Positions 1 through 64,000 of a stretch of 64,000 bases of DNA are shown here, in pieces (within the stretch, counting starts at the first letter, position 1; each line of letters begins with the position of its first letter). A program made the position numbers and the translations under genes. The stretch is from Octadecabacter sp. SW4 (GTDB lineage: Bacteria; Pseudomonadota; Alphaproteobacteria; Rhodobacterales; Rhodobacteraceae): the NCBI RefSeq assembly GCF_008065155.1, contig NZ_CP042819.1, positions 186,001-250,000 on the forward strand, written 5' to 3'. The notes under the pieces were generated by a model. It was not told the origin of the DNA. It searched no databases and was given only the letters and a program-made list of their open reading frames with translations.

Positions 1-137
1 AGTGAATGCACCCAAGATACATCTCTCCAAACCGTTTGACTGCTGCAATGGCGACAATGCTTCCGGATTATCATCAATGAAAGCCCGTGCGACGACGTGT
101 CCACGATTGCGGGATGCCCGACGAAGGCAGTGAAAAG

Positions 138-1010
138 CTAAGTAAACTTCCGGAACAATTTTGTTTGATCGAACATATCTTCCAGTGTTTCCATCCGTTC
201 CTTGGTTTCGGTCCAGTTCAGGTTCTGAACGGAGGAAATCATGGTTTCAACCAAAAGCATTGTCGTCGCGCTTGAGTCCCATGCCGAGGGGACAATGATC
301 CGGCAGCTTAGGCTGATATCTGCGAGATGATGCACCGGCGAGCGCCACTGGTCGGTAAAGAGAATAATCTTGGCACCGCGGACATGTGCCATTTCGGCCA
401 GTTTCAGCGTGTTGTTTTCGTATCGCCGCACATCGAAGATCACAAAAACGTCGCCCTCTTTTGCGTTCAAAAGGTAGTGCGGCCATGTGTTCGATGTGGA
501 CTGAACATGCGTAAGGTCGGGACGGATGACCTGCATGTGGAGGTAGAAATACTCGGCTAAAGTATGTGTAATCCGCCCGCCGACAATGAAAAGGTGGCGT
601 GACTGATCTGCGACCAGCCTGCAGGCTTCATCGAAGTCGTCAGGGTTGATCTGCCCAAGTGTCAGGCGAATGTTATCAATTACCGCATCCGTGAACCTGT
701 TCAAGAGGTGCTCGGAGGGGGCGGCTTCGGCCCATGTGTCATGCTTAGCGATCGGGTTCTGTGCCTTGGCGCGCAGCTCTTCGCGCAATTCCGACTGAAA
801 ATCTGGATAGCCCTTATAACCAAGCTTTTGCACCATGCGCGCGACAGTGGGCACAGATACATTTGCATCCTTGGCAAGGGCCGCCAGTGGACCAAGGCCG
901 GAGGCTGGATAATTTTCGAGGATCGACAGGGCCAACTGCCGTTCCGCACGGGTAAGATCATCAAGCTTTTGTTGGATGCGGTCAGATATTGTCTGTGTTG
1001 CTTCGGTCAT
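138..1010 (-). CDS. RpiR/MurR-family transcriptional regulator (HTH + SIS)
   Basis: This is a cytoplasmic DNA-binding regulator of 290 residues, a usual size for the family. An N-terminal RpiR-type helix-turn-helix covers about residues 1-77 (core LAALAKDANVSVPTVARMVQ), and a SIS sugar-isomerase fold follows over about residues 110-250. SIS domains normally bind phosphosugars or related anions. I chose the ATG at 1010 because GGAGG lies five bases before it; in-frame starts at 1022 and 1133 lack such a site. It is transcribed away from the hydrolase/TRAP/ABC block that begins at 1125, so the roughly 115-base gap probably holds both promoters, and this protein is the likely local regulator. 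The ligand cannot be told from the sequence. Confidence 0.9.
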   Translation of the reverse strand: MTEATQTISDRIQQKLDDLTRAERQLALSILENYPASGLGPLAALAKDANVSVPTVARMVQKLGYKGYPDFQSELREELRAKAQNPIAKHDTWAEAAPSEHLLNRFTDAVIDNIRLTLGQINPDDFDEACRLVADQSRHLFIVGGRITHTLAEYFYLHMQVIRPDLTHVQSTSNTWPHYLLNAKEGDVFVIFDVRRYENNTLKLAEMAHVRGAKIILFTDQWRSPVHHLADISLSCRIIVPSAWDSSATTMLLVETMISSVQNLNWTETKERMETLEDMFDQTKLFRKFT

Positions 1011-1124
1011 CCGCGCCTCCATTTTGTTCAATATATACCAAAGCGCGCGTCGCTGTGAAATTTTTTTCAAAATTTTATTGACTTTGGTCTGGTCGAGCAA
1101 GCACGCTGTCCGCGGGGACCGTAG

Positions 1125-1898
1125 ATGAATCACATGCAGCCTGCCTTACCAAATGACCCGGTTATGGTCCTCAATCCCGAGGGGCGGTCGTCTGTGGTTG
1201 TGGTGTGCGAACATGCGAGCCGGTTTATTCCGCCTGCGTTTGGTGAACTTGGTTTGGATGAGGCCGCACGACAAAGCCACGTGGCATGGGACCCCGGTGC
1301 GTTGGAAGTGGCACGCGGTTTGGCGCAGCGCTTTGACGCCAAACTGATCGCATCAAACGTGTCGCGCTTGGTTTATGATTGCAACCGGCCGCCATCCGCT
1401 GCCGATGCTATGCCGGCCCACAGCGAGGTAACTGATGTGCCGGGCAATGCGAACCTGACAGCGGCGCAACGCGCAGACCGCACGGCCCGCTTTTACGACC
1501 CGTTTCGCGCCAGCCTTGCGGCGGCAATTGCGGCCACGCCGGATCCTATCCTCGTCACCGTGCACAGTTTCACACCGATCTATCACGCAAAACCGCGCGC
1601 GGTTGAAATTGGCGTTTTGCACGACACGGATGCGCGCCTGTCCGATGCGATGATGCAGATTGTGCAGGCGTATACGGGTATGAATGTCATGATCAACGAA
1701 CCCTACGGCCCGGCGGATGGCGTGACCCACACGCTGAAAGAGCACGCGATCAAGGCGGGCCACCTGAATGTTATGCTCGAAATTCGCAACGATCTGATTG
1801 AAACCCCGCAGCAACAGGATGCCATGTCGGCATGCCTTGCCAACTGGCTGTCCGGTGCTCTTGCGGCTCTGAAGGTACCGGTAGGCGTGCAATGCTAG
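1125..1898 (+). CDS. N-formylglutamate amidohydrolase family protein
   Basis: The protein has 257 residues and belongs to the zinc-dependent N-formylglutamate amidohydrolase (HutG-like) family. Family signatures are visible: VVVVCEHASRFIPP near residue 25, the HVAWDPGA segment near residue 51, SRLVYDCNRPP near residue 80 and VTVHSFTPIY near residue 145. Known members hydrolyse N-formyl- or N-acyl-glutamate-type amides. No other histidine-degradation gene is present, and the gene overlaps the TRAP small permease at its 3' end (start at 1892). A role in histidine use is therefore unlikely; hydrolysis of an acylated or glutamylated intermediate made by the neighbouring enzymes fits better, but this is inference. 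An alternative ATG lies nine bases downstream at 1134. Confidence 0.85.
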   Translation: MNHMQPALPNDPVMVLNPEGRSSVVVVCEHASRFIPPAFGELGLDEAARQSHVAWDPGALEVARGLAQRFDAKLIASNVSRLVYDCNRPPSAADAMPAHSEVTDVPGNANLTAAQRADRTARFYDPFRASLAAAIAATPDPILVTVHSFTPIYHAKPRAVEIGVLHDTDARLSDAMMQIVQAYTGMNVMINEPYGPADGVTHTLKEHAIKAGHLNVMLEIRNDLIETPQQQDAMSACLANWLSGALAALKVPVGVQC

Positions 1899-2461
1899 GG
1901 ATCATGCAGGGATATATCCGCGCTGTTGACGCCGTGAACTACCGCGTCGGGCGCATCGCCATGTACGGTATCTTTGTCCTGATGGGGGTTTTGCTTTGGT
2001 CCTCGATTAGCAAGACGTTCTTCTTGCCGACATTGTGGACGCTGGAAATGGCGCAGTTTGTGATGGTTGCCTATTACATTCTTGGCGGTCCCTATTCGAT
2101 CCAGCTTGGCTCGAATGTGCGGATGGATTTGCTTTATGGCGAGTGGTCGGTGCGCAAGAAGGCGTGGTTTGACCTGCTCACCGTGCTGTTCCTGATCTTC
2201 TACCTTTGTGTTCTGCTCTTCGGTGCCATCAGCTCGACTGCTTATTCGCTGGGCTATTGGGGCACCGAACCGTTCTCGTTCTTTGGCGGATTGATCACAG
2301 GCAGCGAGGAAATCGGCCGCATGGAACGCTCGTCCTCGGCGTGGCGTCCCTACCTTTGGCCGGTCAAATCAATCATGATTTTAGGGATGTTCCTGATGCT
2401 GCTGCAATGCATTTCAGAGCTGTTCAAGGACGTGTTGCGCATCAACGGTGAAGCTGTCTGA
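1892..2461 (+). CDS. TRAP transporter small permease (DctQ-like)
   Basis: This inner-membrane protein of 189 residues has four predicted hydrophobic segments (near residues 20-40, 50-70, 90-115 and 155-175), as expected for the small DctQ subunit of a tripartite ATP-independent periplasmic transporter. The ATG at 1892 is preferred because a GGTAGG-like site precedes it and because it overlaps the stop of the upstream hydrolase by a few bases. The next gene starts on its stop codon. It works with the large permease at 2461 and the binding protein at 3835. It has an insertion between helices three and four, around the segment GSEEIGRMERSSSAWRPYL, also seen in the longer DctQ relatives of keto-acid-type systems. 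Confidence 0.88.
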   Translation: MLGIMQGYIRAVDAVNYRVGRIAMYGIFVLMGVLLWSSISKTFFLPTLWTLEMAQFVMVAYYILGGPYSIQLGSNVRMDLLYGEWSVRKKAWFDLLTVLFLIFYLCVLLFGAISSTAYSLGYWGTEPFSFFGGLITGSEEIGRMERSSSAWRPYLWPVKSIMILGMFLMLLQCISELFKDVLRINGEAV

Positions 2462-3783
2462 TGTCATATGAATTGATCGCCACTCTGATGTTTTCATCGA
2501 TGATGCTGATGTTGCTGACCGGTCAGCGTGTCTTTGGCGCAATCGGGTTCATCGCCGTTGTGGCCGCCTTGCTGCTTTGGGGTGACAAGGGCGGTTTTGA
2601 TCTCGGGTTTTCAGCGGCGATGAAGCTGATGAAATGGTATCCACTTTTGACGTTACCGATGTTCATTTTCATGGGCTACGTTCTGTCGGAAAGTAGGATC
2701 GCGGACGACCTCTACAAGATGTTCCACGTCTGGATGGGCGGGCTGCGCGGCGGCCTTGCGATTGGCACAATCGGCTTGATGGTGCTGATTTCCGCGATGA
2801 ACGGGCTAAGCGTGGCGGGTATGGCCATCGGGTCAACCATTGCCTTGCCGGAGTTGTTGAAGCGGGGTTACGATAAACGGATGGTGACGGGCGTGATCCA
2901 AGCGGGGTCGAGTTTGGGCATCCTTGTGCCGCCCTCTGTCGTCTTGGTACTTTATGCAATGATTGCCCGCCAACCCGTCGGACAGCTTTGGCTGGCGGGG
3001 GTCATTCCGGGCCTGATGATGGCTGGCTTATTCATTATCTATATCGTTGTGCGTTGCCGGATTAATCCGGTGCTTGGGCCGGTTCTGGACGCCGCCGAGC
3101 GTGACATTCCGCGCGCCGAAAAGCTTCGGCTACTCCGCGCGGGTCTACTGCCTATCATCATTTTCGCAGTGATGATGGTGCCATTCGTGAAGGGCTGGAC
3201 CTCGCTTGTGGAAAGCTCTGCAATCGGCGCGATTGCCGCATTTGTTGCAGCCGTGCTGAAGGGGCGCATGACACGCGAGGTATTCGAAAACTCGGTGCGC
3301 AATACCTTGGGCATCACCTGTATGTTCATGTGGATCATCCTCGCCGCCCTTGCGTTTGGCGCTGTGTTTGACGGGTTGGGCGCAGTCAAAGCGATTGAAT
3401 CCGTATTTACCGAGCGCCTGAACCTAAGCCCCTGGATGATCCTGATCCTGATGCAGCTTAGTTTTATCCTGATGGGCACCTTCCTTGACGACACAGCGAT
3501 GCTGGTGATTGTCGCGCCGCTTTATGTGCCGCTTGTCGGGGAGCTTGGGTTTGATCTGATCTGGTATGGTATCCTTTACACGATCACGACGCAGATCGCC
3601 TATATGACGCCGCCCTTTGGCTATAATCTGTTTTTGATGCGGGCGATGGCGCCGCCCGAAATTACACTGCGCGACATCTATTCTTCTATCACGCCATTTG
3701 TGCTGATCATGGTTCTTGCGCTTGCACTGGTCATGGTCTTCCCCGCTATCGCCACGTGGCTTCCAAGCTACGTTTATAACTAA
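2461..3783 (+). CDS. TRAP transporter large permease (DctM-like)
   Basis: A 440-residue integral membrane protein with about 12 hydrophobic segments forms the translocation subunit of the TRAP transporter, driven by a sodium gradient in characterised systems. Typical DctM features include the MFIFMGYVLSES segment near residue 65, SAMNGLSVAGMAIGSTIALP near residue 115 and SSLGILVPPSVVLVLYA near residue 150. The start codon shares one base with the stop of the small permease, so the two are translationally coupled. Substrate identity rests with the binding protein and is unknown. Confidence 0.92.
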   Translation: MSYELIATLMFSSMMLMLLTGQRVFGAIGFIAVVAALLLWGDKGGFDLGFSAAMKLMKWYPLLTLPMFIFMGYVLSESRIADDLYKMFHVWMGGLRGGLAIGTIGLMVLISAMNGLSVAGMAIGSTIALPELLKRGYDKRMVTGVIQAGSSLGILVPPSVVLVLYAMIARQPVGQLWLAGVIPGLMMAGLFIIYIVVRCRINPVLGPVLDAAERDIPRAEKLRLLRAGLLPIIIFAVMMVPFVKGWTSLVESSAIGAIAAFVAAVLKGRMTREVFENSVRNTLGITCMFMWIILAALAFGAVFDGLGAVKAIESVFTERLNLSPWMILILMQLSFILMGTFLDDTAMLVIVAPLYVPLVGELGFDLIWYGILYTITTQIAYMTPPFGYNLFLMRAMAPPEITLRDIYSSITPFVLIMVLALALVMVFPAIATWLPSYVYN

Positions 3784-3834
3784 CCATATAAGAGCCGCCC
3801 CAAGGCGGTCGAAACCCAACCAAGGAGAGAAGAC

Positions 3835-4866
3835 ATGACTTCAAGACGTAGATTTATCCAAGGGGCGGCGATCGCCCCGGCTGCAGCTCTGGCAACACCA
3901 GCCCTGGCGCAAAGCACCATTCAATGGCGGATGCAAACCTACGCCGGTGCTGCTTTGGCAGCCGAGGTGATCGTGCCAGCCATTGAAATGTTCAACAAAA
4001 TCGCAGGCGACCGCATGCAGATCGAGTTGTTCTTCGCGGACCAACTGGTCCCCACAGGCGAACTGTTTCAGGCGATGCAGCGCGGCACGATCGACGCCGT
4101 GCAGTCGGATGACGATTCAATGGCCTCACCGACCGAAGTTACCGTTTTTGGCGGTTACTTCCCGTTCGGTTCGCGCTACTCGCTTGATGTGCCTGTGTTG
4201 TTCAACAAATACGGCTTGAACGAGATTTGGGACGAGGAATACTCCAAGGTCGGCGTCAAACACATCAGCGCCGGTGCATGGGATCCCTGCCACTTTGCCA
4301 CCAAAGACCCGATCACCAGCCTTGCCGATCTGGAAGGTAAACGCATCTTCACCTTCCCGACCGCTGGTCGTTTCCTGACCCGCTTTGGCGTTGTTCCGGT
4401 CAACCTGCCGTGGGAAGACATCGAAGTGGCAATGCAAACAGGCGAACTTGACGGTATCGCATGGTCCGGCATCACCGAAGACTACACGGTTGGCTGGGCC
4501 GACGTGACCAACTACTTCCTGACCAACAACATCTCGGGTGCATGGGCAGGGTCGTTCTTTGCCAATATGGATCGCTGGAACGAATTGCCGGAAGATCTGC
4601 AAACGCTGTTCCGCGTCTGCAGTGATCAGTCGCACTACTACCGTCAGTGGTGGTATTGGGGCGGCGAGGCCGATCTGCGCGTCAACGGCTCCAAGATGGA
4701 ATTGACGTCAATTCCCGACGAAGAATGGGCAACCGTGGAAGCGGAAGCGCAAGTGTTCTGGGAAGAAATTGCAGCCGAAAGTGACGTCAAACGGCGCGTG
4801 GTTGATATCTTCAAGCAATATAACGCCGACATGGTCAAAGCTGGACGTCCTTACCGTTACGGCTAA
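3835..4866 (+). CDS. TRAP transporter substrate-binding protein (DctP-like, Tat-exported)
   Basis: The 343-residue periplasmic binding protein begins with a twin-arginine signal (MTSRRRFIQGAAI) and an ALA cleavage site near residue 25. The mature part has the DctP fold, including the conserved region around VAMQTGELDGIAWSG near residue 200 and many aromatic residues near the C-terminus. An AAGGAGAG ribosome-binding site precedes the ATG. Tat export and the layout resemble the keto-acid (TakP) branch of TRAP proteins, which suggests a carboxylate ligand, but I cannot assign it. A strong hairpin follows the stop codon (4875-4903). Confidence 0.9.
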   Translation: MTSRRRFIQGAAIAPAAALATPALAQSTIQWRMQTYAGAALAAEVIVPAIEMFNKIAGDRMQIELFFADQLVPTGELFQAMQRGTIDAVQSDDDSMASPTEVTVFGGYFPFGSRYSLDVPVLFNKYGLNEIWDEEYSKVGVKHISAGAWDPCHFATKDPITSLADLEGKRIFTFPTAGRFLTRFGVVPVNLPWEDIEVAMQTGELDGIAWSGITEDYTVGWADVTNYFLTNNISGAWAGSFFANMDRWNELPEDLQTLFRVCSDQSHYYRQWWYWGGEADLRVNGSKMELTSIPDEEWATVEAEAQVFWEEIAAESDVKRRVVDIFKQYNADMVKAGRPYRYG

Positions 4867-4874
4867 ACAACAAC

Positions 4875-4903
4875 TGTGGGGGCGGCGCGTTGCCGCCTCC
4901 ACA
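4875..4903 (+). terminator. Hairpin after TRAP binding-protein gene
   Basis: A 12-bp stem (TGTGGGGGCGGC paired with GCCGCCTCCACA, one G-T pair) closes a five-base loop and starts nine bases after the stop codon. No T-run follows, so it more likely protects the 3' end of the binding-protein message or causes partial attenuation than full termination. Confidence 0.6.
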
Positions 4904-4927
4904 CCCTTCGCGCAAAGTGGAAACAAC

Positions 4928-6292
4928 ATGCCCGGCACACTGACTTTTGACGACCTGAAATCCCGCGTTGCGGACGGATCAATTGATACCGTCCTTGTGT
5001 GTTTTGTGGACATGCAGGGCCGGTTGATGGGCAAGCGTTTCCACGCTGTGAACTTTGTCGAGACATCGTTCAAGGAAACCCATTGCTGCAACTATCTGCT
5101 CGCCACCGACCTCGAAATGGCCACACCGGATGGCTATGCCTCGACCAGTTGGCAAGCGGGCTATGGCGATTACATCATGGCGCCGGACCTTGGCACGATC
5201 AGGCTGGTCCCGTGGCTCGCGGGCACCGCGATGGTGCTTTGTGACCTGCTTGACCATCACACTCACGAACCCGTCCCCCATTCCCCTCGCGCGGTCCTGA
5301 AAAAGCAGATCAAGCGGCTCGCGGCACTGGGCTATGAGGCCAAGATGGCCACAGAGCTTGAGTTTTTCCTGTTCGAGAAAAGCCTGAATGAAATCCGCAA
5401 AGAGGGTTTCCGTAACCTGCAGCCGATCAGTGGCTACAACGAAGACTACCACATCTTCCAGACCACCAAAGAAGAGGACGTGATGCGGCCGATCCGCAAT
5501 CACCTTTTTGCTGCGGGTCTGCCCATTGAAAACACAAAAGGCGAAGCCGAAGCCGGGCAAGAAGAACTGAACATCCGATATTCCCCCGCGCTCGACTGCG
5601 CCGATTACCATTCCATCGCCAAGCACGCGGTGAAAGAAATCGCATGGCAAAACGGTCGTGCAGCGACGTTTATGCCCAAGTGGGACAAGGATCGTGTCGG
5701 TTCATCCAGCCACGTCCATCAATCGCTTTGGAAAGACGACGAGGCTGCATTTTATGACAAACCCGCCAAACACGGCATGTCGGAACTGATGAGCCACTAC
5801 ATGGCAGGCCTGATCAACTACGCGCCCGATTATACCTATTTCCTCGCGCCCTACGTCAACAGCTATAAGCGGTTCGCGCGTGGGACATTTGCGCCGACCA
5901 AGACCGTCTGGTCCGTTGATAACCGCACGGCGGGCTTTCGGTTGTGCGGCGAAAATACCAAGGGCGTGCGGGTCGAGTGTCGCATTGGCGGGTCCGATCT
6001 GAACCCCTATCTTGCACAGGCTGCGATGCTGGCGGCAGGGATCAAAGGCATCGAAGACAAGATGAAACTAGCGCCTGCGACAACTGGCGATATCTATGAG
6101 GATGCCAAGGCCGCCGATATTCCCCAGACCCTGCGCGCGGCGACCGAGACACTTCGGAAATCGAAATTTCTGCGTGAGGCGTTGGGCGATGATGTGGTCG
6201 ATCACTACACCCGCGCTGCGGAATGGGAACAAGAAGAATTCGACCGTGTCGTGACCGATTGGGAAATCGCACGCGGCTTTGAAAGGGCTTAA
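4928..6292 (+). CDS. Glutamine synthetase family protein (gamma-glutamyl-amine ligase-like)
   Basis: The 454-residue protein has the glutamine-synthetase fold: an N-terminal beta-grasp (about 1-110) and a C-terminal catalytic domain. Metal- and ATP-binding motifs are present as GEAEAGQEELNIRY (about residue 205), VGSSSHVHQSLW (about 260) and ENTKGVRVECRIGGSDLNPY (about 345). The adenylylation-loop tyrosine region of true GlnA is not recognisable, and the length and motifs match the PuuA/GlnT group, whose members ligate glutamate to amines such as putrescine, ethanolamine or alkylamines. I took the ATG at 4928; the open frame extends upstream into the preceding gene. Adjacent dehydrogenases and a PotD-like transporter support an amine or amino-alcohol substrate (inference). 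Confidence 0.85.
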   Translation: MPGTLTFDDLKSRVADGSIDTVLVCFVDMQGRLMGKRFHAVNFVETSFKETHCCNYLLATDLEMATPDGYASTSWQAGYGDYIMAPDLGTIRLVPWLAGTAMVLCDLLDHHTHEPVPHSPRAVLKKQIKRLAALGYEAKMATELEFFLFEKSLNEIRKEGFRNLQPISGYNEDYHIFQTTKEEDVMRPIRNHLFAAGLPIENTKGEAEAGQEELNIRYSPALDCADYHSIAKHAVKEIAWQNGRAATFMPKWDKDRVGSSSHVHQSLWKDDEAAFYDKPAKHGMSELMSHYMAGLINYAPDYTYFLAPYVNSYKRFARGTFAPTKTVWSVDNRTAGFRLCGENTKGVRVECRIGGSDLNPYLAQAAMLAAGIKGIEDKMKLAPATTGDIYEDAKAADIPQTLRAATETLRKSKFLREALGDDVVDHYTRAAEWEQEEFDRVVTDWEIARGFERA

Positions 6293-6296
6293 CCAA

Positions 6297-7670
6297 ATGA
6301 CGATCCAATGTATATCGCCGATTGACGGCTCTGTTTATGCGACACGCGAAACCCTGTCGCGGACCGACGCGGACGCCGCAGTCGCGCGGGCGAAATCGGC
6401 GCAAACCGAATGGGCCGCGCGTCCGTTGGCGGATCGCATCGCCCTCGTGCAAGCAGGCGTTGCCGCTGTTGGCGCGGTGAACGACGACATTGTGCCGGAA
6501 CTTGCATGGCAAATGGGCCGCCCTGTGCGCTATGGTGGCGAATTTGGCGGCTTCAATGAACGCGCCACCTATATGGCTGAAATTGCGAAAGATGCCCTTG
6601 CTGATATAGAGATCGAGGACAGCGAAGCCTTTCGCCGTGTCATAAAGCGCGTGCCACATGGCGTCGTTCTGGTCGTCGCCCCTTGGAATTATCCCTATAT
6701 GACGGCCATCAACACCGTGGCCCCTGCATTGATCGCCGGCAATGCGGTGATGTTGAAACACGCCTCACAAACGCCGCTGGTCGGTGAACGCATGGCGGCG
6801 GCGTTTCATTCCGCCGGCATTCCTAAGGACGTGTTCCAGAACGTCTTTCTTGACCACAAAACCACATCCGACCTGATCGCGGATCGCGCTTTCGGGTTTG
6901 TGAATTTCACCGGTTCTGTCGGCGGCGGGCAGGCGATGGAGCGCGCAGCGGCGGGCACATTCACGGGCATCGGGCTTGAGCTTGGCGGCAAAGATCCGGG
7001 CTACGTGATGGATGATGCCAATCTGGACGCCGCCGTGGATACCCTGATTGACGGTGCAATGTTCAACGCGGGTCAATGTTGTTGCGGGATTGAACGGATT
7101 TATGTTCACGAAAGCCTGTTCGACGCCTTTGTGCAAAAGGCGGTGGCAATTGTGAACGGCTACAAGCTGGGCAATCCGCTGGACCCTGAAACGACCCTTG
7201 GTCCGATGGCACATGTGCGCTTTGCCGACGAAGTCCGCGCGCAAACGGCCGAGGCCATTGCCGATGGGGCCAAAGCACAGATTGATCCGGCGCTTTTCCC
7301 GCAGGACGGTGGCGCGTATCTGATGCCGCAAATCCTGACAAACGTGACCCACGACATGCGCGTCATGCGCGAGGAAAGCTTTGGCCCCGTCGTTGGCATT
7401 ATGTCCGTCAAGGATGACGCAGAGGCGGTCCACCTGATGAATGACAGTGCCTTTGGCCTGACCGCGTCACTTTGGACCCAGGATGCCAAGCGCGCCGAAG
7501 CCATCGCCGACCAGATCGAGACCGGCACCGTATTTATGAACCGTGCCGATTACCTTGATCCGGGTCTGTGCTGGACCGGATGCAAAGACACCGGACGCGG
7601 GGGCGGGCTGTCCGTCATCGGCTATCACAATCTGACCCGTCCGAAATCATACCACCTAAAGAAGGCCTAA
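6297..7670 (+). CDS. Aldehyde dehydrogenase (NAD(P)+)
   Basis: The 457-residue ALDH-superfamily enzyme shows the Rossmann and oxyanion segment VVAPWNYPYMTAINTV near residue 125, the general base in LELGGKDPGYVMDD near residue 230 and the catalytic cysteine in FNAGQCCCGIERIYV near residue 262. The three consecutive cysteines are unusual, although the nucleophile position is conserved. It converts an aldehyde to its acid. The ATG at 6297 lies four bases after the upstream stop and follows an AAAGGG site. Its position between a GS-like ligase and an iron alcohol dehydrogenase suggests that it oxidises the aldehyde made by the latter. The substrate is unknown. Confidence 0.9.
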   Translation: MTIQCISPIDGSVYATRETLSRTDADAAVARAKSAQTEWAARPLADRIALVQAGVAAVGAVNDDIVPELAWQMGRPVRYGGEFGGFNERATYMAEIAKDALADIEIEDSEAFRRVIKRVPHGVVLVVAPWNYPYMTAINTVAPALIAGNAVMLKHASQTPLVGERMAAAFHSAGIPKDVFQNVFLDHKTTSDLIADRAFGFVNFTGSVGGGQAMERAAAGTFTGIGLELGGKDPGYVMDDANLDAAVDTLIDGAMFNAGQCCCGIERIYVHESLFDAFVQKAVAIVNGYKLGNPLDPETTLGPMAHVRFADEVRAQTAEAIADGAKAQIDPALFPQDGGAYLMPQILTNVTHDMRVMREESFGPVVGIMSVKDDAEAVHLMNDSAFGLTASLWTQDAKRAEAIADQIETGTVFMNRADYLDPGLCWTGCKDTGRGGGLSVIGYHNLTRPKSYHLKKA

Positions 7671-7674
7671 AGAC

Positions 7675-8820
7675 ATGACCGTTACTGCCAACTGGTCCTA
7701 TCCGACCGCTATCCGTTTCGGCGCTGGCCGCATTTCCGAGATCGCCGATGCTTGCTCCGTTGCGGGGATCAAAAAGCCGCTCCTGGTCACTGACTGTGGC
7801 CTTGCGAGCATGGACATCACCACCAGGACGCTCGACCTGCTTGACGCGGCGGGCCTTGGCCGCGCGATGTTCAGCGACGTTGATCCGAACCCGAACGAGA
7901 AGAACGCCGCAGCGGGTGTCAAAGCCTACAATGATGGTGGCCATGACGGCGTGGTCGCCTTTGGTGGCGGGTCCGGTCTTGATCTGGGGAAACTGGTCGC
8001 ATTCCTTGCCGGACAAACACGCCCCCTTTGGGATTTCGAGGACATCGGCGATTGGTGGACCCGCGCGGATGCTGATGCCATCGCGCCTATTGTTGCGGTT
8101 CCAACGACGGCTGGAACTGGATCCGAAGTCGGCCGCGCGTCGGTCATCACCAATTCTGTGACCGAAGAAAAAAAGATCATCTTCCACCCGAAATTACTGC
8201 CCACAGTTGTCATCTGTGACCCCGAACTGACCGTCGGCATGCCGAATTTCATCACCGCAGGCACGGGGCTTGATGCCTTTGCCCATTGTGTCGAAGCATT
8301 CAGTTCACCGCACTACCATCCGATGAGCCAAGGCATCGCGCTGGAAGGGATGCGTCTGGTCAAAGACTATCTGCCGCGCGCCTATGCCGATGGTTCGGAT
8401 ATCGAGGCTCGCGCGCATATGATGTCTGCGGCATTGATGGGGGCGACGGCGTTTCAAAAGGGACTTGGCGCAATCCATGCGCTGTCCCATCCGATAGGCG
8501 CGATGTATCACACGCACCACGGCACAACGAATGCGGTCTGCATGCCCGCCGTTTTGCAATTCAACAAACCCGCGATCACCGGCGTGATCGGCCGGGCCGC
8601 CAACTACATTGGCATTTCCGGCGGGTTCGATGGGTTTTGCGCCTATGTCGACGGGCTGAATGACTCGCTTGGTATCCCCAAGACCCTTGCCGGCCTTGGC
8701 GTCAAGAATCCGGACATCGACCGCATCGTTGCGGGTGCCTTGATTGATCCCAGCACCGGCGGAAATCCTGTGGAGATGACAAAGGAGAACACAACGAAAC
8801 TTTTGCTGGAACTCATCTGA
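7675..8820 (+). CDS. Iron-containing alcohol dehydrogenase
   Basis: This 381-residue group III (Fe-type) alcohol dehydrogenase has an N-terminal NAD-binding half with VAFGGGSGLDLGKL near residue 100. The metal-binding half has the Asp/His ligands in GLDAFAHCVEAFSS near residue 200 and the His pair in HALSHPIGAMYHTHHG near residue 270. It interconverts a primary or secondary alcohol and an aldehyde or ketone in the cytoplasm. It starts four bases after the aldehyde dehydrogenase, so both are on one message. Together they would take an alcohol to an acid. The family is too broad to name a substrate. Confidence 0.9.
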   Translation: MTVTANWSYPTAIRFGAGRISEIADACSVAGIKKPLLVTDCGLASMDITTRTLDLLDAAGLGRAMFSDVDPNPNEKNAAAGVKAYNDGGHDGVVAFGGGSGLDLGKLVAFLAGQTRPLWDFEDIGDWWTRADADAIAPIVAVPTTAGTGSEVGRASVITNSVTEEKKIIFHPKLLPTVVICDPELTVGMPNFITAGTGLDAFAHCVEAFSSPHYHPMSQGIALEGMRLVKDYLPRAYADGSDIEARAHMMSAALMGATAFQKGLGAIHALSHPIGAMYHTHHGTTNAVCMPAVLQFNKPAITGVIGRAANYIGISGGFDGFCAYVDGLNDSLGIPKTLAGLGVKNPDIDRIVAGALIDPSTGGNPVEMTKENTTKLLLELI

Positions 8821-8972
8821 GTCGAGGTTCGGTATTGGAAACGATGCGGGTCGAAGAATCCGCAATCTGGTGTGCAGGTGTCGCAAGGACTTCACAGACC
8901 AACGCTATAGACTCTCTCACGTCCGGTCGCCTTAATGGCGGCAGACATAACTCGAATAAAGGGAACTTTGAT

Positions 8973-10034
8973 ATGAAATTTGGACTTGCCCCAACGACAG
9001 TTCTTATCGCCGCCCTGTCGGCAACAACTGTATCGGCCGAGACTTTGCGGCTTTTGACGTGGGGTGGATACGCGCCCGATGACGTCATTGCCCTGTTCGA
9101 AGCCGAAACCGGCCACACGGTCGAAGTGACGACATCGAACAACGAAGAAATGATCGCGAAGTTGCGCGCAACCAACGGCGGCGGTTTTGACCTTGCCCAA
9201 CCGAGCCAGGACCGGATCGCAAGCGCACAAGAAGAATTCGGTATCTACAAGCCGATCGACATGGCCCGTGTGGACGCCGCGCAATTCATCCCCTCGATGC
9301 TGGCAGCGACGGCGACAAACACAACATTTGAAGGCGAAGTATTTGGCCTGCCGCATGTCTGGGGCACAAGCGGTCTGGTTGTGAACACTGCCGAAGCAGG
9401 GCAGGTCACCGACTATACCGACCTGTGTGACGACTCTGTTGCTGGCAGCGTGTCCTACCGTTTGAAGCGCCCGACACTGATCGGTTTCGCCTACTCGATG
9501 GGTCTTGACCCCTTTGCCGCCTATGCAGACCCTGAGGCCTATCAAGGTATCCTTGATCAGGTTGAAGAAATGCTGATCGCGTGCAAACCCAACGTCAAAA
9601 CATATTGGGACGGTGGCGACGAGATCAAGAACCTGCTGCGGTCCGGCGAAGTTGTTGCAGCGATGGCGTGGGACACAGGCGGCTGGCAGCTGAACGCGGA
9701 CAATGCAGATATCACGTTTGTTGCGCCTGAGTCTGGTGCGCTTGGCTGGATCGACACATTCGTTTTGCCAGCACGCGGGCGGGCGGATGACGCGGCTTAC
9801 GACTGGATCAACTTTGTGATGCGCCCTGACATCGCGGCGATGATCACCAATACAGCGGGCAACTTCACCGCCGCAGCTGGCGGTGATGCTGGCGTCACTG
9901 CCGATCTGCAAGCGCGCTACCAAGCGAGCTTTGATCAGGCAGCCATCGACAATATCAAGTGGTATCCGCCTGTGCCTGCCGGGCTGGAAGCCATGGAAGG
10001 TGCGACGCTGGATCGCATCAACGCCGCGAACTAA
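8973..10034 (+). CDS. ABC transporter substrate-binding protein (PotD/spermidine-type)
   Basis: The 353-residue periplasmic protein has a Sec signal peptide of about 22 residues ending VSA. The mature start ETLRLLTWGGYAPDDV matches polyamine-type family 1 binding proteins, and the segment TYWDGGDEIKNLLRSGEV in the second half is typical of the group. The chosen ATG follows AAGGGA; about 150 bases separate it from the dehydrogenase, so a separate promoter is possible. It is followed by a hairpin (10054-10080) and then by the ATPase and two permeases of the same transporter. Related systems carry polyamines or other cationic amines, which matches the GS-like ligase upstream. Confidence 0.88.
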   Translation: MKFGLAPTTVLIAALSATTVSAETLRLLTWGGYAPDDVIALFEAETGHTVEVTTSNNEEMIAKLRATNGGGFDLAQPSQDRIASAQEEFGIYKPIDMARVDAAQFIPSMLAATATNTTFEGEVFGLPHVWGTSGLVVNTAEAGQVTDYTDLCDDSVAGSVSYRLKRPTLIGFAYSMGLDPFAAYADPEAYQGILDQVEEMLIACKPNVKTYWDGGDEIKNLLRSGEVVAAMAWDTGGWQLNADNADITFVAPESGALGWIDTFVLPARGRADDAAYDWINFVMRPDIAAMITNTAGNFTAAAGGDAGVTADLQARYQASFDQAAIDNIKWYPPVPAGLEAMEGATLDRINAAN

Positions 10035-10053
10035 GCGACGCATTTGAACCAAC

Positions 10054-10080
10054 AAGAAGGGCGCTATTTGCGCCCTTCTT
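10054..10080 (+). terminator. Hairpin between binding-protein and ATPase genes
   Basis: A perfect 11-bp inverted repeat (AAGAAGGGCGC and GCGCCCTTCTT) around a TATTT loop sits 20 bases after the stop codon. The stem ends in a TTCTTTG tract. It has the look of a leaky rho-independent terminator or mRNA stabiliser that keeps the binding protein in excess over the membrane subunits. Confidence 0.8.
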
Positions 10081-10105
10081 TGTCACGTGGAAAAGGTCAA
10101 ACCCG

Positions 10106-11212
10106 ATGGATACTACCGCTGACCTTGTGTGCCGGGATCTGACCAAGGATTTCGATGATTTCCGCGCGGTGGATCACGTCAGTTTCGAAGTCCCGCAAGG
10201 GTCTTTCTTTTCTATCCTCGGTCCGTCTGGCTGCGGCAAGACCACACTCTTGCGGATGATCGCGGGGTTTCAATTTCCGACGAGCGGCGATCTTCTGATC
10301 AAGGGCAACTCCATGATAGGTGTCGGGCCAAGCAAGCGCCCTGTGTCGATGGTTTTCCAGCATCTTGCGTTGTTCCCGATGATGAATATCGGCAAGAACA
10401 TCGGCTTTGGGTTGCGCCAGCGCGGTGTGCCGGCATCCGAAATCAAGACTCGTGTCGGCAGGGTTCTGGAGAGGGTAGGACTGCCCGGCATCGAGGACCG
10501 TCAAGTCGATCAGCTGTCAGGTGGCCAAAAACAACGCGTCGCGATCGCCCGCTGCATGGTCTTGGAACCTGATGTTCTGCTTCTGGATGAACCGCTTGGT
10601 GCGCTTGACCTGAAGCTGCGCGAACATATGAAGATCGAACTCAAAGCGCTTCAGGCGGAATTCAACACGACCTTTGTCTACATCACCCACGACCAATCCG
10701 AGGCCTTGGTGATGAGCGACAATATCGCCGTCATGAACAAGGGCAGGTTCGACCAGATAGGCACTGCCAAGGAGCTTTACTATGAACCGGCAGACGCTTT
10801 TGTTGCGAGGTTTGTCGGTGACGCAAACCGTTTTGAGGGCAAAGTTACGGCGGTAAACGACGGGGTCGTTTCGCTTGTGACGGACGGGGGCGTCAAACTC
10901 CATGCGCTGGCTACCGCCGCGGTTCCCGCGACGGATCAACACGCGCAAATTTTCGTGCGCCCCGAAGCGGTCGAGCTGTCCAAGACACCACTGCAGGGGG
11001 CGGATAATCCGAATGCCAGTGAAAGCATCGTGGACAGCGTTCTGTTCAACGGTGCGAACAGTATGGTCATCCTGCGCGACCCGAAATCTGGCGAAACGCT
11101 CCAGGTCACCTTGCCCCAAACCGGCGCGTTCTTGGGGCTAACCAAGGGCGAGACGGTTTTCACCAGTTGGAACCCGACACAGGCCCGCTGCTTTGTATCC
11201 GAGGGTCCCTAG
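10106..11212 (+). CDS. ABC transporter ATP-binding protein (PotA-type)
   Basis: This 368-residue ATPase has Walker A GPSGCGKTT near residue 40, the signature LSGGQKQRVAIARC near residue 137, Walker B VLLLDEPLGALD near residue 158 and a switch histidine in YITHDQSEA. A C-terminal TOBE-type regulatory domain occupies about residues 280-368. The start ATGGATACTACC is used; the open frame continues upstream through the previous gene. The following permease begins directly after its stop codon. It energises uptake with the binding protein at 8973. Confidence 0.92.
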   Translation: MDTTADLVCRDLTKDFDDFRAVDHVSFEVPQGSFFSILGPSGCGKTTLLRMIAGFQFPTSGDLLIKGNSMIGVGPSKRPVSMVFQHLALFPMMNIGKNIGFGLRQRGVPASEIKTRVGRVLERVGLPGIEDRQVDQLSGGQKQRVAIARCMVLEPDVLLLDEPLGALDLKLREHMKIELKALQAEFNTTFVYITHDQSEALVMSDNIAVMNKGRFDQIGTAKELYYEPADAFVARFVGDANRFEGKVTAVNDGVVSLVTDGGVKLHALATAAVPATDQHAQIFVRPEAVELSKTPLQGADNPNASESIVDSVLFNGANSMVILRDPKSGETLQVTLPQTGAFLGLTKGETVFTSWNPTQARCFVSEGP

Positions 11213-12076
11213 ATGCTGTCAGACAAATCCAAGCTCGGGTTCTACCTGCTGTTGATGCCGCTACTGTTGTGGCTGGTCACCCTGATCGTTCTGCCGCACA
11301 TCGGCTTGTTTTTTGTCTCGATCAGCGAAAAAGTCGACGTGCGGGAATATGAAACGGGTCTTGGCAATTACGCGGTTTTCTTTAACGAGCCGCTCTATTG
11401 GCGCACCTTTGCGCGCACCGCATTCATGTCGATATTCACGACGTTTCTCACATTGGTGTTGGGATTTCCGATTGCTTATTACATCGCAAAGCTGACGCGC
11501 GGGCGCACCAAAACCACGTTGTTCCTGCTGTGCCTGATCCCGTTCTGGGTGTCTGAACTTGTCCGGACCTTTGGCTGGATGATCCTGTTGCGCGAAACCG
11601 GCGTGCTGTCCAATTTCCTGCAATATGTTGGCGTGATCGACGGCCCGGTCGAGTTTTTGTATAACGATGCGGCCATCATGGTCGGCCTTGTCTACACGTC
11701 GATCCTGTTCATGATCGTGCCCTTGGTCACAACGCTCGACAGCCTTGACGATAGCCTGATCGAAGCGGGGTATGATCTGGGCGGGTCGGGCCTTTCCATC
11801 CTGCGCGAGATCGTGATTCCCCATGCCATGCCCGGTATCGTGTCGGGCTGTATCGTCGTGTTCATGCTGTCACTGGGCAATTATCTGACTCCGATCCTGC
11901 TGGGCGGCAAGGACAGCCTGTGGTTCACGGGCCTGATCTACACCCAGTTCATCACTCGCTTTAACTGGGAACTGGGGTCTGCTTTTGGCTTCCTGCTGTT
12001 GGGGCTGTCATCCACAATTGTTTTCCTCGGGCTCAAGCTGTCGCGCCAGTCGCTGTCCGAAACGATGGGGCGCTAG
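11213..12076 (+). CDS. ABC transporter permease (PotB-type)
   Basis: The 287-residue inner-membrane subunit has about six transmembrane helices and a binding-protein-dependent transport fold. The cytoplasmic EAA loop that contacts the ATPase is visible as SLIEAGYDLGGSGLSILREIVIP near residue 185. Its ATG follows the ATPase stop without any gap, and it is itself followed directly by the second permease, indicating a single coupled operon. Confidence 0.92.
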   Translation: MLSDKSKLGFYLLLMPLLLWLVTLIVLPHIGLFFVSISEKVDVREYETGLGNYAVFFNEPLYWRTFARTAFMSIFTTFLTLVLGFPIAYYIAKLTRGRTKTTLFLLCLIPFWVSELVRTFGWMILLRETGVLSNFLQYVGVIDGPVEFLYNDAAIMVGLVYTSILFMIVPLVTTLDSLDDSLIEAGYDLGGSGLSILREIVIPHAMPGIVSGCIVVFMLSLGNYLTPILLGGKDSLWFTGLIYTQFITRFNWELGSAFGFLLLGLSSTIVFLGLKLSRQSLSETMGR

Positions 12077-12928
12077 ATGATCCCCACCGTGCCACAATCT
12101 CCGGTGCTGAAATGGTCTTATCGGGCCTATGTGACACTATTTTTCATCTACCTCGCATTGCCGCTCACGGTTGTTAGCGTTTTTGCGTTCAACGACAGCG
12201 TGTTCCCGTCCTTGCCGTGGGAAGGGTTTACCATGGCATGGTTTTTCGGGACCGAAGCGCCCTTTATCGGGGTGTTTAATGAACGTTCGATTTTGCGCGC
12301 CATTGGGACATCGGCCTTTGTTGCTGTCTGGGTTGCCGGACTTGCCATTTCCGTTGGCACTTGCAACGCGTTTTTGTTCGTACGCCATGATTTTCGCGGC
12401 AAAGGTTTTCTCTACATTCTGATGCTATTGCCGTTAATTATTCCCGGTGTGATCCTTGGCATCTCGATCCTTGTATTCGCCAGCTCAGTCGCAAACACGC
12501 TGGAAGACGCGACGGGGCTTTGGTTCGATGGGTTACGTCCCGGCCTGATCCTCGTCATCTTGGGGCAGTTTTCGTTTATAACGACTTTCGCAACCTTGGT
12601 GATTTCGGCGCGATTGCAAAAGTTCGACCTCAGCCTCGAAGAAGCTGCCCTGAACCTTGGCGCAAGCAAATGGGGGGCAGTTCGTCAAATCACTTTGCCT
12701 TTCCTGCAACCTGCGATCGTTGGGGCTGGCGTTGTCGCTGTGTTGATGAGCTTTGAAAACTTCAACACCACATTGATGCTCGTTGGTTCGGACTCACCTT
12801 TGACAATCGCGATGTTCGACAAACTCAAACAGGGTTCCACACCAGTTTTGAATGCGGTTTCCCTTTTGCTGATCGTTGTGTCCGCCGCACTCGGGTTGTT
12901 GGCGTTGATGTTCCAGCGAACAAGGTAG
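12077..12928 (+). CDS. ABC transporter permease (PotC-type)
   Basis: The 283-residue second permease has six predicted helices. The EAA loop is LEEAALNLGASKWGAVRQIT near residue 190, followed by FENFNTTLMLVGSDSPLTI, a pattern common in polyamine-type PotC proteins. It starts immediately after the PotB-like stop codon and ends the operon; 15 bases later the sequence changes to insertion-sequence debris. Confidence 0.92.
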   Translation: MIPTVPQSPVLKWSYRAYVTLFFIYLALPLTVVSVFAFNDSVFPSLPWEGFTMAWFFGTEAPFIGVFNERSILRAIGTSAFVAVWVAGLAISVGTCNAFLFVRHDFRGKGFLYILMLLPLIIPGVILGISILVFASSVANTLEDATGLWFDGLRPGLILVILGQFSFITTFATLVISARLQKFDLSLEEAALNLGASKWGAVRQITLPFLQPAIVGAGVVAVLMSFENFNTTLMLVGSDSPLTIAMFDKLKQGSTPVLNAVSLLLIVVSAALGLLALMFQRTR

Positions 12929-12964
12929 CTAACCTGCGCAAGGGTTCTGTTGCATTGTTTGGCG

Positions 12965-13165
12965 TCAGATTGGATGCTGACTTAGAACGTTGAGCGAGGT
13001 CTCTTTGGCTCGGCGCAATCCCTCCAAGCCAAACGCGCGCACGGGTGCACCCGTCACGTTTGGGTTCACCGCTGCCGAGTGCTTTCGTGCACCGATATCA
13101 ACCGCGGCAGCACTACTATTTACGGTCTCAATCGCAGGCGTCTTGTGGGTCTTTTGCTTTGCCAT
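12965..13165 (-). pseudogene. IS110-type transposase, N-terminal remnant
   Basis: The reading frame begins with a good AGGAGG site and encodes about 46 residues that match the start of IS110-family (DEDD) transposases: AAAVDIGARKHSAAVNPN followed by PVRAFG. Full-length enzymes run to roughly 300-400 residues. Here the similarity stops near 13028 and 20 unrelated residues lead to a stop, so only the first part of the RuvC-like domain is left. Nearby, 12943-12954 reads GGTTCTGTTGCA, which resembles the end of IS6-family elements, so a second insertion may have caused the truncation. Confidence 0.65.
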
Positions 13166-13441
13166 CGTCTAACCTCCTGTGGGCAACAGAAGGGCGTGGG
13201 CTACCAGCCCAAATTGTCGGGCTTTGCACTCTGAACCAATGTCGGCTTTCGCGCCAAGCGCCTTCGATCGTCAGCAGGATTTGATCTCTTCTCTGGCATG
13301 CTCGCAACCGGCACCACCAAGTTCAGAACCATGTCGGCCCAAGGGCCAACATGCGCTTTGGCACGCGTTTGCTATGTGGAAAGCACGCGCCCCAAAACGC
13401 AGAAAACACACGACCGCCGTGGCCCCTTTTTACGCCACGAT

Positions 13442-13807
13442 ATGGCCCATTTTTACTCTGCGATTGACACGCAACCTTGGTACTTTCTTCCCAAATCCGT
13501 TGAAATCCTCTTTCAGCAGAGTCTGATGACAGCGCTGGTCGTAGCACTCGCGGCACAAAACCTGCGTCTGGGGCAAATCGCCTTGCTCACTGCAATCCTG
13601 TTTGGCGGGTTCCACCTGACGTTGGCATTGGACGGTGCCAATCCATTCTATGTTTTACGATACACAGTCGCCGCGACGCTTTTCGGTGCGATCACGCCTT
13701 ATCAAATGCTGAAAATGCGAAACGGGTTTGTATATTCGTTTTCGCTTCATTGGGGGTGGTATGCGCTCGACACCACGATCTGGCGGTTTCTGTTCCCACT
13801 GACCTAA
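13442..13807 (+). pseudogene. Short CPBP-like membrane protein fragment
   Basis: An open frame of 121 residues from the ATG at 13442 contains three or four hydrophobic stretches. Its motif order resembles the C-terminal half of CPBP (CAAX-protease/bacteriocin-processing) proteins: an acidic first motif SVEILFQQ, a second motif ending FGGFHL and a third HWGWYALD. The usual EExxxR is reduced to a single Glu with no Arg, and the N-terminal helices of the family are missing. The frame continues upstream to 13298 but the added sequence is not membrane-like. I read it as a decayed or truncated gene; a small functional protein is possible. Confidence 0.45.
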
Positions 13808-14394
13808 AGGAGCTGGTGTTTTGGCGGTCCTCGGCTAGCGCGGGCCAAGCGGGTTTCGCCTCTGTCGGATTCCAATTTCTGTGTGCAAAGGGTAATGGCC
13901 AGCTTGATCCATGCGCCGCAGCGCGAATGGTTATCAAGTGACCAGCTGCGAGCGGCCGTTCTTTTTAGTCTTCAACGTCGGCTTTCTTGCGCATTGTGTA
14001 TCTTGGTTCACCTTGCAGCACATTAACAATGTGGGCTCCCTTTTCGTTCTCGCTGCTGCAGGGTCGCCGGTCTTTCTACGCTGGCGAACGGCGGGACCGT
14101 CCGCAACCTGTGCATTCAACGCCTGATCCTTGCTGCGGCAAGCACAAACGTCCGATTTTCACGCTGCGCAATGGTATCAGAACTTACGTCCATGCAGCAA
14201 ATTTGACGCTGCCAGCGCACGCAGCGAGAAAATCGAACTCACAGAATGGACTCTTTGCCGACCTTCGCAAATCGGGCCGCGCGCTCGCTTTGCCATTTTC
14301 ACGACCTTGGGCGCGTTTGGAGGTTCCACACGATGTCTGGTCGCGGCGCTGCAATGTGTTCAATCCAAATGAGGACAACATGCTCGGAGGGCCA
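13808..14394. other. Stretch without recognisable genes
   Basis: No open frame here has a convincing ribosome-binding site, domain or membrane pattern; the possible frames are short and overlap on both strands. With the upstream transposase remnant it appears to be decayed insertion DNA between the ABC operon and cobO. Confidence 0.55.
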
Positions 14395-15003
14395 TCAGTA
14401 TTCCACGCCAATCTGCGCCTTGATCCCTGACCGGAACGGGTGTTTGACCAACTCCATTTCCGTCACCAGGTCGGCGATTTCGATCAGGTCGTCATGGGCA
14501 TTGCGGCCCGTCAACACAACATGGGTCATGGGTGGCTTTTCGGTCGCCAGAAACTCCACGACCTCGGCGATGGGCACGTAATCATAGCGGATCGCGATGT
14601 TGATTTCATCCAGCAGGACCATCGAATTGGCGGGGTCGCGGATCAGATCCTTGGCCTTTTCCCAAGCGGCCATCGCCATTTCGGTATCACGGGTCTTGTC
14701 TTGGGTCTCCCAGGTGAAGCCTTCCCCCATCGTGTAAAACGCGCACTCATCCGCGAATTTCGACAGGATCATATCGCGCTCGCCTGTGCTCATCCCGCCC
14801 TTGATGAACTGGACAACGGCGCATTGCATCCCATGCGCGATGTGGCGGAAAATCATTCCGAAAGCGGCGGTGGATTTGCCCTTGCCCTTGCCGGTATGGA
14901 CGATGATCAGACCTTTCTTGTCGGTCTTGGTCGCCATGATCTTGTCGCGGGCGGCCTTCTTCTTGGCCATCTTCATGGCATGGCGCTCGGTGTCTTCGGT
15001 CAT
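14395..15003 (-). CDS. cobO: Cob(I)yrinic acid a,c-diamide adenosyltransferase (CobO/BtuR)
   Basis: The 202-residue cytoplasmic enzyme transfers the 5'-deoxyadenosyl group of ATP to cob(I)yrinic acid a,c-diamide or cobinamide. The P-loop GKGKGKST lies at residues 38-45, with VVQFIKGG near residue 65 and MVLLDEINIAIRYDYVP near residue 125, all typical of CobA/CobO. A lysine-rich N-terminal tail precedes the P-loop. The ATG at 15003 is chosen because AGGGGG lies seven bases before it; an upstream in-frame start at 15123 would overlap the divergent neighbour. It points away from the endonuclease-fold gene, and the first downstream feature is the decayed region. CobO acts after CobN and is the first cobalamin gene of the window. 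Confidence 0.93.
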   Translation of the reverse strand: MTEDTERHAMKMAKKKAARDKIMATKTDKKGLIIVHTGKGKGKSTAAFGMIFRHIAHGMQCAVVQFIKGGMSTGERDMILSKFADECAFYTMGEGFTWETQDKTRDTEMAMAAWEKAKDLIRDPANSMVLLDEINIAIRYDYVPIAEVVEFLATEKPPMTHVVLTGRNAHDDLIEIADLVTEMELVKHPFRSGIKAQIGVEY

Positions 15004-15123
15004 GGTCACCCCCTTTGTGTCGAACACCGACATTGCGGCAGGGCGCGGGGCGGCGCAAGTGCCGATCACCTGCCTTTGCCACACGCTGTGCTGTGCTATG
15101 CTTTGGCGCAGGAGGGAACACAC

Positions 15124-16293
15124 ATGCCGTTCTACAATGACCTGCGCCCCGAAGCCGATTTCGCCACACGTGATTTCGTGCGCGTTTTCCCCGAGATGAC
15201 AACGACCGAGCGTGCGCGCTGCATCGACGGGCTACGCCGTCTCAAGGCGGGGCTGGCGCAACACGTCCCACCGCGCGAAACCGAAGGCAATCTACTGGTT
15301 GCAAGCTGGAACATCGTCGCGCTCGGCGGTGGAGACTACCGTGATGGTGAAGGCCTGTATTACTTGGCCGAGATCATCGGCGCATTCGATCTGATCGCGG
15401 TGCAGGAACTGAAACCGAACCTCACCGATCTTGATAAACTGATGCGAATACTGGGGCCACACTGGTCCTATATGGTCAATGACCCCACGGGCGGCGATGC
15501 GGGCAACGATGAACGCTCGGCCTATGTTTTTAACACCAACCGCGTGCGGCTGTCCGGTGTCGCGGGCGAACTGTCGCTGTGGCAGGACTACGATGGTGAT
15601 TGGCCCGGCGCCATGCGCAGCCTGAAACGTCCGCCCTACATGACGGGCTTTGTGACGGCCTGGAAACACTTTGCGATGGTCAACCTGCACCTGCATCCGG
15701 GCAAGGACCGGGCGCAGCCCGCCGCCGATCCGCCCGTGCCGTCGGACGCACAGGTGCGCCAAGAGGAGATCCGCCTTTTGCTGGCCGTGCTGGCGGCGCG
15801 GCGCGAACAACTTTGGTCAAAAAACCTGATCCTTGTAGGCGATACGAATTTCTATCGCCGCCACGACGAAGCAACCCTTGATCTGCTCCACGCGGCCGGG
15901 TTCTGGGAAAGCGGCGGGTTGGTCGGCAAGACCACCAATATCACCGTCGATCCGGCGGATGGCGAAACCTACGACCGGATGTTTTTCAATGGCGAGGAAT
16001 ATTTTGAGATTGGGGTGCGCGACGGGCTGGAACAGGGCGGTGTCTTTGATTTTCTTGACCATGTATACCGCGATGCCGATTGGCCAACCTACCGCGAAGC
16101 CATGCGCGACAAACGCACCAAGGCCGCCGACAAAGCCAAGATGATGACTGATGACGCCGCCGCCTGGCGCTATTTCCGCGATACCTATCGCAAGCGGCAG
16201 GTGTCCGACCATTTTCCGATCTGGGTGGAACTGAGCGTCGATGATTCCGATGCGTTTCTGGCCCGTAACCGCGCTGCAATCGCTGCGACATAA
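15124..16293 (+). CDS. Endonuclease/exonuclease/phosphatase family protein
   Basis: The 389-residue protein has the DNase I-like fold. Motifs appear in order: LLVASWNIVALGGGD near residue 58, LIAVQELKPN near residue 90 (metal-binding Glu), LVGDTNFYRRHDE near residue 238 and the C-terminal SDHFPIWVEL near residue 360 (catalytic Asp-His). The family cleaves phosphodiesters in nucleic acids, lipids or other substrates; which one cannot be told. There is no clear signal peptide. GGAGGG stands six bases ahead of the ATG at 15124; the frame stays open for another 680 bases upstream but this is antisense to cobO. A terminator follows the gene. Confidence 0.85.
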   Translation: MPFYNDLRPEADFATRDFVRVFPEMTTTERARCIDGLRRLKAGLAQHVPPRETEGNLLVASWNIVALGGGDYRDGEGLYYLAEIIGAFDLIAVQELKPNLTDLDKLMRILGPHWSYMVNDPTGGDAGNDERSAYVFNTNRVRLSGVAGELSLWQDYDGDWPGAMRSLKRPPYMTGFVTAWKHFAMVNLHLHPGKDRAQPAADPPVPSDAQVRQEEIRLLLAVLAARREQLWSKNLILVGDTNFYRRHDEATLDLLHAAGFWESGGLVGKTTNITVDPADGETYDRMFFNGEEYFEIGVRDGLEQGGVFDFLDHVYRDADWPTYREAMRDKRTKAADKAKMMTDDAAAWRYFRDTYRKRQVSDHFPIWVELSVDDSDAFLARNRAAIAAT

Positions 16294-16326
16294 AAAGGGC
16301 GACCCACGTGGGGCCGCCCTGTCTTG
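16293..16326. terminator. Bidirectional terminator between convergent genes
   Basis: AGGGCG and CGCCCT arms enclose an inner CCCAC/GTGGG stem with a small bulge. A-rich sequence lies on the left and T-containing sequence on the right. It sits exactly between the endonuclease-fold gene and the convergent membrane-protein gene. Confidence 0.7.
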
Positions 16327-16342
16327 CGCCTAACCGATGGGC

Positions 16343-17551
16343 CTACTCGGCGAGAACAGCGTGGGATTTGCGCGCCGCGCCAAAGTGGCGGCGGTTCAGG
16401 TAAAGCACCAGAATGATCATGCTGATCTGGAACCCAAGCGCCAGCGCCGTGAACGTCCAGTAGACCGAGCCAAACTTGGCGATCAGTCCAACGGCGACCA
16501 GCCCCTTGTTGATCCAGAAATGTGTCATCACCGACAGCGCAACTCCGGGGCAGACAAGCGCGTATGACCCTGCCGAATTGCCTTCGCCGGTCAGAAAGGC
16601 TTTGGCATATCCCTGACGGCGCAGCACGATCAGGCCAAGCAGGCCAAACAGCACCTGAATGGTCAGGATTTTGGACAATAACATCAGGGTTTCAGCTGCC
16701 GTGCCATGCAGGTCGAATGTGGTGTCCATCCCGTGGTTCTGACGCAACAACATGATGCCCAGCACGGTCAGGATCGGCACGACCACCATCAAGGTCGGTC
16801 CACTTTCCTTGGCGGTGCCATAGTGCAGCATGGAATTGAAGGCAGTGACAGCCGCGATCAGCGCATAAACCGCGGCCATCGTGCCAAAGAAAGTTGAGAT
16901 GACCAAACTTGTGCCGACGACGACCGGGGCCGTGCTCATCGCTGCGGGGGCAGACAAACCCACTGCAACCATCGCCAGTGCAAAGGCTGGCAGAAGCTGC
17001 GCAAAGGAATTATGCGCGGTCACGTCAAACACGCCGCCCTCGGACAGGACGCGGGCAAGAAAATGGCCGATCTGGCGCAGCGCCAGCAAGCCGATCAGCA
17101 GAAAGGCAACCATTGCCGCAGGGAAAAGATATTCAACGATCCCCCAAAGGCCCGGCACAAACACAAGGCCGAGAATGAACAACCCGTTCACCGTCATCGC
17201 CAGGGCCAGCGGCATCGCCAGCAACTGTGTTTCCGCATTGGAATTGCGCAGCTTGTCATAGGCGTCCGTTCGGGAAAATGTCGAAAGCCTGCCAAGGTTC
17301 CACACCAGCATTCTGATGTTGAGGTAGGCAAAAAACGCGATCCCGACCATCGCGATGGCAATCGCTGTTTTCATCGGTAATGCGCCACCGTCAAAGGCGG
17401 CCATGATGTCCTCGAAAATCGGCACAGGGCGGCCAACATGGGGGACCCAGAACAACAGATACATGAAGAACGTAACGACTAGGCCACCCGCACCAACGGA
17501 GGCAAGGAAATAAAGTGGCGAATAATTTTCGGCGGGTCGTGCGGGTGTCAT
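16343..17551 (-). CDS. Ten-helix membrane protein, TsoY/SLAC1-like
   Basis: The 402-residue integral membrane protein has about ten hydrophobic segments spread over its whole length, the number expected for the tellurite-resistance/dicarboxylate (SLAC1-like) transporter fold. The N-terminus (YSPLYFLASVGAGGL) and the motif ALVCPGVAL around Cys334 match my memory of the family annotated as TsoY (seleno)protein in Rhodobacterales, in which the Cys position can be selenocysteine. The name is from memory and should be treated as tentative. Substrate unknown; anion or sulfur-compound transport is a guess. An AT-rich inverted repeat lies upstream of the start (17597-17628). Confidence 0.6.
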   Translation of the reverse strand: MTPARPAENYSPLYFLASVGAGGLVVTFFMYLLFWVPHVGRPVPIFEDIMAAFDGGALPMKTAIAIAMVGIAFFAYLNIRMLVWNLGRLSTFSRTDAYDKLRNSNAETQLLAMPLALAMTVNGLFILGLVFVPGLWGIVEYLFPAAMVAFLLIGLLALRQIGHFLARVLSEGGVFDVTAHNSFAQLLPAFALAMVAVGLSAPAAMSTAPVVVGTSLVISTFFGTMAAVYALIAAVTAFNSMLHYGTAKESGPTLMVVVPILTVLGIMLLRQNHGMDTTFDLHGTAAETLMLLSKILTIQVLFGLLGLIVLRRQGYAKAFLTGEGNSAGSYALVCPGVALSVMTHFWINKGLVAVGLIAKFGSVYWTFTALALGFQISMIILVLYLNRRHFGAARKSHAVLAE

Positions 17552-17596
17552 GGAAGGCTCCTCTCACAATATGAATAAACGCTGTGGCAAAGATAC

Positions 17597-17628
17597 ATTC
17601 CAAATATTATATATGTCAATAATGGAAT
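17597..17628. promoter_or_regulatory. AT-rich inverted repeat, possible operator
   Basis: ATTCCA and TGGAAT arms are separated by about 20 bases that include TATTATATATG. The element lies 46-77 bases upstream of the membrane-protein start and in front of the small ORF at 17716, so it could control both directions. Palindromes with ATTC/GAAT arms are used by ArsR-type regulators; that link is only a suggestion. Confidence 0.35.
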
Positions 17629-17715
17629 ATTTTAAATCCGACGAAGCCGCGCGATTATTCCCCGTGCGCCGTCGCGCAGTCTGCGTCATGCCCTGATCAA
17701 ACAAAGGAAAAACAC

Positions 17716-17784
17716 ATGCGCATTCTGTCACTGGTCTTGCTGATTACATATATCGCCGTCGCAGCCGTGGCCGCTGGTGTCTAA
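17716..17784 (+). CDS. Possible 22-residue membrane peptide
   Basis: A tiny frame starts MRILSLVLLITYIAV and continues with Ala, Val and Gly to a TAA. It would form a single hydrophobic helix. An AAAGGA-like site lies seven bases before the ATG. It is divergent from the TsoY-like gene and convergent with cobN. I do not recognise it. It may be a small membrane protein or a leader peptide; no other gene occupies this interval. Confidence 0.4.
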   Translation: MRILSLVLLITYIAVAAVAAGV

Positions 17785-17942
17785 GACACCGCCGCTGCAA
17801 TAATCTTCTGTCCGCCAAACCCGCGCGTCAGCGGGCGAGCAGGTCAGGCACGGTTGGGCGCTTTGAAGCACGATGGCAGGGCAAGGTTACGCCCCAGGTG
17901 GGCATGCCGACCCGCTCCCGCCGATGATATGGATACCTGCGC

Positions 17943-20900
17943 TTACGCCAGCAGCCCCGCGATCCGCGCACGTGCCGAGTTGCTGCGCGGGGTCCACAAC
18001 CCGCGATCAATCGCTTCCTGAAAGCGCTGGGCAATCTCGGCCAGCGCCGGCGCGTTGTGTTCGGCGATGAAATCGCGCGTGGCGTCATCGGCCAGAAACG
18101 CTTCCTCGACCAGATCAAAATGATGGTTGCGCACAGCCCCCGTGGTGGCGGCAAAGGCGAACAGATAATCGACCGTCGCTGCCATCTCGAAGGCACCCTT
18201 GTAGCCGTGCCGTTTGACGCCTTCGATCCATTTGGGGTTCACCACACGTGACCGCACGACGCGGCCAATTTCGTCATCCAGCGTGCGAATGACCGGGCGT
18301 TCGGGGCGGGAATGGTCATTGTGATAGATCGGTCGGTCACGGCCCTGCAAGCTGCTGATCGCAGCTGCGGCGCCACCCTCGAATTGGTAATAATCGTCGC
18401 TGTCCAGAAGGTCGTGTTCGCGGTTGTCCTGATTTTGCACGATGGCTTCGGTCTGGGACAGGCGCGCCTCGAATGCGGCGCGATCGCGCTGCCCTTCGAC
18501 CCCCGCGCCATAAGCATAACCGCCCCATTCCAGATAGGCCTCGGCCAGATCGGCCTTGTCAGCCCACAACCGTTCATCAATCATCGCCTGCAGACCAGCG
18601 CCATATGCACCGGGTTTTGAGCCAAAGACTCGCGCACCATCCTCGCCCGCCTTTGTGCGCGCCGCGGCGGGGTTCAGGTCGGCCGGTTCATCCAGCGCCT
18701 GCACGGCCCGCGCCGCGCTATCCACCAGCGCGATCAACTGCGGAAAGGCATCGCGGAAAAAGCCGGAAATCCGCAGGGTTACATCGACACGCGGTCGCCC
18801 CAGAACACCCTGCGGCAGCACCTCGAACCCGGTGACGCGGCGGTTGGCGCTGTCCCACTTGGGTTTGACACCCATCAGCGCCAAGGCCTGCGCAATGTCA
18901 TCGCCGCCGGTGCGCATATTGGCAGTGCCCCAGGCTGTGATCAGCATGGTGCGGGGCCAGTCGCCGTGATCTTGCAGGTGCTTTTCAATCAGCAAATTCG
19001 CCGATTTCCACCCCAGCGCCCAGGCGGTCGGGGTCGGCACGGCGCGGCTGTCAACACTGAAAAAGTTGCGCCCCGTCGGCAGGACATCCAGCCGCCCGCG
19101 CGTCGGTGCGCCGGACGGCCCGGGCGCGATCGCGCGGCCTGAAAGGGCGGTCAGCAGTGCGCGACCCTCCGAGGGGCCACAGGCGCGCACCGCAGGCAGG
19201 ATGGTGTCGGCAATTTCCGTCAAAACGGCCTGTGTCGCGGGCAGGTTTGCGCCCTCACCGCCCCATCCGCCATCCCGCAGCAGGTTTTGCGAGAGCAGTT
19301 CAAGCCGTTCAACCGTATCGCCATTGCTGCGCCATGTGTCGCGGGTCAGGTCGTGCAGGACCGCGGGCTTTACAGCCGCCGGTGCCGCCATGTCACAATC
19401 AAGCGGATCAATCCCAAGGCCCAGATCAGCCGCAAGTGCGCGCAACAGCGAGGCATTCCCGCCACGGCCATCCCCGCGCGGCACCCGTGCCAGCGCAATC
19501 GCCAGATCACGTTCCAACGTGCCGACGGGTGATTGCCCGAAAACGTGCAGCCCGTCCCTGATCTGCGCTTCTTTCAATTCGCAAAGGTAGGCATCGAGCT
19601 TTGCCAGATCGGTATCCGCATCCCCCGTCATGCCGGTGTCGGCGGCCAGCCCCGTGACCTCGGACAATGACAGGATTTCGCGGCGCAGGTGATCGATCCG
19701 GCGCGGGTCAACACCTGCGGCCTCGTAGTATTCATCGACCAGGGCTTCGAGATCACGCAGCGGTCCGTAGCTTTCGGCGCGGGTCAGCGGCGGTGTCAGG
19801 TGATCAACGATCACCGCTGCGGCACGGCGTTTGGCCTGCGTGCCTTCGCCGGGGTCATTGACGATAAAGGGATAGATGTGCGGTGTCGCACCCAGCACCA
19901 CTTCGGGCCAGCAGGTTTCCGACAGTGCAATTGCCTTGCCCGGCAGCCATTCCAGATTGCCATGCTTACCCATATGCACGATCGCATCGGCGCGGAACTG
20001 GGTGCGCAGCCAGAAATAGAACGCCAGGTAGTTATGCGGCGGGACCAGATCGGGCGAGTGATAGGTATCGGTCGGGTCGATATTATAGCCGCGCGCCGGT
20101 TGCAGCCCGACAACGACATTGCCAAAGCTATGGATCGAGAGGGCAAAGCCCTTGGCCGACCGACCCTCCGGGGGGAGTTTTCTGGCCAAGATGAAGGGAT
20201 CATCTTCGGGCTGACCCCATCGCGTCGTGATTTGTTGTTTGACCTCCCAAGGGAGCGCATCGAAATGTTGTTTGTAGCTGTCAAGCGCAAGGAATTCGCC
20301 GCCCGACCGATCTGCCCGATCCGTCAGCCAGTTTGTCGGCCCCGCCATGATCTGCGCCATCAGGGCGGCACTGTCGGCAGGCGGGTCGGTGACGCGATGG
20401 CCCGCTTCTCCCAGAAGCTGCAGCGCATGAACGGTCGCGGCGGGTGTATCCAGCCCGACACCATTGGCCAGTCGCCCGTCCTTGTTGGGGTAGTTCGCCA
20501 GCACCAGTGCGACCTTGCGATCACCCTCCGGCGCGGTGCGCAGCCGCGCCCAGTTCACAGCCAGCTCTGTGACCCAGGCGATCCGGTTGCCATCTGCCTG
20601 ATATGTGGCGATCGGGCATTCGGTCGCGTCGTCAAAATACGCCTCGCCCTTAAAGCTGACGGCGCGCGACAGGATGCGCCCGTCAACCTCGGGGAGGGCC
20701 ACGTTCATGGCGATATCGCGGGCGGAAAGGCCGGTCAGCCCCTCATCCCATGCCGCGCGCGAGGAGGCCGCAAGCACGACCTGAAAGACTGGCGCGGCAT
20801 TGGCAGATGGCGCGGCAAGCGGGTTATCGGTTGCGCCATCGCCTGCGTGCGGACTGCCCACAGCGAAGGAGGTGCAGTTCAGGATCACGCTTGGCGGCGC

Positions 20901-21665
20901 GGCACCAAACAGCCCGTCCAGCGTGGCCTTGCTGATGGGGTCTTTCAACGAGGCGACAAAGATCGGCAAGGGGTTCAGCCCTGCGCGCAGCAGCGATTTC
21001 ACCAACCGGTTGATCGGGTTCAGCCCGGCCCCCTGCACCAGCGCGCGGTAGAAAACGATCGGCACAACAGGCGCGCCATCGGTCCATTCCGCCTGCGCGA
21101 CCGCCAGATCAGCGAGGCCCGCGCCGGGCCAGTAGACACCTGCGCGCAGCAAGGGGCTGGCGGCGGCCGGTTTCTCACCACCTCGCAGCATCGCCTGTGT
21201 GTAATCCAGAAAATGCACCGCGTTCTGTGGTCCACCTTCGACAAGATAGGCCCAAAGCGCGTCGTAGTCTTCTTCGGGCACCGTCGACAGGCTGCGCAGC
21301 TCGGGGTCGGGTTTGTCATCGCCGGGCAGGGCCACGAAAGGCACACCGGCCTCATGCAGGCGGGCGGCGTATTGTTCCAGCCCGTATTTCCAATAGCCCC
21401 CGCCGCCCAGAATCCGCGCGATCACCAGCCGCGATTTCGTCGCGCAGGCATCAAGATGCAGATCAACCGACATCGGGTGCATCAGATGCATCATGCTGGC
21501 CAGACGCAGGCCCGGCGGGGCGGGCATGTCGCCGCGCGCGGCCGACAGCGCCGCCAGTTCCGTATCGGCGGCGGAAATCACCACGACATCGGCGGGGGTT
21601 TGCCCCAGATCGACGGGTTCCTTGCCGTCGTCAATCGTTCCGGGCGTGGCGGCAAGCAGGTGCAT
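17943..21665 (-). CDS. cobN: Cobaltochelatase subunit CobN
   Basis: The 1240-residue large subunit of the ATP-dependent CobNST chelatase inserts cobalt into hydrogenobyrinic acid a,c-diamide in the aerobic cobalamin pathway. Conserved CobN/Mg-chelatase H motifs are clear: FGNVVVGLQPARGYNIDP near residue 510, HMGKHGNLEWLPGKA near 561 and FIVNDPGEGTQAKRRAA near 595. The C-terminal part has KWIEGVKRHGYKGAFEMA. The length is close to that of other CobN proteins. Residues about 488-501 (FILARKLPPEGRSA) look like an insertion whose DNA matches an intergenic repeat of this genome (separate entry). No cobS or cobT gene is in the window. The gene runs toward the divergent small ORF and is followed by about 160 bases without a clear gene. 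Confidence 0.96.
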   Translation of the reverse strand: MHLLAATPGTIDDGKEPVDLGQTPADVVVISAADTELAALSAARGDMPAPPGLRLASMMHLMHPMSVDLHLDACATKSRLVIARILGGGGYWKYGLEQYAARLHEAGVPFVALPGDDKPDPELRSLSTVPEEDYDALWAYLVEGGPQNAVHFLDYTQAMLRGGEKPAAASPLLRAGVYWPGAGLADLAVAQAEWTDGAPVVPIVFYRALVQGAGLNPINRLVKSLLRAGLNPLPIFVASLKDPISKATLDGLFGAAPPSVILNCTSFAVGSPHAGDGATDNPLAAPSANAAPVFQVVLAASSRAAWDEGLTGLSARDIAMNVALPEVDGRILSRAVSFKGEAYFDDATECPIATYQADGNRIAWVTELAVNWARLRTAPEGDRKVALVLANYPNKDGRLANGVGLDTPAATVHALQLLGEAGHRVTDPPADSAALMAQIMAGPTNWLTDRADRSGGEFLALDSYKQHFDALPWEVKQQITTRWGQPEDDPFILARKLPPEGRSAKGFALSIHSFGNVVVGLQPARGYNIDPTDTYHSPDLVPPHNYLAFYFWLRTQFRADAIVHMGKHGNLEWLPGKAIALSETCWPEVVLGATPHIYPFIVNDPGEGTQAKRRAAAVIVDHLTPPLTRAESYGPLRDLEALVDEYYEAAGVDPRRIDHLRREILSLSEVTGLAADTGMTGDADTDLAKLDAYLCELKEAQIRDGLHVFGQSPVGTLERDLAIALARVPRGDGRGGNASLLRALAADLGLGIDPLDCDMAAPAAVKPAVLHDLTRDTWRSNGDTVERLELLSQNLLRDGGWGGEGANLPATQAVLTEIADTILPAVRACGPSEGRALLTALSGRAIAPGPSGAPTRGRLDVLPTGRNFFSVDSRAVPTPTAWALGWKSANLLIEKHLQDHGDWPRTMLITAWGTANMRTGGDDIAQALALMGVKPKWDSANRRVTGFEVLPQGVLGRPRVDVTLRISGFFRDAFPQLIALVDSAARAVQALDEPADLNPAAARTKAGEDGARVFGSKPGAYGAGLQAMIDERLWADKADLAEAYLEWGGYAYGAGVEGQRDRAAFEARLSQTEAIVQNQDNREHDLLDSDDYYQFEGGAAAAISSLQGRDRPIYHNDHSRPERPVIRTLDDEIGRVVRSRVVNPKWIEGVKRHGYKGAFEMAATVDYLFAFAATTGAVRNHHFDLVEEAFLADDATRDFIAEHNAPALAEIAQRFQEAIDRGLWTPRSNSARARIAGLLA
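20163..20199 (+). repeat. Dispersed repeat copy inside cobN
   Basis: These 37 bases match the intergenic repeat before fmt (43108-43144) at 34 of 37 positions, including the CCTCCGG core and TGGCCAAGATGAAGGG end. In cobN, on the other strand, they are read in frame as PFILARKLPPEG. Confidence 0.75.
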
Positions 21666-21736
21666 CAGGCGAATCCATCTTGCGGGGGCGCGGGAATTGC
21701 ATCATGGGACGAGCGAACAGTCAGGAAAGACCCGTC

Positions 21737-21904
21737 ATGGTTGACTACAAGAAATCCGGCGTGCCGAAGGGGCCAAAGGGCAGCCCGCGCTACGCCGAAC
21801 ATAACGCCTATGGGACCGCAAAGACCCCGTTCAACGTGCGGCCCGGCAAGGCCGACCTGTTGGCGCGGATGAAGGCAAATGCGCAAAAGGCAAAGAAATC
21901 TTAA
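21737..21904 (+). CDS. Small basic hypothetical protein
   Basis: The 55-residue protein starts MVDYKKSGVPKGPKG and is rich in Lys, Gly, Pro and Ala, with no hydrophobic segment; it ends KANAQKAKKS. An AGGAAAG site precedes the ATG. The start is divergent from cobN about 70 bases away, and the stop overlaps the convergent acetyltransferase. I do not recognise a domain. The basic, low-complexity make-up suggests a nucleic-acid or ribosome contact, but this is only a guess. Confidence 0.6.
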   Translation: MVDYKKSGVPKGPKGSPRYAEHNAYGTAKTPFNVRPGKADLLARMKANAQKAKKS

Positions 21905-22356
21905 GCGCATAGCGTTTTTTCCATAAACAGGCTGACCGGTGCGGCGCTATAGGTGCCAAACGGGCCACAGAATGCAAAACCGTGGCGCTGATACAGCCGG
22001 TGCGCTGGGCGCGACACATGGCCTGTCTCAAGACGCAGACAGGGCAGACCAAGCCCGCGGGCTTCGTCCTCAAGGGCGCGCAGGATCGCATCGGCAATGC
22101 CTTGCCCGCGCGCGGCGGGATCGACGAACATCGACTTGACCTCGCCATATCCATCCCGCCTGGCAAGCGCCCCGCAGCCGACCTTGATATCGCCACGTCG
22201 CGCCGTAAGGAACGCGACGTCAGGGGCGCAAAGCGCGTCAATCGGCAGGAAATGGCAGTCATCGGCGCTGTAGAGGCTTTGCATCAACGCGTGGCTTTGC
22301 CGCAAAAGCGCGGTGGCCTGCGGATCGCGTGGATCATCACGATCGACGAATATCAT
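21901..22356 (-). CDS. GNAT-family N-acetyltransferase
   Basis: The 151-residue protein has the GNAT acetyl-CoA fold. The pyrophosphate-binding motif VDPAARGQGIADAILRALE lies near residue 77, preceded by the strand EVKSMF, and LRLETGHVSRPAHRLYQRHGF forms the C-terminal motif. It acetylates an amine of unknown identity. The start overlaps the cobW stop as ATGA, so it is translated from the cobW message, though a direct role in cobalamin synthesis is not known for this family. Confidence 0.85.
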   Translation of the reverse strand: MIFVDRDDPRDPQATALLRQSHALMQSLYSADDCHFLPIDALCAPDVAFLTARRGDIKVGCGALARRDGYGEVKSMFVDPAARGQGIADAILRALEDEARGLGLPCLRLETGHVSRPAHRLYQRHGFAFCGPFGTYSAAPVSLFMEKTLCA

Positions 22357-23411
22357 GCGATGAGTGCGGCCTCGATCGCCGCTTGGTCCAGGCCCGCCGC
22401 GCCGATCACCACAAGGCGCGTCTGGCGGTTGCCGTCAGCGAAAGGCTGGTCGAAATAGGTATCAACACGCGGGCCCACGGCCTGCAAGGTCAGGCGCATG
22501 GGCTTGCCAGTGACAGCCGCGAACCCCTTGAGGCGCAGAATGTCATGCTTGCGGATCACATCGGCAACCTGTTGGGCAAAGGCCGTGGCATCCCCCACTT
22601 CGCTGCGGGTCACGACGAAACTCTGGAATTCGTCGTGGCCATGTTCATGTTCGTGATCATGGTGATCGTCATCATCGTCGTGATGGTGGTGGTGCACCTC
22701 GTGGCGGGCCGCGAGGTCATTCTCGGCACCCACGCCCTGACCCAACAACACGCTGACCGGAAGCGCGCCCATCGTTGCCTTGACCACCTGCACACCCTTG
22801 CGGGCATCGGCCTTGAGGACGGCAAGCAGATGATCAACCTGCGCCGTGTCCAGCAGATCGGATTTGTTGACGACAATCATGTCGGCGCAGGCGATCTGGT
22901 CTTCAAACAATTCCGACAGAGGCGTTTCGTGATCAAGATTGTCATCCTGCGCGCGCTGGGCATCCACGGCGGCAACATCATGGGCAAAACGACCGTCAGT
23001 GACCGCCTTGCCGTCAACCACCGTCACCACGCCATCAACGGTGACCTTCGTTGAAATGCCGGGCCAGTTGAAGGCGCGCACAAGCGGTTGCGGCAGGGCC
23101 AATCCGCTGGTTTCGATCACGATGTGATCAGGGGGCGTGTCGCGCGCCAGCAGCTTTTCCATCGTCGGGATGAACTCATCGGCCACCGTGCAGCAGATGC
23201 AACCGTTTGACAGCTCCATGATGTCATCTTCGCTACAGGTGGCGTCACCGCAACCTTTCAGGATGTCACCATCCACACCGAGATCGCCAAATTCATTGAT
23301 GATCAACGCGATGCGCTTGCCGTTGGCATGATCAAGCATGTGACGGATCAGCGTTGTCTTGCCTGCGCCCAGAAAACCGGTGACGACAGTTGCGGGGATC
23401 TTGGCGGCCAT
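22353..23411 (-). CDS. cobW: Cobalamin biosynthesis protein CobW (COG0523 GTPase)
   Basis: The 352-residue G3E GTPase has P-loop GFLGAGKT at residues 12-19, the metal-binding CICC at 71-74, the NKSD guanine-specificity motif near residue 192 and a C-terminal CobW_C domain. A long His/Asp/Glu stretch near residues 235-255 can chelate metal. CobW is thought to deliver cobalt to the CobNST chelatase. The ATG at 23411 follows AAGGA and is preferred over an upstream frame extension to 23474. It is divergent from the DUF1636 gene. Confidence 0.93.
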   Translation of the reverse strand: MAAKIPATVVTGFLGAGKTTLIRHMLDHANGKRIALIINEFGDLGVDGDILKGCGDATCSEDDIMELSNGCICCTVADEFIPTMEKLLARDTPPDHIVIETSGLALPQPLVRAFNWPGISTKVTVDGVVTVVDGKAVTDGRFAHDVAAVDAQRAQDDNLDHETPLSELFEDQIACADMIVVNKSDLLDTAQVDHLLAVLKADARKGVQVVKATMGALPVSVLLGQGVGAENDLAARHEVHHHHHDDDDDHHDHEHEHGHDEFQSFVVTRSEVGDATAFAQQVADVIRKHDILRLKGFAAVTGKPMRLTLQAVGPRVDTYFDQPFADGNRQTRLVVIGAAGLDQAAIEAALIA

Positions 23412-23474
23412 GATGGTGGTCCTTATGGGTTTGGAACGGTATGTGTCGCCCAAAGCGGGCGGAAAGGAAAGCAA

Positions 23475-23774
23475 ATGACCGATCGGATCATCATCTGCAC
23501 AGGATGCGCCGGTGGCACGGAATTGGTTGCTGCTTTGGCAGGGCGGCTGACCGTGGAAACGACCGACTGCATGAATGTCTGCAGCACTCCGGTCAGCCTT
23601 GCGGTGCGGGCGACCGGCAAGGCCGCGTATCTGTTCACAGGCGTCAGCCCGGACAGCCCCGACGATGTGGTCGCCTTTGCGCAGCTATATGCAGAGGCAG
23701 CGGACGGACAGATCGCCGATGCACGCGCCGCAGGCGATCTGCGGTTTTGTCTGGTCGGACGCATCCCGGGCTAG
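23475..23774 (+). CDS. DUF1636 protein (cobalamin-locus, thioredoxin-like ferredoxin type)
   Basis: The 99-residue protein has four cysteines, C8, C11, C32 and C36, in the spacing seen in thioredoxin-like [2Fe-2S] ferredoxins. DUF1636 genes recur in cobalamin loci of alphaproteobacteria; the function is not established, with an electron-transfer or cobalt role suspected. AAAGGAAA precedes the ATG at 23475. It sits in the divergent gap after cobW, and its stop overlaps the convergent cbtA. A second DUF1636 gene lies at 31305. Confidence 0.82.
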   Translation: MTDRIIICTGCAGGTELVAALAGRLTVETTDCMNVCSTPVSLAVRATGKAAYLFTGVSPDSPDDVVAFAQLYAEAADGQIADARAAGDLRFCLVGRIPG

Positions 23775-24457
23775 GCGCTGCGGCACCACAGCCAACCGGC
23801 TGTGGCCCCCAGCACGGCCCAACTCGCGGCGGCAACAGCCAGCGCGCGTGCCGCGAAATGCGAGGCCAGTTCGGGCGGCGCGATACCATAATAGGTATCA
23901 AGCACCGGCGCACCGATCACATGCGGCGCAGCAAGCAGGGCCGCACCCGTGATCATGCCCCAGGGCGCGCGCACAAAGGCAATCGAAGCGATCCCTGCAA
24001 TCGAGGCCAGAACCGTGCCCAGCCACCACATCTGACGCGCGAACATATCAGCGGCAATCGTGCCCGGCAGTTCAGGCGCAAGCCCTACCGCAGGTGCCAG
24101 ATTGACCGCCAGAAAACCGGCCAGCCCCCAGATCAGCCCACTGCGTCCGTTGACGCTGTGACCTGCACGCTGGGCAATGCCAAAGCCGACAACCATCAGA
24201 AAGGCAAAGCCGGTATAGACAACCATGTTCATCGCCAGGGTTCCAACGTGCCGGGGCAGTTGGGCCATAACGTCAGGGTTGCCGACCGGCGTTTCAATCG
24301 TGCCGTTCTCGACGGTCGTGAAATGCACGACCAGACCTTGCTCGAATGTTTCCCCCTCGATCAGAAGGGGGACAACGAATATCAACTGCAGGGCGGCCGC
24401 AAAAATACCTGCGACCAGCCCGGCAAGCACCGCGCTGGTGAACAGCTGTTTGATCAT
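23771..24457 (-). CDS. cbtA: CbtA cobalt transport subunit
   Basis: The 228-residue membrane protein has about five or six helices and the CbtA start IKQLFTSAVLAGLVAGIFAA. CbtA with CbtB forms a proposed cobalt importer found downstream of B12 riboswitches. It follows cbtB after 20 bases on the same strand and overlaps the DUF1636 gene at the 3' end by four bases. The substrate is assigned from family context only. Confidence 0.88.
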   Translation of the reverse strand: MIKQLFTSAVLAGLVAGIFAAALQLIFVVPLLIEGETFEQGLVVHFTTVENGTIETPVGNPDVMAQLPRHVGTLAMNMVVYTGFAFLMVVGFGIAQRAGHSVNGRSGLIWGLAGFLAVNLAPAVGLAPELPGTIAADMFARQMWWLGTVLASIAGIASIAFVRAPWGMITGAALLAAPHVIGAPVLDTYYGIAPPELASHFAARALAVAAASWAVLGATAGWLWCRSA

Positions 24458-24477
24458 CGGATCAGATCAGTCAGGTG

Positions 24478-24672
24478 CTAGTGGCAGGGGAATGCGATGG
24501 CATGACGCTGGTCATGCGCAACATCATGCATTGCCGATGCCTGCGCAAACCCGCCGACAAACAACAGACCGGCGCCCACCAATGCGGCAAACGCAAGGGC
24601 GATCACATCGCTGCTGACTTTGGTTGCGGGGGCGGTTTGTGGGGCCGTGGTGGCCTGAATCGCGTCGTTCAT
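24478..24672 (-). CDS. cbtB: CbtB cobalt transport subunit
   Basis: The 64-residue protein has one transmembrane helix (about residues 25-45) and the diagnostic histidine-rich end HDVAHDQRHAIAFPCH, which is thought to bind cobalt. It is the first gene behind the B12 riboswitch at 24721-24905 and precedes cbtA. Size and motif match the CbtB family well. Confidence 0.9.
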   Translation of the reverse strand: MNDAIQATTAPQTAPATKVSSDVIALAFAALVGAGLLFVGGFAQASAMHDVAHDQRHAIAFPCH

Positions 24673-24720
24673 TCTGTCTCTCCTGTTCCGTCACACCCGA
24701 CGGGGTTGATTACATCGCAT

Positions 24721-24905
24721 GGCAGGTCTCCTGGCTTGCGGGTCAAAGTTTGGTGTCGGCCTTCCCGGTTTCCCAGTGGCGCTGATGACACCGCACTCTC
24801 CGCTGACAGTCGCGGGGGCGGCTGTGGATTTGAACCTCCGGCTAGGATCGGTCCGCACCACATTCCCTTTTGATCCCCTGATGCTTTGCATCCTTGGCGG
24901 GGAAC
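24721..24905 (-). promoter_or_regulatory. Cobalamin (B12) riboswitch
   Basis: Read on the minus strand, the conserved pieces occur in order: GGTTCC, AAAAGGGAATGTGGTGCGG, the CCGCCCCCGCGACTGT core, the GCCACTGGGAAACCGGGAAG segment and the terminal box AGCCAGGAGACCTGCC. It ends about 48 bases before cbtB, so adenosylcobalamin is expected to repress cbtAB expression. Confidence 0.95.
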
Positions 24906-25002
24906 CATGCCCGCCCTTAGTGCGCTGTTTGGACAGGGTGCGTCAAGGCAGATTGCGACGTTTGGCAGTTGCCCCGCGGCTTTGGCGACCAAGGCGGGCG
25001 GC

Positions 25003-25047
25003 GGAGCCTCCGGCGGGAGTTTTTATGAACAAAAGAAGATCTGGGTG
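25003..25047 (+). repeat. Dispersed CCTCCGGCGGGAG repeat
   Basis: GGAGCCTCCGGCGGGAG forms a short GC-rich hairpin followed by a T-run and a purine-rich GAACAAAAGAAGA tail ending in TGGGTGG. The same layout recurs at 39503 and, in other versions, at 36929, 43106 and inside cobN. The hairpin with T-run could also end transcription. Confidence 0.6.
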
Positions 25048-25066
25048 GCGAAAAACCGCAATATCT

Positions 25067-25075
25067 TGTGGATAA
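25067..25075 (-). promoter_or_regulatory. Single DnaA-box match before smc
   Basis: TGTGGATAA is the exact complement of the DnaA consensus TTATCCACA. It lies 96 bases upstream of smc. Only one copy is present, so this is not an origin; it may be chance or a DnaA-responsive site. Confidence 0.3.
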
Positions 25076-25170
25076 CTGGCTGAATTGCGCCATATGCGGG
25101 GGTTGCGCGTTGACTCTGGCGGGATCGTTTGGCCAGTGTTTCCCGACTGTGAGGGAATCAGGAACGCCCC

Positions 25171-28100
25171 GTGCAATTTAGTAAACTCAGGCTCAACGGC
25201 TTCAAAAGTTTTGTCGATCCCACCGATCTGATCATCGCTGATGGTCTGACCGGTGTCGTCGGTCCAAATGGCTGCGGCAAGTCGAACCTGCTCGAGGCGC
25301 TGCGCTGGGTTATGGGTGAAAACCGCCCCACCGCCATGCGTGGTGGCGGCATGGAGGATGTGATTTTCGCAGGCGCCGCGACCCGTCCGGCGCGCAACTT
25401 TGCCGAAGTGTCGCTGGTGATTGATAACACCGAACGGCTTGCCCCCGCCGGGTTCAACGACGCCGACAATCTGGAAATTATCCGCCGGATTACCCGCGAT
25501 GCGGGCAGCGCCTACAAGGTCGGCACCAAGGACGTGCGCGCGCGCGATGTGCAGATGCTGTTTGCCGATGCCTCGACCGGCGCGCATTCGCCCGCGCTGG
25601 TCCGGCAGGGCCAGATCGCCGAGCTGATCAATGCCAAACCCAAGGCGCGCCGCCGCATCCTCGAAGAAGCCGCCGGGATCAGCGGCCTTTACCAGCGCCG
25701 CCACGAGGCCGAACTGAAACTGAAAGGTGCCGAAACCAACCTGACCCGCGTTGACGATGTGATCGAACAGCTGGCCGCGCAATTGTCGCAACTGGCCCGT
25801 CAGGCCCGTCAGGCCAAACGCTACCGCGAGATCGGCGAGGCTCTGCGCAAATCCGAAGGCCTGTTGCTTTATCGGCGTTGGCGCGAGGCAGACGAGGCCC
25901 GCGCAGCCGCCGAGGACCAGTTGCGCGAACGCACCACAGCCGCTGCCGGTGCCGAAACCGCCGCCCGTCAGGCTGCCAAGGCCCGCGCCGCGTTCGAATC
26001 CGCCCTGCCGCCCCTGCGCGAGGAGGAAGCGATCGCCGCAGCCGTCCTGCAACGCCTGACCGTGCAGCGCGACACCCTGTCCGACCAGGAGGCCCGCGCC
26101 CTTGAAACCATCGAGACCCTCAAGGCGCGCATCGACCAGCTTGGTCGCGATATCGAGCGCGAGACGGGCTTGAACAAGGACGCGGGCGAAACCATTGAAC
26201 GGCTTGAGTGGGAAGCGCGCGAAATCGCCAAGGCGGGCGAGGGGCATGACAGCCGCCTGGACAAGGCCGCGACTGCGGCGCACGAGGCCGCCGGAATCCT
26301 GCAAGACCGCGAAACCGATCTGTCGCAACTGACCGAAGATGTGGCCCGTTTGGCCGCGCGCCACCAGTCGGCGCAACGCCTGTTGGATGACAGCCGCACC
26401 ACACTGGAGAAAAGCGAGGCCGAGGCCGCGCGCGCCAAGACCCAACAAGCCGAAGCCCAAGCGGCGCTGACACGGGCCGAGGCTGATTTCACCGCCGCCG
26501 GGGCAGAAGAAGCCGCCGCCGTTGCCACCGCCGCCCGCGCCGACGAAGCATTGGCTGCCGCCGAAGCCGCGCGCGCTGAAACCCAGACCCGCGAATCCGA
26601 TGCCCGCGTGCAGCGCGCCGAGGCCGAAGGCGAAGCCAACGCCCTGCGCGCCGAAGTGTCGGGACTGGCCCGTTTGGTCGAACGTGACACCGCCGAGGGC
26701 GGGCAAATCCTGGATCAATTGCGCGTCGAGGGCGGCTATGAAAAGGCGCTGGGCGCCGCATTGGCCGATGATCTGCGCGCGCCCGCGATCGGGCCCAACG
26801 ACAAATCAGGCTGGGCGGTCTTGCCCGGCTATGCCACCCCGCAAACCCTGCCTGACGGCGTGCTTGCGCTGACGAATTATGTGTCGGTGCCGGATGTTCT
26901 GGTGCGCCGCATGGGGCAGGTCGGTTTGGTGGATGCCGCTGACGGCGCGCGCCTTCAGGCGGATCTGAAACCGGGGCAGCGCCTTGTCAGCGTCGCGGGC
27001 GATCTGTGGCGCTGGGACGGGTTTCGCGCCGGGGCCGAAGATGCGCCATCGGCAGCTGCCCTGCGCCTGCAACAGCTGAACCGTCTTGTGGAACTCAAGC
27101 GTGACCTGGAAGACGCCAATGCCCGCGCCCAGGGCGCCGCGCAGGCGCATGATGCCCTGACCGCGCGCATGGCCGATCTGACCGCCGCTGATCAGGCCGC
27201 CCGTCAGGCGCGCCGCGATGCCGACCGTCTGGTCGCGGATGCCAATCGCGCCCTGAGCCGTGCCGAGGCCGATCGCAACCTGTCGGCGGGCAAGCTGGAA
27301 AGCAACGGTCTGGCCGTGACCCGCCACGAAGAAGAAGCGATGAACGCGCGCAAATCTTTGGCCGAGGCCGAGAAGGCAGCCCGCGATCTGGGCGATCTTG
27401 ATGCCGCCCGCGCCAGCGTCGAAGACGTGAAAATGACCGTTGAGGCTGCGCGCATCACTATGATGTCGCGCCGCAGCGCCCATGACGAACTGCGCCGCGA
27501 GGGCGATGCCCGCCTCAAGCGCAGTCAGGAAATCACCAAGGAAGTCAGCGGTTGGAAGCACCGCCTTGAAACGGCCAACAAACGCACCGCCGAACTGGCT
27601 GAACGCCGCGACGCCTCGGAGATTGAACTGAAAGAGGCCACCGCCGCTCCCGAAGAAATCGCCGCCAAACGTGCCGAACTTTCCGATGCGATTGACGAGG
27701 CCGAAAACCGCCGCAAGCAGGCGGCCGACAAACTTGCCGAGGCCGAAAATACCCTGCGCGACACCGCGCTGGCCGAACGCGAAGCCGAGCGCACGGCATC
27801 AGAGTCCCGCGAGGCCCGCGCCCGCAGCGAAGCGCGCGCCGACGCCGCCCGCGAAACTGTGGCTTACGCCGCCGAACGGATCATGGAGGCGCAAGAGGTT
27901 ACGCCTGACAAGCTGCTGGAAACGCTGGACGTCGACCCCGAGAAGATGCCCGCCTCTGATGTGATCGAAGGTCAGGTGAACGCCTACAAGCGACAGCGCG
28001 ATGCCCTTGGGGCCGTCAATCTGCGCGCCGAGGAAGACAGCGTGGACGTGCAGAACGAACACGACAGTCTGGTCAAGGAAAAGACCGATCTTGAGGACGC

Positions 28101-28626
28101 GATCCGCGCCCTGCGCACCGGTATTGCCAACCTTAACCGTGAAGGGCGCGAACGTCTGCTGACCGCCTTTGAACAGGTCAACGAAAGCTTCGGCCTGCTG
28201 TTCACCCACCTTTTTGGCGGTGGCGAGGCCAAGCTGGTGCTGGTCGAAAGCGATGATCCGCTGGACGCGGGCCTCGAAATCCTCTGCCAGCCGCCGGGCA
28301 AGAAACTCAGCACCCTGTCGCTGCTGTCAGGGGGCGAACAGACCCTCACCGCGATGGCGCTGATCTTTGCGGTCTTTCTTGCCAACCCCGCGCCGATCTG
28401 TGTGCTTGACGAGGTCGACGCACCTTTGGACGACGCCAACGTGACCCGTTTCTGCGACCTTCTGGATGAAATGACCCGCCGCACCGATACGCGGTTCCTG
28501 ATCATCACCCACCACGCCGTCACCATGTCGCGGATGGATCGCCTGTTTGGCGTGACCATGGGTGAACAGGGCGTCAGCCAGTTGGTCAGCGTTGACCTCA
28601 AGAAAGCCGCCGCAATGGTCGCGTGA
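25171..28626 (+). CDS. smc: Chromosome segregation protein SMC
   Basis: The 1151-residue structural-maintenance-of-chromosomes ATPase organises and segregates the chromosome with ScpA and ScpB. The N-terminal head has Walker A GPNGCGKSN at 31-39, and the C-terminal head has the signature LLSGGEQTLTAMAL near 1050 and Walker B ICVLDEVDAPLDD near 1080. Two long Ala/Glu/Arg-rich coiled coils flank a hinge at about residues 500-640. The start is GTG (MQFSKLRLNGFKSFVDP). Length is normal. A DnaA-box match and a dispersed repeat lie upstream; no scp gene is adjacent. The neighbouring cobalamin genes on both sides are on the opposite strand. Confidence 0.97.
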   Translation: MQFSKLRLNGFKSFVDPTDLIIADGLTGVVGPNGCGKSNLLEALRWVMGENRPTAMRGGGMEDVIFAGAATRPARNFAEVSLVIDNTERLAPAGFNDADNLEIIRRITRDAGSAYKVGTKDVRARDVQMLFADASTGAHSPALVRQGQIAELINAKPKARRRILEEAAGISGLYQRRHEAELKLKGAETNLTRVDDVIEQLAAQLSQLARQARQAKRYREIGEALRKSEGLLLYRRWREADEARAAAEDQLRERTTAAAGAETAARQAAKARAAFESALPPLREEEAIAAAVLQRLTVQRDTLSDQEARALETIETLKARIDQLGRDIERETGLNKDAGETIERLEWEAREIAKAGEGHDSRLDKAATAAHEAAGILQDRETDLSQLTEDVARLAARHQSAQRLLDDSRTTLEKSEAEAARAKTQQAEAQAALTRAEADFTAAGAEEAAAVATAARADEALAAAEAARAETQTRESDARVQRAEAEGEANALRAEVSGLARLVERDTAEGGQILDQLRVEGGYEKALGAALADDLRAPAIGPNDKSGWAVLPGYATPQTLPDGVLALTNYVSVPDVLVRRMGQVGLVDAADGARLQADLKPGQRLVSVAGDLWRWDGFRAGAEDAPSAAALRLQQLNRLVELKRDLEDANARAQGAAQAHDALTARMADLTAADQAARQARRDADRLVADANRALSRAEADRNLSAGKLESNGLAVTRHEEEAMNARKSLAEAEKAARDLGDLDAARASVEDVKMTVEAARITMMSRRSAHDELRREGDARLKRSQEITKEVSGWKHRLETANKRTAELAERRDASEIELKEATAAPEEIAAKRAELSDAIDEAENRRKQAADKLAEAENTLRDTALAEREAERTASESREARARSEARADAARETVAYAAERIMEAQEVTPDKLLETLDVDPEKMPASDVIEGQVNAYKRQRDALGAVNLRAEEDSVDVQNEHDSLVKEKTDLEDAIRALRTGIANLNREGRERLLTAFEQVNESFGLLFTHLFGGGEAKLVLVESDDPLDAGLEILCQPPGKKLSTLSLLSGGEQTLTAMALIFAVFLANPAPICVLDEVDAPLDDANVTRFCDLLDEMTRRTDTRFLIITHHAVTMSRMDRLFGVTMGEQGVSQLVSVDLKKAAAMVA

Positions 28627-28666
28627 CGGCTTTCGCCTGCCCGCGTAACACTCTAGTGGGGGCGGC

Positions 28667-29443
28667 ATGCAGCTGATCATCCACACCCACCTTGACTACA
28701 TGTTCGCCGACAAGACCGATGTGCTTTTGCAGATCGAGGCGGCGCAGACCCGCGACCAGACCGTCAACGACCCCACGCTGATGATCACCCCCGTCGATCA
28801 TTTTCGTCGCGTTCCAGCCGAGGAAGGCATCGGCGAACGCAGTTGGACCCGCGTGCAGGGACATGTGACATGTGACTACCGCGCGACCGTGACCATCACG
28901 CGCAAAGCGGTCGAGATGGCAACACTGGCAGCCACCCCGCTGCACGACCTGCCACCTGAAACCCTGCGGTATCTGATGGGGTCGCGCTATTGTCCGGCGG
29001 ATGATTTTCAGGCCTTTGTGGATGCGGATTTCGGCGACCTGACGGGCGGCGCGCGGATCGTGGCAATGCGCGACTGGATCGAAGATGCCTTTACCTACGA
29101 TCCCGGTGCCAGCACCGCGCAGACCACCGCAATGGACAGCTTCGTGCATCGCCACGGGATATGCCGCGACTATGCGCATGTGCTGATCGCGCTGGCCCGT
29201 GCCGCCGCGATCCCGGCACGCATCGCCAGTGTCTATGCGCCCACGGTCACACCGCCCGATTTTCACGCCGTGGTCGAAGTGTTCCTTGACGGTGGCTGGC
29301 ACCTTGTTGACCCGACAGGCATGGCGGCAGCCGGCGAAATGGCTCTCATCGGCGTGGGGCGCGATGCGGCGGATGTCGCATTCCTGACAAGCTGGGGCAG
29401 CGCACAGATGCTGGCGCAGTCGGTCAGTGTTACCAAAGGCTGA
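28667..29443 (+). CDS. Transglutaminase-like domain protein
   Basis: The 258-residue cytoplasmic protein has an N-terminal beta-rich part and a papain-like transglutaminase core. The catalytic triad is visible as Cys166 in HGICRDYAH, His200 in PDFHAVVEV and Asp215 in HLVDPTGMA. Bacterial members usually act as cysteine proteases or in peptide cross-linking or modification, and the substrate here is unknown. It follows smc by 40 bases and overlaps the convergent cobD by 14 bases, so it is probably co-transcribed with smc or from a nearby promoter. Confidence 0.85.
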   Translation: MQLIIHTHLDYMFADKTDVLLQIEAAQTRDQTVNDPTLMITPVDHFRRVPAEEGIGERSWTRVQGHVTCDYRATVTITRKAVEMATLAATPLHDLPPETLRYLMGSRYCPADDFQAFVDADFGDLTGGARIVAMRDWIEDAFTYDPGASTAQTTAMDSFVHRHGICRDYAHVLIALARAAAIPARIASVYAPTVTPPDFHAVVEVFLDGGWHLVDPTGMAAAGEMALIGVGRDAADVAFLTSWGSAQMLAQSVSVTKG

Positions 29444-30362
29444 ACACGGTCATTACCACCCGCCCGACCAGCCCGATAGCCACTACCAAGGTCAAGGCCA
29501 TGCCCCAGGAAATCCACAATACGCGGATCGCGGCGGCAATGTCATCCGCACCCAGATCGCGTTTGCCATCCGCGTTCACAAAGGCATAATCCGTCATCAC
29601 GCCACCGTAACGGCGCGGGCCGGACAGGGCGATCTGCAAGCCATAGGCCATCGCCGCCTCGGGCCATCCCGCATTGGGCGAACGGTGCAGTTTCGCATCG
29701 CGGCGCACGGGGGCCAGGCGCGCGCCGGGGCAGGCCAATCCGATGATCACCGCCGTCACCCGCGCTGGAATCCAGTTCAGCAGATCGTCAAACCGCGCCG
29801 CCGCCCAGCCGAATTTTTCATGCCGCGGGGTGCGATAGCCAATCATGCTGTCGGCGGTGTTGGTGATCTTGTAGATCAGCAATGCGGGCAACCCGCCAAT
29901 CAGAAACCAAAAGGCGGGCGCAATCACACCGTCGCTGAAATTCTCGGCCGCGCTTTCAATCGCGGAGCGGGCGACATCGCTTTCGTCCATCTGCCCTGTG
30001 TCGCGGCTGACGATCATCGCCACGGCGCGCCGTCCGTCATCCAGCGAGCTGCGCAAACCCTCCTGCACCGCTTTCACATGTTCGACCAAGGACTTTTGCG
30101 CCAGCAACACCGCGCCGATCAGCAGGTCGATCCATCGCCCCGGCAACAGCGCCAAGGCCCAGCCAAGCAGCCCCGCGCCAATCACAAGCGCTGCAAATGC
30201 AATCAGACCCTCCAACCGGCTGTCGCGCGTGTTGAACCGCTGATCCAGCCAGCCCACCGCGCGGCCCATCATCACCGCCGGATGCGCTACCTGCGACCAC
30301 AGCCAGCGCGGCTCTCCCAGCCATGCATCAAGGCACATCGCAAAGAACAGCGCCATCGCCAT
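29430..30362 (-). CDS. cobD: Adenosylcobinamide-phosphate synthase CobD/CbiB
   Basis: The 310-residue inner-membrane enzyme attaches (R)-1-amino-2-propanol phosphate to adenosylcobyric acid. Family motifs include LDAWLGEPRWLWSQVAHP near the N-terminus, ESAAENFSDGVIAPAFWFL near residue 140 and KITNTADSMIGYRTPRHEKF near 165. The hydrophobic segments spread over the length fit CbiB. Its ATG is one base after the cobC stop, so cobC and cobD are coupled; CobC makes the linker used here. Confidence 0.94.
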   Translation of the reverse strand: MAMALFFAMCLDAWLGEPRWLWSQVAHPAVMMGRAVGWLDQRFNTRDSRLEGLIAFAALVIGAGLLGWALALLPGRWIDLLIGAVLLAQKSLVEHVKAVQEGLRSSLDDGRRAVAMIVSRDTGQMDESDVARSAIESAAENFSDGVIAPAFWFLIGGLPALLIYKITNTADSMIGYRTPRHEKFGWAAARFDDLLNWIPARVTAVIIGLACPGARLAPVRRDAKLHRSPNAGWPEAAMAYGLQIALSGPRRYGGVMTDYAFVNADGKRDLGADDIAAAIRVLWISWGMALTLVVAIGLVGRVVMTVFSLW

Positions 30363-30363
30363 G

Positions 30364-31308
30364 TCAGACGCCCGCTACGGCATCGGCGACCTGCGTCCAC
30401 CTGTCAGGGTGCGGCAAGCCAAGGCGCACCCACGTCTTGGAATACGGAAAAATGCGCGACCAGACGTGGTGCCGCGCAAGGTGATCCTGCCAGCGCACCG
30501 CGTCATCGACTTCATACAAGCGAAACAGCGTCGTGCCGCCAACGACCTGCGCGCCAGCGCCCGTCAGCAAAGCATCCAGCCGGTCCGCATCCGCGGCCAA
30601 CCGCCCGCGGGTTTCTTCGGCCCAGGCCTGATCCGCCAGCGCCCGCGCACCAATGTCCAGCGCGGGGCCAGACACGGACCACGGCCCCATCAGATCGCGC
30701 AGGGGCGCAAGCGTGTCAGGTTGCCCGATCGCAAAGCCAAGCCGCAGGCCCGCAAGCCCCCAAAATTTGCCAAAACTCTTGAGGACCACAACCCCGCCGC
30801 CCGTGGTTTCCGTCACCAAAGACTGGTCCGGGGCAACATCGCAAAAACTCTCGTCGATCACAGTCGGGCCATCGATGTCGGCGGCACGCCACATGCGACC
30901 GTCAGGATTGTTGGGGTGCACAACAGTCGTGACCGCCGCCGCGCCGTGTTCCTGCACAGACCAGCCTTGGGCGCGAAACGCGGCCGCGTGTTCGTTATAG
31001 GTTGGCGCCGGAATCGTCGCGGTATCCCCGGCAAATACCGACGGGAGGCGGGCGATCAGTGCAGACGCCCCATGCGCTGCAATTATATCGGCCCCCCGCG
31101 GCACATTCCAAAAGCTTCGCGCAGCATCCAGCAAACGGTGCATTGCCTCGGTGTCGGGCAATGCAGTCCACGCCTGCGCACCGATTCCTCCGACCGGATA
31201 GGGCACCGGGTTGATTCCGGTGGACAGATCAATCCAATCAGCGCGCGCCCCGCCATAGCGCGCAATCGCGGCGTCCAACCCGCCGCCGTGGTCGCGCGCT
31301 TGTGTCAT
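30364..31308 (-). CDS. cobC: CobC, PLP-dependent threonine-phosphate decarboxylase-like
   Basis: The 314-residue aminotransferase-fold enzyme makes the aminopropanol phosphate linker of cobalamin. It starts with LSTGINPVPYP typical of CobC, has PTYNEHAAAF near residue 105, the substrate- and PLP-contacting HPNNPDGR near 134 and the Schiff-base lysine in VLKSFGKFWGLAGLRLGF near 180. The ATG overlaps the stop of the upstream DUF1636 gene (ATGA), and cobD follows at one base. Confidence 0.92.
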   Translation of the reverse strand: MTQARDHGGGLDAAIARYGGARADWIDLSTGINPVPYPVGGIGAQAWTALPDTEAMHRLLDAARSFWNVPRGADIIAAHGASALIARLPSVFAGDTATIPAPTYNEHAAAFRAQGWSVQEHGAAAVTTVVHPNNPDGRMWRAADIDGPTVIDESFCDVAPDQSLVTETTGGGVVVLKSFGKFWGLAGLRLGFAIGQPDTLAPLRDLMGPWSVSGPALDIGARALADQAWAEETRGRLAADADRLDALLTGAGAQVVGGTTLFRLYEVDDAVRWQDHLARHHVWSRIFPYSKTWVRLGLPHPDRWTQVADAVAGV

Positions 31309-31667
31309 TCAGGAACGGGGGTGTGGCGGCTGACAAAATGACCCTTCACGCCCTGGGGCCACTCACGAAACGGCACCTGCCCCGTGGGGCTGGCGGCATG
31401 CATCTGCGCGTAGTCGACAATCGCCTGCGCATCTTCGGCAGAGGCCGCGAATTTGCCAAGGGAATAGCCGATCTTGCCCGCCCCCTGGACGATGATGTTG
31501 CACGCCCTTTCGCAGCCCATCGTGCATGAAACGCGGCGCGCGGCCACGTCACCGCCCGCGCGGTCCTCGATCAATGCGGCCAAAGCCTCGCCATCGGTCT
31601 GTTCCATGGCGGTGTCTTCCCAGCCAGGCGCTTTGCAGGTGTCGCAGATGGTGATCCAGGTGGTCAT
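31305..31667 (-). CDS. DUF1636 protein, second copy
   Basis: The 120-residue protein has cysteines at C8, C11, C48, C52 and C56, the first four in a pattern similar to the copy at 23475, with the extra one in CERAC. The function is unproven; the family is cobalamin-linked and ferredoxin-like. The ATG at 31667 follows GGAGG and the frame opens further upstream without support. It is the first gene of the DUF1636-cobC-cobD unit. The two copies share only the N-terminal and cysteine pattern, so they are old paralogues. Confidence 0.85.
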   Translation of the reverse strand: MTTWITICDTCKAPGWEDTAMEQTDGEALAALIEDRAGGDVAARRVSCTMGCERACNIIVQGAGKIGYSLGKFAASAEDAQAIVDYAQMHAASPTGQVPFREWPQGVKGHFVSRHTPVPE

Positions 31668-31858
31668 GGGTTTTGCGCCTCCGATTTTAGCGTTTTGATA
31701 AACATTCGGCGGATTTCCGCAAGGGGCGCGGCTGTTTCCTGCCATTTGGTAATAGGTGGGGGCGTGTTTTAACCCTTCGTTAACCTTCAACGGGCAATCC
31801 GGTTGGGCGATGGATGCGCAGGCACGTGACATGCGCTGAAAGTGAACTGGGGTAAGCT

Positions 31859-32218
31859 ATGGATGTTCTGATCGTTGAAAATAAAGGCCCGCTTGGGCAG
31901 CTTTGGGCGGATCACCTGCGGCGGCACGGCGGGCGTGTGAAACTTGTGGCGACATCTGATGACGCGATCATGGCCATCTCCGATCAGACATTCGAGGTAA
32001 TCGTCGTCAATCTTGAACAGGCACATGATGCCATCTCGGTGTCGGACTTTGCGCAATACCGCCAGCCCGACACGCAAGTGATGTTTGTTACCGACACCTC
32101 ATTCTTTTCGGATGGGTCAATTTTTACGCTGGCCTCCAACGCCTGCACACTGGTGCCCAGCACAACGCCGCCCGAAGACATTGCCGCGATGGTCGAACAC
32201 TACGCCGTTCACCATTAA
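31859..32218 (+). CDS. Receiver-like protein lacking the phosphoacceptor Asp
   Basis: The 119-residue single-domain protein has the CheY-like alternation: MDVLIVENKGPLGQLWADHL, FEVIVVNLEQ at the end of strand three, VMFVTDTSFF at strand four and CTLVPSTTPPEDIAAMV. The residue that should be the phosphorylated Asp is Asn51 and the acidic pocket has a single Glu7, so ordinary phosphorylation is not expected. It may be a phosphorylation-independent signalling or protein-binding module. It is divergent from the DUF1636 operon and its stop overlaps the convergent transferase. Confidence 0.7.
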   Translation: MDVLIVENKGPLGQLWADHLRRHGGRVKLVATSDDAIMAISDQTFEVIVVNLEQAHDAISVSDFAQYRQPDTQVMFVTDTSFFSDGSIFTLASNACTLVPSTTPPEDIAAMVEHYAVHH

Positions 32219-33189
32219 CCACGCCCATGCGGCGCGTCGTAATCCAGCACCGGATTAATCGGAACGATCCGGTAGGGGTTAATCGTCTCGTGGCTGTAGT
32301 GATAGTGATGCACGATATGATCCATCTTCACGGTCTGCGCGATCCCCTCCATCTGATATAGTTCACGCGTGAAGGCCCAAAGGTTCGGATAATCGACGAT
32401 CCGCTTGCGGTTACATTTGAAATGCAGGTGATAGACCGGATCAAAGCGGATCAGGGTGGTCCACAAGCGCCAGTCAGCCTCGGTCAACCGATCCCCCATC
32501 AGATAACGGCTCTGCGACAGGCGGTCCTCAAGCCAGTCCAGACTGTCGAACAAGGGCATCACACCCGCCTCATAGGCCTCTTGCGTGGTGGCAAAGCCCG
32601 CCTTGTAAACGCCGTTGTTGACAGTGTTGTAAATCCGGTCGTTGACGGGTTCAATCGCATCGCGCAAGGCGACGGGCCAATAGTCATCCGCGTTGCCCGT
32701 GATACCGTCAAAGGCGGAGTTGAACATGCGGATGATCTCGGAGCTTTCGTTGCTGACAATCGTTTCGCGCAGCTTGTCCCACAGGATCGGCACCGTGACG
32801 CGTCCCGATATCTTTGGGTCAGCCTTCAGATATATGTCACGCGCGAACGGCAGCCCATAAAGGGTGTCCCCGGTGGCATCCGCGAAATCGGTCTCAAAGG
32901 TCCAGCCATCACTCAGCATGTGCGGATGGACCACCGAGACGGAAATGTGGTCCTCCAACCCCTTGAGCGCGCGAAACACCAAGGTGCGATGCGCCCAAGG
33001 GCAGGCATAGGACACATACAAATGATAGCGCCCGCTTTGCGCCTCGAACCCGTCCTCGCCGCTTGGCCCCGCAGCGCCATCGGTCGTGATCCAGTTGCGA
33101 AACTTCGCGGTCGAGCGTTTGAAAGCGCCGCCCGTGGATGTCGTATCATACCAAACGTCCTGCCAGACGCCGTCAACAAGTTGGCCCAT
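32215..33189 (-). CDS. Glutathionyl-hydroquinone reductase (xi-class GST)
   Basis: The 324-residue cytoplasmic enzyme belongs to the YqjG/ECM4 group. The catalytic cysteine is Cys63 in YACPWAHRTLVF. A thioredoxin-like N-terminal domain carries a long insertion, and a helical GST C-terminal domain contains the family stretch around RLTEADWRLWTTLIRFDPVY near residue 240. These enzymes reduce glutathionyl-hydroquinones. The gene is divergent from the DUF6732-cbiX operon and convergent with the receiver-like gene. It has no evident link to cobalamin. Confidence 0.92.
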   Translation of the reverse strand: MGQLVDGVWQDVWYDTTSTGGAFKRSTAKFRNWITTDGAAGPSGEDGFEAQSGRYHLYVSYACPWAHRTLVFRALKGLEDHISVSVVHPHMLSDGWTFETDFADATGDTLYGLPFARDIYLKADPKISGRVTVPILWDKLRETIVSNESSEIIRMFNSAFDGITGNADDYWPVALRDAIEPVNDRIYNTVNNGVYKAGFATTQEAYEAGVMPLFDSLDWLEDRLSQSRYLMGDRLTEADWRLWTTLIRFDPVYHLHFKCNRKRIVDYPNLWAFTRELYQMEGIAQTVKMDHIVHHYHYSHETINPYRIVPINPVLDYDAPHGRG

Positions 33190-33375
33190 GTTCCCCTCCG
33201 ATACCTGTTACGTCTGACCTAACGCGCGCGCGGGCGGGCGCAACCCCGCTTCCCGCGCATGGCCCCTGCGCCAACGCACAGTGGCGGCACAGTCGGTTTC
33301 GACCTCTCCCTCGCCGCTTATCCATTTGCGAGTCACCGGCCCACCGCCTATACCCCTTCTCAGACGAAGCCCCAG

Positions 33376-33464
33376 TGGCCAGAGAGGTTGGTGGCGCAAG
33401 GTTGACCCAAAACGGGAACCGGACCGCTGCATCGTCAACGACTGCACCTGCGGTCCTCTGGCCA
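33376..33464 (+). ncRNA. Candidate structured 5' leader RNA
   Basis: A perfect 9-bp closing stem (TGGCCAGAG with CTCTGGCCA) encloses a strong hairpin: GGACCGC pairs with GCGGTCC, then TGCA with TGCA and TCGT with ACGA around a CA loop, with a 3-base and a 1-base bulge on the right side. A 35-base linker with GTTGGTGGCGCAAGG precedes the hairpin. It ends 23 bases before the DUF6732-cbiX-cob operon. It lacks the B12 riboswitch core, and I do not recognise the class. Confidence 0.4.
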
Positions 33465-33487
33465 TTATACGACACGAGGACAGCAAG

Positions 33488-33706
33488 ATGCGCACAACCC
33501 TTACCCTGATCGCGATGCTTTTCGCCACATCCGCCGCCGCCGACCCGGGGCATATCGCCGATGTCGCGGGCCATAATCATTGGGTCGCAGGGGCGGCTGT
33601 GGGCGTTGCCGTGCTGGTCGGACTTTGGGGTGCATTGAAAGGGCGCGGCGGCAAAGAAACCTCTGCCGACACCGAGGACGAGCCCGAAGAGGAAGCAACC
33701 GCATGA
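33488..33706 (+). CDS. Small membrane protein, DUF6732-like, first gene of cob operon
   Basis: The 72-residue protein has an N-terminal signal of about 18 residues (MRTTLTLIAMLFATSAAA), a GHIADVAGHNHW histidine segment, one transmembrane helix (VAGAAVGVAVLVGLWGAL) and an acidic tail. The pattern matches small proteins I know as DUF6732 in Rhodobacterales cobalamin loci. The histidines facing the periplasm could bind cobalt, which is inference. The stop overlaps the cbiX start as ATGA. A structured leader lies just upstream. Confidence 0.7.
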   Translation: MRTTLTLIAMLFATSAAADPGHIADVAGHNHWVAGAAVGVAVLVGLWGALKGRGGKETSADTEDEPEEEATA

Positions 33707-34893
33707 AAACCGGTGTGATGATCTGCGGGCACGGCTCACGCTCCCAATCTGCGGTCGATGAATTTGCGACGCTGGCCGACAAGCTGCCCGCCTACCTGCC
33801 CGACGATTGGCAAACCGAATATGGCTACCTCGAATTTGCCAATCCCGTGATCCGCGACGGGCTGGACAAACTGCGCGAGGCCGGATGCACCCGGATCCTC
33901 GCGGTGCCAGGCATGTTGTTTGCGGCGATGCACGCCAAGAACGATATCCCGACCGTGTTGAATACCTACGCGCAGAAACACGGTATCGACATTTCCTATG
34001 GCCGCGAACTGGGCGTCGATCCGAAAATGATCGCCGCCGCTGCGGGGCGGATCACCGAGGCCGTGAGCGCGGCAAATTCCAAACACGGTCCCGTCGATCT
34101 GCACGACACCTGCCTGGTGGTCATCGGGCGCGGCGCGTCCGACCCCGATGCCAACGGCAACGTCGCCAAGATCGCGCGCATGCTGCACGAAGGCATCGGC
34201 TTTGGCTGGTGCGAGGTCGGCTATTCCGGCGTGACCTTCCCGCTGGTCGAACCCTGCCTGACACATGCCGCGAAACTGGGATACAAACGCATCATCGTTT
34301 TCCCCTATTTCCTGTTTTCCGGCATCCTGATCGACCGCATCTATGGCTTCACCGATCAGGTTGCCGCCGAAAATCCCGGTATCCAGTTCGTCAAGGCGGG
34401 CTACCTTGGGGATCACGCATCGGTGCTGGAAACATTCGCCGAACGGATCATCGAACAGACCGGAAAAAATCCGCCCCCCAACTGCGGGATATGCGGTTAC
34501 CGCGAACAGGTGCTGGCACTGGACAACGGTGATCATGTGCACATCACACCGGATCAGCGCAATCATCCCGCATTCGCCAACACACCACCGCCCACCTGCG
34601 TGCTGTGCAAATACCGCGTGCAGGTCTTGGGGTTCGAGGCCGAAGTCGGCGCGGTGCAGGAAAGCCACCACCATCACGTCGAAGGGCAGGGGGCCTCTGC
34701 GCCCGGCTCGAACGTGGCTGACTGCGCGCTGTGCGATACCTTCTGCACCGGCATGTGTCGGCTGGTGGCGCAACACACCCATGATCACCATCACCACCAC
34801 GACCATGATCACCACCACGATCACCACCACGCGGTCTATCCGCACGCCGACCACCCGCACGGGCCGGAAAGCGCGCGCAAGGCTAAGGCGTGA
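33703..34893 (+). CDS. cbiX: CbiX-type sirohydrochlorin cobaltochelatase (long, His-rich, Cys-rich)
   Basis: The 396-residue protein has two CbiX half-domains: the first with the active-site His10 in ICGHGSRSQSA, the second with VVIGRGASDPDANGN near residue 140. CxxC pairs at 261-264, 299-302 and 341-344 with Cys348 and Cys352 suggest one or more Fe-S or metal sites, and a His/Asp tract fills residues 360-386. Long CbiX proteins with a 4Fe-4S centre and a histidine tail are known from Bacillus. CbiX inserts cobalt early, whereas CobN inserts it late, so its role beside cobN is not obvious; cobalt storage or siroheme synthesis are alternatives. It overlaps the upstream small gene as ATGA. Confidence 0.88.
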   Translation: MKTGVMICGHGSRSQSAVDEFATLADKLPAYLPDDWQTEYGYLEFANPVIRDGLDKLREAGCTRILAVPGMLFAAMHAKNDIPTVLNTYAQKHGIDISYGRELGVDPKMIAAAAGRITEAVSAANSKHGPVDLHDTCLVVIGRGASDPDANGNVAKIARMLHEGIGFGWCEVGYSGVTFPLVEPCLTHAAKLGYKRIIVFPYFLFSGILIDRIYGFTDQVAAENPGIQFVKAGYLGDHASVLETFAERIIEQTGKNPPPNCGICGYREQVLALDNGDHVHITPDQRNHPAFANTPPPTCVLCKYRVQVLGFEAEVGAVQESHHHHVEGQGASAPGSNVADCALCDTFCTGMCRLVAQHTHDHHHHHDHDHHHDHHHAVYPHADHPHGPESARKAKA

Positions 34894-34910
34894 TCTTGGA
34901 CGGCAAAGCC

Positions 34911-34973
34911 GGACAGCCCCCGACCGCCCCCATGGGCGGGGGCTTCACCCCCACCCGCGGTCGGGGGCTGTCC
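34911..34973 (+). terminator. Large intra-operon hairpin between cbiX and cobH
   Basis: Perfect 17-bp arms (GGACAGCCCCCGACCGC and GCGGTCGGGGGCTGTCC) enclose 29 bases that can form a second GC hairpin. It lies 17 bases after the cbiX stop and ends 20 bases before cobH. A short TTTG follows, so partial termination or mRNA stabilisation is possible. Confidence 0.6.
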
Positions 34974-34993
34974 TTTGTGATTGAGATTCCGTA

Positions 34994-35635
34994 ATGCGTC
35001 CCTATGAAACCGACCCCGCCGCGATCTACGCTGCCAGCTTTGCGACCGTCGCGCGCGAGGCGCGCCTTGATCGCTTTGCCCCCGACATGCATCCGCTGAT
35101 GACCCGGCTGATCCATGCCTGCGGGATGGTGGAAATCGCCGACCGGCTGGCATTTTCCGAAGATGTCAGCGCGACAGGCCGCGCGGCCCTGACGGGCGGC
35201 GCACCGATCCTGTGCGATTGCGAAATGGTTGGCGCAGGGATCATCCGCCGCTACCTGCCCGCAGACAATGATGTGATCGTCACGCTGAACGACCCGTCCG
35301 TGGCGGACCGCGCCAAGGCGATTGGCAACACGCGGTCAGCCGCTGCCGTGGAATTGTGGGAGCCGCATATCGCAGGCGCAGTCGTTGCCATCGGCAATGC
35401 GCCCACGGCCCTGTTTCACCTTCTCGAACTGCTCGACGCGGGCTGGCCCAAACCGGCGGCAATCCTCGGGTTCCCTGTCGGATTTATTGGCGCGGCTGAA
35501 TCCAAGGCCGAACTGGCCGCCAATCCGCGCGGTTGTGAATTTGTCGCTCTGCGCGGGCGGCGCGGCGGCTCGGCGATGGCTTCGGCTGCGGTGAATGCGC
35601 TGGCGGCGGGCCTGCCCGAGGTGACACATGCTTAA
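34994..35635 (+). CDS. cobH: Precorrin-8X methylmutase CobH
   Basis: The 213-residue enzyme rearranges precorrin-8X to hydrogenobyrinic acid by moving the methyl group from C11 to C12. The catalytic histidine is His41 in LIHACGMVEIADRL; family motifs APILCDCEMVGAGI near residue 70 and IGNAPTALFHLLEL near residue 132 are intact. Length is normal. It follows cbiX across a large hairpin. A tandem repeat (35657-35702) lies between its stop and cobL. Confidence 0.95.
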   Translation: MRPYETDPAAIYAASFATVAREARLDRFAPDMHPLMTRLIHACGMVEIADRLAFSEDVSATGRAALTGGAPILCDCEMVGAGIIRRYLPADNDVIVTLNDPSVADRAKAIGNTRSAAAVELWEPHIAGAVVAIGNAPTALFHLLELLDAGWPKPAAILGFPVGFIGAAESKAELAANPRGCEFVALRGRRGGSAMASAAVNALAAGLPEVTHA

Positions 35636-35656
35636 CGCGCCCAGCCATACGACGAC

Positions 35657-35702
35657 CCATACGGTTTCCATATGGTTTCCATACGGTTTCCATACGCCGT
35701 TT
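35657..35702 (+). repeat. 11-bp tandem repeat between cobH and cobL
   Basis: CCATACGGTTT occurs three times head to tail (the second copy has ATATGG) at 35657-35689, with a partial fourth copy CCATACGCCGTTT. It ends 16 bases before the cobL start, so copy-number change would alter the cobH-cobL spacing. Confidence 0.8.
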
Positions 35703-35718
35703 TCAGGGGGGCTGCCCA

Positions 35719-36924
35719 ATGGTTAACGCTCCGTGGCTGCATATCGTCGGCATCGGCGAAGACGGCATGGACGGCCTTACCCCCGTCACCCGCGCTGTGG
35801 TCGAAGCCGCCGAAGTGATCGTCGGCGGTGACCGTCATCACACCCTGTCTGTCAATCCCGATGCCGAGCGTATCGCCTGGCCCTCGCCGTTTGATGCGAT
35901 GATTACCACCCTGGAATCATTGCGAAATCGACGTGCCGTGGTGCTGGTGACGGGTGATCCGTTGTGGTTTTCGGTCGGCGCGCGGATCGGGCGCGCGATC
36001 CCCGCTGATCAACTGGTTTACCACCCGCAATTGTCGGCCTTTCAACTGGCTGCGGCGCGTATGGGCTGGTCGCTGGCGGATGTGGAAACCCTGACGGTGC
36101 ATGGTCGCCCCGTGGAACAGATGATTGCCTTTATTCAACCTGATCAACGACTTATCGTCCTGACAACCGGCGTAGAAACCCCGACGCAAATCGCGAAGTT
36201 CCTGACGGATCGTGGTTTTGGCAATTCGCGCATGACGGTCCTTGCGGCGATGGGCGGTGAACGCGAAGAACGCTTTGACGGCACCGCTGCCGATTGGTCC
36301 CATACCGTCCCCGCGTTCAACACCCTGTGCATCGACTGCGTTGCCGCACCGGACGCGGCCCTGTTGCCCCGCGTGCCCGGCCTTGCCGATGCGCTGTTCC
36401 AATCCGACGGCACCATGACCAAACAAGAGGTCCGCGCCGCCACGGTCGCTAAACTCATGCCCATGCGCGGCGCGCTGCTGTGGGACATTGGCACCGGCTG
36501 CGGATCCGTTGCTATCGAATGGATGCGTGCGGCGCGATATGCCCGCGCCATCGGCATCGAACCCCGCGCCGACCGCCGCGCGATGGCGGCGGCCAACGCG
36601 CTGGCGCTGGGCACGCCCAAGCTGGAACTGATCGACGGCACCGTGCCTGACGCCCTTGGCGGGCTGGCCGCGCCCGATGCGATTTTCATCGGTGGCGGGC
36701 TGTCGCGCGCCACTTTTGATGCGGCGTGGGATGCCCTGCGCCCCTTGGGACGGCTGGTCGTGAATGCCGTGACACTGGAAAGCGAAACTGAACTGTTTGC
36801 CCTTTACCGCGCGTTCGGTGGCGACCTTGTGAAACTTCAGGTGAACCGCGCCGAGCCGGTAGGACGGTTGACCGGTTGGCGGCCCTCGATGCCCGTCACC
36901 CAATGGAGCCTTGTGAAGCGATGA
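35719..36924 (+). CDS. cobL: Precorrin-6Y C5,15-methyltransferase (decarboxylating) CobL (CbiE-CbiT)
   Basis: The 401-residue bifunctional enzyme methylates C5 and C15 of precorrin-6Y and decarboxylates the C12 acetate. The N-terminal CbiE half (about 1-210) opens VGIGEDGMDGLTPVTRAVV and has VTGDPLWFSVGARI near residue 75. The C-terminal CbiT half has the SAM-binding LLWDIGTGCGSVAIEWMRA near residue 255 and AIFIGGGLSRATFDAAW near 318. The next gene, cobI, begins 40 bases later across a dispersed repeat. Confidence 0.95.
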   Translation: MVNAPWLHIVGIGEDGMDGLTPVTRAVVEAAEVIVGGDRHHTLSVNPDAERIAWPSPFDAMITTLESLRNRRAVVLVTGDPLWFSVGARIGRAIPADQLVYHPQLSAFQLAAARMGWSLADVETLTVHGRPVEQMIAFIQPDQRLIVLTTGVETPTQIAKFLTDRGFGNSRMTVLAAMGGEREERFDGTAADWSHTVPAFNTLCIDCVAAPDAALLPRVPGLADALFQSDGTMTKQEVRAATVAKLMPMRGALLWDIGTGCGSVAIEWMRAARYARAIGIEPRADRRAMAAANALALGTPKLELIDGTVPDALGGLAAPDAIFIGGGLSRATFDAAWDALRPLGRLVVNAVTLESETELFALYRAFGGDLVKLQVNRAEPVGRLTGWRPSMPVTQWSLVKR

Positions 36925-36928
36925 AGCA

Positions 36929-36963
36929 AAGCCTCCGGCGGAAGATATTTTGGAAGAAAAAGC
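36929..36963 (+). repeat. Dispersed CCTCCGGCGG repeat before cobI
   Basis: AAGCCTCCGGCGGAAG followed by ATATTTTGGAAGAAAAAG is a shorter relative of the copies at 25003 and 43106. Its GGAAG part lies where the ribosome-binding site of cobI should be. Confidence 0.55.
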
Positions 36964-36964
36964 C

Positions 36965-37666
36965 ATGAGTGGGACATTGTTTGGCGTGGGCCTTGGCCCC
37001 GGCGCGCCCGATTTGATGACCCTGCGCGCGGCGCGTTTGATCGCTGGCGCAGGCGTCGTCGCCTATCCGACGCTGGCCGGGGGCGAAAGTTTCGCGCGCG
37101 CGATTGCCGCTGAATTGATCAAGCCGGACGCGGTCGAGATTGTCATGGACGTGCCAATGACAACCGCGCGCGAACCCGCGCAAAAGGCCTATGACAAAGG
37201 CGCGGCGGACATTGCGGCGGCTTTGGATGCCGGTCAGGATGTGGTGTATCTGTGCGAGGGCGATCCGTTTTTCTACGGCTCGTTCATGTATATTTTTGCC
37301 CGCCTTGCCGACCGCTATGATGTGCAGGTCGTGCCCGGTGTCACCAGCATCACCGCATGTGCGGCGCGCGCCGGTCGCCCGCTTGTGGCGCGCAATGAAC
37401 GTCTGACCGTCTTGCCCGGTCCGCTGCCCGAGGGTGAACTGCGCGCACGTATTGAAGGGGCCGAAAGTGTCGCAATCATGAAGGTTGGCCGTCATCTGGC
37501 GAAAATTCGTGCTGTGATCGACGACTTGGGCTTAACTGAATTTGCCACCTACGTGGAGCGCGCAAGCCTGCCCCAAGAGGTGGTATTGCCGCTGGCTGAC
37601 GCCCCCAGGGACGCGCCGTATTTTTCAATGATACTTCTGACGAAAGGGGCTGATGCATGGCTTTGA
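36965..37666 (+). CDS. cobI: Precorrin-2 C20-methyltransferase CobI
   Basis: The 233-residue SAM-dependent tetrapyrrole methyltransferase makes precorrin-3A. It starts GTLFGVGLGPGAPDLMTLRA; the conserved VVYLCEGDPFFYGSFMYI lies near residue 95 and VVPGVTSITACAARAGRP near 122. I used the ATG at 36965; a TTG start 15 bases upstream lies inside the repeat and is less likely. The gene overlaps the cobJ fusion by ten bases. Confidence 0.94.
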   Translation: MSGTLFGVGLGPGAPDLMTLRAARLIAGAGVVAYPTLAGGESFARAIAAELIKPDAVEIVMDVPMTTAREPAQKAYDKGAADIAAALDAGQDVVYLCEGDPFFYGSFMYIFARLADRYDVQVVPGVTSITACAARAGRPLVARNERLTVLPGPLPEGELRARIEGAESVAIMKVGRHLAKIRAVIDDLGLTEFATYVERASLPQEVVLPLADAPRDAPYFSMILLTKGADAWL

Positions 37667-39459
37667 CACCTGTGGTTCTGGCACTCTCGCGCTCTGGCGA
37701 AGCCACCGCCCATCGGATCGCGCAGACCCTTGGCGCTGCGGTTCACGGGCGCGAGGGGCGGGTGGAAAAGGCAGACGCGTTGTTTGCCAATGCGCTGGAT
37801 CACGCGCGTGATCTGTTCGCCGCAGGCGTGCCGATTGTCGGCGTCTGTGCCAGTGGCATTCTGATCCGCGGTGTTGCCCCGCTTTTGGCGGACAAGACTG
37901 CGGAGCCGCCGGTGGTGTCGGTGTCGGATGACGGGTCCGTTGTCGTGCCGCTGCTGGGGGGACATCGCGGGGCAAATCGTCTGGCGCGCCGGATCGCGGA
38001 TGCGCTCGGCGGTGATGCGGCCGTGACTACGGCGGGCGATGTTGCGCTTGGTGTGGCGCTGGACGAGCCCCCGACAGGCTATCGTTTGATGAACCCCGGG
38101 GATGCCAAGGGGGTCATGGCGAACCTGCTGGCGGGGGGTGGGGTCACATGGACAGATGAGGAACTGTTTGATGTTGAACTGCCAGAAGGCGGCGATGTCG
38201 AACTGCTCGTGACCGAGGCCGAAGGGCATGGCAACGCGACCCGTCTGGTCTATCATCCACAGCGCTTTGCCCTTGGGGTCGGGTGCGCGCGCAATGCCGA
38301 CGTGGAAGAGTTGTGGTCCCACGTGTTGGGCGCGCTGGAAGCGGGCGATATCGCCAAGGGCGCGATCGCCTGTGTTGCTTCGATTGATCTCAAGGCAGAT
38401 GAACCGGCGATTATCGCCGTGGCCGCTCGGTTGGGTGTGCCACTGCGGGTCTTCACGGCCGCCGCGCTTGAGGCGGAGGCGGGTCGCTTGCTGAACCCGT
38501 CTGATGTGGTGTTTGCCGAGGTCGGCTGCCACGGCGTATCCGAAGGCGCGGCGCTGGCGGCGGCAGGGCCGGGTGCAGAGCTATCAATCGCCAAAAGCAA
38601 GACAGCGAATACAACCTGCGCCGTGGCCCGCGCAGAGGACCCGATTGTGCAGATGCGCGGCCGCGCACGCGGGCGGCTGTCAGTTGTCGGCATCGGCCCG
38701 GGACAGGCAGCCTGGCGGACGCCTGAAGTGTCCCACCTTGTCGCCCAGGCCGAAGAATTGGTGGGGTATGGGTTATATATTGATCTGCTGGGGCCATTGG
38801 CCGTTGGCAAGGAACGCAGTGATTTCCCATTGGGCGGCGAAGAGGCCCGCTGCCGCTACGCGTTGGAACAGGCTGGCAAGGGCAAGAATGTCGCGCTGGT
38901 CTGTTCCGGTGACGCAGGCATTTATGCGATGGGCGCGCTGGTCTTTGAACTGTTGGACCGCAGCGAAGAAGATCTGGGTGTCAGCGATGCCGCGCGCCGT
39001 GTCGAGGTTATCTGTTCGCCGGGCGTGTCGGCGCTGCAAGGTGCGGCGGCCCGTGCGGGCGCGCCCTTGGGCCATGATTTCTGCACGATCAGCCTGAGCG
39101 ATCTGTTGACCCCGCGCGACGATATTATCCGCCGTCTGCATGCGGCCGCGACGGGCGATTTCGTGATCGCGTTTTATAATCCGGTGTCCAAGACACGGCG
39201 GACCTTGCTGGCCGAGGCCCGCGACATTCTGTTGCAGCACCGCCCCGCCGATACGCCGGTGATGCTGGCGTCGAGTTTGGGGCGTCCCGAAGAGAATGTG
39301 CGTTATCGCCGGTTGGACGCGTTGCAGGTTGACGAGGTTGATATGCTGACGGTCGTGTTGGTGGGATCGTCCAATTCACGGCTGGCGCAACTGGGCGAGG
39401 GACCGCGCATGTTCACGCCGCGCGGCTATGCGCGCAAGATTGACGGAGATCTGGCGTGA
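37657..39459 (+). CDS. cobJ: CbiG-CobJ fusion (precorrin-3B C17-methyltransferase)
   Basis: The 600-residue fusion has a CbiG-like N-terminal half: VVGVCASGILIRGVAPLLADK near residue 60, LLGGHRGANRLARRIADALG near 98 and a CbiG/CobE C-terminal part around RFALGVGCARNADVEEL near residue 205. The CobJ half starts near residue 343 with LSVVGIGPGQAAWRTPEV and includes ALVCSGDAGIYAMGALVFEL and DFVIAFYNPVSKTRRTLL. CobJ performs C17 methylation and ring contraction; CbiG opens a lactone in the anaerobic route, so here its half may do the CobE-like job. The start overlaps cobI by ten bases. Confidence 0.9.
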   Translation: MALTPVVLALSRSGEATAHRIAQTLGAAVHGREGRVEKADALFANALDHARDLFAAGVPIVGVCASGILIRGVAPLLADKTAEPPVVSVSDDGSVVVPLLGGHRGANRLARRIADALGGDAAVTTAGDVALGVALDEPPTGYRLMNPGDAKGVMANLLAGGGVTWTDEELFDVELPEGGDVELLVTEAEGHGNATRLVYHPQRFALGVGCARNADVEELWSHVLGALEAGDIAKGAIACVASIDLKADEPAIIAVAARLGVPLRVFTAAALEAEAGRLLNPSDVVFAEVGCHGVSEGAALAAAGPGAELSIAKSKTANTTCAVARAEDPIVQMRGRARGRLSVVGIGPGQAAWRTPEVSHLVAQAEELVGYGLYIDLLGPLAVGKERSDFPLGGEEARCRYALEQAGKGKNVALVCSGDAGIYAMGALVFELLDRSEEDLGVSDAARRVEVICSPGVSALQGAAARAGAPLGHDFCTISLSDLLTPRDDIIRRLHAAATGDFVIAFYNPVSKTRRTLLAEARDILLQHRPADTPVMLASSLGRPEENVRYRRLDALQVDEVDMLTVVLVGSSNSRLAQLGEGPRMFTPRGYARKIDGDLA

Positions 39460-39502
39460 TGGGGTTCGGCGCGCGCGTGCCGCGACGCCCCGCCCGCCAT
39501 CC

Positions 39503-39548
39503 CGCAGCCTGCGGCATGAGAATTTTTGAACAGAAGAACGTGGGTGGG
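39503..39548 (+). repeat. Dispersed repeat copy before cobM
   Basis: CGCAGCCTGCGGCATGAG, a T-run and GAACAGAAGAACGTGGGTGGG parallel the copy at 25003, including the TGGGTGG end, which supplies a G-rich stretch just before the cobM start. Confidence 0.5.
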
Positions 39549-39550
39549 AT

Positions 39551-40324
39551 ATGACCGTTTATTTTATCGGCGCGGGGCCGGGCGACCCTGAATTGCTGAC
39601 CCTGAAGGCGGCGCGCATCATCGGCGATTGTCCGGTGTGTTTGTTCGCAGGATCATTGGTGCCCGAGGCGGTGGTTGCCTGCGCGCCAAAGGGGGCGCGT
39701 GTGTTGGATACTGCGCCGATGACCCTTGATGATACTCACGCTGAGTTATTGGCGGCCCATGCCAAGGGGCAGGATGTGGCGCGGGTTCATTCCGGCGATC
39801 CCTCGCTTTACGGGGCGATTGCCGAACAGATCAGGCGCCTCAAGGCGGACGGCATTGACTACCAGATCATTCCGGGTGTGCCCGCCTATGCGGCGGCGGC
39901 GGCGGCGTTGGGGACGGAGCTGACCGTGCCGCAGGTGGCGCAGTCTATCGTGCTGACGCGCATGTCGATGAAATCGACCTCCATGCCCGAGGGCGAGACC
40001 CTGGCGAACTTCGCCCGCTCGGGTGCAACGCTGGCGATCCACCTGGGTATCCGCGCGCTGCGCGAGATCGAGCGACAGTTGATCCCCCATTATGGTGCCG
40101 ATTGCCCTGTGGCAGTGGCCTACCGCGTGGGCTGGCCTGATCAGCAGATGATCCGCGGCACGCTCAGCGACATCCGCGAAAAGGTGCGTGCGGCCAAGAT
40201 TACCCGCACGGCGCTGATTTTGGTCGGTCCCGCGCTGAGTGATTCGCACGGTTTTCCCGATTCCGCGCTTTATGATCCGGCCAAACCGCATGTGCTGCGC
40301 CCCAAGGTGAAACCCGCAAACTAA
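39551..40324 (+). CDS. cobM: Precorrin-4 C11-methyltransferase CobM
   Basis: The 257-residue SAM-dependent enzyme makes precorrin-5. It has the family start VYFIGAGPGDPELLTLKAAR, VARVHSGDPSLYGAIAEQIR near residue 80, IIPGVPAYAAAAAALG near 107 and VAYRVGWPDQQMIRGTL near 192. It is the last gene of the forward cob operon; cobK, cobF, cobG/cobZ, cobA, cobB and cobQ are not in the window. Confidence 0.95.
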   Translation: MTVYFIGAGPGDPELLTLKAARIIGDCPVCLFAGSLVPEAVVACAPKGARVLDTAPMTLDDTHAELLAAHAKGQDVARVHSGDPSLYGAIAEQIRRLKADGIDYQIIPGVPAYAAAAAALGTELTVPQVAQSIVLTRMSMKSTSMPEGETLANFARSGATLAIHLGIRALREIERQLIPHYGADCPVAVAYRVGWPDQQMIRGTLSDIREKVRAAKITRTALILVGPALSDSHGFPDSALYDPAKPHVLRPKVKPAN

Positions 40325-40415
40325 GGGTTTTGCGAGGTTTTTCGCGCTGATATCGAAAGGTTAACTTGACGCAAAGCAGTTTGGCCCCATGATCCTGACC
40401 AGGATGGAGGATCAG

Positions 40416-40763
40416 ATGTCAGACTTTCTGCCCGAGGCCGTGCGCCAAGGATTAGAAGCCGCCCGCAAGGATGCGCTGCGTAAAAGCAGCCGTTTGCGGA
40501 TCATGGACGGCGAGCGGATGTATCCGATATTGCGCCTGTGGGACCGTGGTTTTTCACTTGAGGCGGAAGATGCGCCGCACCTGCGCGGGCTGGTCGATAT
40601 CTTTGATGGTGGGCGGCATTTGTATCAGTGTCTGATTATCGCCAGCGACGAAGAAAACGGCGAGATGCGCTATGAATTCAAGCGCAATACAGCCGCTGCC
40701 GACAAGGCGCCGCTTGATTTTGAACGTGCGGATGACGCGCCGATTGCCCTGCTTGGGCGATAG
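40416..40763 (+). CDS. Conserved hypothetical protein
   Basis: The 115-residue soluble protein starts MSDFLPEAVRQGLEAARK and contains RMYPILRLWDRGFSLEAEDA, HLRGLVDIFDGGRHLYQC and a negatively charged end. The beta-rich middle is reminiscent of PilZ-like barrels, but the RxxxR motif is absent; I do not assign a function. GGAGG stands five bases before the ATG at 40416; upstream in-frame ATGs exist at 40389 and 40404. It is alone, with a stop abutting the convergent lyase. Confidence 0.7.
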   Translation: MSDFLPEAVRQGLEAARKDALRKSSRLRIMDGERMYPILRLWDRGFSLEAEDAPHLRGLVDIFDGGRHLYQCLIIASDEENGEMRYEFKRNTAAADKAPLDFERADDAPIALLGR

Positions 40764-41972
40764 TTACTGAAGATCGCTGAATGCGGCTTGCAGGCGTTCA
40801 ACAGCATCTTGAATGATCGCCGTCGGTGCGCCGATGTTGATGCGTTTCCACATTTCGTGACGGGGGCCGAAAATCTCGCCCGGGCTGGGCATGATCCGCG
40901 CGTCCTTGATGATCCGTTTGTCGAGTTCGGCGTGCGACATTCCCGTGCCCGTGAAATCGACCCATGATAGAAATGTGGATTGCATCGGCATCGCCGTGAC
41001 ACCTGGGATTGTGTTGAGCCCGTCGCAAAGAATCCGGCGATTGCGATCCAGCACCTGCACCAGATCATCAACCCACGCCGCCCCTTCGGGCGTATATGCC
41101 GCACGGGTCAGGTCAATGCCCACGCGATTGCACTGGATATCCAACCCGCTGTGCAGTTTCGCAAAACGTGCGCGCAGCGCATCGTCGGGGATGATCACGT
41201 AACCGGTGCGCAACCCGGCGATATCAAAGGTCTTTGAGGCCGCACACATGGTGATCAGGCGCGGCAGGGAGTCTGGCGCGGCGATGGCCGTAGGGGTGTG
41301 TTCTTGGCCGGGGAATGTCAGGTCGTGGTGGATTTCGTCCGAGATCAGAAGCAAATCGTGCCGGTCGCAGAAGGCTGCAAGTGCCCGCAGTTCTGACACC
41401 TCCCAGACGCGCCCGGCGGGATTATGGGGTGCCGAGAACAACACGGCCTTCTCATCGCCCGTCAGTTGGTTTTCGAGCGCTTCAAGGTTCATGCGATAGA
41501 TCCCATCGGCATCGACAACCAACGGCGATTGCACCGGCCTGCGCCCGTTGCGCATGACCTTGCTGAGAAATTCATTGTAAACCGGGCTGAACATAATGAC
41601 CCCGTCACCCGGTTCGGTCATCGCCTGGAGCGCGATACCGATGGCATTTCCGATGCCGTGGGTGGCGAACATATGGGCCGGATCTGGCGACCAGCCGTGG
41701 CGGTTTTCATACCACCACGCGACGCTTTCGAAGAATTTGCCGAGACCGCTAAAGTAGCCATATTCGCCCTCGGCCATGATTGCCGCCATCGCTTGTTGCA
41801 AACAGGGGGCGGGCTGGAAATCCATTTGTGCCAACCACATTGCCAGCATGTCAGCCGGGGGCTCGTGATCGAGAAATTGACCGACATTCGCCCACTTTGA
41901 ACTGCGGCCATCACGCGTCGCCTTGGGAGTTGTGAAGTCAAATTCTGATCGCGCAACGTGATCCAACGTCAT
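40764..41972 (-). CDS. MalY/PatB-family pyridoxal-phosphate aminotransferase (C-S lyase)
   Basis: The 402-residue fold-type I enzyme has substrate and PLP contacts at YGYFSGLGKFFESVAWWYE (near residue 72), SAPHNPAGRVWE (near 170), ISDEIHHDL (near 205) and the Schiff-base lysine in CAASKTFDIAGLRTGY (near 245). MalY/PatB proteins are cystathionine or cysteine-conjugate beta-lyases releasing pyruvate, ammonia and a thiol. Length is normal. The gene is divergent from def, about 106 bases away. Confidence 0.88.
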   Translation of the reverse strand: MTLDHVARSEFDFTTPKATRDGRSSKWANVGQFLDHEPPADMLAMWLAQMDFQPAPCLQQAMAAIMAEGEYGYFSGLGKFFESVAWWYENRHGWSPDPAHMFATHGIGNAIGIALQAMTEPGDGVIMFSPVYNEFLSKVMRNGRRPVQSPLVVDADGIYRMNLEALENQLTGDEKAVLFSAPHNPAGRVWEVSELRALAAFCDRHDLLLISDEIHHDLTFPGQEHTPTAIAAPDSLPRLITMCAASKTFDIAGLRTGYVIIPDDALRARFAKLHSGLDIQCNRVGIDLTRAAYTPEGAAWVDDLVQVLDRNRRILCDGLNTIPGVTAMPMQSTFLSWVDFTGTGMSHAELDKRIIKDARIMPSPGEIFGPRHEMWKRINIGAPTAIIQDAVERLQAAFSDLQ

Positions 41973-42078
41973 TTCCTACGTGTCCTCATTTTTCACGGCA
42001 GGGTATTTCAGTCAGAACCGAACGCAACCCAAAACCACATGCCTTGCGCAGCGTGTTATCAGCGACTAAATCGAGCCC

Positions 42079-42606
42079 ATGACATTGCGAAAGATACTGA
42101 TCCATCCCGACCCGCGCCTGAAAACCGTGACCGCCCCTGTTGCTGAAATCAGCGACCAGGTGCGTCGCCTTTCAGACGACATGCTGGAAACCATGTATGA
42201 TGCGCCGGGCATTGGCCTTGCCGCGCCACAGGTCGGCGTCATGAGCCGTTTATTGGTCATGGACGCGGTCAAGGAAGAAGGGGCATCGCCCCGCCCGATG
42301 GTCCTGATCAACCCCGAGGTTATCTGGTCTTCCGAGGACACGAATGTCTACGAGGAAGGCTGCTTGTCGATCCCCGAACAATATGGCGAAGTCACCCGCC
42401 CCGCCGAAGTCAAAGTGCGCTGGACGGGTCTGGATGGCAAAACGGTTGAAGAGCAGTTTGACGGGCTATGGGCGACATGCGTGCAGCATGAGATTGACCA
42501 CCTGAACGGCAAGCTGTTCATTGATTACCTTAAGCCGCTGCGCCGTCAGATGATCACCCGCAAGATGCAAAAGTTGAAACGCGAATTGGCGCGCGAAAGC
42601 GAATGA
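42079..42606 (+). CDS. def: Peptide deformylase
   Basis: The 175-residue metalloenzyme removes the N-formyl group from nascent proteins. All three motifs are intact: GIGLAAPQ at 44-51, EGCLS at 93-97 (metal-binding Cys95) and HEIDH at 137-141 (two His ligands and catalytic Glu138). It overlaps the second deformylase-like gene by four bases, and fmt follows, giving the usual formylation/deformylation set. Confidence 0.96.
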   Translation: MTLRKILIHPDPRLKTVTAPVAEISDQVRRLSDDMLETMYDAPGIGLAAPQVGVMSRLLVMDAVKEEGASPRPMVLINPEVIWSSEDTNVYEEGCLSIPEQYGEVTRPAEVKVRWTGLDGKTVEEQFDGLWATCVQHEIDHLNGKLFIDYLKPLRRQMITRKMQKLKRELARESE

Positions 42607-43094
42607 GCCGTGCCTTCGTGCCCTGGCCAAGCGCGGTCTTGCGCACCCCCGCCGCCGAAGTCGAGGAGATCACAGACGAAATCGGCGCGCTTTGGGACGA
42701 GATGATTTCGGCGATGGACGCCATGCCCGGTGTCGGTTTGGCGGCCCCGCAGCTGGGCGTTGGATTGCGCCTTGCCGTCGTCGATGCCAGCGACAAACGC
42801 GGGCAGGCGATCTGCATGGCCAACCCGAGTATCCTGCACGCAAGTGTCGAGCTGCGCGCGCATCAGGAAGCCTCGCCCAATTTGCCCGGTGTGGCGGCGG
42901 TGTTGAAGCGCCCTCGTGCCGTGACGGTGCGGTTCATGAACGATCAGGGCATGTGGGACCGCAAGGAGTTGGTCGGGCTGTGGGCGACCAGCGTGCAGCA
43001 CCAGATCGATCATCTGAACGGCCGGATGTATTTTGACCGCCTTAGCCGTGTGAAACGCGATATGTTGCTGAAAAAGGCTGCAAAACTGCGCTAG
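42603..43094 (+). CDS. Degenerate peptide deformylase-like protein
   Basis: The 163-residue paralogue keeps the fold and the first motif GVGLAAPQ at 43-50. The metal-binding EGCLS is replaced by EASPN with Ser91 at the Cys position, and HEIDH is HQIDH with Gln134 replacing the catalytic Glu. Two His remain. A standard deformylation reaction is therefore unlikely. Similar second copies are often present next to def in this group. It starts with ATGA overlap on def, so its level is tied to that of def, and it could be a regulatory or ribosome-binding partner. Confidence 0.85.
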
Positions 43095-43105
43095 TTGCAG
43101 ACGCG

Positions 43106-43146
43106 GGAGCCTCCGGCGGGAGTTTTTTGGCCAAGATGAAGGGGAA
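43106..43146 (+). repeat. Dispersed CCTCCGGCGGGAG repeat before fmt
   Basis: GGAGCCTCCGGCGGGAG, a T-run and TGGCCAAGATGAAGGGG; the 3' GAAGGGG supplies the Shine-Dalgarno sequence of fmt. It is the closest match to the copy inside cobN (34 of 37 bases). Confidence 0.7.
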
Positions 43147-43150
43147 ACCG

Positions 43151-44050
43151 ATGCGCGTTGTTTTCATGGGGACACCTGATTTTTCGGTGCCAGTGCTGGA
43201 TGCGCTTGTGGCCGCGGGGCTCGAGATTTGCGCGGTTTATTCCCAGCCGCCCCGCCCAGCCGGTCGTGGCAAGAAAGACCGCCCAAGCCCCGTTCAGGCC
43301 AGGGCGGAAAGTCTGGGTCTGCCGGTACGCCATCCCGTTTCGCTGAAAGATGCACAGGCGCAGGCTGATTTTGCCGCGTTGGATGCGGATGTGGCGGTGG
43401 TCGTGGCCTATGGGTTGATCTTGCCACAGGTGGTGCTGGATGCGCCGAAGTTAGGCTGCCTGAATATCCATGCCAGTCTGTTGCCCCGTTGGCGGGGAGC
43501 TGCGCCGATCCATCGCGCCATCATGGCGGGGGATGCGAAAACCGGCGTGTGCATCATGCAGATGGACGCGGGGCTGGACACGGGCCCCGTGCTGCTGCGC
43601 GAGGCTGTGGCGATTGCCCCGGAAGACACGACAGGCGCGCTGCATGATCGCCTGTCCGAATTGGGCGCGATGCTGATCGTCAAGGCGCTTGCGCAGATCG
43701 ACAGTTTGGTTCCCCAAGCCCAACCCGAAAATGGCGTGACCTATGCCGCCAAGATCGACAAGGCCGAGGCACGTGTGGATTGGAGCCGTCCGGCGGTCGA
43801 GGTTGATCATCTGATCAGGGGATTGTCACCTTTTCCCGGCGCGTGGTGCGATCTGGGCGGCGAACGGGTAAAGCTGCTTGGCAGCCGTCTTACCGATGGG
43901 CAGGGCGGCGCGGGGCAGATTTTGGGTGGTTTCACGGTGGCCTGTGGGGACGGTGCCGTTGCGATTACCCGCCTGCAACGTGCGGGTAAAAAGCCGATGG
44001 AGACCAGCGATGCTCTGCGCGGGTTGGACCTGCCTGAACGGCTGACCTAG
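43151..44050 (+). CDS. fmt: Methionyl-tRNA formyltransferase
   Basis: The 299-residue enzyme formylates initiator Met-tRNA using 10-formyl-tetrahydrofolate. It has [19 protein letters not shown] at the start, the catalytic loop [20 protein letters not shown] near residue 105 and a C-terminal OB-like domain that binds tRNA (about 200-299). The ATG at 43151 follows GAAGGGG from the repeat; upstream in-frame starts lie within the repeat. Its stop overlaps the convergent channel gene by four bases. Confidence 0.95.
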
Positions 44051-44670
44051 GCCTTGGGCGGGCGGCTTTTGTAGACGGGCAGGCGCCAGCCAAAGGCGAT
44101 GCTGCCTGCACGCAGGGCCAATGTCAGAACGGCGCAAGCAACCAGTGCGAGGTTGACGCTGTAACCGGCTGCCAGCACCAAGACAGCGCCCGCCGCACCG
44201 GCAAAGGCACATGTTACATAAAGTTCGCCTTGTTTGAGGACCAACGGAACCTCGTTGCAGACCACGTCGCGCAGCAGGCCGCCAAAACAGCCCGTGGTGA
44301 CGCCCATGATCAGCACGATGGCCCAGGGCTGCCCCATCCCAAGCGCCACGGCGACCCCGGCAGGCACAGCCACAGCCAGCGCGAATGCGTCAAACCACAG
44401 GATCGTCCGATACCGGGATTCCAGAAGGTGGGCGGTAAAGAACACCAGCACTGCTGCAACACTGGCCGCCAGAATGAACGTGGGATTGGCAACCCAGAAC
44501 ACCACATCGCGGTTCAGGATCACATCGCGCAGGGTGCCGCCACCGACCGCCGTGAGGCTGGCGACAAAGATGAATCCGACGATATCAAGCTGGGCGCGGC
44601 TGGCCACAAGGGCACCTGTCAGTGCAAAGATGAACACCGAGGCAGTGTCGAGGAAGACAACCGCGCTCAT
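44047..44670 (-). CDS. UPF0126 trimeric intracellular cation channel-like protein
   Basis: The 207-residue inner-membrane protein has about seven helices in two repeats with the family glycine motifs [20 protein letters not shown] near residue 42 and [19 protein letters not shown] near 128. Bacterial TRIC-like members conduct monovalent cations, though glycine or other substrates have been proposed for relatives. The start overlaps the rnhA stop as ATGA. Confidence 0.88.
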
Positions 44671-45122
44671 GCGGGTTTGAACGGGGCCATGCCCGCGCGC
44701 GCCAATTCATCGGCGCGTTCGTTTTCGGGATGGCCCGCGTGCCCCTTGACCCATTCCCATGTGACGGCGTGACGTTGCGTTGCCTCGTCGAGCCGCCGCC
44801 ACAGGTCTTCGTTTTTCACAGGCTTTTTCGCCGCCGTTTTCCAGCCGCGTTTTTTCCATCCGTGAATCCAGTTGGTGATCCCGTCCTTGACGTAGGAACT
44901 GTCGGTCACGATGGTGATTGCCGTGTCGCGCGACAGGGATTCCAATGCGCTGATTGCGGCCAGCAATTCCATCCGGTTGTTCGTCGTGTCCGCCGCGCCG
45001 CCCGACAGTTCCCGTTCCTTGACCACCGCATCACCCTCGCGTGCGATCAGCAGGGCGCCCCAGCCGCCGGGGCCGGGATTGCCGCTGCAAGCACCGTCGG
45101 TATAGGCGTAAAGGTCAGGCAT
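44667..45122 (-). CDS. rnhA: Ribonuclease HI
   Basis: The 151-residue enzyme cleaves RNA in RNA-DNA hybrids. The catalytic carboxylates are present in [16 protein letters not shown] (Asp9), [10 protein letters not shown] (Glu), [10 protein letters not shown] (Asp) and the His/Asp end [17 protein letters not shown]. Length is normal. The start overlaps the end of a broken methyltransferase gene by eight bases, indicating that both once formed a coupled operon. Confidence 0.96.
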
Positions 45123-45290
45123 TCTTGCGGGCTCTCATGGTGACGTAAGGATCATCGGTGCCTGCACATCCCACTTCGCGTCCTTCGTCAATGGCCAGAA
45201 CCGAGAAACCGGCGTCGTGCAGCAGTTTTGCAGCCCCGCTGGCGTGACATAGGTGTATTTACGGTCGATCTTGTCGCGCGCCTACCGCCG
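45115..45290 (-). pseudogene. 3' remnant of a class I SAM methyltransferase gene
   Basis: The minus strand encodes a methyltransferase-like C-terminus in two frames: RDKIDRKYTYVTPAG and, after a one-base frameshift near 45240, KLLHDAGFSVLAIDEG and [10 protein letters not shown] to a stop that overlaps the rnhA ATG. The rest of the gene is absent; beyond 45290 the sequence loses this similarity and the polyuronate island begins. Assignment to methyltransferases is from the pattern of the final strands and so only moderately sure. Confidence 0.55.
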
Positions 45291-45394
45291 ATATCCTGCA
45301 ATAGGCCCAGGGATGGGCGCGAAAGAATGCGCCGGACCCCAAATGAACGACGCGCGATGGCGGTCGTGGTTCGGTGTTCATGCGCGGATGGCGA

Positions 45395-46222
45395 TCATTT
45401 CAGATCGCTCATTGGCACCATGTCCATGTCGCTGAAGTCCACATTGTCACCCGCCATTGTCCAGCAGAACGTATAAGCAGCGGTGCCCGCCCCGCAGTGG
45501 ATCGACCACGGCGGTGAAATCACGATCTCTTCGTTGGCCATGACAAGATGCCGGGTTTCATCTGGCGCGCCCATGAAATGGAAAACACGCGCATCCTCTG
45601 GCACGTTAAAGTAAAGATAGGCCTCCATCCGACGATCATGCAGGTGGGCGGGCATCGTGTTCCAGAGCGACCCAGGGGCGAACTGGGTGTAGCCCATCAG
45701 AAGCTGGCAAGTCTCGCAAACTTCGGGGTGAAGGAACTGGATGATAACCCGTTCGTTTGCAGTCTCCCGGCTGCCAAGTTCAACCCGGCGGGCGTCTGCA
45801 AGCTTGATCAGTTTGGTTGGGCACGTGCGATGTGCAGGCGAAGATGTGATGTAGAACCGACCCTTGCCAGAAAAGGTCACGGCCCCGGCACCCATGCCGA
45901 TATAGAGCAGTTCTCCGGTCCCTAAAGTGTGGATGTCACCATCCACTTCAACGGTGCCCGTTTCACCAATGTTCAAAATCCCCATCTCTCGGCGATCCAG
46001 AAAACCGGGCGTGCCGGTCTCGTGCATGTGATCCAGCGTCAACCTATCGTTTCCGGGCACAGCAGAGCCTACGATCAGGCGATCATAATGTGTGTAGACC
46101 AGATTGATTTCGCCTTCTGCAAACAGCCCGCCTTTGTGAAAATGACTGCGCAGCCCATTCGTATCAAGCGTTTTTGCGGTCGCAGGATCAATGGCATAGC
46201 GGGTTTCGGTCTTGAGGGTCAT
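45395..46222 (-). CDS. kduI: 5-dehydro-4-deoxy-D-glucuronate isomerase KduI
   Basis: The 275-residue cupin-fold isomerase converts 5-keto-4-deoxyuronate to 2,5-diketo-3-deoxygluconate in pectin and related polyuronate breakdown. The zinc ligands are visible as the His pair and Glu of HLHDRRMEAYLYF near residue 185 and the His of SPPWSIHCG near 240. Length equals that of known KduI (about 278). The ATG at 46222 (MTLKTETRYAIDP) is chosen over an extension to 46252. The gene is the outermost member of the island, next to the broken methyltransferase. Confidence 0.94.
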   Translation of the reverse strand: MTLKTETRYAIDPATAKTLDTNGLRSHFHKGGLFAEGEINLVYTHYDRLIVGSAVPGNDRLTLDHMHETGTPGFLDRREMGILNIGETGTVEVDGDIHTLGTGELLYIGMGAGAVTFSGKGRFYITSSPAHRTCPTKLIKLADARRVELGSRETANERVIIQFLHPEVCETCQLLMGYTQFAPGSLWNTMPAHLHDRRMEAYLYFNVPEDARVFHFMGAPDETRHLVMANEEIVISPPWSIHCGAGTAAYTFCWTMAGDNVDFSDMDMVPMSDLK

Positions 46223-46611
46223 CGTGTGTCCTTTGGGCATCTTTGGCTGCAATTATGTGAATGGGATGACGGCGCATGCACAAGGCCTGCAGGCATGTTT
46301 GGCGCACCGATACGAGAGGTCTTCGGCGACTGCGGCTGCACTTGCATGACCGGCCCGTCCGCGAGGCTCACCCCCGCCAGTTCAGTTAGCACCGGGGTGC
46401 GAAAAAAGCGCACGGTGGTCTTTTTCAACCTTTGCAAGTCTTTGCGAGTGATACCCAATTGTTCAGGCAGCACACTGTGAAAAAGCAGCCGGTGAAACAC
46501 GTAGCGATCAGGCGTGACGAGGGTCGGAGCGTGATCAGGCAACGGCACATCTTGTGTATACCCTGCGACGCAATCATGCGGGAACCGGCGGTCGCGGTTA
46601 AGTGCTGGCAT
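46219..46611 (-). CDS. Unrecognised ORF upstream of kduI
   Basis: A 130-residue frame starts MPALNRDRRFPHDCVAG after an AGGGGG site five bases away. It contains TPDRYVFHRLLFHSVLPEQ and ITRKDLQRLKKTTVRFF, which look like a compact helical domain, followed by a less convincing Ser/His-rich end that overlaps the kduI start. I do not recognise a family. It could be a small gene of the kduI transcript, or a decayed one. About 70 bases upstream lies a palindromic operator. Confidence 0.4.
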   Translation of the reverse strand: MPALNRDRRFPHDCVAGYTQDVPLPDHAPTLVTPDRYVFHRLLFHSVLPEQLGITRKDLQRLKKTTVRFFRTPVLTELAGVSLADGPVMQVQPQSPKTSRIGAPNMPAGLVHAPSSHSHNCSQRCPKDTR

Positions 46612-46682
46612 CGCGTCCCCCTATGATGCGCTAAATCATATCAGAGAGGCCACAGTAGCGCCCCTCAGACTCGAAAGATATT

Positions 46683-46694
46683 CTAGTATACTAG
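46683..46694. promoter_or_regulatory. Palindromic operator CTAGTATACTAG
   Basis: A perfect 12-bp palindrome with the GTATAC core typical of FadR/UxuR-type GntR regulators. It lies between the kduI unit and the redoxin gene; identical or near-identical copies occur at 48163, 62008 and 62041. Confidence 0.6.
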
Positions 46695-46766
46695 TTATGT
46701 CAAACACAGAAGCTTGAGCTGGCGGAAAGCGCTCTGCGCGGGAGAGAGTAACCGATTGCGGGTGGC

Positions 46767-47285
46767 CTAAGCTGTTCCGCGCACCGGCCGGTTGTTCGTG
46801 ATGTTGAAGATCATGCCATCCAATAGCTCTTCCAGATCGGGGCGCGCTGCCGGGCCATTTGATATATCAACGAGCATCAATGTGCCGTCGGGACGGATCG
46901 CAAAGGCGCCCGGCTCTGCGAAGTTTCCCGTGGTTTCCGCCTCTGAAAGCGGCGTCGATACGTAAAGCCCAAGGGCGCGCATCTGCTCTTCCTTCAGGCC
47001 ATAGCAAAGATCAAAGTCCCATCCGAACTCCCTGAGATCGGCGAGTGCTTTTTCCGCACTGTCCGCCGAGGCAACAACCACATCCATATGCGCCGTCCAC
47101 GCGGACAGAGCGGCATTCAGTTTATTCAGGAAGCGTTTGCAACGTGGGCAATGACGCCCACGGTAGATGAAAAGCATTGTCCATCTGGTCTTGGCCGCTC
47201 CCACTGTGATCGCTTGGCTTGTGCCGACCCGAGGAAGTCTCATGGGCGCGATCGCTGCGCCAACCCGCGGTTTTGTGCTTGTCAT
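46767..47285 (-). CDS. Redoxin-domain (AhpC/TSA-like) protein
   Basis: The 172-residue thioredoxin-fold protein has Cys46 and Cys49 in YRGRHCPRCKRFLNKL, so it could form an intramolecular disulfide. Later elements VVVASADSAEKALADLREFG and PGAFAIRPDGTLMLVDISNG resemble peroxiredoxin-like proteins. No signal peptide is seen. AAGGGG precedes the ATG. The gene lies between kduI and the GntR gene; a role in the uronate pathway is not known, and it may protect against oxidants or reactive keto sugars. Confidence 0.78.
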   Translation of the reverse strand: MTSTKPRVGAAIAPMRLPRVGTSQAITVGAAKTRWTMLFIYRGRHCPRCKRFLNKLNAALSAWTAHMDVVVASADSAEKALADLREFGWDFDLCYGLKEEQMRALGLYVSTPLSEAETTGNFAEPGAFAIRPDGTLMLVDISNGPAARPDLEELLDGMIFNITNNRPVRGTA

Positions 47286-47334
47286 GTTGACCCCTTACTT
47301 GCACTTTTTCTTGAAACCCAAGGCCGCTTTTTTT

Positions 47335-48015
47335 TCATTGGAAGAAATCCGTGTGCGTTTGATGTATCTCGGCAATCGTTTGATCCAGCCGGCCGACGTG
47401 ATGGCGGATGTGCGCGCGTGCGTCTTGCACCGAGCGGCGACCAAGGGCATTGGCTATCGCACGATGATCATCCAACACCTCCGCCACACTTTCGTCGTTT
47501 GACAAGCTGAGCACACAGAGACGGTCGACCTTGCGCTTGCACTGGTTGATTGTCTCAAAGGCTTTCGGGACGTCAGACAGATCACAGATCAGCTTGTGAA
47601 ACCCGTAGTCGAGTTCATGAAATAGACCAGCGTCGCCCGCTATCAAAGCATCGGACTGTTCATCCAGATTTTCGGCAAGGGCGTCCGAGCGGGCTTGATC
47701 CCATAGCTGGGCAGCGCCCTCAATCACCTCTAGCTCAACCGCCAGCCGGACGAACCGGGTGGCTTCGATTTCTTCCAGCGAAAACCGCCGGACAACGGTC
47801 GCGCGTTGTGGGCGGATATCAAGCAAGTCCAGATTATGGAGCCGGCGAAATGCATCGCGGACGGGTTGACGCGATACGCCGAAACGGCGCGCGATATCGG
47901 TCTCTGAAATCTTGGAGCCAGGCAGGATGGCTAACGTGACAATTTCCCCGTGCAACCATTCAAAAATCACGTCCGCAGTCGATTTGGATTCGCCGATAAC
48001 CAAGGTGTCGTGCAT
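47335..48015 (-). CDS. GntR-family regulator with FCD domain (copy 1)
   Basis: The 226-residue DNA-binding protein has a winged helix at about 15-75 (SETDIARRFGVSRQPVRDAF) and an FCD all-helical effector domain at about 90-210, with the His/Asp metal pocket suggested by FHELDYGFHKLI and HRAIANALGRR. It closely resembles the regulator at 62105: both read GVSRQPVRDAF, DIRPQRAT or LIRPQRAT and VDRLC. It is divergent from the TRAP genes, and an operator-like box lies in the gap at 48163. Confidence 0.9.
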   Translation of the reverse strand: MHDTLVIGESKSTADVIFEWLHGEIVTLAILPGSKISETDIARRFGVSRQPVRDAFRRLHNLDLLDIRPQRATVVRRFSLEEIEATRFVRLAVELEVIEGAAQLWDQARSDALAENLDEQSDALIAGDAGLFHELDYGFHKLICDLSDVPKAFETINQCKRKVDRLCVLSLSNDESVAEVLDDHRAIANALGRRSVQDARAHIRHHVGRLDQTIAEIHQTHTDFFQ

Positions 48016-48162
48016 TTCATCTCCCAGTTCTCCGGACTTCCGGATCGATTCCTGTTCAGCACAGCTCTCGCACGGTTGGCGGTGTGCTGGTCGTGTCGTT
48101 CAGCCCTACAAACGTTAACTTCTCATCACTGAAACTAACAGATTACAACTCACTTGACAAAT

Positions 48163-48174
48163 CTGGGATACTAG
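48163..48174. promoter_or_regulatory. Operator-like box before TRAP dctP
   Basis: CTGGGATACTAG differs by one base from the box at 62008 (CTGGTATACTAG). A TTGACA hexamer ends four bases upstream (48154-48159), so binding would cover a promoter driving the TRAP genes. Confidence 0.5.
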
Positions 48175-48300
48175 TCTCCAATTGATGGTAGGCCAAGAAA
48201 CCTAAAGGGTGCAAAATGGCCGACGTGGTGCAGCCAATGATCGTGGAGGAACGGTTGCATATCTAAACACGCACCAAATTATGAACTCTGGGAGAGAACA

Positions 48301-49284
48301 ATGTATCTATCGATTTCAAAGACCATTCTGGGCACCGCGACGGCGTTGGCCCTTATCACATCAGCTGCCAGCGCCGAAGTTTGGCGGGCATGGAACATCC
48401 ATACCGACGGCCACCCCAACACCGCTGCGATGGAACGCTTTGCTGAACTGGTAGCCGAAAAGACCGGCGGCGAAATCAGCGTCGAAGTTTTTAACGGCGG
48501 TGTCCTTGGCAGTCAGCCGGACGCGCTAGAGCAAGTGCAGCTGGGTGCGATCGACGTTGGTAACTTCAACCTTGGTCCAATTGGCCCGATCGTAAAAGAA
48601 GCAAACCTTGTTTCCCTTCCTTTCATTTTCAGCAGCGTTGACCACATGTTCCGCGTCATGGAAGGCCCAGCAGGCGATAAAATCTCCAGCGCAATGGGCG
48701 AAGCGGGAATCCTGCCGATCGGTTGGTTCGATGCTGGCGCGCGTTCTTTCTATAACAATACTGGTCCAATTAATTCGCCAGATGACATCGTCGGCATGAA
48801 AATCCGGGTGATGAACAACGATCTGTTCACCGGTATGGTGAACGCCATGGGCGGCAACGGCACCCCAATGGCATTCTCTGAGGTTTACCAGTCGCTTAGC
48901 ACGGGCGTTGTTGATGGTGCAGAAAACAACCTGCCATCGTTTGAATCCGTTGGCCACTTTGAAGTCGCGGGCTTCTACTCCTTGTCTGAGCACCTGATCA
49001 TTCCAGAATGTATCTGCGTGAACACGGCCAAGTTCGAGGCCTTGTCGGTGGACATGCAAGCCGCCGTTGTGGCCGCCGCCGAAGAAGCGTCCGTCTACCA
49101 GCGCGAGCTATGGGCAGCGCAGACACTGGCAAGCCGCGAAGCTGTTGAAGCCGCTGGTGTTCAGATCAACGAAATCGCCGACAAAGGCCCGTTCCAAGCT
49201 GCAATGGCGCCTGTGTATGCCGACTATCTTGCCGCCAACCCAAGCATGGCGGAACTCGTAGATCTTGCTCAATCAACCGAGTGA
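48301..49284 (+). CDS. TRAP transporter substrate-binding protein (DctP-like, uronate-type)
   Basis: The 327-residue periplasmic protein has a Sec signal of about 25 residues ending ASA. The mature domain starts EVWRAWNIHTDGHPNTAAME and contains GQ-less but typical DctP elements such as GGVLGSQPDALEQVQLGAID near residue 60, LPFIFSSVDHMFRVMEG near 105 and SLSTGVVDGAENNLPSFES near 200. Proteins of this branch bind uronates or related sugar acids through a conserved Arg; the island context supports monomeric uronate or its keto product. GGGAGAG precedes the ATG. Confidence 0.88.
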   Translation: MYLSISKTILGTATALALITSAASAEVWRAWNIHTDGHPNTAAMERFAELVAEKTGGEISVEVFNGGVLGSQPDALEQVQLGAIDVGNFNLGPIGPIVKEANLVSLPFIFSSVDHMFRVMEGPAGDKISSAMGEAGILPIGWFDAGARSFYNNTGPINSPDDIVGMKIRVMNNDLFTGMVNAMGGNGTPMAFSEVYQSLSTGVVDGAENNLPSFESVGHFEVAGFYSLSEHLIIPECICVNTAKFEALSVDMQAAVVAAAEEASVYQRELWAAQTLASREAVEAAGVQINEIADKGPFQAAMAPVYADYLAANPSMAELVDLAQSTE

Positions 49285-49303
49285 TCCACAATAGATAAAC
49301 CAC

Positions 49304-49335
49304 GATGGCATCCGGCAATAACGCCGGGTGCCATC
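49304..49335 (+). terminator. Hairpin after TRAP binding-protein gene
   Basis: GATGGCATCCGGC pairs with GCCGGGTGCCATC (13 bp, one G-T pair) around an AATAAC loop, 19 bases after the stop. No T-run follows, so mRNA protection is more likely than termination. Confidence 0.65.
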
Positions 49336-49357
49336 AATTCAACAAGGATCGCAGCGG

Positions 49358-49885
49358 ATGACTGACGCGCCAGAAAAGCAGACAGGTCTTGGCCCTATCG
49401 ACAGTGTCTTTCGCGGGATTGTTAAGGTCTGCCGCGTCATAACCGGGGTCGCCCTTGTCGCGATGACGCTCTTGTTGGGCTATCAGGTCTTCGGTCGCTA
49501 CGTCCTGAATGACACGCCAACATGGGTTGACCCGCTGTCGTTGTTGCTGGTCATGCTGATCGCGTTCCTTGGCGCGGGAATTGGTGTCTACGAAAACACC
49601 CACCTTTCCGTCGTTATCTTGCGTAACATCGTATCCACCCGAATCCGGTCTGTTCTGGTCATCATGACGGATGCATTCTTGGCGATTTTTGGCGGCCTGA
49701 TGCTTTGGTACGGCGGTCAATTGACGATGTTCAAATGGAACTCGCTCATCCCGCTTATTCAATGGCCCGAGGGCCTGCGGTCGCTGCCCCTAACGATTTG
49801 CGGCGGCATGATCCTGATTTTCTCGCTTGGACATTTGACCCGGCATCTTCTTGGGCGCGACACACGCGTCGACAGCATCGAATAG
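49358..49885 (+). CDS. TRAP transporter small permease (DctQ-like)
   Basis: The 175-residue membrane protein has four hydrophobic segments near residues 20-45, 55-75, 95-115 and 135-155, the DctQ arrangement. The ATG at 49358 follows AAGGATCGCAGCGG; an in-frame upstream start at 49328 lies in the hairpin and is less likely. It joins the binding protein at 48301 and the large permease at 49896. Confidence 0.87.
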   Translation: MTDAPEKQTGLGPIDSVFRGIVKVCRVITGVALVAMTLLLGYQVFGRYVLNDTPTWVDPLSLLLVMLIAFLGAGIGVYENTHLSVVILRNIVSTRIRSVLVIMTDAFLAIFGGLMLWYGGQLTMFKWNSLIPLIQWPEGLRSLPLTICGGMILIFSLGHLTRHLLGRDTRVDSIE

Positions 49886-49895
49886 GGCCTGATTT

Positions 49896-51179
49896 ATGGG
49901 ACTAGCGCTTCTTTTGGGCATTTTTGCCTTATGTGTTGCGATCGGCACCCCCGTCGCCTTTGCCTTGGGCATCGCCGCAATCGGAGCGTTCTGGTTCGAA
50001 GGCCTGCCCCTCATGGTCGGCTTTCAAAGGATCATCTCGGGCATTAACGTCTTCTCGCTGCTGGCCATCCCATTCTTCATCTTCGCCGGTGAGTTGATGT
50101 TCCATGGCGGTATCGCCATCCGTCTTGTGAAGTTTGCGCAAGCCGCCGTTGGGGCCGTGCGGGGCGGGCTTGGCATTGTGAACGTCCTTTCGTCGATGCT
50201 ATTTGGCGGAATTTCAGGCTCCGCTATTGCCGACATATCTGCCTTGGGGTCAATCTTGATCCCTGTGATGAAAGACAAAGGGTATGACGCGGATTATGCG
50301 GTCAACGTCACGGTGACGTCATCCATCGCGGGCATCATCATCCCGCCAAGCCACAATATGATCATTTACGCCATTGCAGCCGGTGGTGCGGTTTCAATTT
50401 CCAAGCTGTTTCTGGCGGGCGTCGTGCCAGGTATCTTGATGTGTGTTTGCCTTGCGGTTGCGGCCTACATCGTAGCGGTCAAACGCGGCTACCAGGCAGA
50501 GCAATTTCCCGGTTGGAATGCACTAATGTTTGCCTTTATCGGCGCAATCCCGGGATTGATGACCGCGGTTATCATCGTGGGCGGCGTCCTGTCAGGCGTG
50601 TTCACAGTGACGGAGTCCGGCGCCTTTGGCGTCATCTATGCCTTTCTTGTGACGCTTCTTGTCTATCGTTCGATCACTTGGGAAAACTTCAAGGTTGCGG
50701 TCAATCAATCGGTCAAGACGACGGCGATGGTCATGATCCTGATCGCTTGCGCGGCTGCGTTCGCCTATATGCTAACGTATTATCGTGTCCCGACCAAAAT
50801 GGTAGGGCTGCTGACTGGGATTACTGAAAACCCGATCCTTATCCTGCTGATGATCAACGCCGTGCTGCTCTTGCTGGGCATGATTATGGACATGGCGGCG
50901 CTGATCCTGATCTGCACACCCATCTTTTTGCCTGTCGCCTACGCGTTAGGAATTGATCCGGTGCAATTTGGTATGATTCTGCTTGTGAATTTGGGCCTTG
51001 GGCTGTGCACGCCGCCCGTTGGGTCCTGTCTTTTCGTTGGCTGTGCCGTTGGGAAACTCCCGATGGAGAAAGCCATTCGCACGATCTGGCCTTTCTATCT
51101 GGCGATATTTGTGGCGCTCATGCTGATCACCTTCGTCCCGGCCATTTCAATGACACTGCCCAATTTATTATGGAACTAA
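49896..51179 (+). CDS. TRAP transporter large permease (DctM-like)
   Basis: The 427-residue membrane protein has about 12 helices. DctM signatures include LLAIPFFIFAGELMFHGGIA near residue 52, MLFGGISGSAIADISALGSI near 102 and SSIAGIIIPPSHNMIIYA near 142; the C-terminal half has LGLGLCTPPVGSCLFVGCAV. It completes the second TRAP transporter and is convergent with the RraA-like gene. Confidence 0.92.
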   Translation: MGLALLLGIFALCVAIGTPVAFALGIAAIGAFWFEGLPLMVGFQRIISGINVFSLLAIPFFIFAGELMFHGGIAIRLVKFAQAAVGAVRGGLGIVNVLSSMLFGGISGSAIADISALGSILIPVMKDKGYDADYAVNVTVTSSIAGIIIPPSHNMIIYAIAAGGAVSISKLFLAGVVPGILMCVCLAVAAYIVAVKRGYQAEQFPGWNALMFAFIGAIPGLMTAVIIVGGVLSGVFTVTESGAFGVIYAFLVTLLVYRSITWENFKVAVNQSVKTTAMVMILIACAAAFAYMLTYYRVPTKMVGLLTGITENPILILLMINAVLLLLGMIMDMAALILICTPIFLPVAYALGIDPVQFGMILLVNLGLGLCTPPVGSCLFVGCAVGKLPMEKAIRTIWPFYLAIFVALMLITFVPAISMTLPNLLWN

Positions 51180-51221
51180 AGCGGGTCCAGTATTGTTGAA
51201 CCAGCGACCATGTTTTACGCG

Positions 51222-51971
51222 TCAGACGCCGTCCCTGCGGTTGGACTTCCACGCCGCGTAGCGGATCAGCGTTTCGGGATCCGTAGGAGGATAGAGCCCA
51301 CGGATCGAGGCACCACCTTGGACTTGATCCATGACGAATGCTTCAAACAATTCCATCTCAACGGTTTCGGATGCAATTTCATCGGCCAGATGGCGAGGGA
51401 TCACCATCACGCCATCCCCGTCGCCCACAAGGATGTCACCGGGATAGACTGCGACACCGCCACAGGCAATCGGCAGGCCGATGTCGACGGCGTGGTGTTT
51501 GGTGAGGTTCGTCGGGGCGGAGGGCTTGGCGGCAAAGACAGGCATGTCCAAGGCGGCGACACCACGCGCGTCTCGAACCCCCCCGTCGCTGACCACGCCC
51601 GCGACGCCGCGCATCTGACACCGGGTCAACAGGATCGACCCGGCAGACGCAGCAGATGCATCCTGGCGACAGTCCATCACCAGCACAGCGCCCTGAGGGC
51701 AGTTTTCCACAGCGACACGCTGTGGATGGTCTGGTTCACGAAATGCATCCAATGGATCGGTGTCAGGTCGTGTCGGGATGTATCGCAATGTATAGGCCGG
51801 GCCGACCATGGTCCTGGCATCAGCATTCAGCGGATAGGTGCCTTGAATATATGCGTTGTGATAGCCGCGCTTGAACAGCAGCGTCGCGACACTCGCCGTG
51901 CTGGCCCTTGCCAGCTGATCAAGCGTTTTGCCGGACAGGATGACTTCATTCTCAGGCGATGGATTGGGCAT
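51222..51971 (-). CDS. RraA-family protein (HMG/CHA aldolase-like)
   Basis: The 249-residue protein has the RraA fold: GPAYTLRYIPTR near residue 57, VLVMDCRQDASAASAGSIL near 97, VAGVVSDGGVRDARGVAALD near 122 and PGDILVGDGDGVMVIPRHLA near 175, where Asp and Arg bind divalent metal and the pyruvyl group. Related enzymes cleave 4-hydroxy-2-oxo acids to pyruvate plus a second product. In this island it might cleave a keto-deoxy sugar acid, since no classical KDPG aldolase is present, but this is inference. Confidence 0.83.
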   Translation of the reverse strand: MPNPSPENEVILSGKTLDQLARASTASVATLLFKRGYHNAYIQGTYPLNADARTMVGPAYTLRYIPTRPDTDPLDAFREPDHPQRVAVENCPQGAVLVMDCRQDASAASAGSILLTRCQMRGVAGVVSDGGVRDARGVAALDMPVFAAKPSAPTNLTKHHAVDIGLPIACGGVAVYPGDILVGDGDGVMVIPRHLADEIASETVEMELFEAFVMDQVQGGASIRGLYPPTDPETLIRYAAWKSNRRDGV

Positions 51972-51983
51972 TCGAATGTCTTT

Positions 51984-52907
51984 CTAGGTGGCTGTGGTGC
52001 GAGACAAGCAAGCCGGATCAACCGCCACAAGAGCCCCGCGCCGCTGCACAACAGCTCGCGAGAGCGCACAGGCGTGGGCGATTGCGTCAACGATGTTATC
52101 TCCAGCGGCGTGGCGCGCGAAAAAGCCGGCGTTAAAGCTATCGCCTGCGGCGGTCGTATCTACAGGGCGCTCCACGGGGGTCACGGCGACATCCCCGCGA
52201 AATTCTCCGTCGGCATATGACACCGGTCCGACACCGTTCTTTACAACAACCGTCATCGCCCCTGCTGCAAGATAACGCTCTGCAGTGGCTTGCGGGCTGG
52301 TATCATTGAACCACTCGGCCTCGTCTTCATAAGATGGCAGGACGATGTCGCTGACCGCTGCACCCTGCATGATGGCCTGCGTCATTTCGCTGTCCGAAGC
52401 CCAGAGTTTCGGGCGCAGGTTGGGGTCAAATGCGATGGTTTTGCCCGCAGCACGCGCCTTGCGCAATGCGCCAAGTAGGGTTGCACGACCTTCAGGTGCA
52501 AGGATCGCCAAGGTGATGCCTGAATAGTAGATAATATCGGACCTCGCCATCGCGTCGCCCAATGCCGCCGGATTATCCGCCAGCGTCTTTGCCGCTGACT
52601 GCCCGCGCCAATAGGAAAAGCTGCGTTCCCCGTGGTCCAGAGAAATCAGGTAGAGGCCGACGGTCTTGCCACCAGACACCTGTGCAAACCGGCTGTCGAT
52701 CCCGCTGTCACTCATAAACGTCAACATATTCTGAGAGATAGGATCATCCCCGACGGCCGTCAGATAGGATACCTGCACATCGGGCGCACAGCGGGCCAGA
52801 TACCAGGCGGTGTTGAACGTGTCGCCGGCAAAACCCAAGCGGAAATCGCCGTCGGTATCTGATGGGGCCAATTCGGCCATACATTCGCCAATCGCCAGAA
52901 CGCGCAT
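51984..52907 (-). CDS. kdgK: 2-dehydro-3-deoxygluconate (KDG) kinase
   Basis: The 307-residue PfkB-family kinase phosphorylates KDG, the product of uronate catabolism. It begins with VLAIGECMAEL, has GFAGDTFNTAWYLAR near residue 25, YWRGQSAAK near 98 and the catalytic segment VDTTAAGDSFNAGFFA near 255, with the Asp base and anion hole. GERSFSYWR is typical of KdgK. AAAGGAAC precedes the start. It is co-oriented with the RraA-like gene 12 bases away and with the SDR gene upstream. Confidence 0.92.
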   Translation of the reverse strand: MRVLAIGECMAELAPSDTDGDFRLGFAGDTFNTAWYLARCAPDVQVSYLTAVGDDPISQNMLTFMSDSGIDSRFAQVSGGKTVGLYLISLDHGERSFSYWRGQSAAKTLADNPAALGDAMARSDIIYYSGITLAILAPEGRATLLGALRKARAAGKTIAFDPNLRPKLWASDSEMTQAIMQGAAVSDIVLPSYEDEAEWFNDTSPQATAERYLAAGAMTVVVKNGVGPVSYADGEFRGDVAVTPVERPVDTTAAGDSFNAGFFARHAAGDNIVDAIAHACALSRAVVQRRGALVAVDPACLSRTTAT

Positions 52908-52919
52908 GTCCGTTCCTTT

Positions 52920-53663
52920 CTACGAGAACAGCATGCCGCCGTTGATGTCGATATTTGTCCCGGTCAGGAAGGCGCTGTCGTCGCACGCGAGGAATAACAC
53001 GAGGTTGGCCGCATCATCCACATGGCCCTGTCGCTTTAGCGGAGCGTTGGCCTCGAACCCTTTGCGACCTGCGTCGGGCGTGTGAATATTGTGGAAGTCC
53101 GTATCGATCATGCCGGGACACAGCGCGTTGACACGGATGTTAGGGCCAAGCTCTTTAGCAAGCGCGCGGGTCATGGTCATGACTGCACCCTTGGACGTGG
53201 CATATGCGACTGCACCGGGGCCACCGCCGTCACGACCGGCCTGAGACGCGAGATTCACGATTGTACCGCTTTTCATATGCGCGAGGCAGGCCTTGGTCAT
53301 CATGAAAGTGCTTGTCAGGTTCAGCGTCATGACATTGTTCCAGTGCGTCAGGTCCATTTCAGCAATGGTCTTGCGTGCAATCAAGCCGCCCGCGTTGTTC
53401 ACCAGCACGTCCACGCTGCCAAATGCATCAATCGCTGCATTGACCAGTTTGTCGACGCCGCCTTGCGTGTTCAGGTCGGCCTGAACCGCCAGCGCCTGAC
53501 CACCCGCTGCTTCGATCTCGGTCACGACTGAGTCGGCGCCTTTGGAGCTTTCGAAATAACTGATCGCCACCTTCGCGCCTTCGGCGGCGAGTTTTTTGGC
53601 TGCTGCGGCGCCGATGTCCCGGCCGCCCCCCGTGACGATTGCCGTTTTCCCTACAAGTTTCAT
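52920..53663 (-). CDS. SDR-family reductase (probable DEH/uronate reductase)
   Basis: The 247-residue short-chain dehydrogenase has the NAD(P)-binding GGGRDIGAAA near residue 12, NNAGG near residue 90 and catalytic Ser-Tyr-Lys in LASQAG and YATSKG near 155. The stretches NNAGGLIARKTIAEMD and GGGPGAVAYATSKG resemble the alginate keto-uronate (DEH) reductase A1-R of Sphingomonas, which makes KDG. GGAAGGA precedes the start. With KdgK downstream this gives keto-uronate to KDG to KDPG. Confidence 0.85.
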   Translation of the reverse strand: MKLVGKTAIVTGGGRDIGAAAAKKLAAEGAKVAISYFESSKGADSVVTEIEAAGGQALAVQADLNTQGGVDKLVNAAIDAFGSVDVLVNNAGGLIARKTIAEMDLTHWNNVMTLNLTSTFMMTKACLAHMKSGTIVNLASQAGRDGGGPGAVAYATSKGAVMTMTRALAKELGPNIRVNALCPGMIDTDFHNIHTPDAGRKGFEANAPLKRQGHVDDAANLVLFLACDDSAFLTGTNIDINGGMLFS

Positions 53664-53707
53664 ACTGATCCTTCCCGTTGTGTCCGCCGCGCGAAACGCA
53701 CGCTGAC

Positions 53708-54589
53708 TTACTTCTCTAGCGTCATGAAATAGTCAAAAATCTCGGGGACGTTTCCGCCCCCGATACCGGCGTTGACTGCGGCTTGAAGGTTGCTTGAAGT
53801 GCCTTCTGCAATCTGCGCGCGGGTGCCCATGTCCTCAGCCATTTGCAAAAAATAGGCCAAGTCCTTGTTGGCGTTGTTGATTGAAAAGCCGAGGTCGCTG
53901 ATACCGTCCACCGCGTATTTCTTGCAGAACGCCATGAAAGGTGAATTTGATGGACCGGCAGACATGATGTCGAACAGCTGAGAACGGTCTACGCCCGCGC
54001 GGTCAGCGATGGCAAAGGCCTGGCTCATGGCGGTGACGGTTGTCATGCCCATAAAATTGTTAATCAGCTTGGTGACATGTCCGGCACCGAGCGCCCCAAG
54101 ATAAAAGACGTTCTCGCCCTGTTCGTCCAGCACGGGCTTAACCTTGTCGAAGGTCGATTTATCGCCGGCCGCCATGATGTTCAGCAACCCATCTTTGGCG
54201 TGGGCGGGCGTCCGCCCGAGAGGCGCATCAATCATGCCAGCACCCTTAGCAGCCAAATCCGCGCCAATTTTGCGGGTTGAAGCCGGGATCGAGGTGCCAA
54301 AGTCGATCAGAACCGCCCCCGGCTTTACCCCCGCCAAGATGCCATCATCGCCATAGACGAGGCTTTCGACGACTTCAGAGGTTGTGACGCATAGCATGAT
54401 GATGTCGCAGGTTTCGGCTAGTTCTTTGGGGGTTGCGGCCTCGCGTGCGTTTCCGCGCGCGGTCACCGCATCAATAACGGGCCGTTTGCGCCCCATCACA
54501 ACCATTTCAAACCCGCGAGTTTGCAGGTTCTCGACCATGTTGCCGCCCATAAGGCCGAGGCCGATAAAGCCGATGACGGGTTTAGTCAT
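53708..54589 (-). CDS. NAD(P)-dependent 3-hydroxyisobutyrate/tartronate-semialdehyde-type reductase
   Basis: The 293-residue beta-hydroxyacid dehydrogenase has the Rossmann start VIGFIGLGLMGGNM, substrate loop IDAPLGRTPAHAKDGLLNIM near residue 118 and the catalytic Lys in GHVTKLINNFMGMTTV near 170. GarR-like enzymes reduce tartronate semialdehyde; other members reduce uronate-derived aldehydes, so a second keto-uronate reductase is possible. The ATG at 54589 (GGAGC ahead) is preferred over an extension to 54724. Confidence 0.85.
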   Translation of the reverse strand: MTKPVIGFIGLGLMGGNMVENLQTRGFEMVVMGRKRPVIDAVTARGNAREAATPKELAETCDIIMLCVTTSEVVESLVYGDDGILAGVKPGAVLIDFGTSIPASTRKIGADLAAKGAGMIDAPLGRTPAHAKDGLLNIMAAGDKSTFDKVKPVLDEQGENVFYLGALGAGHVTKLINNFMGMTTVTAMSQAFAIADRAGVDRSQLFDIMSAGPSNSPFMAFCKKYAVDGISDLGFSINNANKDLAYFLQMAEDMGTRAQIAEGTSSNLQAAVNAGIGGGNVPEIFDYFMTLEK

Positions 54590-54620
54590 GATGATTGCTC
54601 CGTTGCGTGTTTGGGGGGCG

Positions 54621-54965
54621 TCACAGGAAATCCTCACGGTGTGGTGTAAAGACATCCAGCAGTGTGCCTGCTTCCAGGCAGGTGGCCCCGTGTTCAATAT
54701 CGGGTTGTTTGTAAAGCGAGTCACCAGCGCCCACGATGTAGGTCTTGTCGCCCACGGTGAATTCGAATTTGCCGGACATCACGTAGGTGATTTGCTCGTG
54801 GATATGGTGGTGCAGGGGGGCCGTGACGCCAGCCTCAAAATGCACTTCCACGATCATCAGGTTGTCGTTGTAGGCCGCAATCTTGCGTGACAGGCCATCG
54901 ACAACGGTCTCCAGCGTATTCTCCTGTCCGGGGAAGTGGTTTTTGATGGTCATATCGTAATCCAT
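54621..54965 (-). CDS. kdgF: KdgF-like cupin (unsaturated uronate ring-opening)
   Basis: The 114-residue single-domain cupin has the metal motif HHHIHEQITYVMSG near residue 51 (His, His, Gln/Glu positions) and the second cupin motif DIEHGATCLE near residue 88. KdgF linearises the 4,5-unsaturated monouronates released by alginate and pectin lyases. It lies eight bases downstream of the lyase gene and upstream of the reductases, fitting that step exactly. Confidence 0.88.
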   Translation of the reverse strand: MDYDMTIKNHFPGQENTLETVVDGLSRKIAAYNDNLMIVEVHFEAGVTAPLHHHIHEQITYVMSGKFEFTVGDKTYIVGAGDSLYKQPDIEHGATCLEAGTLLDVFTPHREDFL

Positions 54966-54972
54966 GTCCTGT

Positions 54973-57294
54973 TCAGCTGTTTGCGAGTTTCTTCATGACG
55001 ATTTTGAACGTGTGTTCATCCGGGTCGGTGAAATAGAGATCTGCGTCATAACCTTGATCGTCCATGAAATTGAAAACCCTCCTCGGGGCATCGAGCTTGT
55101 AGGGCACAAGGAGCGTTGCGAAGCGGTGGCGGGTTGCCGCGGGATACTGCGCGGTAAGGCAGGTGCTGACGTGCAAGCCTTGGTAATCCTCAGGGTCGAC
55201 GTCAGTGAATTCCGTCTTCTGCGTGATGTTTGGCTTGCCGCCTTCGGACCAGACAACCTGCCCATAGAACCCCGCGCGATCTCCGCTATGGCGGAAGGAC
55301 GTTTTGCCCAGGTCGAACGGATTATTGGCATGCAAGAGCCATTCAACCGTAACAGGGGTTTCGGCGTCCACCTTGTCGACGATCACGAAATAGGAATTGC
55401 GCACAAAGTAGATTTCGCGCTCCGCGCGGGTCACTTCGGGGGACAGGCTTTGATACGCCGGCGTCGCATCACCGTGAATGAAGATGTGATCGTCGCGCTG
55501 TTCGGCAGCGATGATCTTGCCCGTCGCCCCCAAGGCCTTGGACTTATCCTTTTCAGCGTACTGCCCTTTGCCATTGATCAGAATGGCGTTCTTCGATCGG
55601 GTCTGCCTGCGCCAATTCCGGTGCATGCTGGAATTGAATGCAACATAGTAGCCAGATTGGATAGCCATATCTTCGCCATAGGCGGCCATGCAAAATGCGT
55701 TCTGATCTCCGTGGCTATGGCTGACAGATCCGAATCTGGACGACTTGAATACAAACTGAATGTGGTTGTCGGGGTCGTCCATCGCATGTTGGGCACCAAC
55801 CCAGCCGATGCCTTTGAAGTGACGTAGACCACCCTTTGGGGGCGTGGCTTCGACCATGGGGAAATCTGTCTGGTAAACCAATTCATCGAAATTGGTGTCC
55901 CACCAGCCCCAGTTATAGAACGCCATTTCTGTGCCAGGATTGGTGGCCAGGTTTTCGTCGGCATACCACTGGTATTCACCCTTTCCGGTCACGCCCGCAA
56001 ATTGGCGCATGTTCAGGCCGGTCTTGATCGCGGGCAGGTCGCCTTGCGTGCTATCATCGCCAAACGTGGAACGACGGGTGTTGGGCGCCTTGCAATACAG
56101 CGGGAAGTCACCTGTGTTTTGCAGGAAAGGCCGTTTATAGAGGTCAATCCCGGTATAGGATTTCAGCCGGTTGGCTGCATCAATAAGGTATGCAATGCCC
56201 ATCATCCAGTAATTGGTGCCTTCGGCCCAGCCCCCATCGGCGTCACCCCAGGGCGAATAGACTGTCATCAGGAATTCAATGGAGTAGTTGAGCCAATCGC
56301 GCGCCTCGTCGTCCTCATCGTCTCCTAACAGTGCAATGCAGCAGGGCACGATGCACAACGAAACTGAGCGCACGGCGTGACTGTCGTATGGGAAAAGGTG
56401 AATCTTGGCGTTCAAGATCGCATGTTCGGCAATATCGCGGGTGCGTTCCAGTAGGGCCGCCCGAACGGTCGCGCGTTCTTCCTCGCTGAGGTCGTCATAA
56501 AGCCAGTCATATCCCCACGCCAAAGCATTGCACACCCGATAGGCCCATTCGTCCGTGTGGGCGCGGGATGTGACCCCCATCGGATCCCAGCTTGCTGCCT
56601 CAAGCAGCCACTGTTTGGCGCGGGCCGTCATCTCGGCGTCATCGGTAACCTTGCCCCCGATGGCGAGGTGGCGGATCGCGTACCAGACCTCTTGCAGATC
56701 AATATAGGTTTGCCGCCAGATGGGGGCCGTGCGCTGATGGTTCGGGTATCCGGAAGGTTCGCACTGGATGTCGCGATCCATCCACGGCAGTACGGACTTT
56801 TCGTAGAATGTGGACCAGGTACAGTGATCAGGGTCGGCCTTGACGGCGTCCTTGAAATCACTCAGCCGCGCGTTTGTCATCCAAAGGCGCGGGTGATCCA
56901 TCGCGACGTTTGACAACCGCTCCGCACGTGAAGGTAGCGGCGTTTCCGGCAGCCCATCACCGATACTAAAGCTGCGGCTGCTGCTCCAACTGCTGGATGG
57001 CGCGCCAGTGTCGGCGCCCCATGTAGCATAAGACCAATAATAGGTGCCGGGTTCCAGCGTGGTGCCGGGCGTAAAGAAGTTCAGCGGCAGGCCCTCGAAG
57101 ACCAGTGTTTTCCCCTTCGAGAATTTGGGATCGGTGGACAGGCGCATCACATAGCATGCGTCGTCATCGAGCACTGGAATCCACATGAAACGGGGTGGGT
57201 TCTCGGTGACTTCCGTGTCGGCGGTCGGGCTATACTGAATAGTCAGTCGGCCTGCCTTGGGTTCATCAAGCAAAGGAAGAGAAGTGGCCGGCAT
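54973..57294 (-). CDS. PL15-type exolytic oligoalginate lyase (Atu3025-like)
   Basis: The 773-residue protein matches the Agrobacterium exolytic alginate lyase Atu3025 (776 residues) along its length as I recall it: LDEPKAGRLTIQYSPTADTE at the start, an alpha/alpha-barrel middle and a beta-sandwich heparinase II/III-type end. Likely catalytic residues are Arg194, His306 in PYDSHAVRSVSL, Tyr362 in GTNYWMMG and a later His in GSVSHSHGDQN. No signal peptide is visible, so it should cut imported oligo-uronates in the cytoplasm to unsaturated monomers, which KdgF then opens. It follows the ABC binding-protein gene across a hairpin. Confidence 0.92.
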   Translation of the reverse strand: MPATSLPLLDEPKAGRLTIQYSPTADTEVTENPPRFMWIPVLDDDACYVMRLSTDPKFSKGKTLVFEGLPLNFFTPGTTLEPGTYYWSYATWGADTGAPSSSWSSSRSFSIGDGLPETPLPSRAERLSNVAMDHPRLWMTNARLSDFKDAVKADPDHCTWSTFYEKSVLPWMDRDIQCEPSGYPNHQRTAPIWRQTYIDLQEVWYAIRHLAIGGKVTDDAEMTARAKQWLLEAASWDPMGVTSRAHTDEWAYRVCNALAWGYDWLYDDLSEEERATVRAALLERTRDIAEHAILNAKIHLFPYDSHAVRSVSLCIVPCCIALLGDDEDDEARDWLNYSIEFLMTVYSPWGDADGGWAEGTNYWMMGIAYLIDAANRLKSYTGIDLYKRPFLQNTGDFPLYCKAPNTRRSTFGDDSTQGDLPAIKTGLNMRQFAGVTGKGEYQWYADENLATNPGTEMAFYNWGWWDTNFDELVYQTDFPMVEATPPKGGLRHFKGIGWVGAQHAMDDPDNHIQFVFKSSRFGSVSHSHGDQNAFCMAAYGEDMAIQSGYYVAFNSSMHRNWRRQTRSKNAILINGKGQYAEKDKSKALGATGKIIAAEQRDDHIFIHGDATPAYQSLSPEVTRAEREIYFVRNSYFVIVDKVDAETPVTVEWLLHANNPFDLGKTSFRHSGDRAGFYGQVVWSEGGKPNITQKTEFTDVDPEDYQGLHVSTCLTAQYPAATRHRFATLLVPYKLDAPRRVFNFMDDQGYDADLYFTDPDEHTFKIVMKKLANS

Positions 57295-57335
57295 CGGTCA
57301 GGAATCCCACAGAATGAAGTTGGAACAAAATGCGA

Positions 57336-57358
57336 GGGGCGACAGAAACTGCCGCCCC
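57336..57358 (-). terminator. Hairpin after ABC binding-protein gene
   Basis: On the minus strand GGGGCGGCAG pairs with CTGTCGCCCC (10 bp, one G-T pair) around a TTT loop, 11 bases after the stop codon and before the lyase gene. It likely buffers expression of the binding protein relative to the lyase. Confidence 0.6.
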
Positions 57359-57369
57359 GGCGATAAGAT

Positions 57370-58932
57370 TCAGTTTACGCCGTACTGACGATCGTAGGCG
57401 GACTGCATAACAACCAGCAGCTCCTGCATGCCCATCTCGTCGAGCGTGGCGATATACTCGTCCCAATCGGCCATCACGTCCCCATTGCCAAGGATCCAGC
57501 TTTGCTGACGCTCGAGCATGTAGTCGCGAATACTGCTCCATGTGCGGTCGTAGACCTGCTGTTCGTCAGCCGTGAATGCCACGCCCAGAAAGTCAGGGAT
57601 CAGGTAGTCGCCGGAGTCATAAAGGGCAATGCCCTCAAGGGCGAACTCGTTGCTCCACTGGATTTCATAGTCGTAATCCTGGAAGTAACCACGGCCCTGA
57701 AGCTGGGCGCCCACCTGATAAAGCGAGCGGTTCACCGGACCAGCATCCAGGAATTCCTGAGTGAAGATCGGCTCACCATCGACCATTTCATACTGCTGGC
57801 CCTCGACGCCAAAGTTGGCCAGGCGGCGGCCCTCTTCGGTGAACCAGAAATCGAAATACTTGATCGTCTCAACGACGTTCTCATTGGTGTAACCAATGGC
57901 CCAACCGTCCGGCTTGACGAGGATACGGCGGTGTTCTTCGATACGGCGCCCGGATGGGGACGCTGGCGGCAAGAAGGCCTCGAACGCAAAGCCGTCGATC
58001 TCGGACGACAGGCGATTGTAGCCAGAGGTGGAGGCGAACCAGTCATGGGTTGACCCGCCAAGGTTTTCCGACAGCAAGAAATCACGTGCAGAAGAACCGC
58101 GCGTGAAGATTTCAGCGTCGATCAAGCCTTCTGCATACCAGCGTGCAAGGTTGGCGATACCGTCGCGGTAGCCTTCACCGATATAGCCATGGCCAATTTT
58201 GCCGTCTTCAACCAAGAAGTCGTGGTAGGTGTCGGAACCGTGCGCGCGACCGTCCCAGAGTGTCACCAGACGGATGAGTTCGGGCCACTGACGCGCGAAG
58301 AATGGCACCTCATCCGCGATGCCATTGCCGTTGGGGTCCTGCGTCTTGAAGGCGCGCAGGACTGCTTCGTATTCATCGACCGTTTCAGGCATATCCAGAC
58401 CAAGCGCGTCGAGCCAATCTGTGCGGATCCAATACGCGCGGCCGTATTTACCATCGGGCAGATAGGGGATGTAATACATCTGACCATCGGAAGCCTTGAC
58501 GGCGGCCTCGATGTCGGGACGTTCCGCGTAATAGGCTGCGATATTTGGCGCATGTTCTGCGATCAGATCGTTCAGCGGCACAAACGCACCTTCGGGGCCA
58601 TACTGGTTCACAAAGTCGCGGATCCGGCTGGAGCCAACGATGTCGGGGACGTTGCCAGAGGCCAGCATCAAGTTCAGCGCCTCGGTGCGGCCCGTGTTTT
58701 CGTCCGTCCGCATGTTGGCGCCGACAGTGTCGTTTATCAGATGGATACCTGTCAGCTCTCGGGCGGCCTGCTCAACCGGCCAGGTTTCTTCGTAGATAGG
58801 ATAGCGTGCGTGGTTCATCTGGATCGTCAGTTCCAGAGGTTCATCGACAATCCTCAGATGACCGTCCGCAAACGCGGGCGTTGAAATAGCACTCCCTACA
58901 AGTAGGGTCGCCACTAGGCTCAATTTGCGCAT
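57370..58932 (-). CDS. ABC transporter substrate-binding protein (AlgQ-like)
   Basis: The 520-residue periplasmic protein has a signal peptide of about 22 residues. It belongs to the large family 1 binding proteins like AlgQ1/AlgQ2 of Sphingomonas, which bind alginate oligosaccharides. An EF-hand-like calcium loop DPNGNGIADE occurs at residues 199-208, as in AlgQ. GGAGG lies six bases before the ATG at 58932; an upstream ATG at 58959 is in the previous gene's end. It heads a binding-protein/AlgM2/AlgM1/AlgS set. Confidence 0.9.
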   Translation of the reverse strand: MRKLSLVATLLVGSAISTPAFADGHLRIVDEPLELTIQMNHARYPIYEETWPVEQAARELTGIHLINDTVGANMRTDENTGRTEALNLMLASGNVPDIVGSSRIRDFVNQYGPEGAFVPLNDLIAEHAPNIAAYYAERPDIEAAVKASDGQMYYIPYLPDGKYGRAYWIRTDWLDALGLDMPETVDEYEAVLRAFKTQDPNGNGIADEVPFFARQWPELIRLVTLWDGRAHGSDTYHDFLVEDGKIGHGYIGEGYRDGIANLARWYAEGLIDAEIFTRGSSARDFLLSENLGGSTHDWFASTSGYNRLSSEIDGFAFEAFLPPASPSGRRIEEHRRILVKPDGWAIGYTNENVVETIKYFDFWFTEEGRRLANFGVEGQQYEMVDGEPIFTQEFLDAGPVNRSLYQVGAQLQGRGYFQDYDYEIQWSNEFALEGIALYDSGDYLIPDFLGVAFTADEQQVYDRTWSSIRDYMLERQQSWILGNGDVMADWDEYIATLDEMGMQELLVVMQSAYDRQYGVN

Positions 58933-58955
58933 TTGATTTCCTCCCATTTGCGTTT

Positions 58956-59837
58956 TCATTCTTTGACACCCCCTAGAAGGATGCCTTTCTCAAAGTATTT
59001 CTGAACGAACGGGTAGACGATCAGCACCGGGATGATCGAACATACGATAATGGCTGCGGTAACGGTTTCCGCACTGAACCCGGCTGCTGTCTGAACGATG
59101 GCAAATTCATCATCGTCGCTGAGGTTCGAGATTGTATGGCGCAAGAACACCTGCAACGGGATTTTGCTTTCAGATTGCAGCAGCACCATGGCCCAAAAAA
59201 AGCCGTTCCAACGCGCGACGATAAGGAACAATGTGATCGTCGCAATGGCTGGCTTTGATAGCGGGATGAACACCTTCCAAAGAACTTGAAAATCGTTGGC
59301 CCCGTCCATGCGAGCGGCTTCTTCGAAGCTTTGCGGAATGGATTCAAAGAAGTTGCGCAGGAGGATGATGTTGAAGGCATTAATCGCAAAACCAAGGATA
59401 ATGCCGAACATGCTGTCCAAAAGCCCCAGATCGCGCATGTTCAGAAAGAACGGGATCAGACCCGCGTTGAACCACATGGTGAAGGCGATAAAGAGGTTGA
59501 AAAACCGACGACCCCTGAGCTGCGGGCGCGACAGAGCGTAGGCGCAAGGCACGATAAACAGCAAACTCATGACAGTGCCGCCAATCGTATAGATGAACGT
59601 ATTGCCGTAGCTGATCCAGAACTGCGGATCAGACACAATGTACCCGTAGGCTTCAAGCGTCGCATCGATTGGCGTCAGCACCACTTTACCTGCTTGCGCT
59701 GCAAACCCCGAACTGAATGACACCGCAGCAATATAGATAAACGGATACAGCGTGGCGACTGTGAACAGGCCGATCAGGACTGACACCACAATGGCGAAGA
59801 ATTTGTCGCCGTTTGAATAGAGGTTCCAATTCATCAC
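58956..59837 (-). CDS. ABC transporter permease (AlgM2/LplC-type)
   Basis: The 293-residue inner-membrane CUT1-type permease has six helices. The ATPase-contact loop is FEEAARMDGANDFQVLWKVF near residue 180, and the end FVQKYFEKGILLGGVKE is typical of the LplC/AlgM2 group. AGGAGG precedes the start. It forms the channel with the permease at 59850. Confidence 0.9.
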   Translation of the reverse strand: MMNWNLYSNGDKFFAIVVSVLIGLFTVATLYPFIYIAAVSFSSGFAAQAGKVVLTPIDATLEAYGYIVSDPQFWISYGNTFIYTIGGTVMSLLFIVPCAYALSRPQLRGRRFFNLFIAFTMWFNAGLIPFFLNMRDLGLLDSMFGIILGFAINAFNIILLRNFFESIPQSFEEAARMDGANDFQVLWKVFIPLSKPAIATITLFLIVARWNGFFWAMVLLQSESKIPLQVFLRHTISNLSDDDEFAIVQTAAGFSAETVTAAIIVCSIIPVLIVYPFVQKYFEKGILLGGVKE

Positions 59838-59849
59838 TGCTTGATCCTC

Positions 59850-60863
59850 CTACCAGAGCGAAGTGCGCGAGAAGCGGCGTGACAAGGTATTGGCGGTCAT
59901 GACCAAAACGAAGGCGACGACGGCGTTGAACAACCCACCTGCGGCGGCAAGATCGTATTGACCGGATTGAAGGCCCTGACGATAAATCCATGTGTTCACC
60001 ACGTCAGCCGTCTCATAGGTCGATGGCTGGTAGAGCAAGATCACCAGTTCGAATGAAACCTCCATGACGTTGCCAATCCGAATGATCAGCATGATCAGGA
60101 TGGTTGGCAGGATCGAGGGAATTGTGATCTTCCACATCATCTGCCAACGGTTCGCGCCGTCGACGACAGCGCTTTCGTAGAGCGACGGGTTCACACCCGC
60201 GATGGCGGCAAGGAATACGATGGAACCGAAGCCGGCCTCTTGCCAGATTCCCGTCCCGACAAAGATCGGTCGGAACCATTGGGGCTGGGTTAGGAAGTAG
60301 ATCGAATCCATCCCAAACCACCCAAGGATGGTGTTGATGATACCGGCGGTGGGCGAAAATGCGGTGATGACGATACCAGCAATAATCACCGATGAGATGA
60401 AGTGCGGCAGGTAAACGATGGTCTGCGCCGTACGTTTGTATGTCGCGTGCAAAACCTCGTTGAACATCAGCGCAAGGATGATCGGTGCCGGGAAGCCGAA
60501 CAACAAATTATAAAAGCTGATGGCTATCGTGTTGCGCACCGCTCGAAGGAATTGGTCGTTCGAGAAAAGCGTCTGGAAATGCTCGAATCCAATCCATGGG
60601 CTATTCGCGACGCCCTTGAAAATCGAATAGTCTTTGAAGGCAATCTGAAGTCCGTACATCGGTTTATAGAGAAAGACGAGGAACCAGATGATCGTTGGCA
60701 ACAGCATCGCATAGATCTGCCATTCGCGCTTGAAATGATCATAAAGGCGGACCCAGTTCTTGTCGGCCGCGTGGGTCTGTTTTCGGTCACGCAAGGCCTC
60801 GGACGCCTTGACGACCACTTCTTCGATTGGGGAACCTCCAACGTCGGAATTGCGGTCAGACAT
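59850..60863 (-). CDS. ABC transporter permease (AlgM1/LplB-type)
   Basis: The 337-residue permease has a longer N-terminal tail (about residues 1-50) than its partner, six helices and an EAA-like loop YESAVVDGANRWQMMWKITI near residue 232. LplB/AlgM1 proteins show the same TYETADVVNTWIYRQGL segment near residue 285. It starts five bases after the ATPase stop and ends 13 bases before the second permease. Confidence 0.9.
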   Translation of the reverse strand: MSDRNSDVGGSPIEEVVVKASEALRDRKQTHAADKNWVRLYDHFKREWQIYAMLLPTIIWFLVFLYKPMYGLQIAFKDYSIFKGVANSPWIGFEHFQTLFSNDQFLRAVRNTIAISFYNLLFGFPAPIILALMFNEVLHATYKRTAQTIVYLPHFISSVIIAGIVITAFSPTAGIINTILGWFGMDSIYFLTQPQWFRPIFVGTGIWQEAGFGSIVFLAAIAGVNPSLYESAVVDGANRWQMMWKITIPSILPTILIMLIIRIGNVMEVSFELVILLYQPSTYETADVVNTWIYRQGLQSGQYDLAAAGGLFNAVVAFVLVMTANTLSRRFSRTSLW

Positions 60864-60867
60864 CGAC

Positions 60868-61986
60868 TCAGGCCCCCAACTTCATGGCATGGCCAGTCTC
60901 GGCGTCAAACAGTTTCACCAAATGTGTCGGCACATACACCGTGGCAACGCCTGACAGATGGGCAATATCCCCGTTAGTGTCAGCCTTGAAAACAAGGCTG
61001 TCTTCACCACTGCGGGCATGCAAAAGCGCCTCTGAACCAAGCGGTTCAACAAGATCGAGATTGATGGGGAGCGCCGACGACTTTCCCTCATCAGACAGGG
61101 TCACATGTTCGGGGCGGATACCTACGATCACTTCGCGCCCCGCCTGCCCAGTCGTGGACCCGTCAATCCTGATCTCAGCACTGCCGATCTGTGCCCCGTT
61201 TTCGGTTAGCGTCCCCTTCATCTGGTTCATTGGCGGAGAGCCCAGAAAACCTGCCACAAAAATGTTGGCGGGATCGTTAAACAATTCCATCGGCGTTCCG
61301 ACCTGTTCGATCCTGCCGTCATTCATGACGACAATCCGGTCCGCCAGGGTCATTGCCTCGACTTGATCATGCGTTACGTAGACCGATGTCACGCCAAGCC
61401 TGTTGTGCAATCGTTTGATTTCTGCGCGCATCTGTGTGCGAAGCTTGGCGTCAAGGTTCGACAGCGGTTCGTCAAACAGGAACACCTTTGGGTGACGCAC
61501 GATGGCACGGCCCATGGCGACACGCTGCCGCTGCCCGCCTGACAAATCTGCGGGGCGCCGATCAAGGTAAGGGGTCAGGCCGAGGATCTCGGCGACATCG
61601 TCGATCGTGGTCTTGATCTCGGCCCTGGGCATCTTTCGAATACGCAATCCGAAGGCCATGTTGTCGGCCACATTCAGGTGCGGATAGAGCGCGTAGTTCT
61701 GAAAAACCATCGCCACGTCGCGGTCTTTGGGGGCGATCCGGTTCATGCGGCGGCCATCGATTGTAAGGTCACCACCCGTGATTTCCTCGAGACCCGCAAT
61801 CATCCGCAAGGTGGTTGATTTTCCACAGCCCGACGGGCCAACCAACACCACGAATTCCTTTTCCTCGACATTCAAGTCGATCCCGTGGACGACCTGCAAA
61901 GCCCCATATGCCTTTACGATACCACTGAGATTTACACCGGACAATGTCCCCTCCCCCAGGTGCAGCCCAACCGGGCCAATCGACAT
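60868..61986 (-). CDS. ABC transporter ATP-binding protein (AlgS/MsmK-type)
   Basis: The 372-residue ATPase has Walker A GPSGCGKST near residue 52, Q-loop MVFQNYALYPHLNVADN near 95, signature LSGGQRQRVAMGRAI near 148, Walker B VFLFDEPLSNLD near 170 and YVTHDQVEAMTLADRIVVM near 200. A TOBE/OB domain follows. The annotated ATG at 61986 is 22 bases from an operator palindrome and lacks a good Shine-Dalgarno; a TTG at 61944 has GGGAGGGG just upstream and would give 358 residues, so the true start may be there. First gene of the reverse operon. Confidence 0.9.
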   Translation of the reverse strand: MSIGPVGLHLGEGTLSGVNLSGIVKAYGALQVVHGIDLNVEEKEFVVLVGPSGCGKSTTLRMIAGLEEITGGDLTIDGRRMNRIAPKDRDVAMVFQNYALYPHLNVADNMAFGLRIRKMPRAEIKTTIDDVAEILGLTPYLDRRPADLSGGQRQRVAMGRAIVRHPKVFLFDEPLSNLDAKLRTQMRAEIKRLHNRLGVTSVYVTHDQVEAMTLADRIVVMNDGRIEQVGTPMELFNDPANIFVAGFLGSPPMNQMKGTLTENGAQIGSAEIRIDGSTTGQAGREVIVGIRPEHVTLSDEGKSSALPINLDLVEPLGSEALLHARSGEDSLVFKADTNGDIAHLSGVATVYVPTHLVKLFDAETGHAMKLGA

Positions 61987-62007
61987 GAACGAATCACATC
62001 ATCCCCT

Positions 62008-62052
62008 CTGGTATACTAGTAGCTCATCTCAAATGCCAGTCTAGTATACTAG
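62008..62052. promoter_or_regulatory. Two operator palindromes in the divergent ABC/gntR gap
   Basis: CTGGTATACTAG (62008-62019) and CTAGTATACTAG (62041-62052) lie with starts 33 bp apart, about three helical turns, so two dimers would bind on one face. They sit between the ATPase gene and the GntR gene and would control both. Confidence 0.65.
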
Positions 62053-62104
62053 TTTATTTCCTGATATTCAGGTATCACCGGTGGGGTCGAAAGGGTTTCT
62101 AATT

Positions 62105-62797
62105 ATGGTACAGTCAATCGCTCAAAACGAACGCCGCACGAGCGTGGATGATGTTTTTGACAATCTGCATGAGCAAATTGTGACTCTGAAGCTCAAGCCT
62201 GGGGATCGTATTTCAGAGGCCGAAATAGCAGCGCAGTTTGGTGTGTCGCGGCAGCCTGTACGTGATGCTTTCAGCAGGCTGGCAAACCTGGATTTGCTTT
62301 TGATCCGGCCACAGCGGGCGACCGAGGTCCGGCGGTTTTCATTGCGCCAGATCGAAAAGGCTCGGTTCATTCGGGCCGCTATTGAAAAAGAGGTATTGCG
62401 CCGCGCCGCAGCCCATTGCGACAGTGCAGGCGCGGCACAGTTGAGCGATGCCTTGGCACAGCAAAAAGCAGCGGTTGCCGCCAAGGATGTTGAGCGTTTT
62501 GGCAAGCTTGACTATGCCTTTCATGAGATATTGTGCGATATCGCGCATGTGGACTATGCGTTTGATGTAATCCTTGAGGAAAAGGCGAAAGTCGACCGGC
62601 TCTGCATGCTGGGCATCGAAAAAGAGCAGCGCATGCCCGAACTGATCGAGGACCATAAGGCGATCGCCGACGCGATCATTTCGCATGATGCAGAGGCCGC
62701 AATCGCCGCAGGTCAAAAGCACCTTTCGCGTCTTGATGGCACGATCGCGCGGATCACCGCGACGAACGCAAATTACTTTGAGAGCGCAAGCTCCTAG
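62105..62797 (+). CDS. GntR-family regulator with FCD domain (copy 2)
   Basis: The 230-residue regulator has an N-terminal winged helix (SEAEIAAQFGVSRQPVRDAF) and an FCD domain with LDYAFHEILCDI and HKAIADAIISHD as likely metal and ligand contacts. It is a close paralogue of the one at 47335. I used the ATG at 62105, preceded by AAAGGG; a GTG start at 62081 is possible. Two operator copies directly upstream suggest autoregulation and control of the divergent ABC-lyase operon. Confidence 0.9.
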   Translation: MVQSIAQNERRTSVDDVFDNLHEQIVTLKLKPGDRISEAEIAAQFGVSRQPVRDAFSRLANLDLLLIRPQRATEVRRFSLRQIEKARFIRAAIEKEVLRRAAAHCDSAGAAQLSDALAQQKAAVAAKDVERFGKLDYAFHEILCDIAHVDYAFDVILEEKAKVDRLCMLGIEKEQRMPELIEDHKAIADAIISHDAEAAIAAGQKHLSRLDGTIARITATNANYFESASS

Positions 62798-62857
62798 AAC
62801 GGGTCCGGCCTATTTGATGGCCTGCCCCTAACGCGCGCCCAAATACGGAACCGGTCC

Positions 62858-64000
62858 ATGACCACAGCGACAGAATATGCAGAGGCTGAGGCCGGTCCCG
62901 GCGCACGGCAGGTGTTTGTTCTGGCGTGGCCTATGACGCTGCGGGCGATCTTCCTTCATGGGACCGTTGTGATTGATGGCTTCCTTTTATCGTCCTTAGG
63001 GGAAGGAGCACTTGCCGCGATGGGTCTGGCGGCGGCCCTTGGCGGGATTGTGTTGGGTTTTATCTTCGCCTTCTCTCATGCAATGCAGATCCGCACCGCG
63101 CAGGCGTTCGGCGGCGGAAATCCGATTTTTCTAAAATCCGTGCTGGTTGCGGGGCTGACTGTCAGCCTCGGCATTGGCGTAGTCGGCGTTGGCATGATCC
63201 TGGTCTGGGGCGAGGTAGTGATCGCTGCACTGGCCCCATCAACCCAGATCGCCGGTCAAGCGCAGACCTATCTGTTGATCTTCACCGTTGTTATCCTTTG
63301 CGAGGCAATCGGCCAGTGTATTGCAAGTTTCTTCAATGGCTGTAGCCGCAGTAAACTGCCCCTCTACGGGTATCTGCTTTCAGTCCCTATCAACGTCACC
63401 AGCAGCATCGTCTTGATCCATGGATATTGGGGTTTCCCGGCGCTTGGCGTGGCTGGCGCCGCTCTTGGCAGCGCCATCGCGATCACCGTTCAAACCGCGT
63501 TTTGGAGCGTTCTTTTATTTCGCACGAGTGGGCACTTGCTTCGTGTCGTGGGGTGGCACCTTGATACATTTGTGTCCACCCTTAAACGGCACATTCAGTT
63601 TGCCTTGCCGATCGCTGCAACCTTTGTCAGCGCGACGCTTTCGACGCATTTGTGTTCACTGATCTACGCCAGAATGGCGCTCAACAGTTTTGCGGCGCTG
63701 ACGCTCATCGCGCCGTGGAACATGTTGGCCGGGCAAATCGCGATGCAGTGGACCCAAGCGACCGGCATCTTGGTTGCCCAATTGCTTGGCAAGCGCACCC
63801 CTGAGGACGTGCTCGACCGCTTCCTGTCGCGCGCCTGGCTTGGCGCATTTGTAGCTGCGGGCATTGTATCGGCGGCGTTTCTGATCATGGGCCTGTCGCT
63901 CGACTGGATTTACCCGAACCTTGAACGTGAGACCCGCGCGATCCTGTTTGGGTTTCTGCCGATCCTGATGGTCATCCAGTTTCCCCGCGCCACCAATGCG
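62858..64000 (+). CDS. MATE-family efflux transporter (3' end outside window)
   Basis: An open frame from the ATG at 62858 runs without a stop to the window end (381 codons). It is strongly hydrophobic and follows the MATE pattern: QVFVLAWPMTLRAIFLHGTV at the start, LGEGALAAMGLAAALGG near residue 48, FFNGCSRSKLPLYGYLLSVP near residue 160 and a symmetric second half starting near HIQFALPIAATFVSA. MATE proteins export drugs or organic compounds with proton or sodium influx. It follows the GntR gene by 60 bases and is likely in the same transcript. Confidence 0.8.
   Translation, partial: MTTATEYAEAEAGPGARQVFVLAWPMTLRAIFLHGTVVIDGFLLSSLGEGALAAMGLAAALGGIVLGFIFAFSHAMQIRTAQAFGGGNPIFLKSVLVAGLTVSLGIGVVGVGMILVWGEVVIAALAPSTQIAGQAQTYLLIFTVVILCEAIGQCIASFFNGCSRSKLPLYGYLLSVPINVTSSIVLIHGYWGFPALGVAGAALGSAIAITVQTAFWSVLLFRTSGHLLRVVGWHLDTFVSTLKRHIQFALPIAATFVSATLSTHLCSLIYARMALNSFAALTLIAPWNMLAGQIAMQWTQATGILVAQLLGKRTPEDVLDRFLSRAWLGAFVAAGIVSAAFLIMGLSLDWIYPNLERETRAILFGFLPILMVIQFPRATNA

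Follow-up and report, generated by a model that had tools for sequence, protein, structure and literature searches.

The cobN gene of Octadecabacter sp. SW4 contains, antisense to its own reading direction, a copy of a small dispersed repeat of the Rhodobacteraceae, a family of mostly marine bacteria. The repeat has very probably been inserted, or rewritten, in frame within cobN in the manner of the RPEs of Rickettsia, and appears to be tolerated there as a protein loop. The original prediction of an RPE-like insertion in the CobN loop was made from the window, i.e. the whole stretch of 64,000 nucleotides that was analysed; it is supported by the presence of a dispersed repeat family, by the CobN sequences of relatives, and by copies of the repeat in XdhB and BchB. 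Table 1 lists the positions of cobN and of the individual repeat copies (L numbers are our labels for loci, and R1 is a sequence model described below).

Table 1. Location of cobN and of repeat copies within and between genes. Positions are those of the window unless a locus is given.
Feature	Position	Strand	Evidence
cobN, cobaltochelatase subunit CobN, 1240 aa	17943..21665	-	open reading frame; TIGR02257, 1599 bits (cut-off 822)
Repeat copy within cobN, antisense to cobN	20161..20199	+	R1 match, E = 1.1e-11; profile 24.8 bits, antisense (L031)
Intergenic copy upstream of fmt, top-scoring copy of the genome	43106..43143	+	R1 match, E = 6.4e-12
Intergenic copy, second tail subfamily (GAACAAAAGAAG)	25003..25040	+	R1 match, E = 6.0e-8; shared with the genus mate (orthologous site L258)
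Probable copy, third tail subfamily (CCTCCGGCGGAAG...GGAAGAAAAAGCC)	36932..36965	+	pattern match with 2 mismatches (this pattern alone is at chance level in the window); absent from the R1 list
In-frame copy in xdhB, window genome	G000:C1:2708689-2708711 (L298, L301)	sense	gene named by TIGR02965
Copies in bchB	L346 (1499-1532), L353, L360, L367, L373	sense	profile

The open reading frame and the letters of the DNA confirm the position (20163–20199), the strand and the in-frame reading that had been predicted for the cobN copy. The copy encodes ILARKLPPEGRSA, so that the CobN sequence reads DPF-ILARKLPPEGRSA-KGFALSIH. Its identity with positions 43108–43144, given originally as 34 of 37 bases, is 33 of 37 on recount. 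The 32-base core, with up to two mismatches, occurs twice in the window and is absent from 100 dinucleotide shuffles. The predicted extra length is real, but it is smaller than the 12–14 residues proposed: the span from DPF to FAL is 21 residues in the window CobN and 11 in the shortest common insert-free loops, a difference of +10, and relative to the 16-residue loop type the net gain is +5. The element is weakly palindromic.

The normal location of the repeat is between genes. The shared unit is ~33–40 bases and has a core of ~33 bases (GCCTCCGGCGGG, a T-rich stretch, and a tail, e.g. GGCCAAGATGAAG); roughly one copy in four has, ahead of the core, a hairpin whose sequence is unrelated. Three tail subfamilies were distinguished by eye in the window genome: GGCCAAGATGAAG, GAACAGAAGAAG and GGAAGAAAAAGC. 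A genome-wide search with the pattern GAGTTNTNNNGCCAAGATGAAG (up to three mismatches) finds it 17 times, and in 15 of these there is one mismatch or none; the reversed control gives no match. R1, a sequence-only model of 42 positions built from ten copies of the window genome, was used to score 150 of 2967 candidates from a first look and yields 51 matches at E ≤ 10. For 46 of these the sequence context was read; the other five are weak (E 0.11 to 1.3). Two of the 46 lie in the deep interior of well supported genes (cobN and xdhB); four others are at the edge of called genes or in a doubtful 65-aa open reading frame. The exact core CTCCGGCGGGNNTNTT is present 9–42 times per genome in ten genomes, against 0–1 for its control. 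The model, the pattern and the exact cores show a repeat dispersed through the genome well above chance, as had been expected. Four plasmid records (Parasedimentitalea, Tritonibacter) have repeat copies as well; viral contigs gave no match to a consensus of 30 bases.

Intergenic copies are found predominantly at the ends of genes. The 171 copies counted are a pool of 176 (the one used for the profile below) less one (N or length), three in called genes, and one without a neighbor on one side; gene calls are from our own caller, so gene edges are uncertain. Of these copies, 160 adjoin the 3′ end of a gene. Divergent spacers account for 11 of the 171, compared to 221 of 739 background spacers (at least 40 bases). 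Where the tail points at a gene end, 45 of 85 copies are within 10 bases of that end. Intergenic stretches at loci L144, L124 and L130 contain inverted pairs of copies, arranged tail to tail or core to core. The window copy of the second tail subfamily is ~80 bases past the 5′ side of a cobalamin riboswitch (RF00174, 116 bits, positions 24704–24924, minus strand). This riboswitch is the only Rfam match in the window at the gathering threshold, so that at this threshold no curated RNA family is matched by the repeat.

The CobN loop was compared among relatives. A CobN fragment finds matches in 167 of 198 family genomes, the weak ones being probably BchH; the best 80 CobN loci, of at least 80 available, were picked by CobN similarity, and because there are duplicate records (L033–L035, L038 and others), counts are restricted to these 80. 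Copies were scored with a profile made from 176 copies, a pool that includes one cobN copy (L344), a bchB copy (L346) and one chance match (L176, 1378); scores of L068 (cobN, from the genome of L344) and of L346 are therefore partly self-matches. Over 110 loci the profile gives 87 matches at 10 bits or more, with 2 in the reversed control, and 77 with 0 at 12 bits or more.

The repeat is present in the CobN loop at 30 of the 80 loci (≥10 bits). All 30 are antisense and, by eye, in one frame; 29 are from parsed loops and one (L066, which has DVF in place of DPF) is counted from its profile match. A short loop of 10–18 residues is found at 37 loci, and 13 have a long loop (at least 20 residues) that is below the threshold or unscored. 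Loop lengths end at FAL or FKLSI, which are two residues apart. Some of the long sub-threshold loops (L072, L083, L089, L128) resemble other variants of the repeat; L087, L090 and L099 seem to have other sequences. The longer CobN insert of L090 (10001–10747; LPSCGRAPPGGEAG) looks hairpin-like in its DNA and perhaps belongs to another repeat family. In the neighborhoods of the 80 loci there are 73 matches: the 30 in the cobN loop and 43 that are intergenic or no more than 60 bases from a gene edge. None was found deeper in any called gene besides cobN.

The more distant CobN proteins compared lack the insert or have other residues there, in agreement with the original prediction; this comparison covers a second CobN branch of the same family and two chains of known structure. 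In the second branch, 14 of 15 loops are readable and all are short, and none of 20 loci has a repeat match at 8 bits (five are unparsed and probably BchH). The loop of PDB CobN chain 9uk9 is 8 residues shorter, and it has AREL where the window CobN has ARKL, a likeness that we regard as coincidental. In chain 7c6o the loop position is filled by different residues.

Two other enzymes show the repeat in frame. The xdhB copy scores E = 0.11 with R1 and 22.3 bits with the later profile; it belongs to a different tail subfamily, which accounts for the weak R1 score. Among the best 30 XdhB loci of the family, a sense copy occupies the loop that joins NYY to TPY in 7, counting the starting case. By eye, several other XdhB loci display a long-hairpin form (GGGGGCGCTGCCCCC). 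In the gene that we take to be bchB, a name assigned from its sequence by inspection, 5 of 31 loci (L346 included) have a sense, in-frame copy in the linker before the C-terminal part; one of these linkers was parsed, L346 was read directly, and three placements come from coordinates. The reversed control is 0 for both genes. Unparsed loops are kept in the denominators: 5/30 and 3/30 for xdhB, 12/31 for bchB, and 6/20 for the second CobN branch.

A structural model of CobN residues 250–720 (AlphaFold, 31 sequences) has a mean pLDDT of 64.7. In this model the insert is a stretch almost without regular structure that leads from a helix to a strand, and fragment residues 246–251 have a pLDDT below 50. 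A Foldseek search with this low-confidence fragment model confirms the CobN/ChlH/HmuS fold. The model is compatible with a tolerated loop; the surface position is a prediction that relies on this low-confidence model.

How the cobN copies came to be where they are is a separate matter from the identity of the segment. A gene tree of CobN was made by a quick method with 82 tips, excluding the insert columns. The insert is present in 32 of the tips, and its presence changes at least 16 times (100 shuffles: mean 25.2, minimum 19); when every loop of at least 20 residues is counted, 45 tips are positive and there are again 16 changes. One ancient insertion followed by vertical descent, many losses and homogenisation within each genome (concerted evolution) would explain why the cobN copies read are alike in site, strand and frame, and we give this history a little under an even chance. 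It would require 24 losses, compared to 16 changes in all at equal costs; the two histories tie if gains are costed twice as high as losses. A degenerate tail common to L067, L073 and L077, which form one small clade, is in accordance with descent, but L075, of the same clade as L067, has another tail, and by eye the element is displaced from DPF in L072, L109 and L116. In the near pair L063/L076, a 39-base gap is found at the cobN site in otherwise closely similar DNA; in seven aligned pairs with and without the insert no target-site duplication, which together with terminal inverted repeats marks MITEs, is evident by eye. The tails themselves tend to be those of the resident genome. When the cobN tails of 11 genomes are compared with 174 other copies (samples of 6 each, taking the two nearest), distances to the own genome add up to 32.4, compared to 56.8 on average, and none of 200,000 permutations, in which the relatedness of genomes is ignored, is as low; the own-genome pool is nearest in 7 of the 11 genomes and ranks 2, 3, 4 and 4 in the other four. 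This tendency suggests that the cobN site has been lost, refilled or rewritten repeatedly. The cobN tail of the genus mate (L032) differs from that of the window genome. At ten orthologous intergenic sites of these two genomes the element is present in both; some pairs have the same tail type, and in three (L274/L019, L276/L269, L260/L290) it has switched, so both fresh insertion and rewriting in place are possible. A site that keeps its element and switches its tail is also what homogenisation predicts, but we know of no established process by which ordinary recombination homogenises 33-base repeats. On the sequences compared, the cobN site has probably been colonised or overwritten more than once.

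It is unlikely that the element is kept in cobN for a function of its DNA or RNA, e.g. as the end or pause site of an antisense transcript or as a binding site for a factor. Its constant orientation in cobN and its terminator-like location at gene 3′ ends would fit such a function, as would the stems before the core: a perfect stem of at least 6 pairs is present in the preceding 45 bases in 46 of 175 copies, compared to 5 when shuffled, and 19 of 175 have such a stem in the 45 bases that follow the tail. There is also a promoter-like site (9/12; 0.1 in shuffles) at positions 20058–20086 on the plus strand, antisense to cobN and ~75 bases upstream of the repeat, and the hairpin-bearing cobN copy of L078 folds better than its shuffles (z = -2.74; 3 of 200 shuffles do as well), as does, less clearly, a hairpin-bearing intergenic copy (z = -1.87). 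However, the repeat is missing at threshold in 50 of the 80 relatives (37 with a short loop), and its orientation in xdhB and bchB is the opposite one. A terminator scan gave no site overlapping the cobN or the fmt copy, the two window copies considered, and the window cobN copy folds at the level of its shuffles (z = -0.63; 51 of 200 shuffles do as well; fmt copy, z = +1.29). That the segment is ordinary variation in loop length with a chance match to the repeat is improbable in the extreme. Loop length does vary without the repeat, as the 37 short loops and some long loops of other sequence show, but the shuffled, reversed and permuted controls speak against chance, and the window genome and a Yoonia MAG (L061) have 42 identical bases at the cobN copy while their flanks are 72% and 82% identical.

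An in-frame insertion or rewriting of the repeat, tolerated as a loop, is thus the reading that we prefer. At a point between DPF and GFALSIH a copy would enter cobN, or overwrite it, in frame, and would be read as about ten added residues in a loop that connects a helix to a strand. Its persistence would be due to the tolerance of the loop and to the open frames of the repeat. Translation into about ten extra CobN residues, and an effect on CobN that is close to neutral, are both probable on this reading. A broader proposal is offered tentatively, as possible rather than probable: a family-wide repeat, still spreading or homogenising, may repeatedly recolonise the same permissive loops of CobN, XdhB and BchB, tending to the local variant, in one strand and frame per gene as far as the copies were read, and without a known transposase; a short homology of the GAAG in the tail to host codons (GAANGGNTC at DPF) may guide it. 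With many replicate species, each a case of one CobN loop filled, emptied or rewritten, insertion rate, tolerance and copying route would become testable. The copies also mark loops of CobN, XdhB and BchB that accept added residues, and repeat-derived stretches of this type can mislead alignments and gene annotation.

Several known repeat systems are similar in part. Among the matches listed in a search of the open-access literature, none describes this repeat in Rhodobacterales, as the original prediction had supposed; the Rhodobacterales names sought do not occur in the text of PMC3733652. Small extragenic dispersed repeats of 20–40 bp are also represented by REP sequences with their RAYT/TnpA_REP transposases. 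In the available descriptions these have a GTAG or CGTC tag, which is missing from the ends of our ten-copy consensus, and the Y1_Tnp domain (PF01797) was found in 1 of 13 family genomes and in neither the window genome nor the genus mate, both of which are among the 13. The CIR of Caulobacter is likewise an intergenic repeat of an alphaproteobacterium; it has GANTC methylation sites, as excerpted (PMC2229807), and by inspection our consensus has none. Reading the two window copies as intrinsic terminators was rejected, as a GC-rich stem with a T run is lacking. Each of these three classes, REP/RAYT, CIR and intrinsic terminator, thus fails a feature tested. ERIC/RU-1 (127 bp) and RU-2 of Yersinia (168 bp) are intergenic repeats that are fused in frame to open reading frames (PMC2229807, PMC2759123); their hosts are unrelated bacteria, and going by the parts of the descriptions at hand they are set apart by size.

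The closest likeness is to the RPEs of Rickettsia. These are 105–146 bp long with long stem-loops and are present in frame inside protein genes (PMC2229807, PMC10969869); an RPE in gmk was tested and the enzyme is still active with an altered substrate affinity (PMC2229807), and relatives of RPEs in other Rickettsia species are, in the excerpts consulted, also mostly within open reading frames. The Rhodobacteraceae repeat is similar in being a small dispersed repeat in frame in conserved protein genes (cobN, xdhB, bchB), where it is apparently tolerated. It differs in having ~33 bases and a short core hairpin, and because of size and stem-loop it is not classed as an RPE. The RPE passages at hand give no case of one loop occupied across many genera by copies that tend towards the variant of the resident genome, as appears here. 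The protein-coding palindromic repeats of Wolbachia, likened by title alone, are another alphaproteobacterial case within genes. What is new, as judged from the sequences, is the recurrence in one CobN loop across relatives with a tail that tends toward that of the local genome, together with two further enzymes. Small protein-coding repeats, known in Rickettsia and by title in Wolbachia, would thereby extend to the Rhodobacteraceae.
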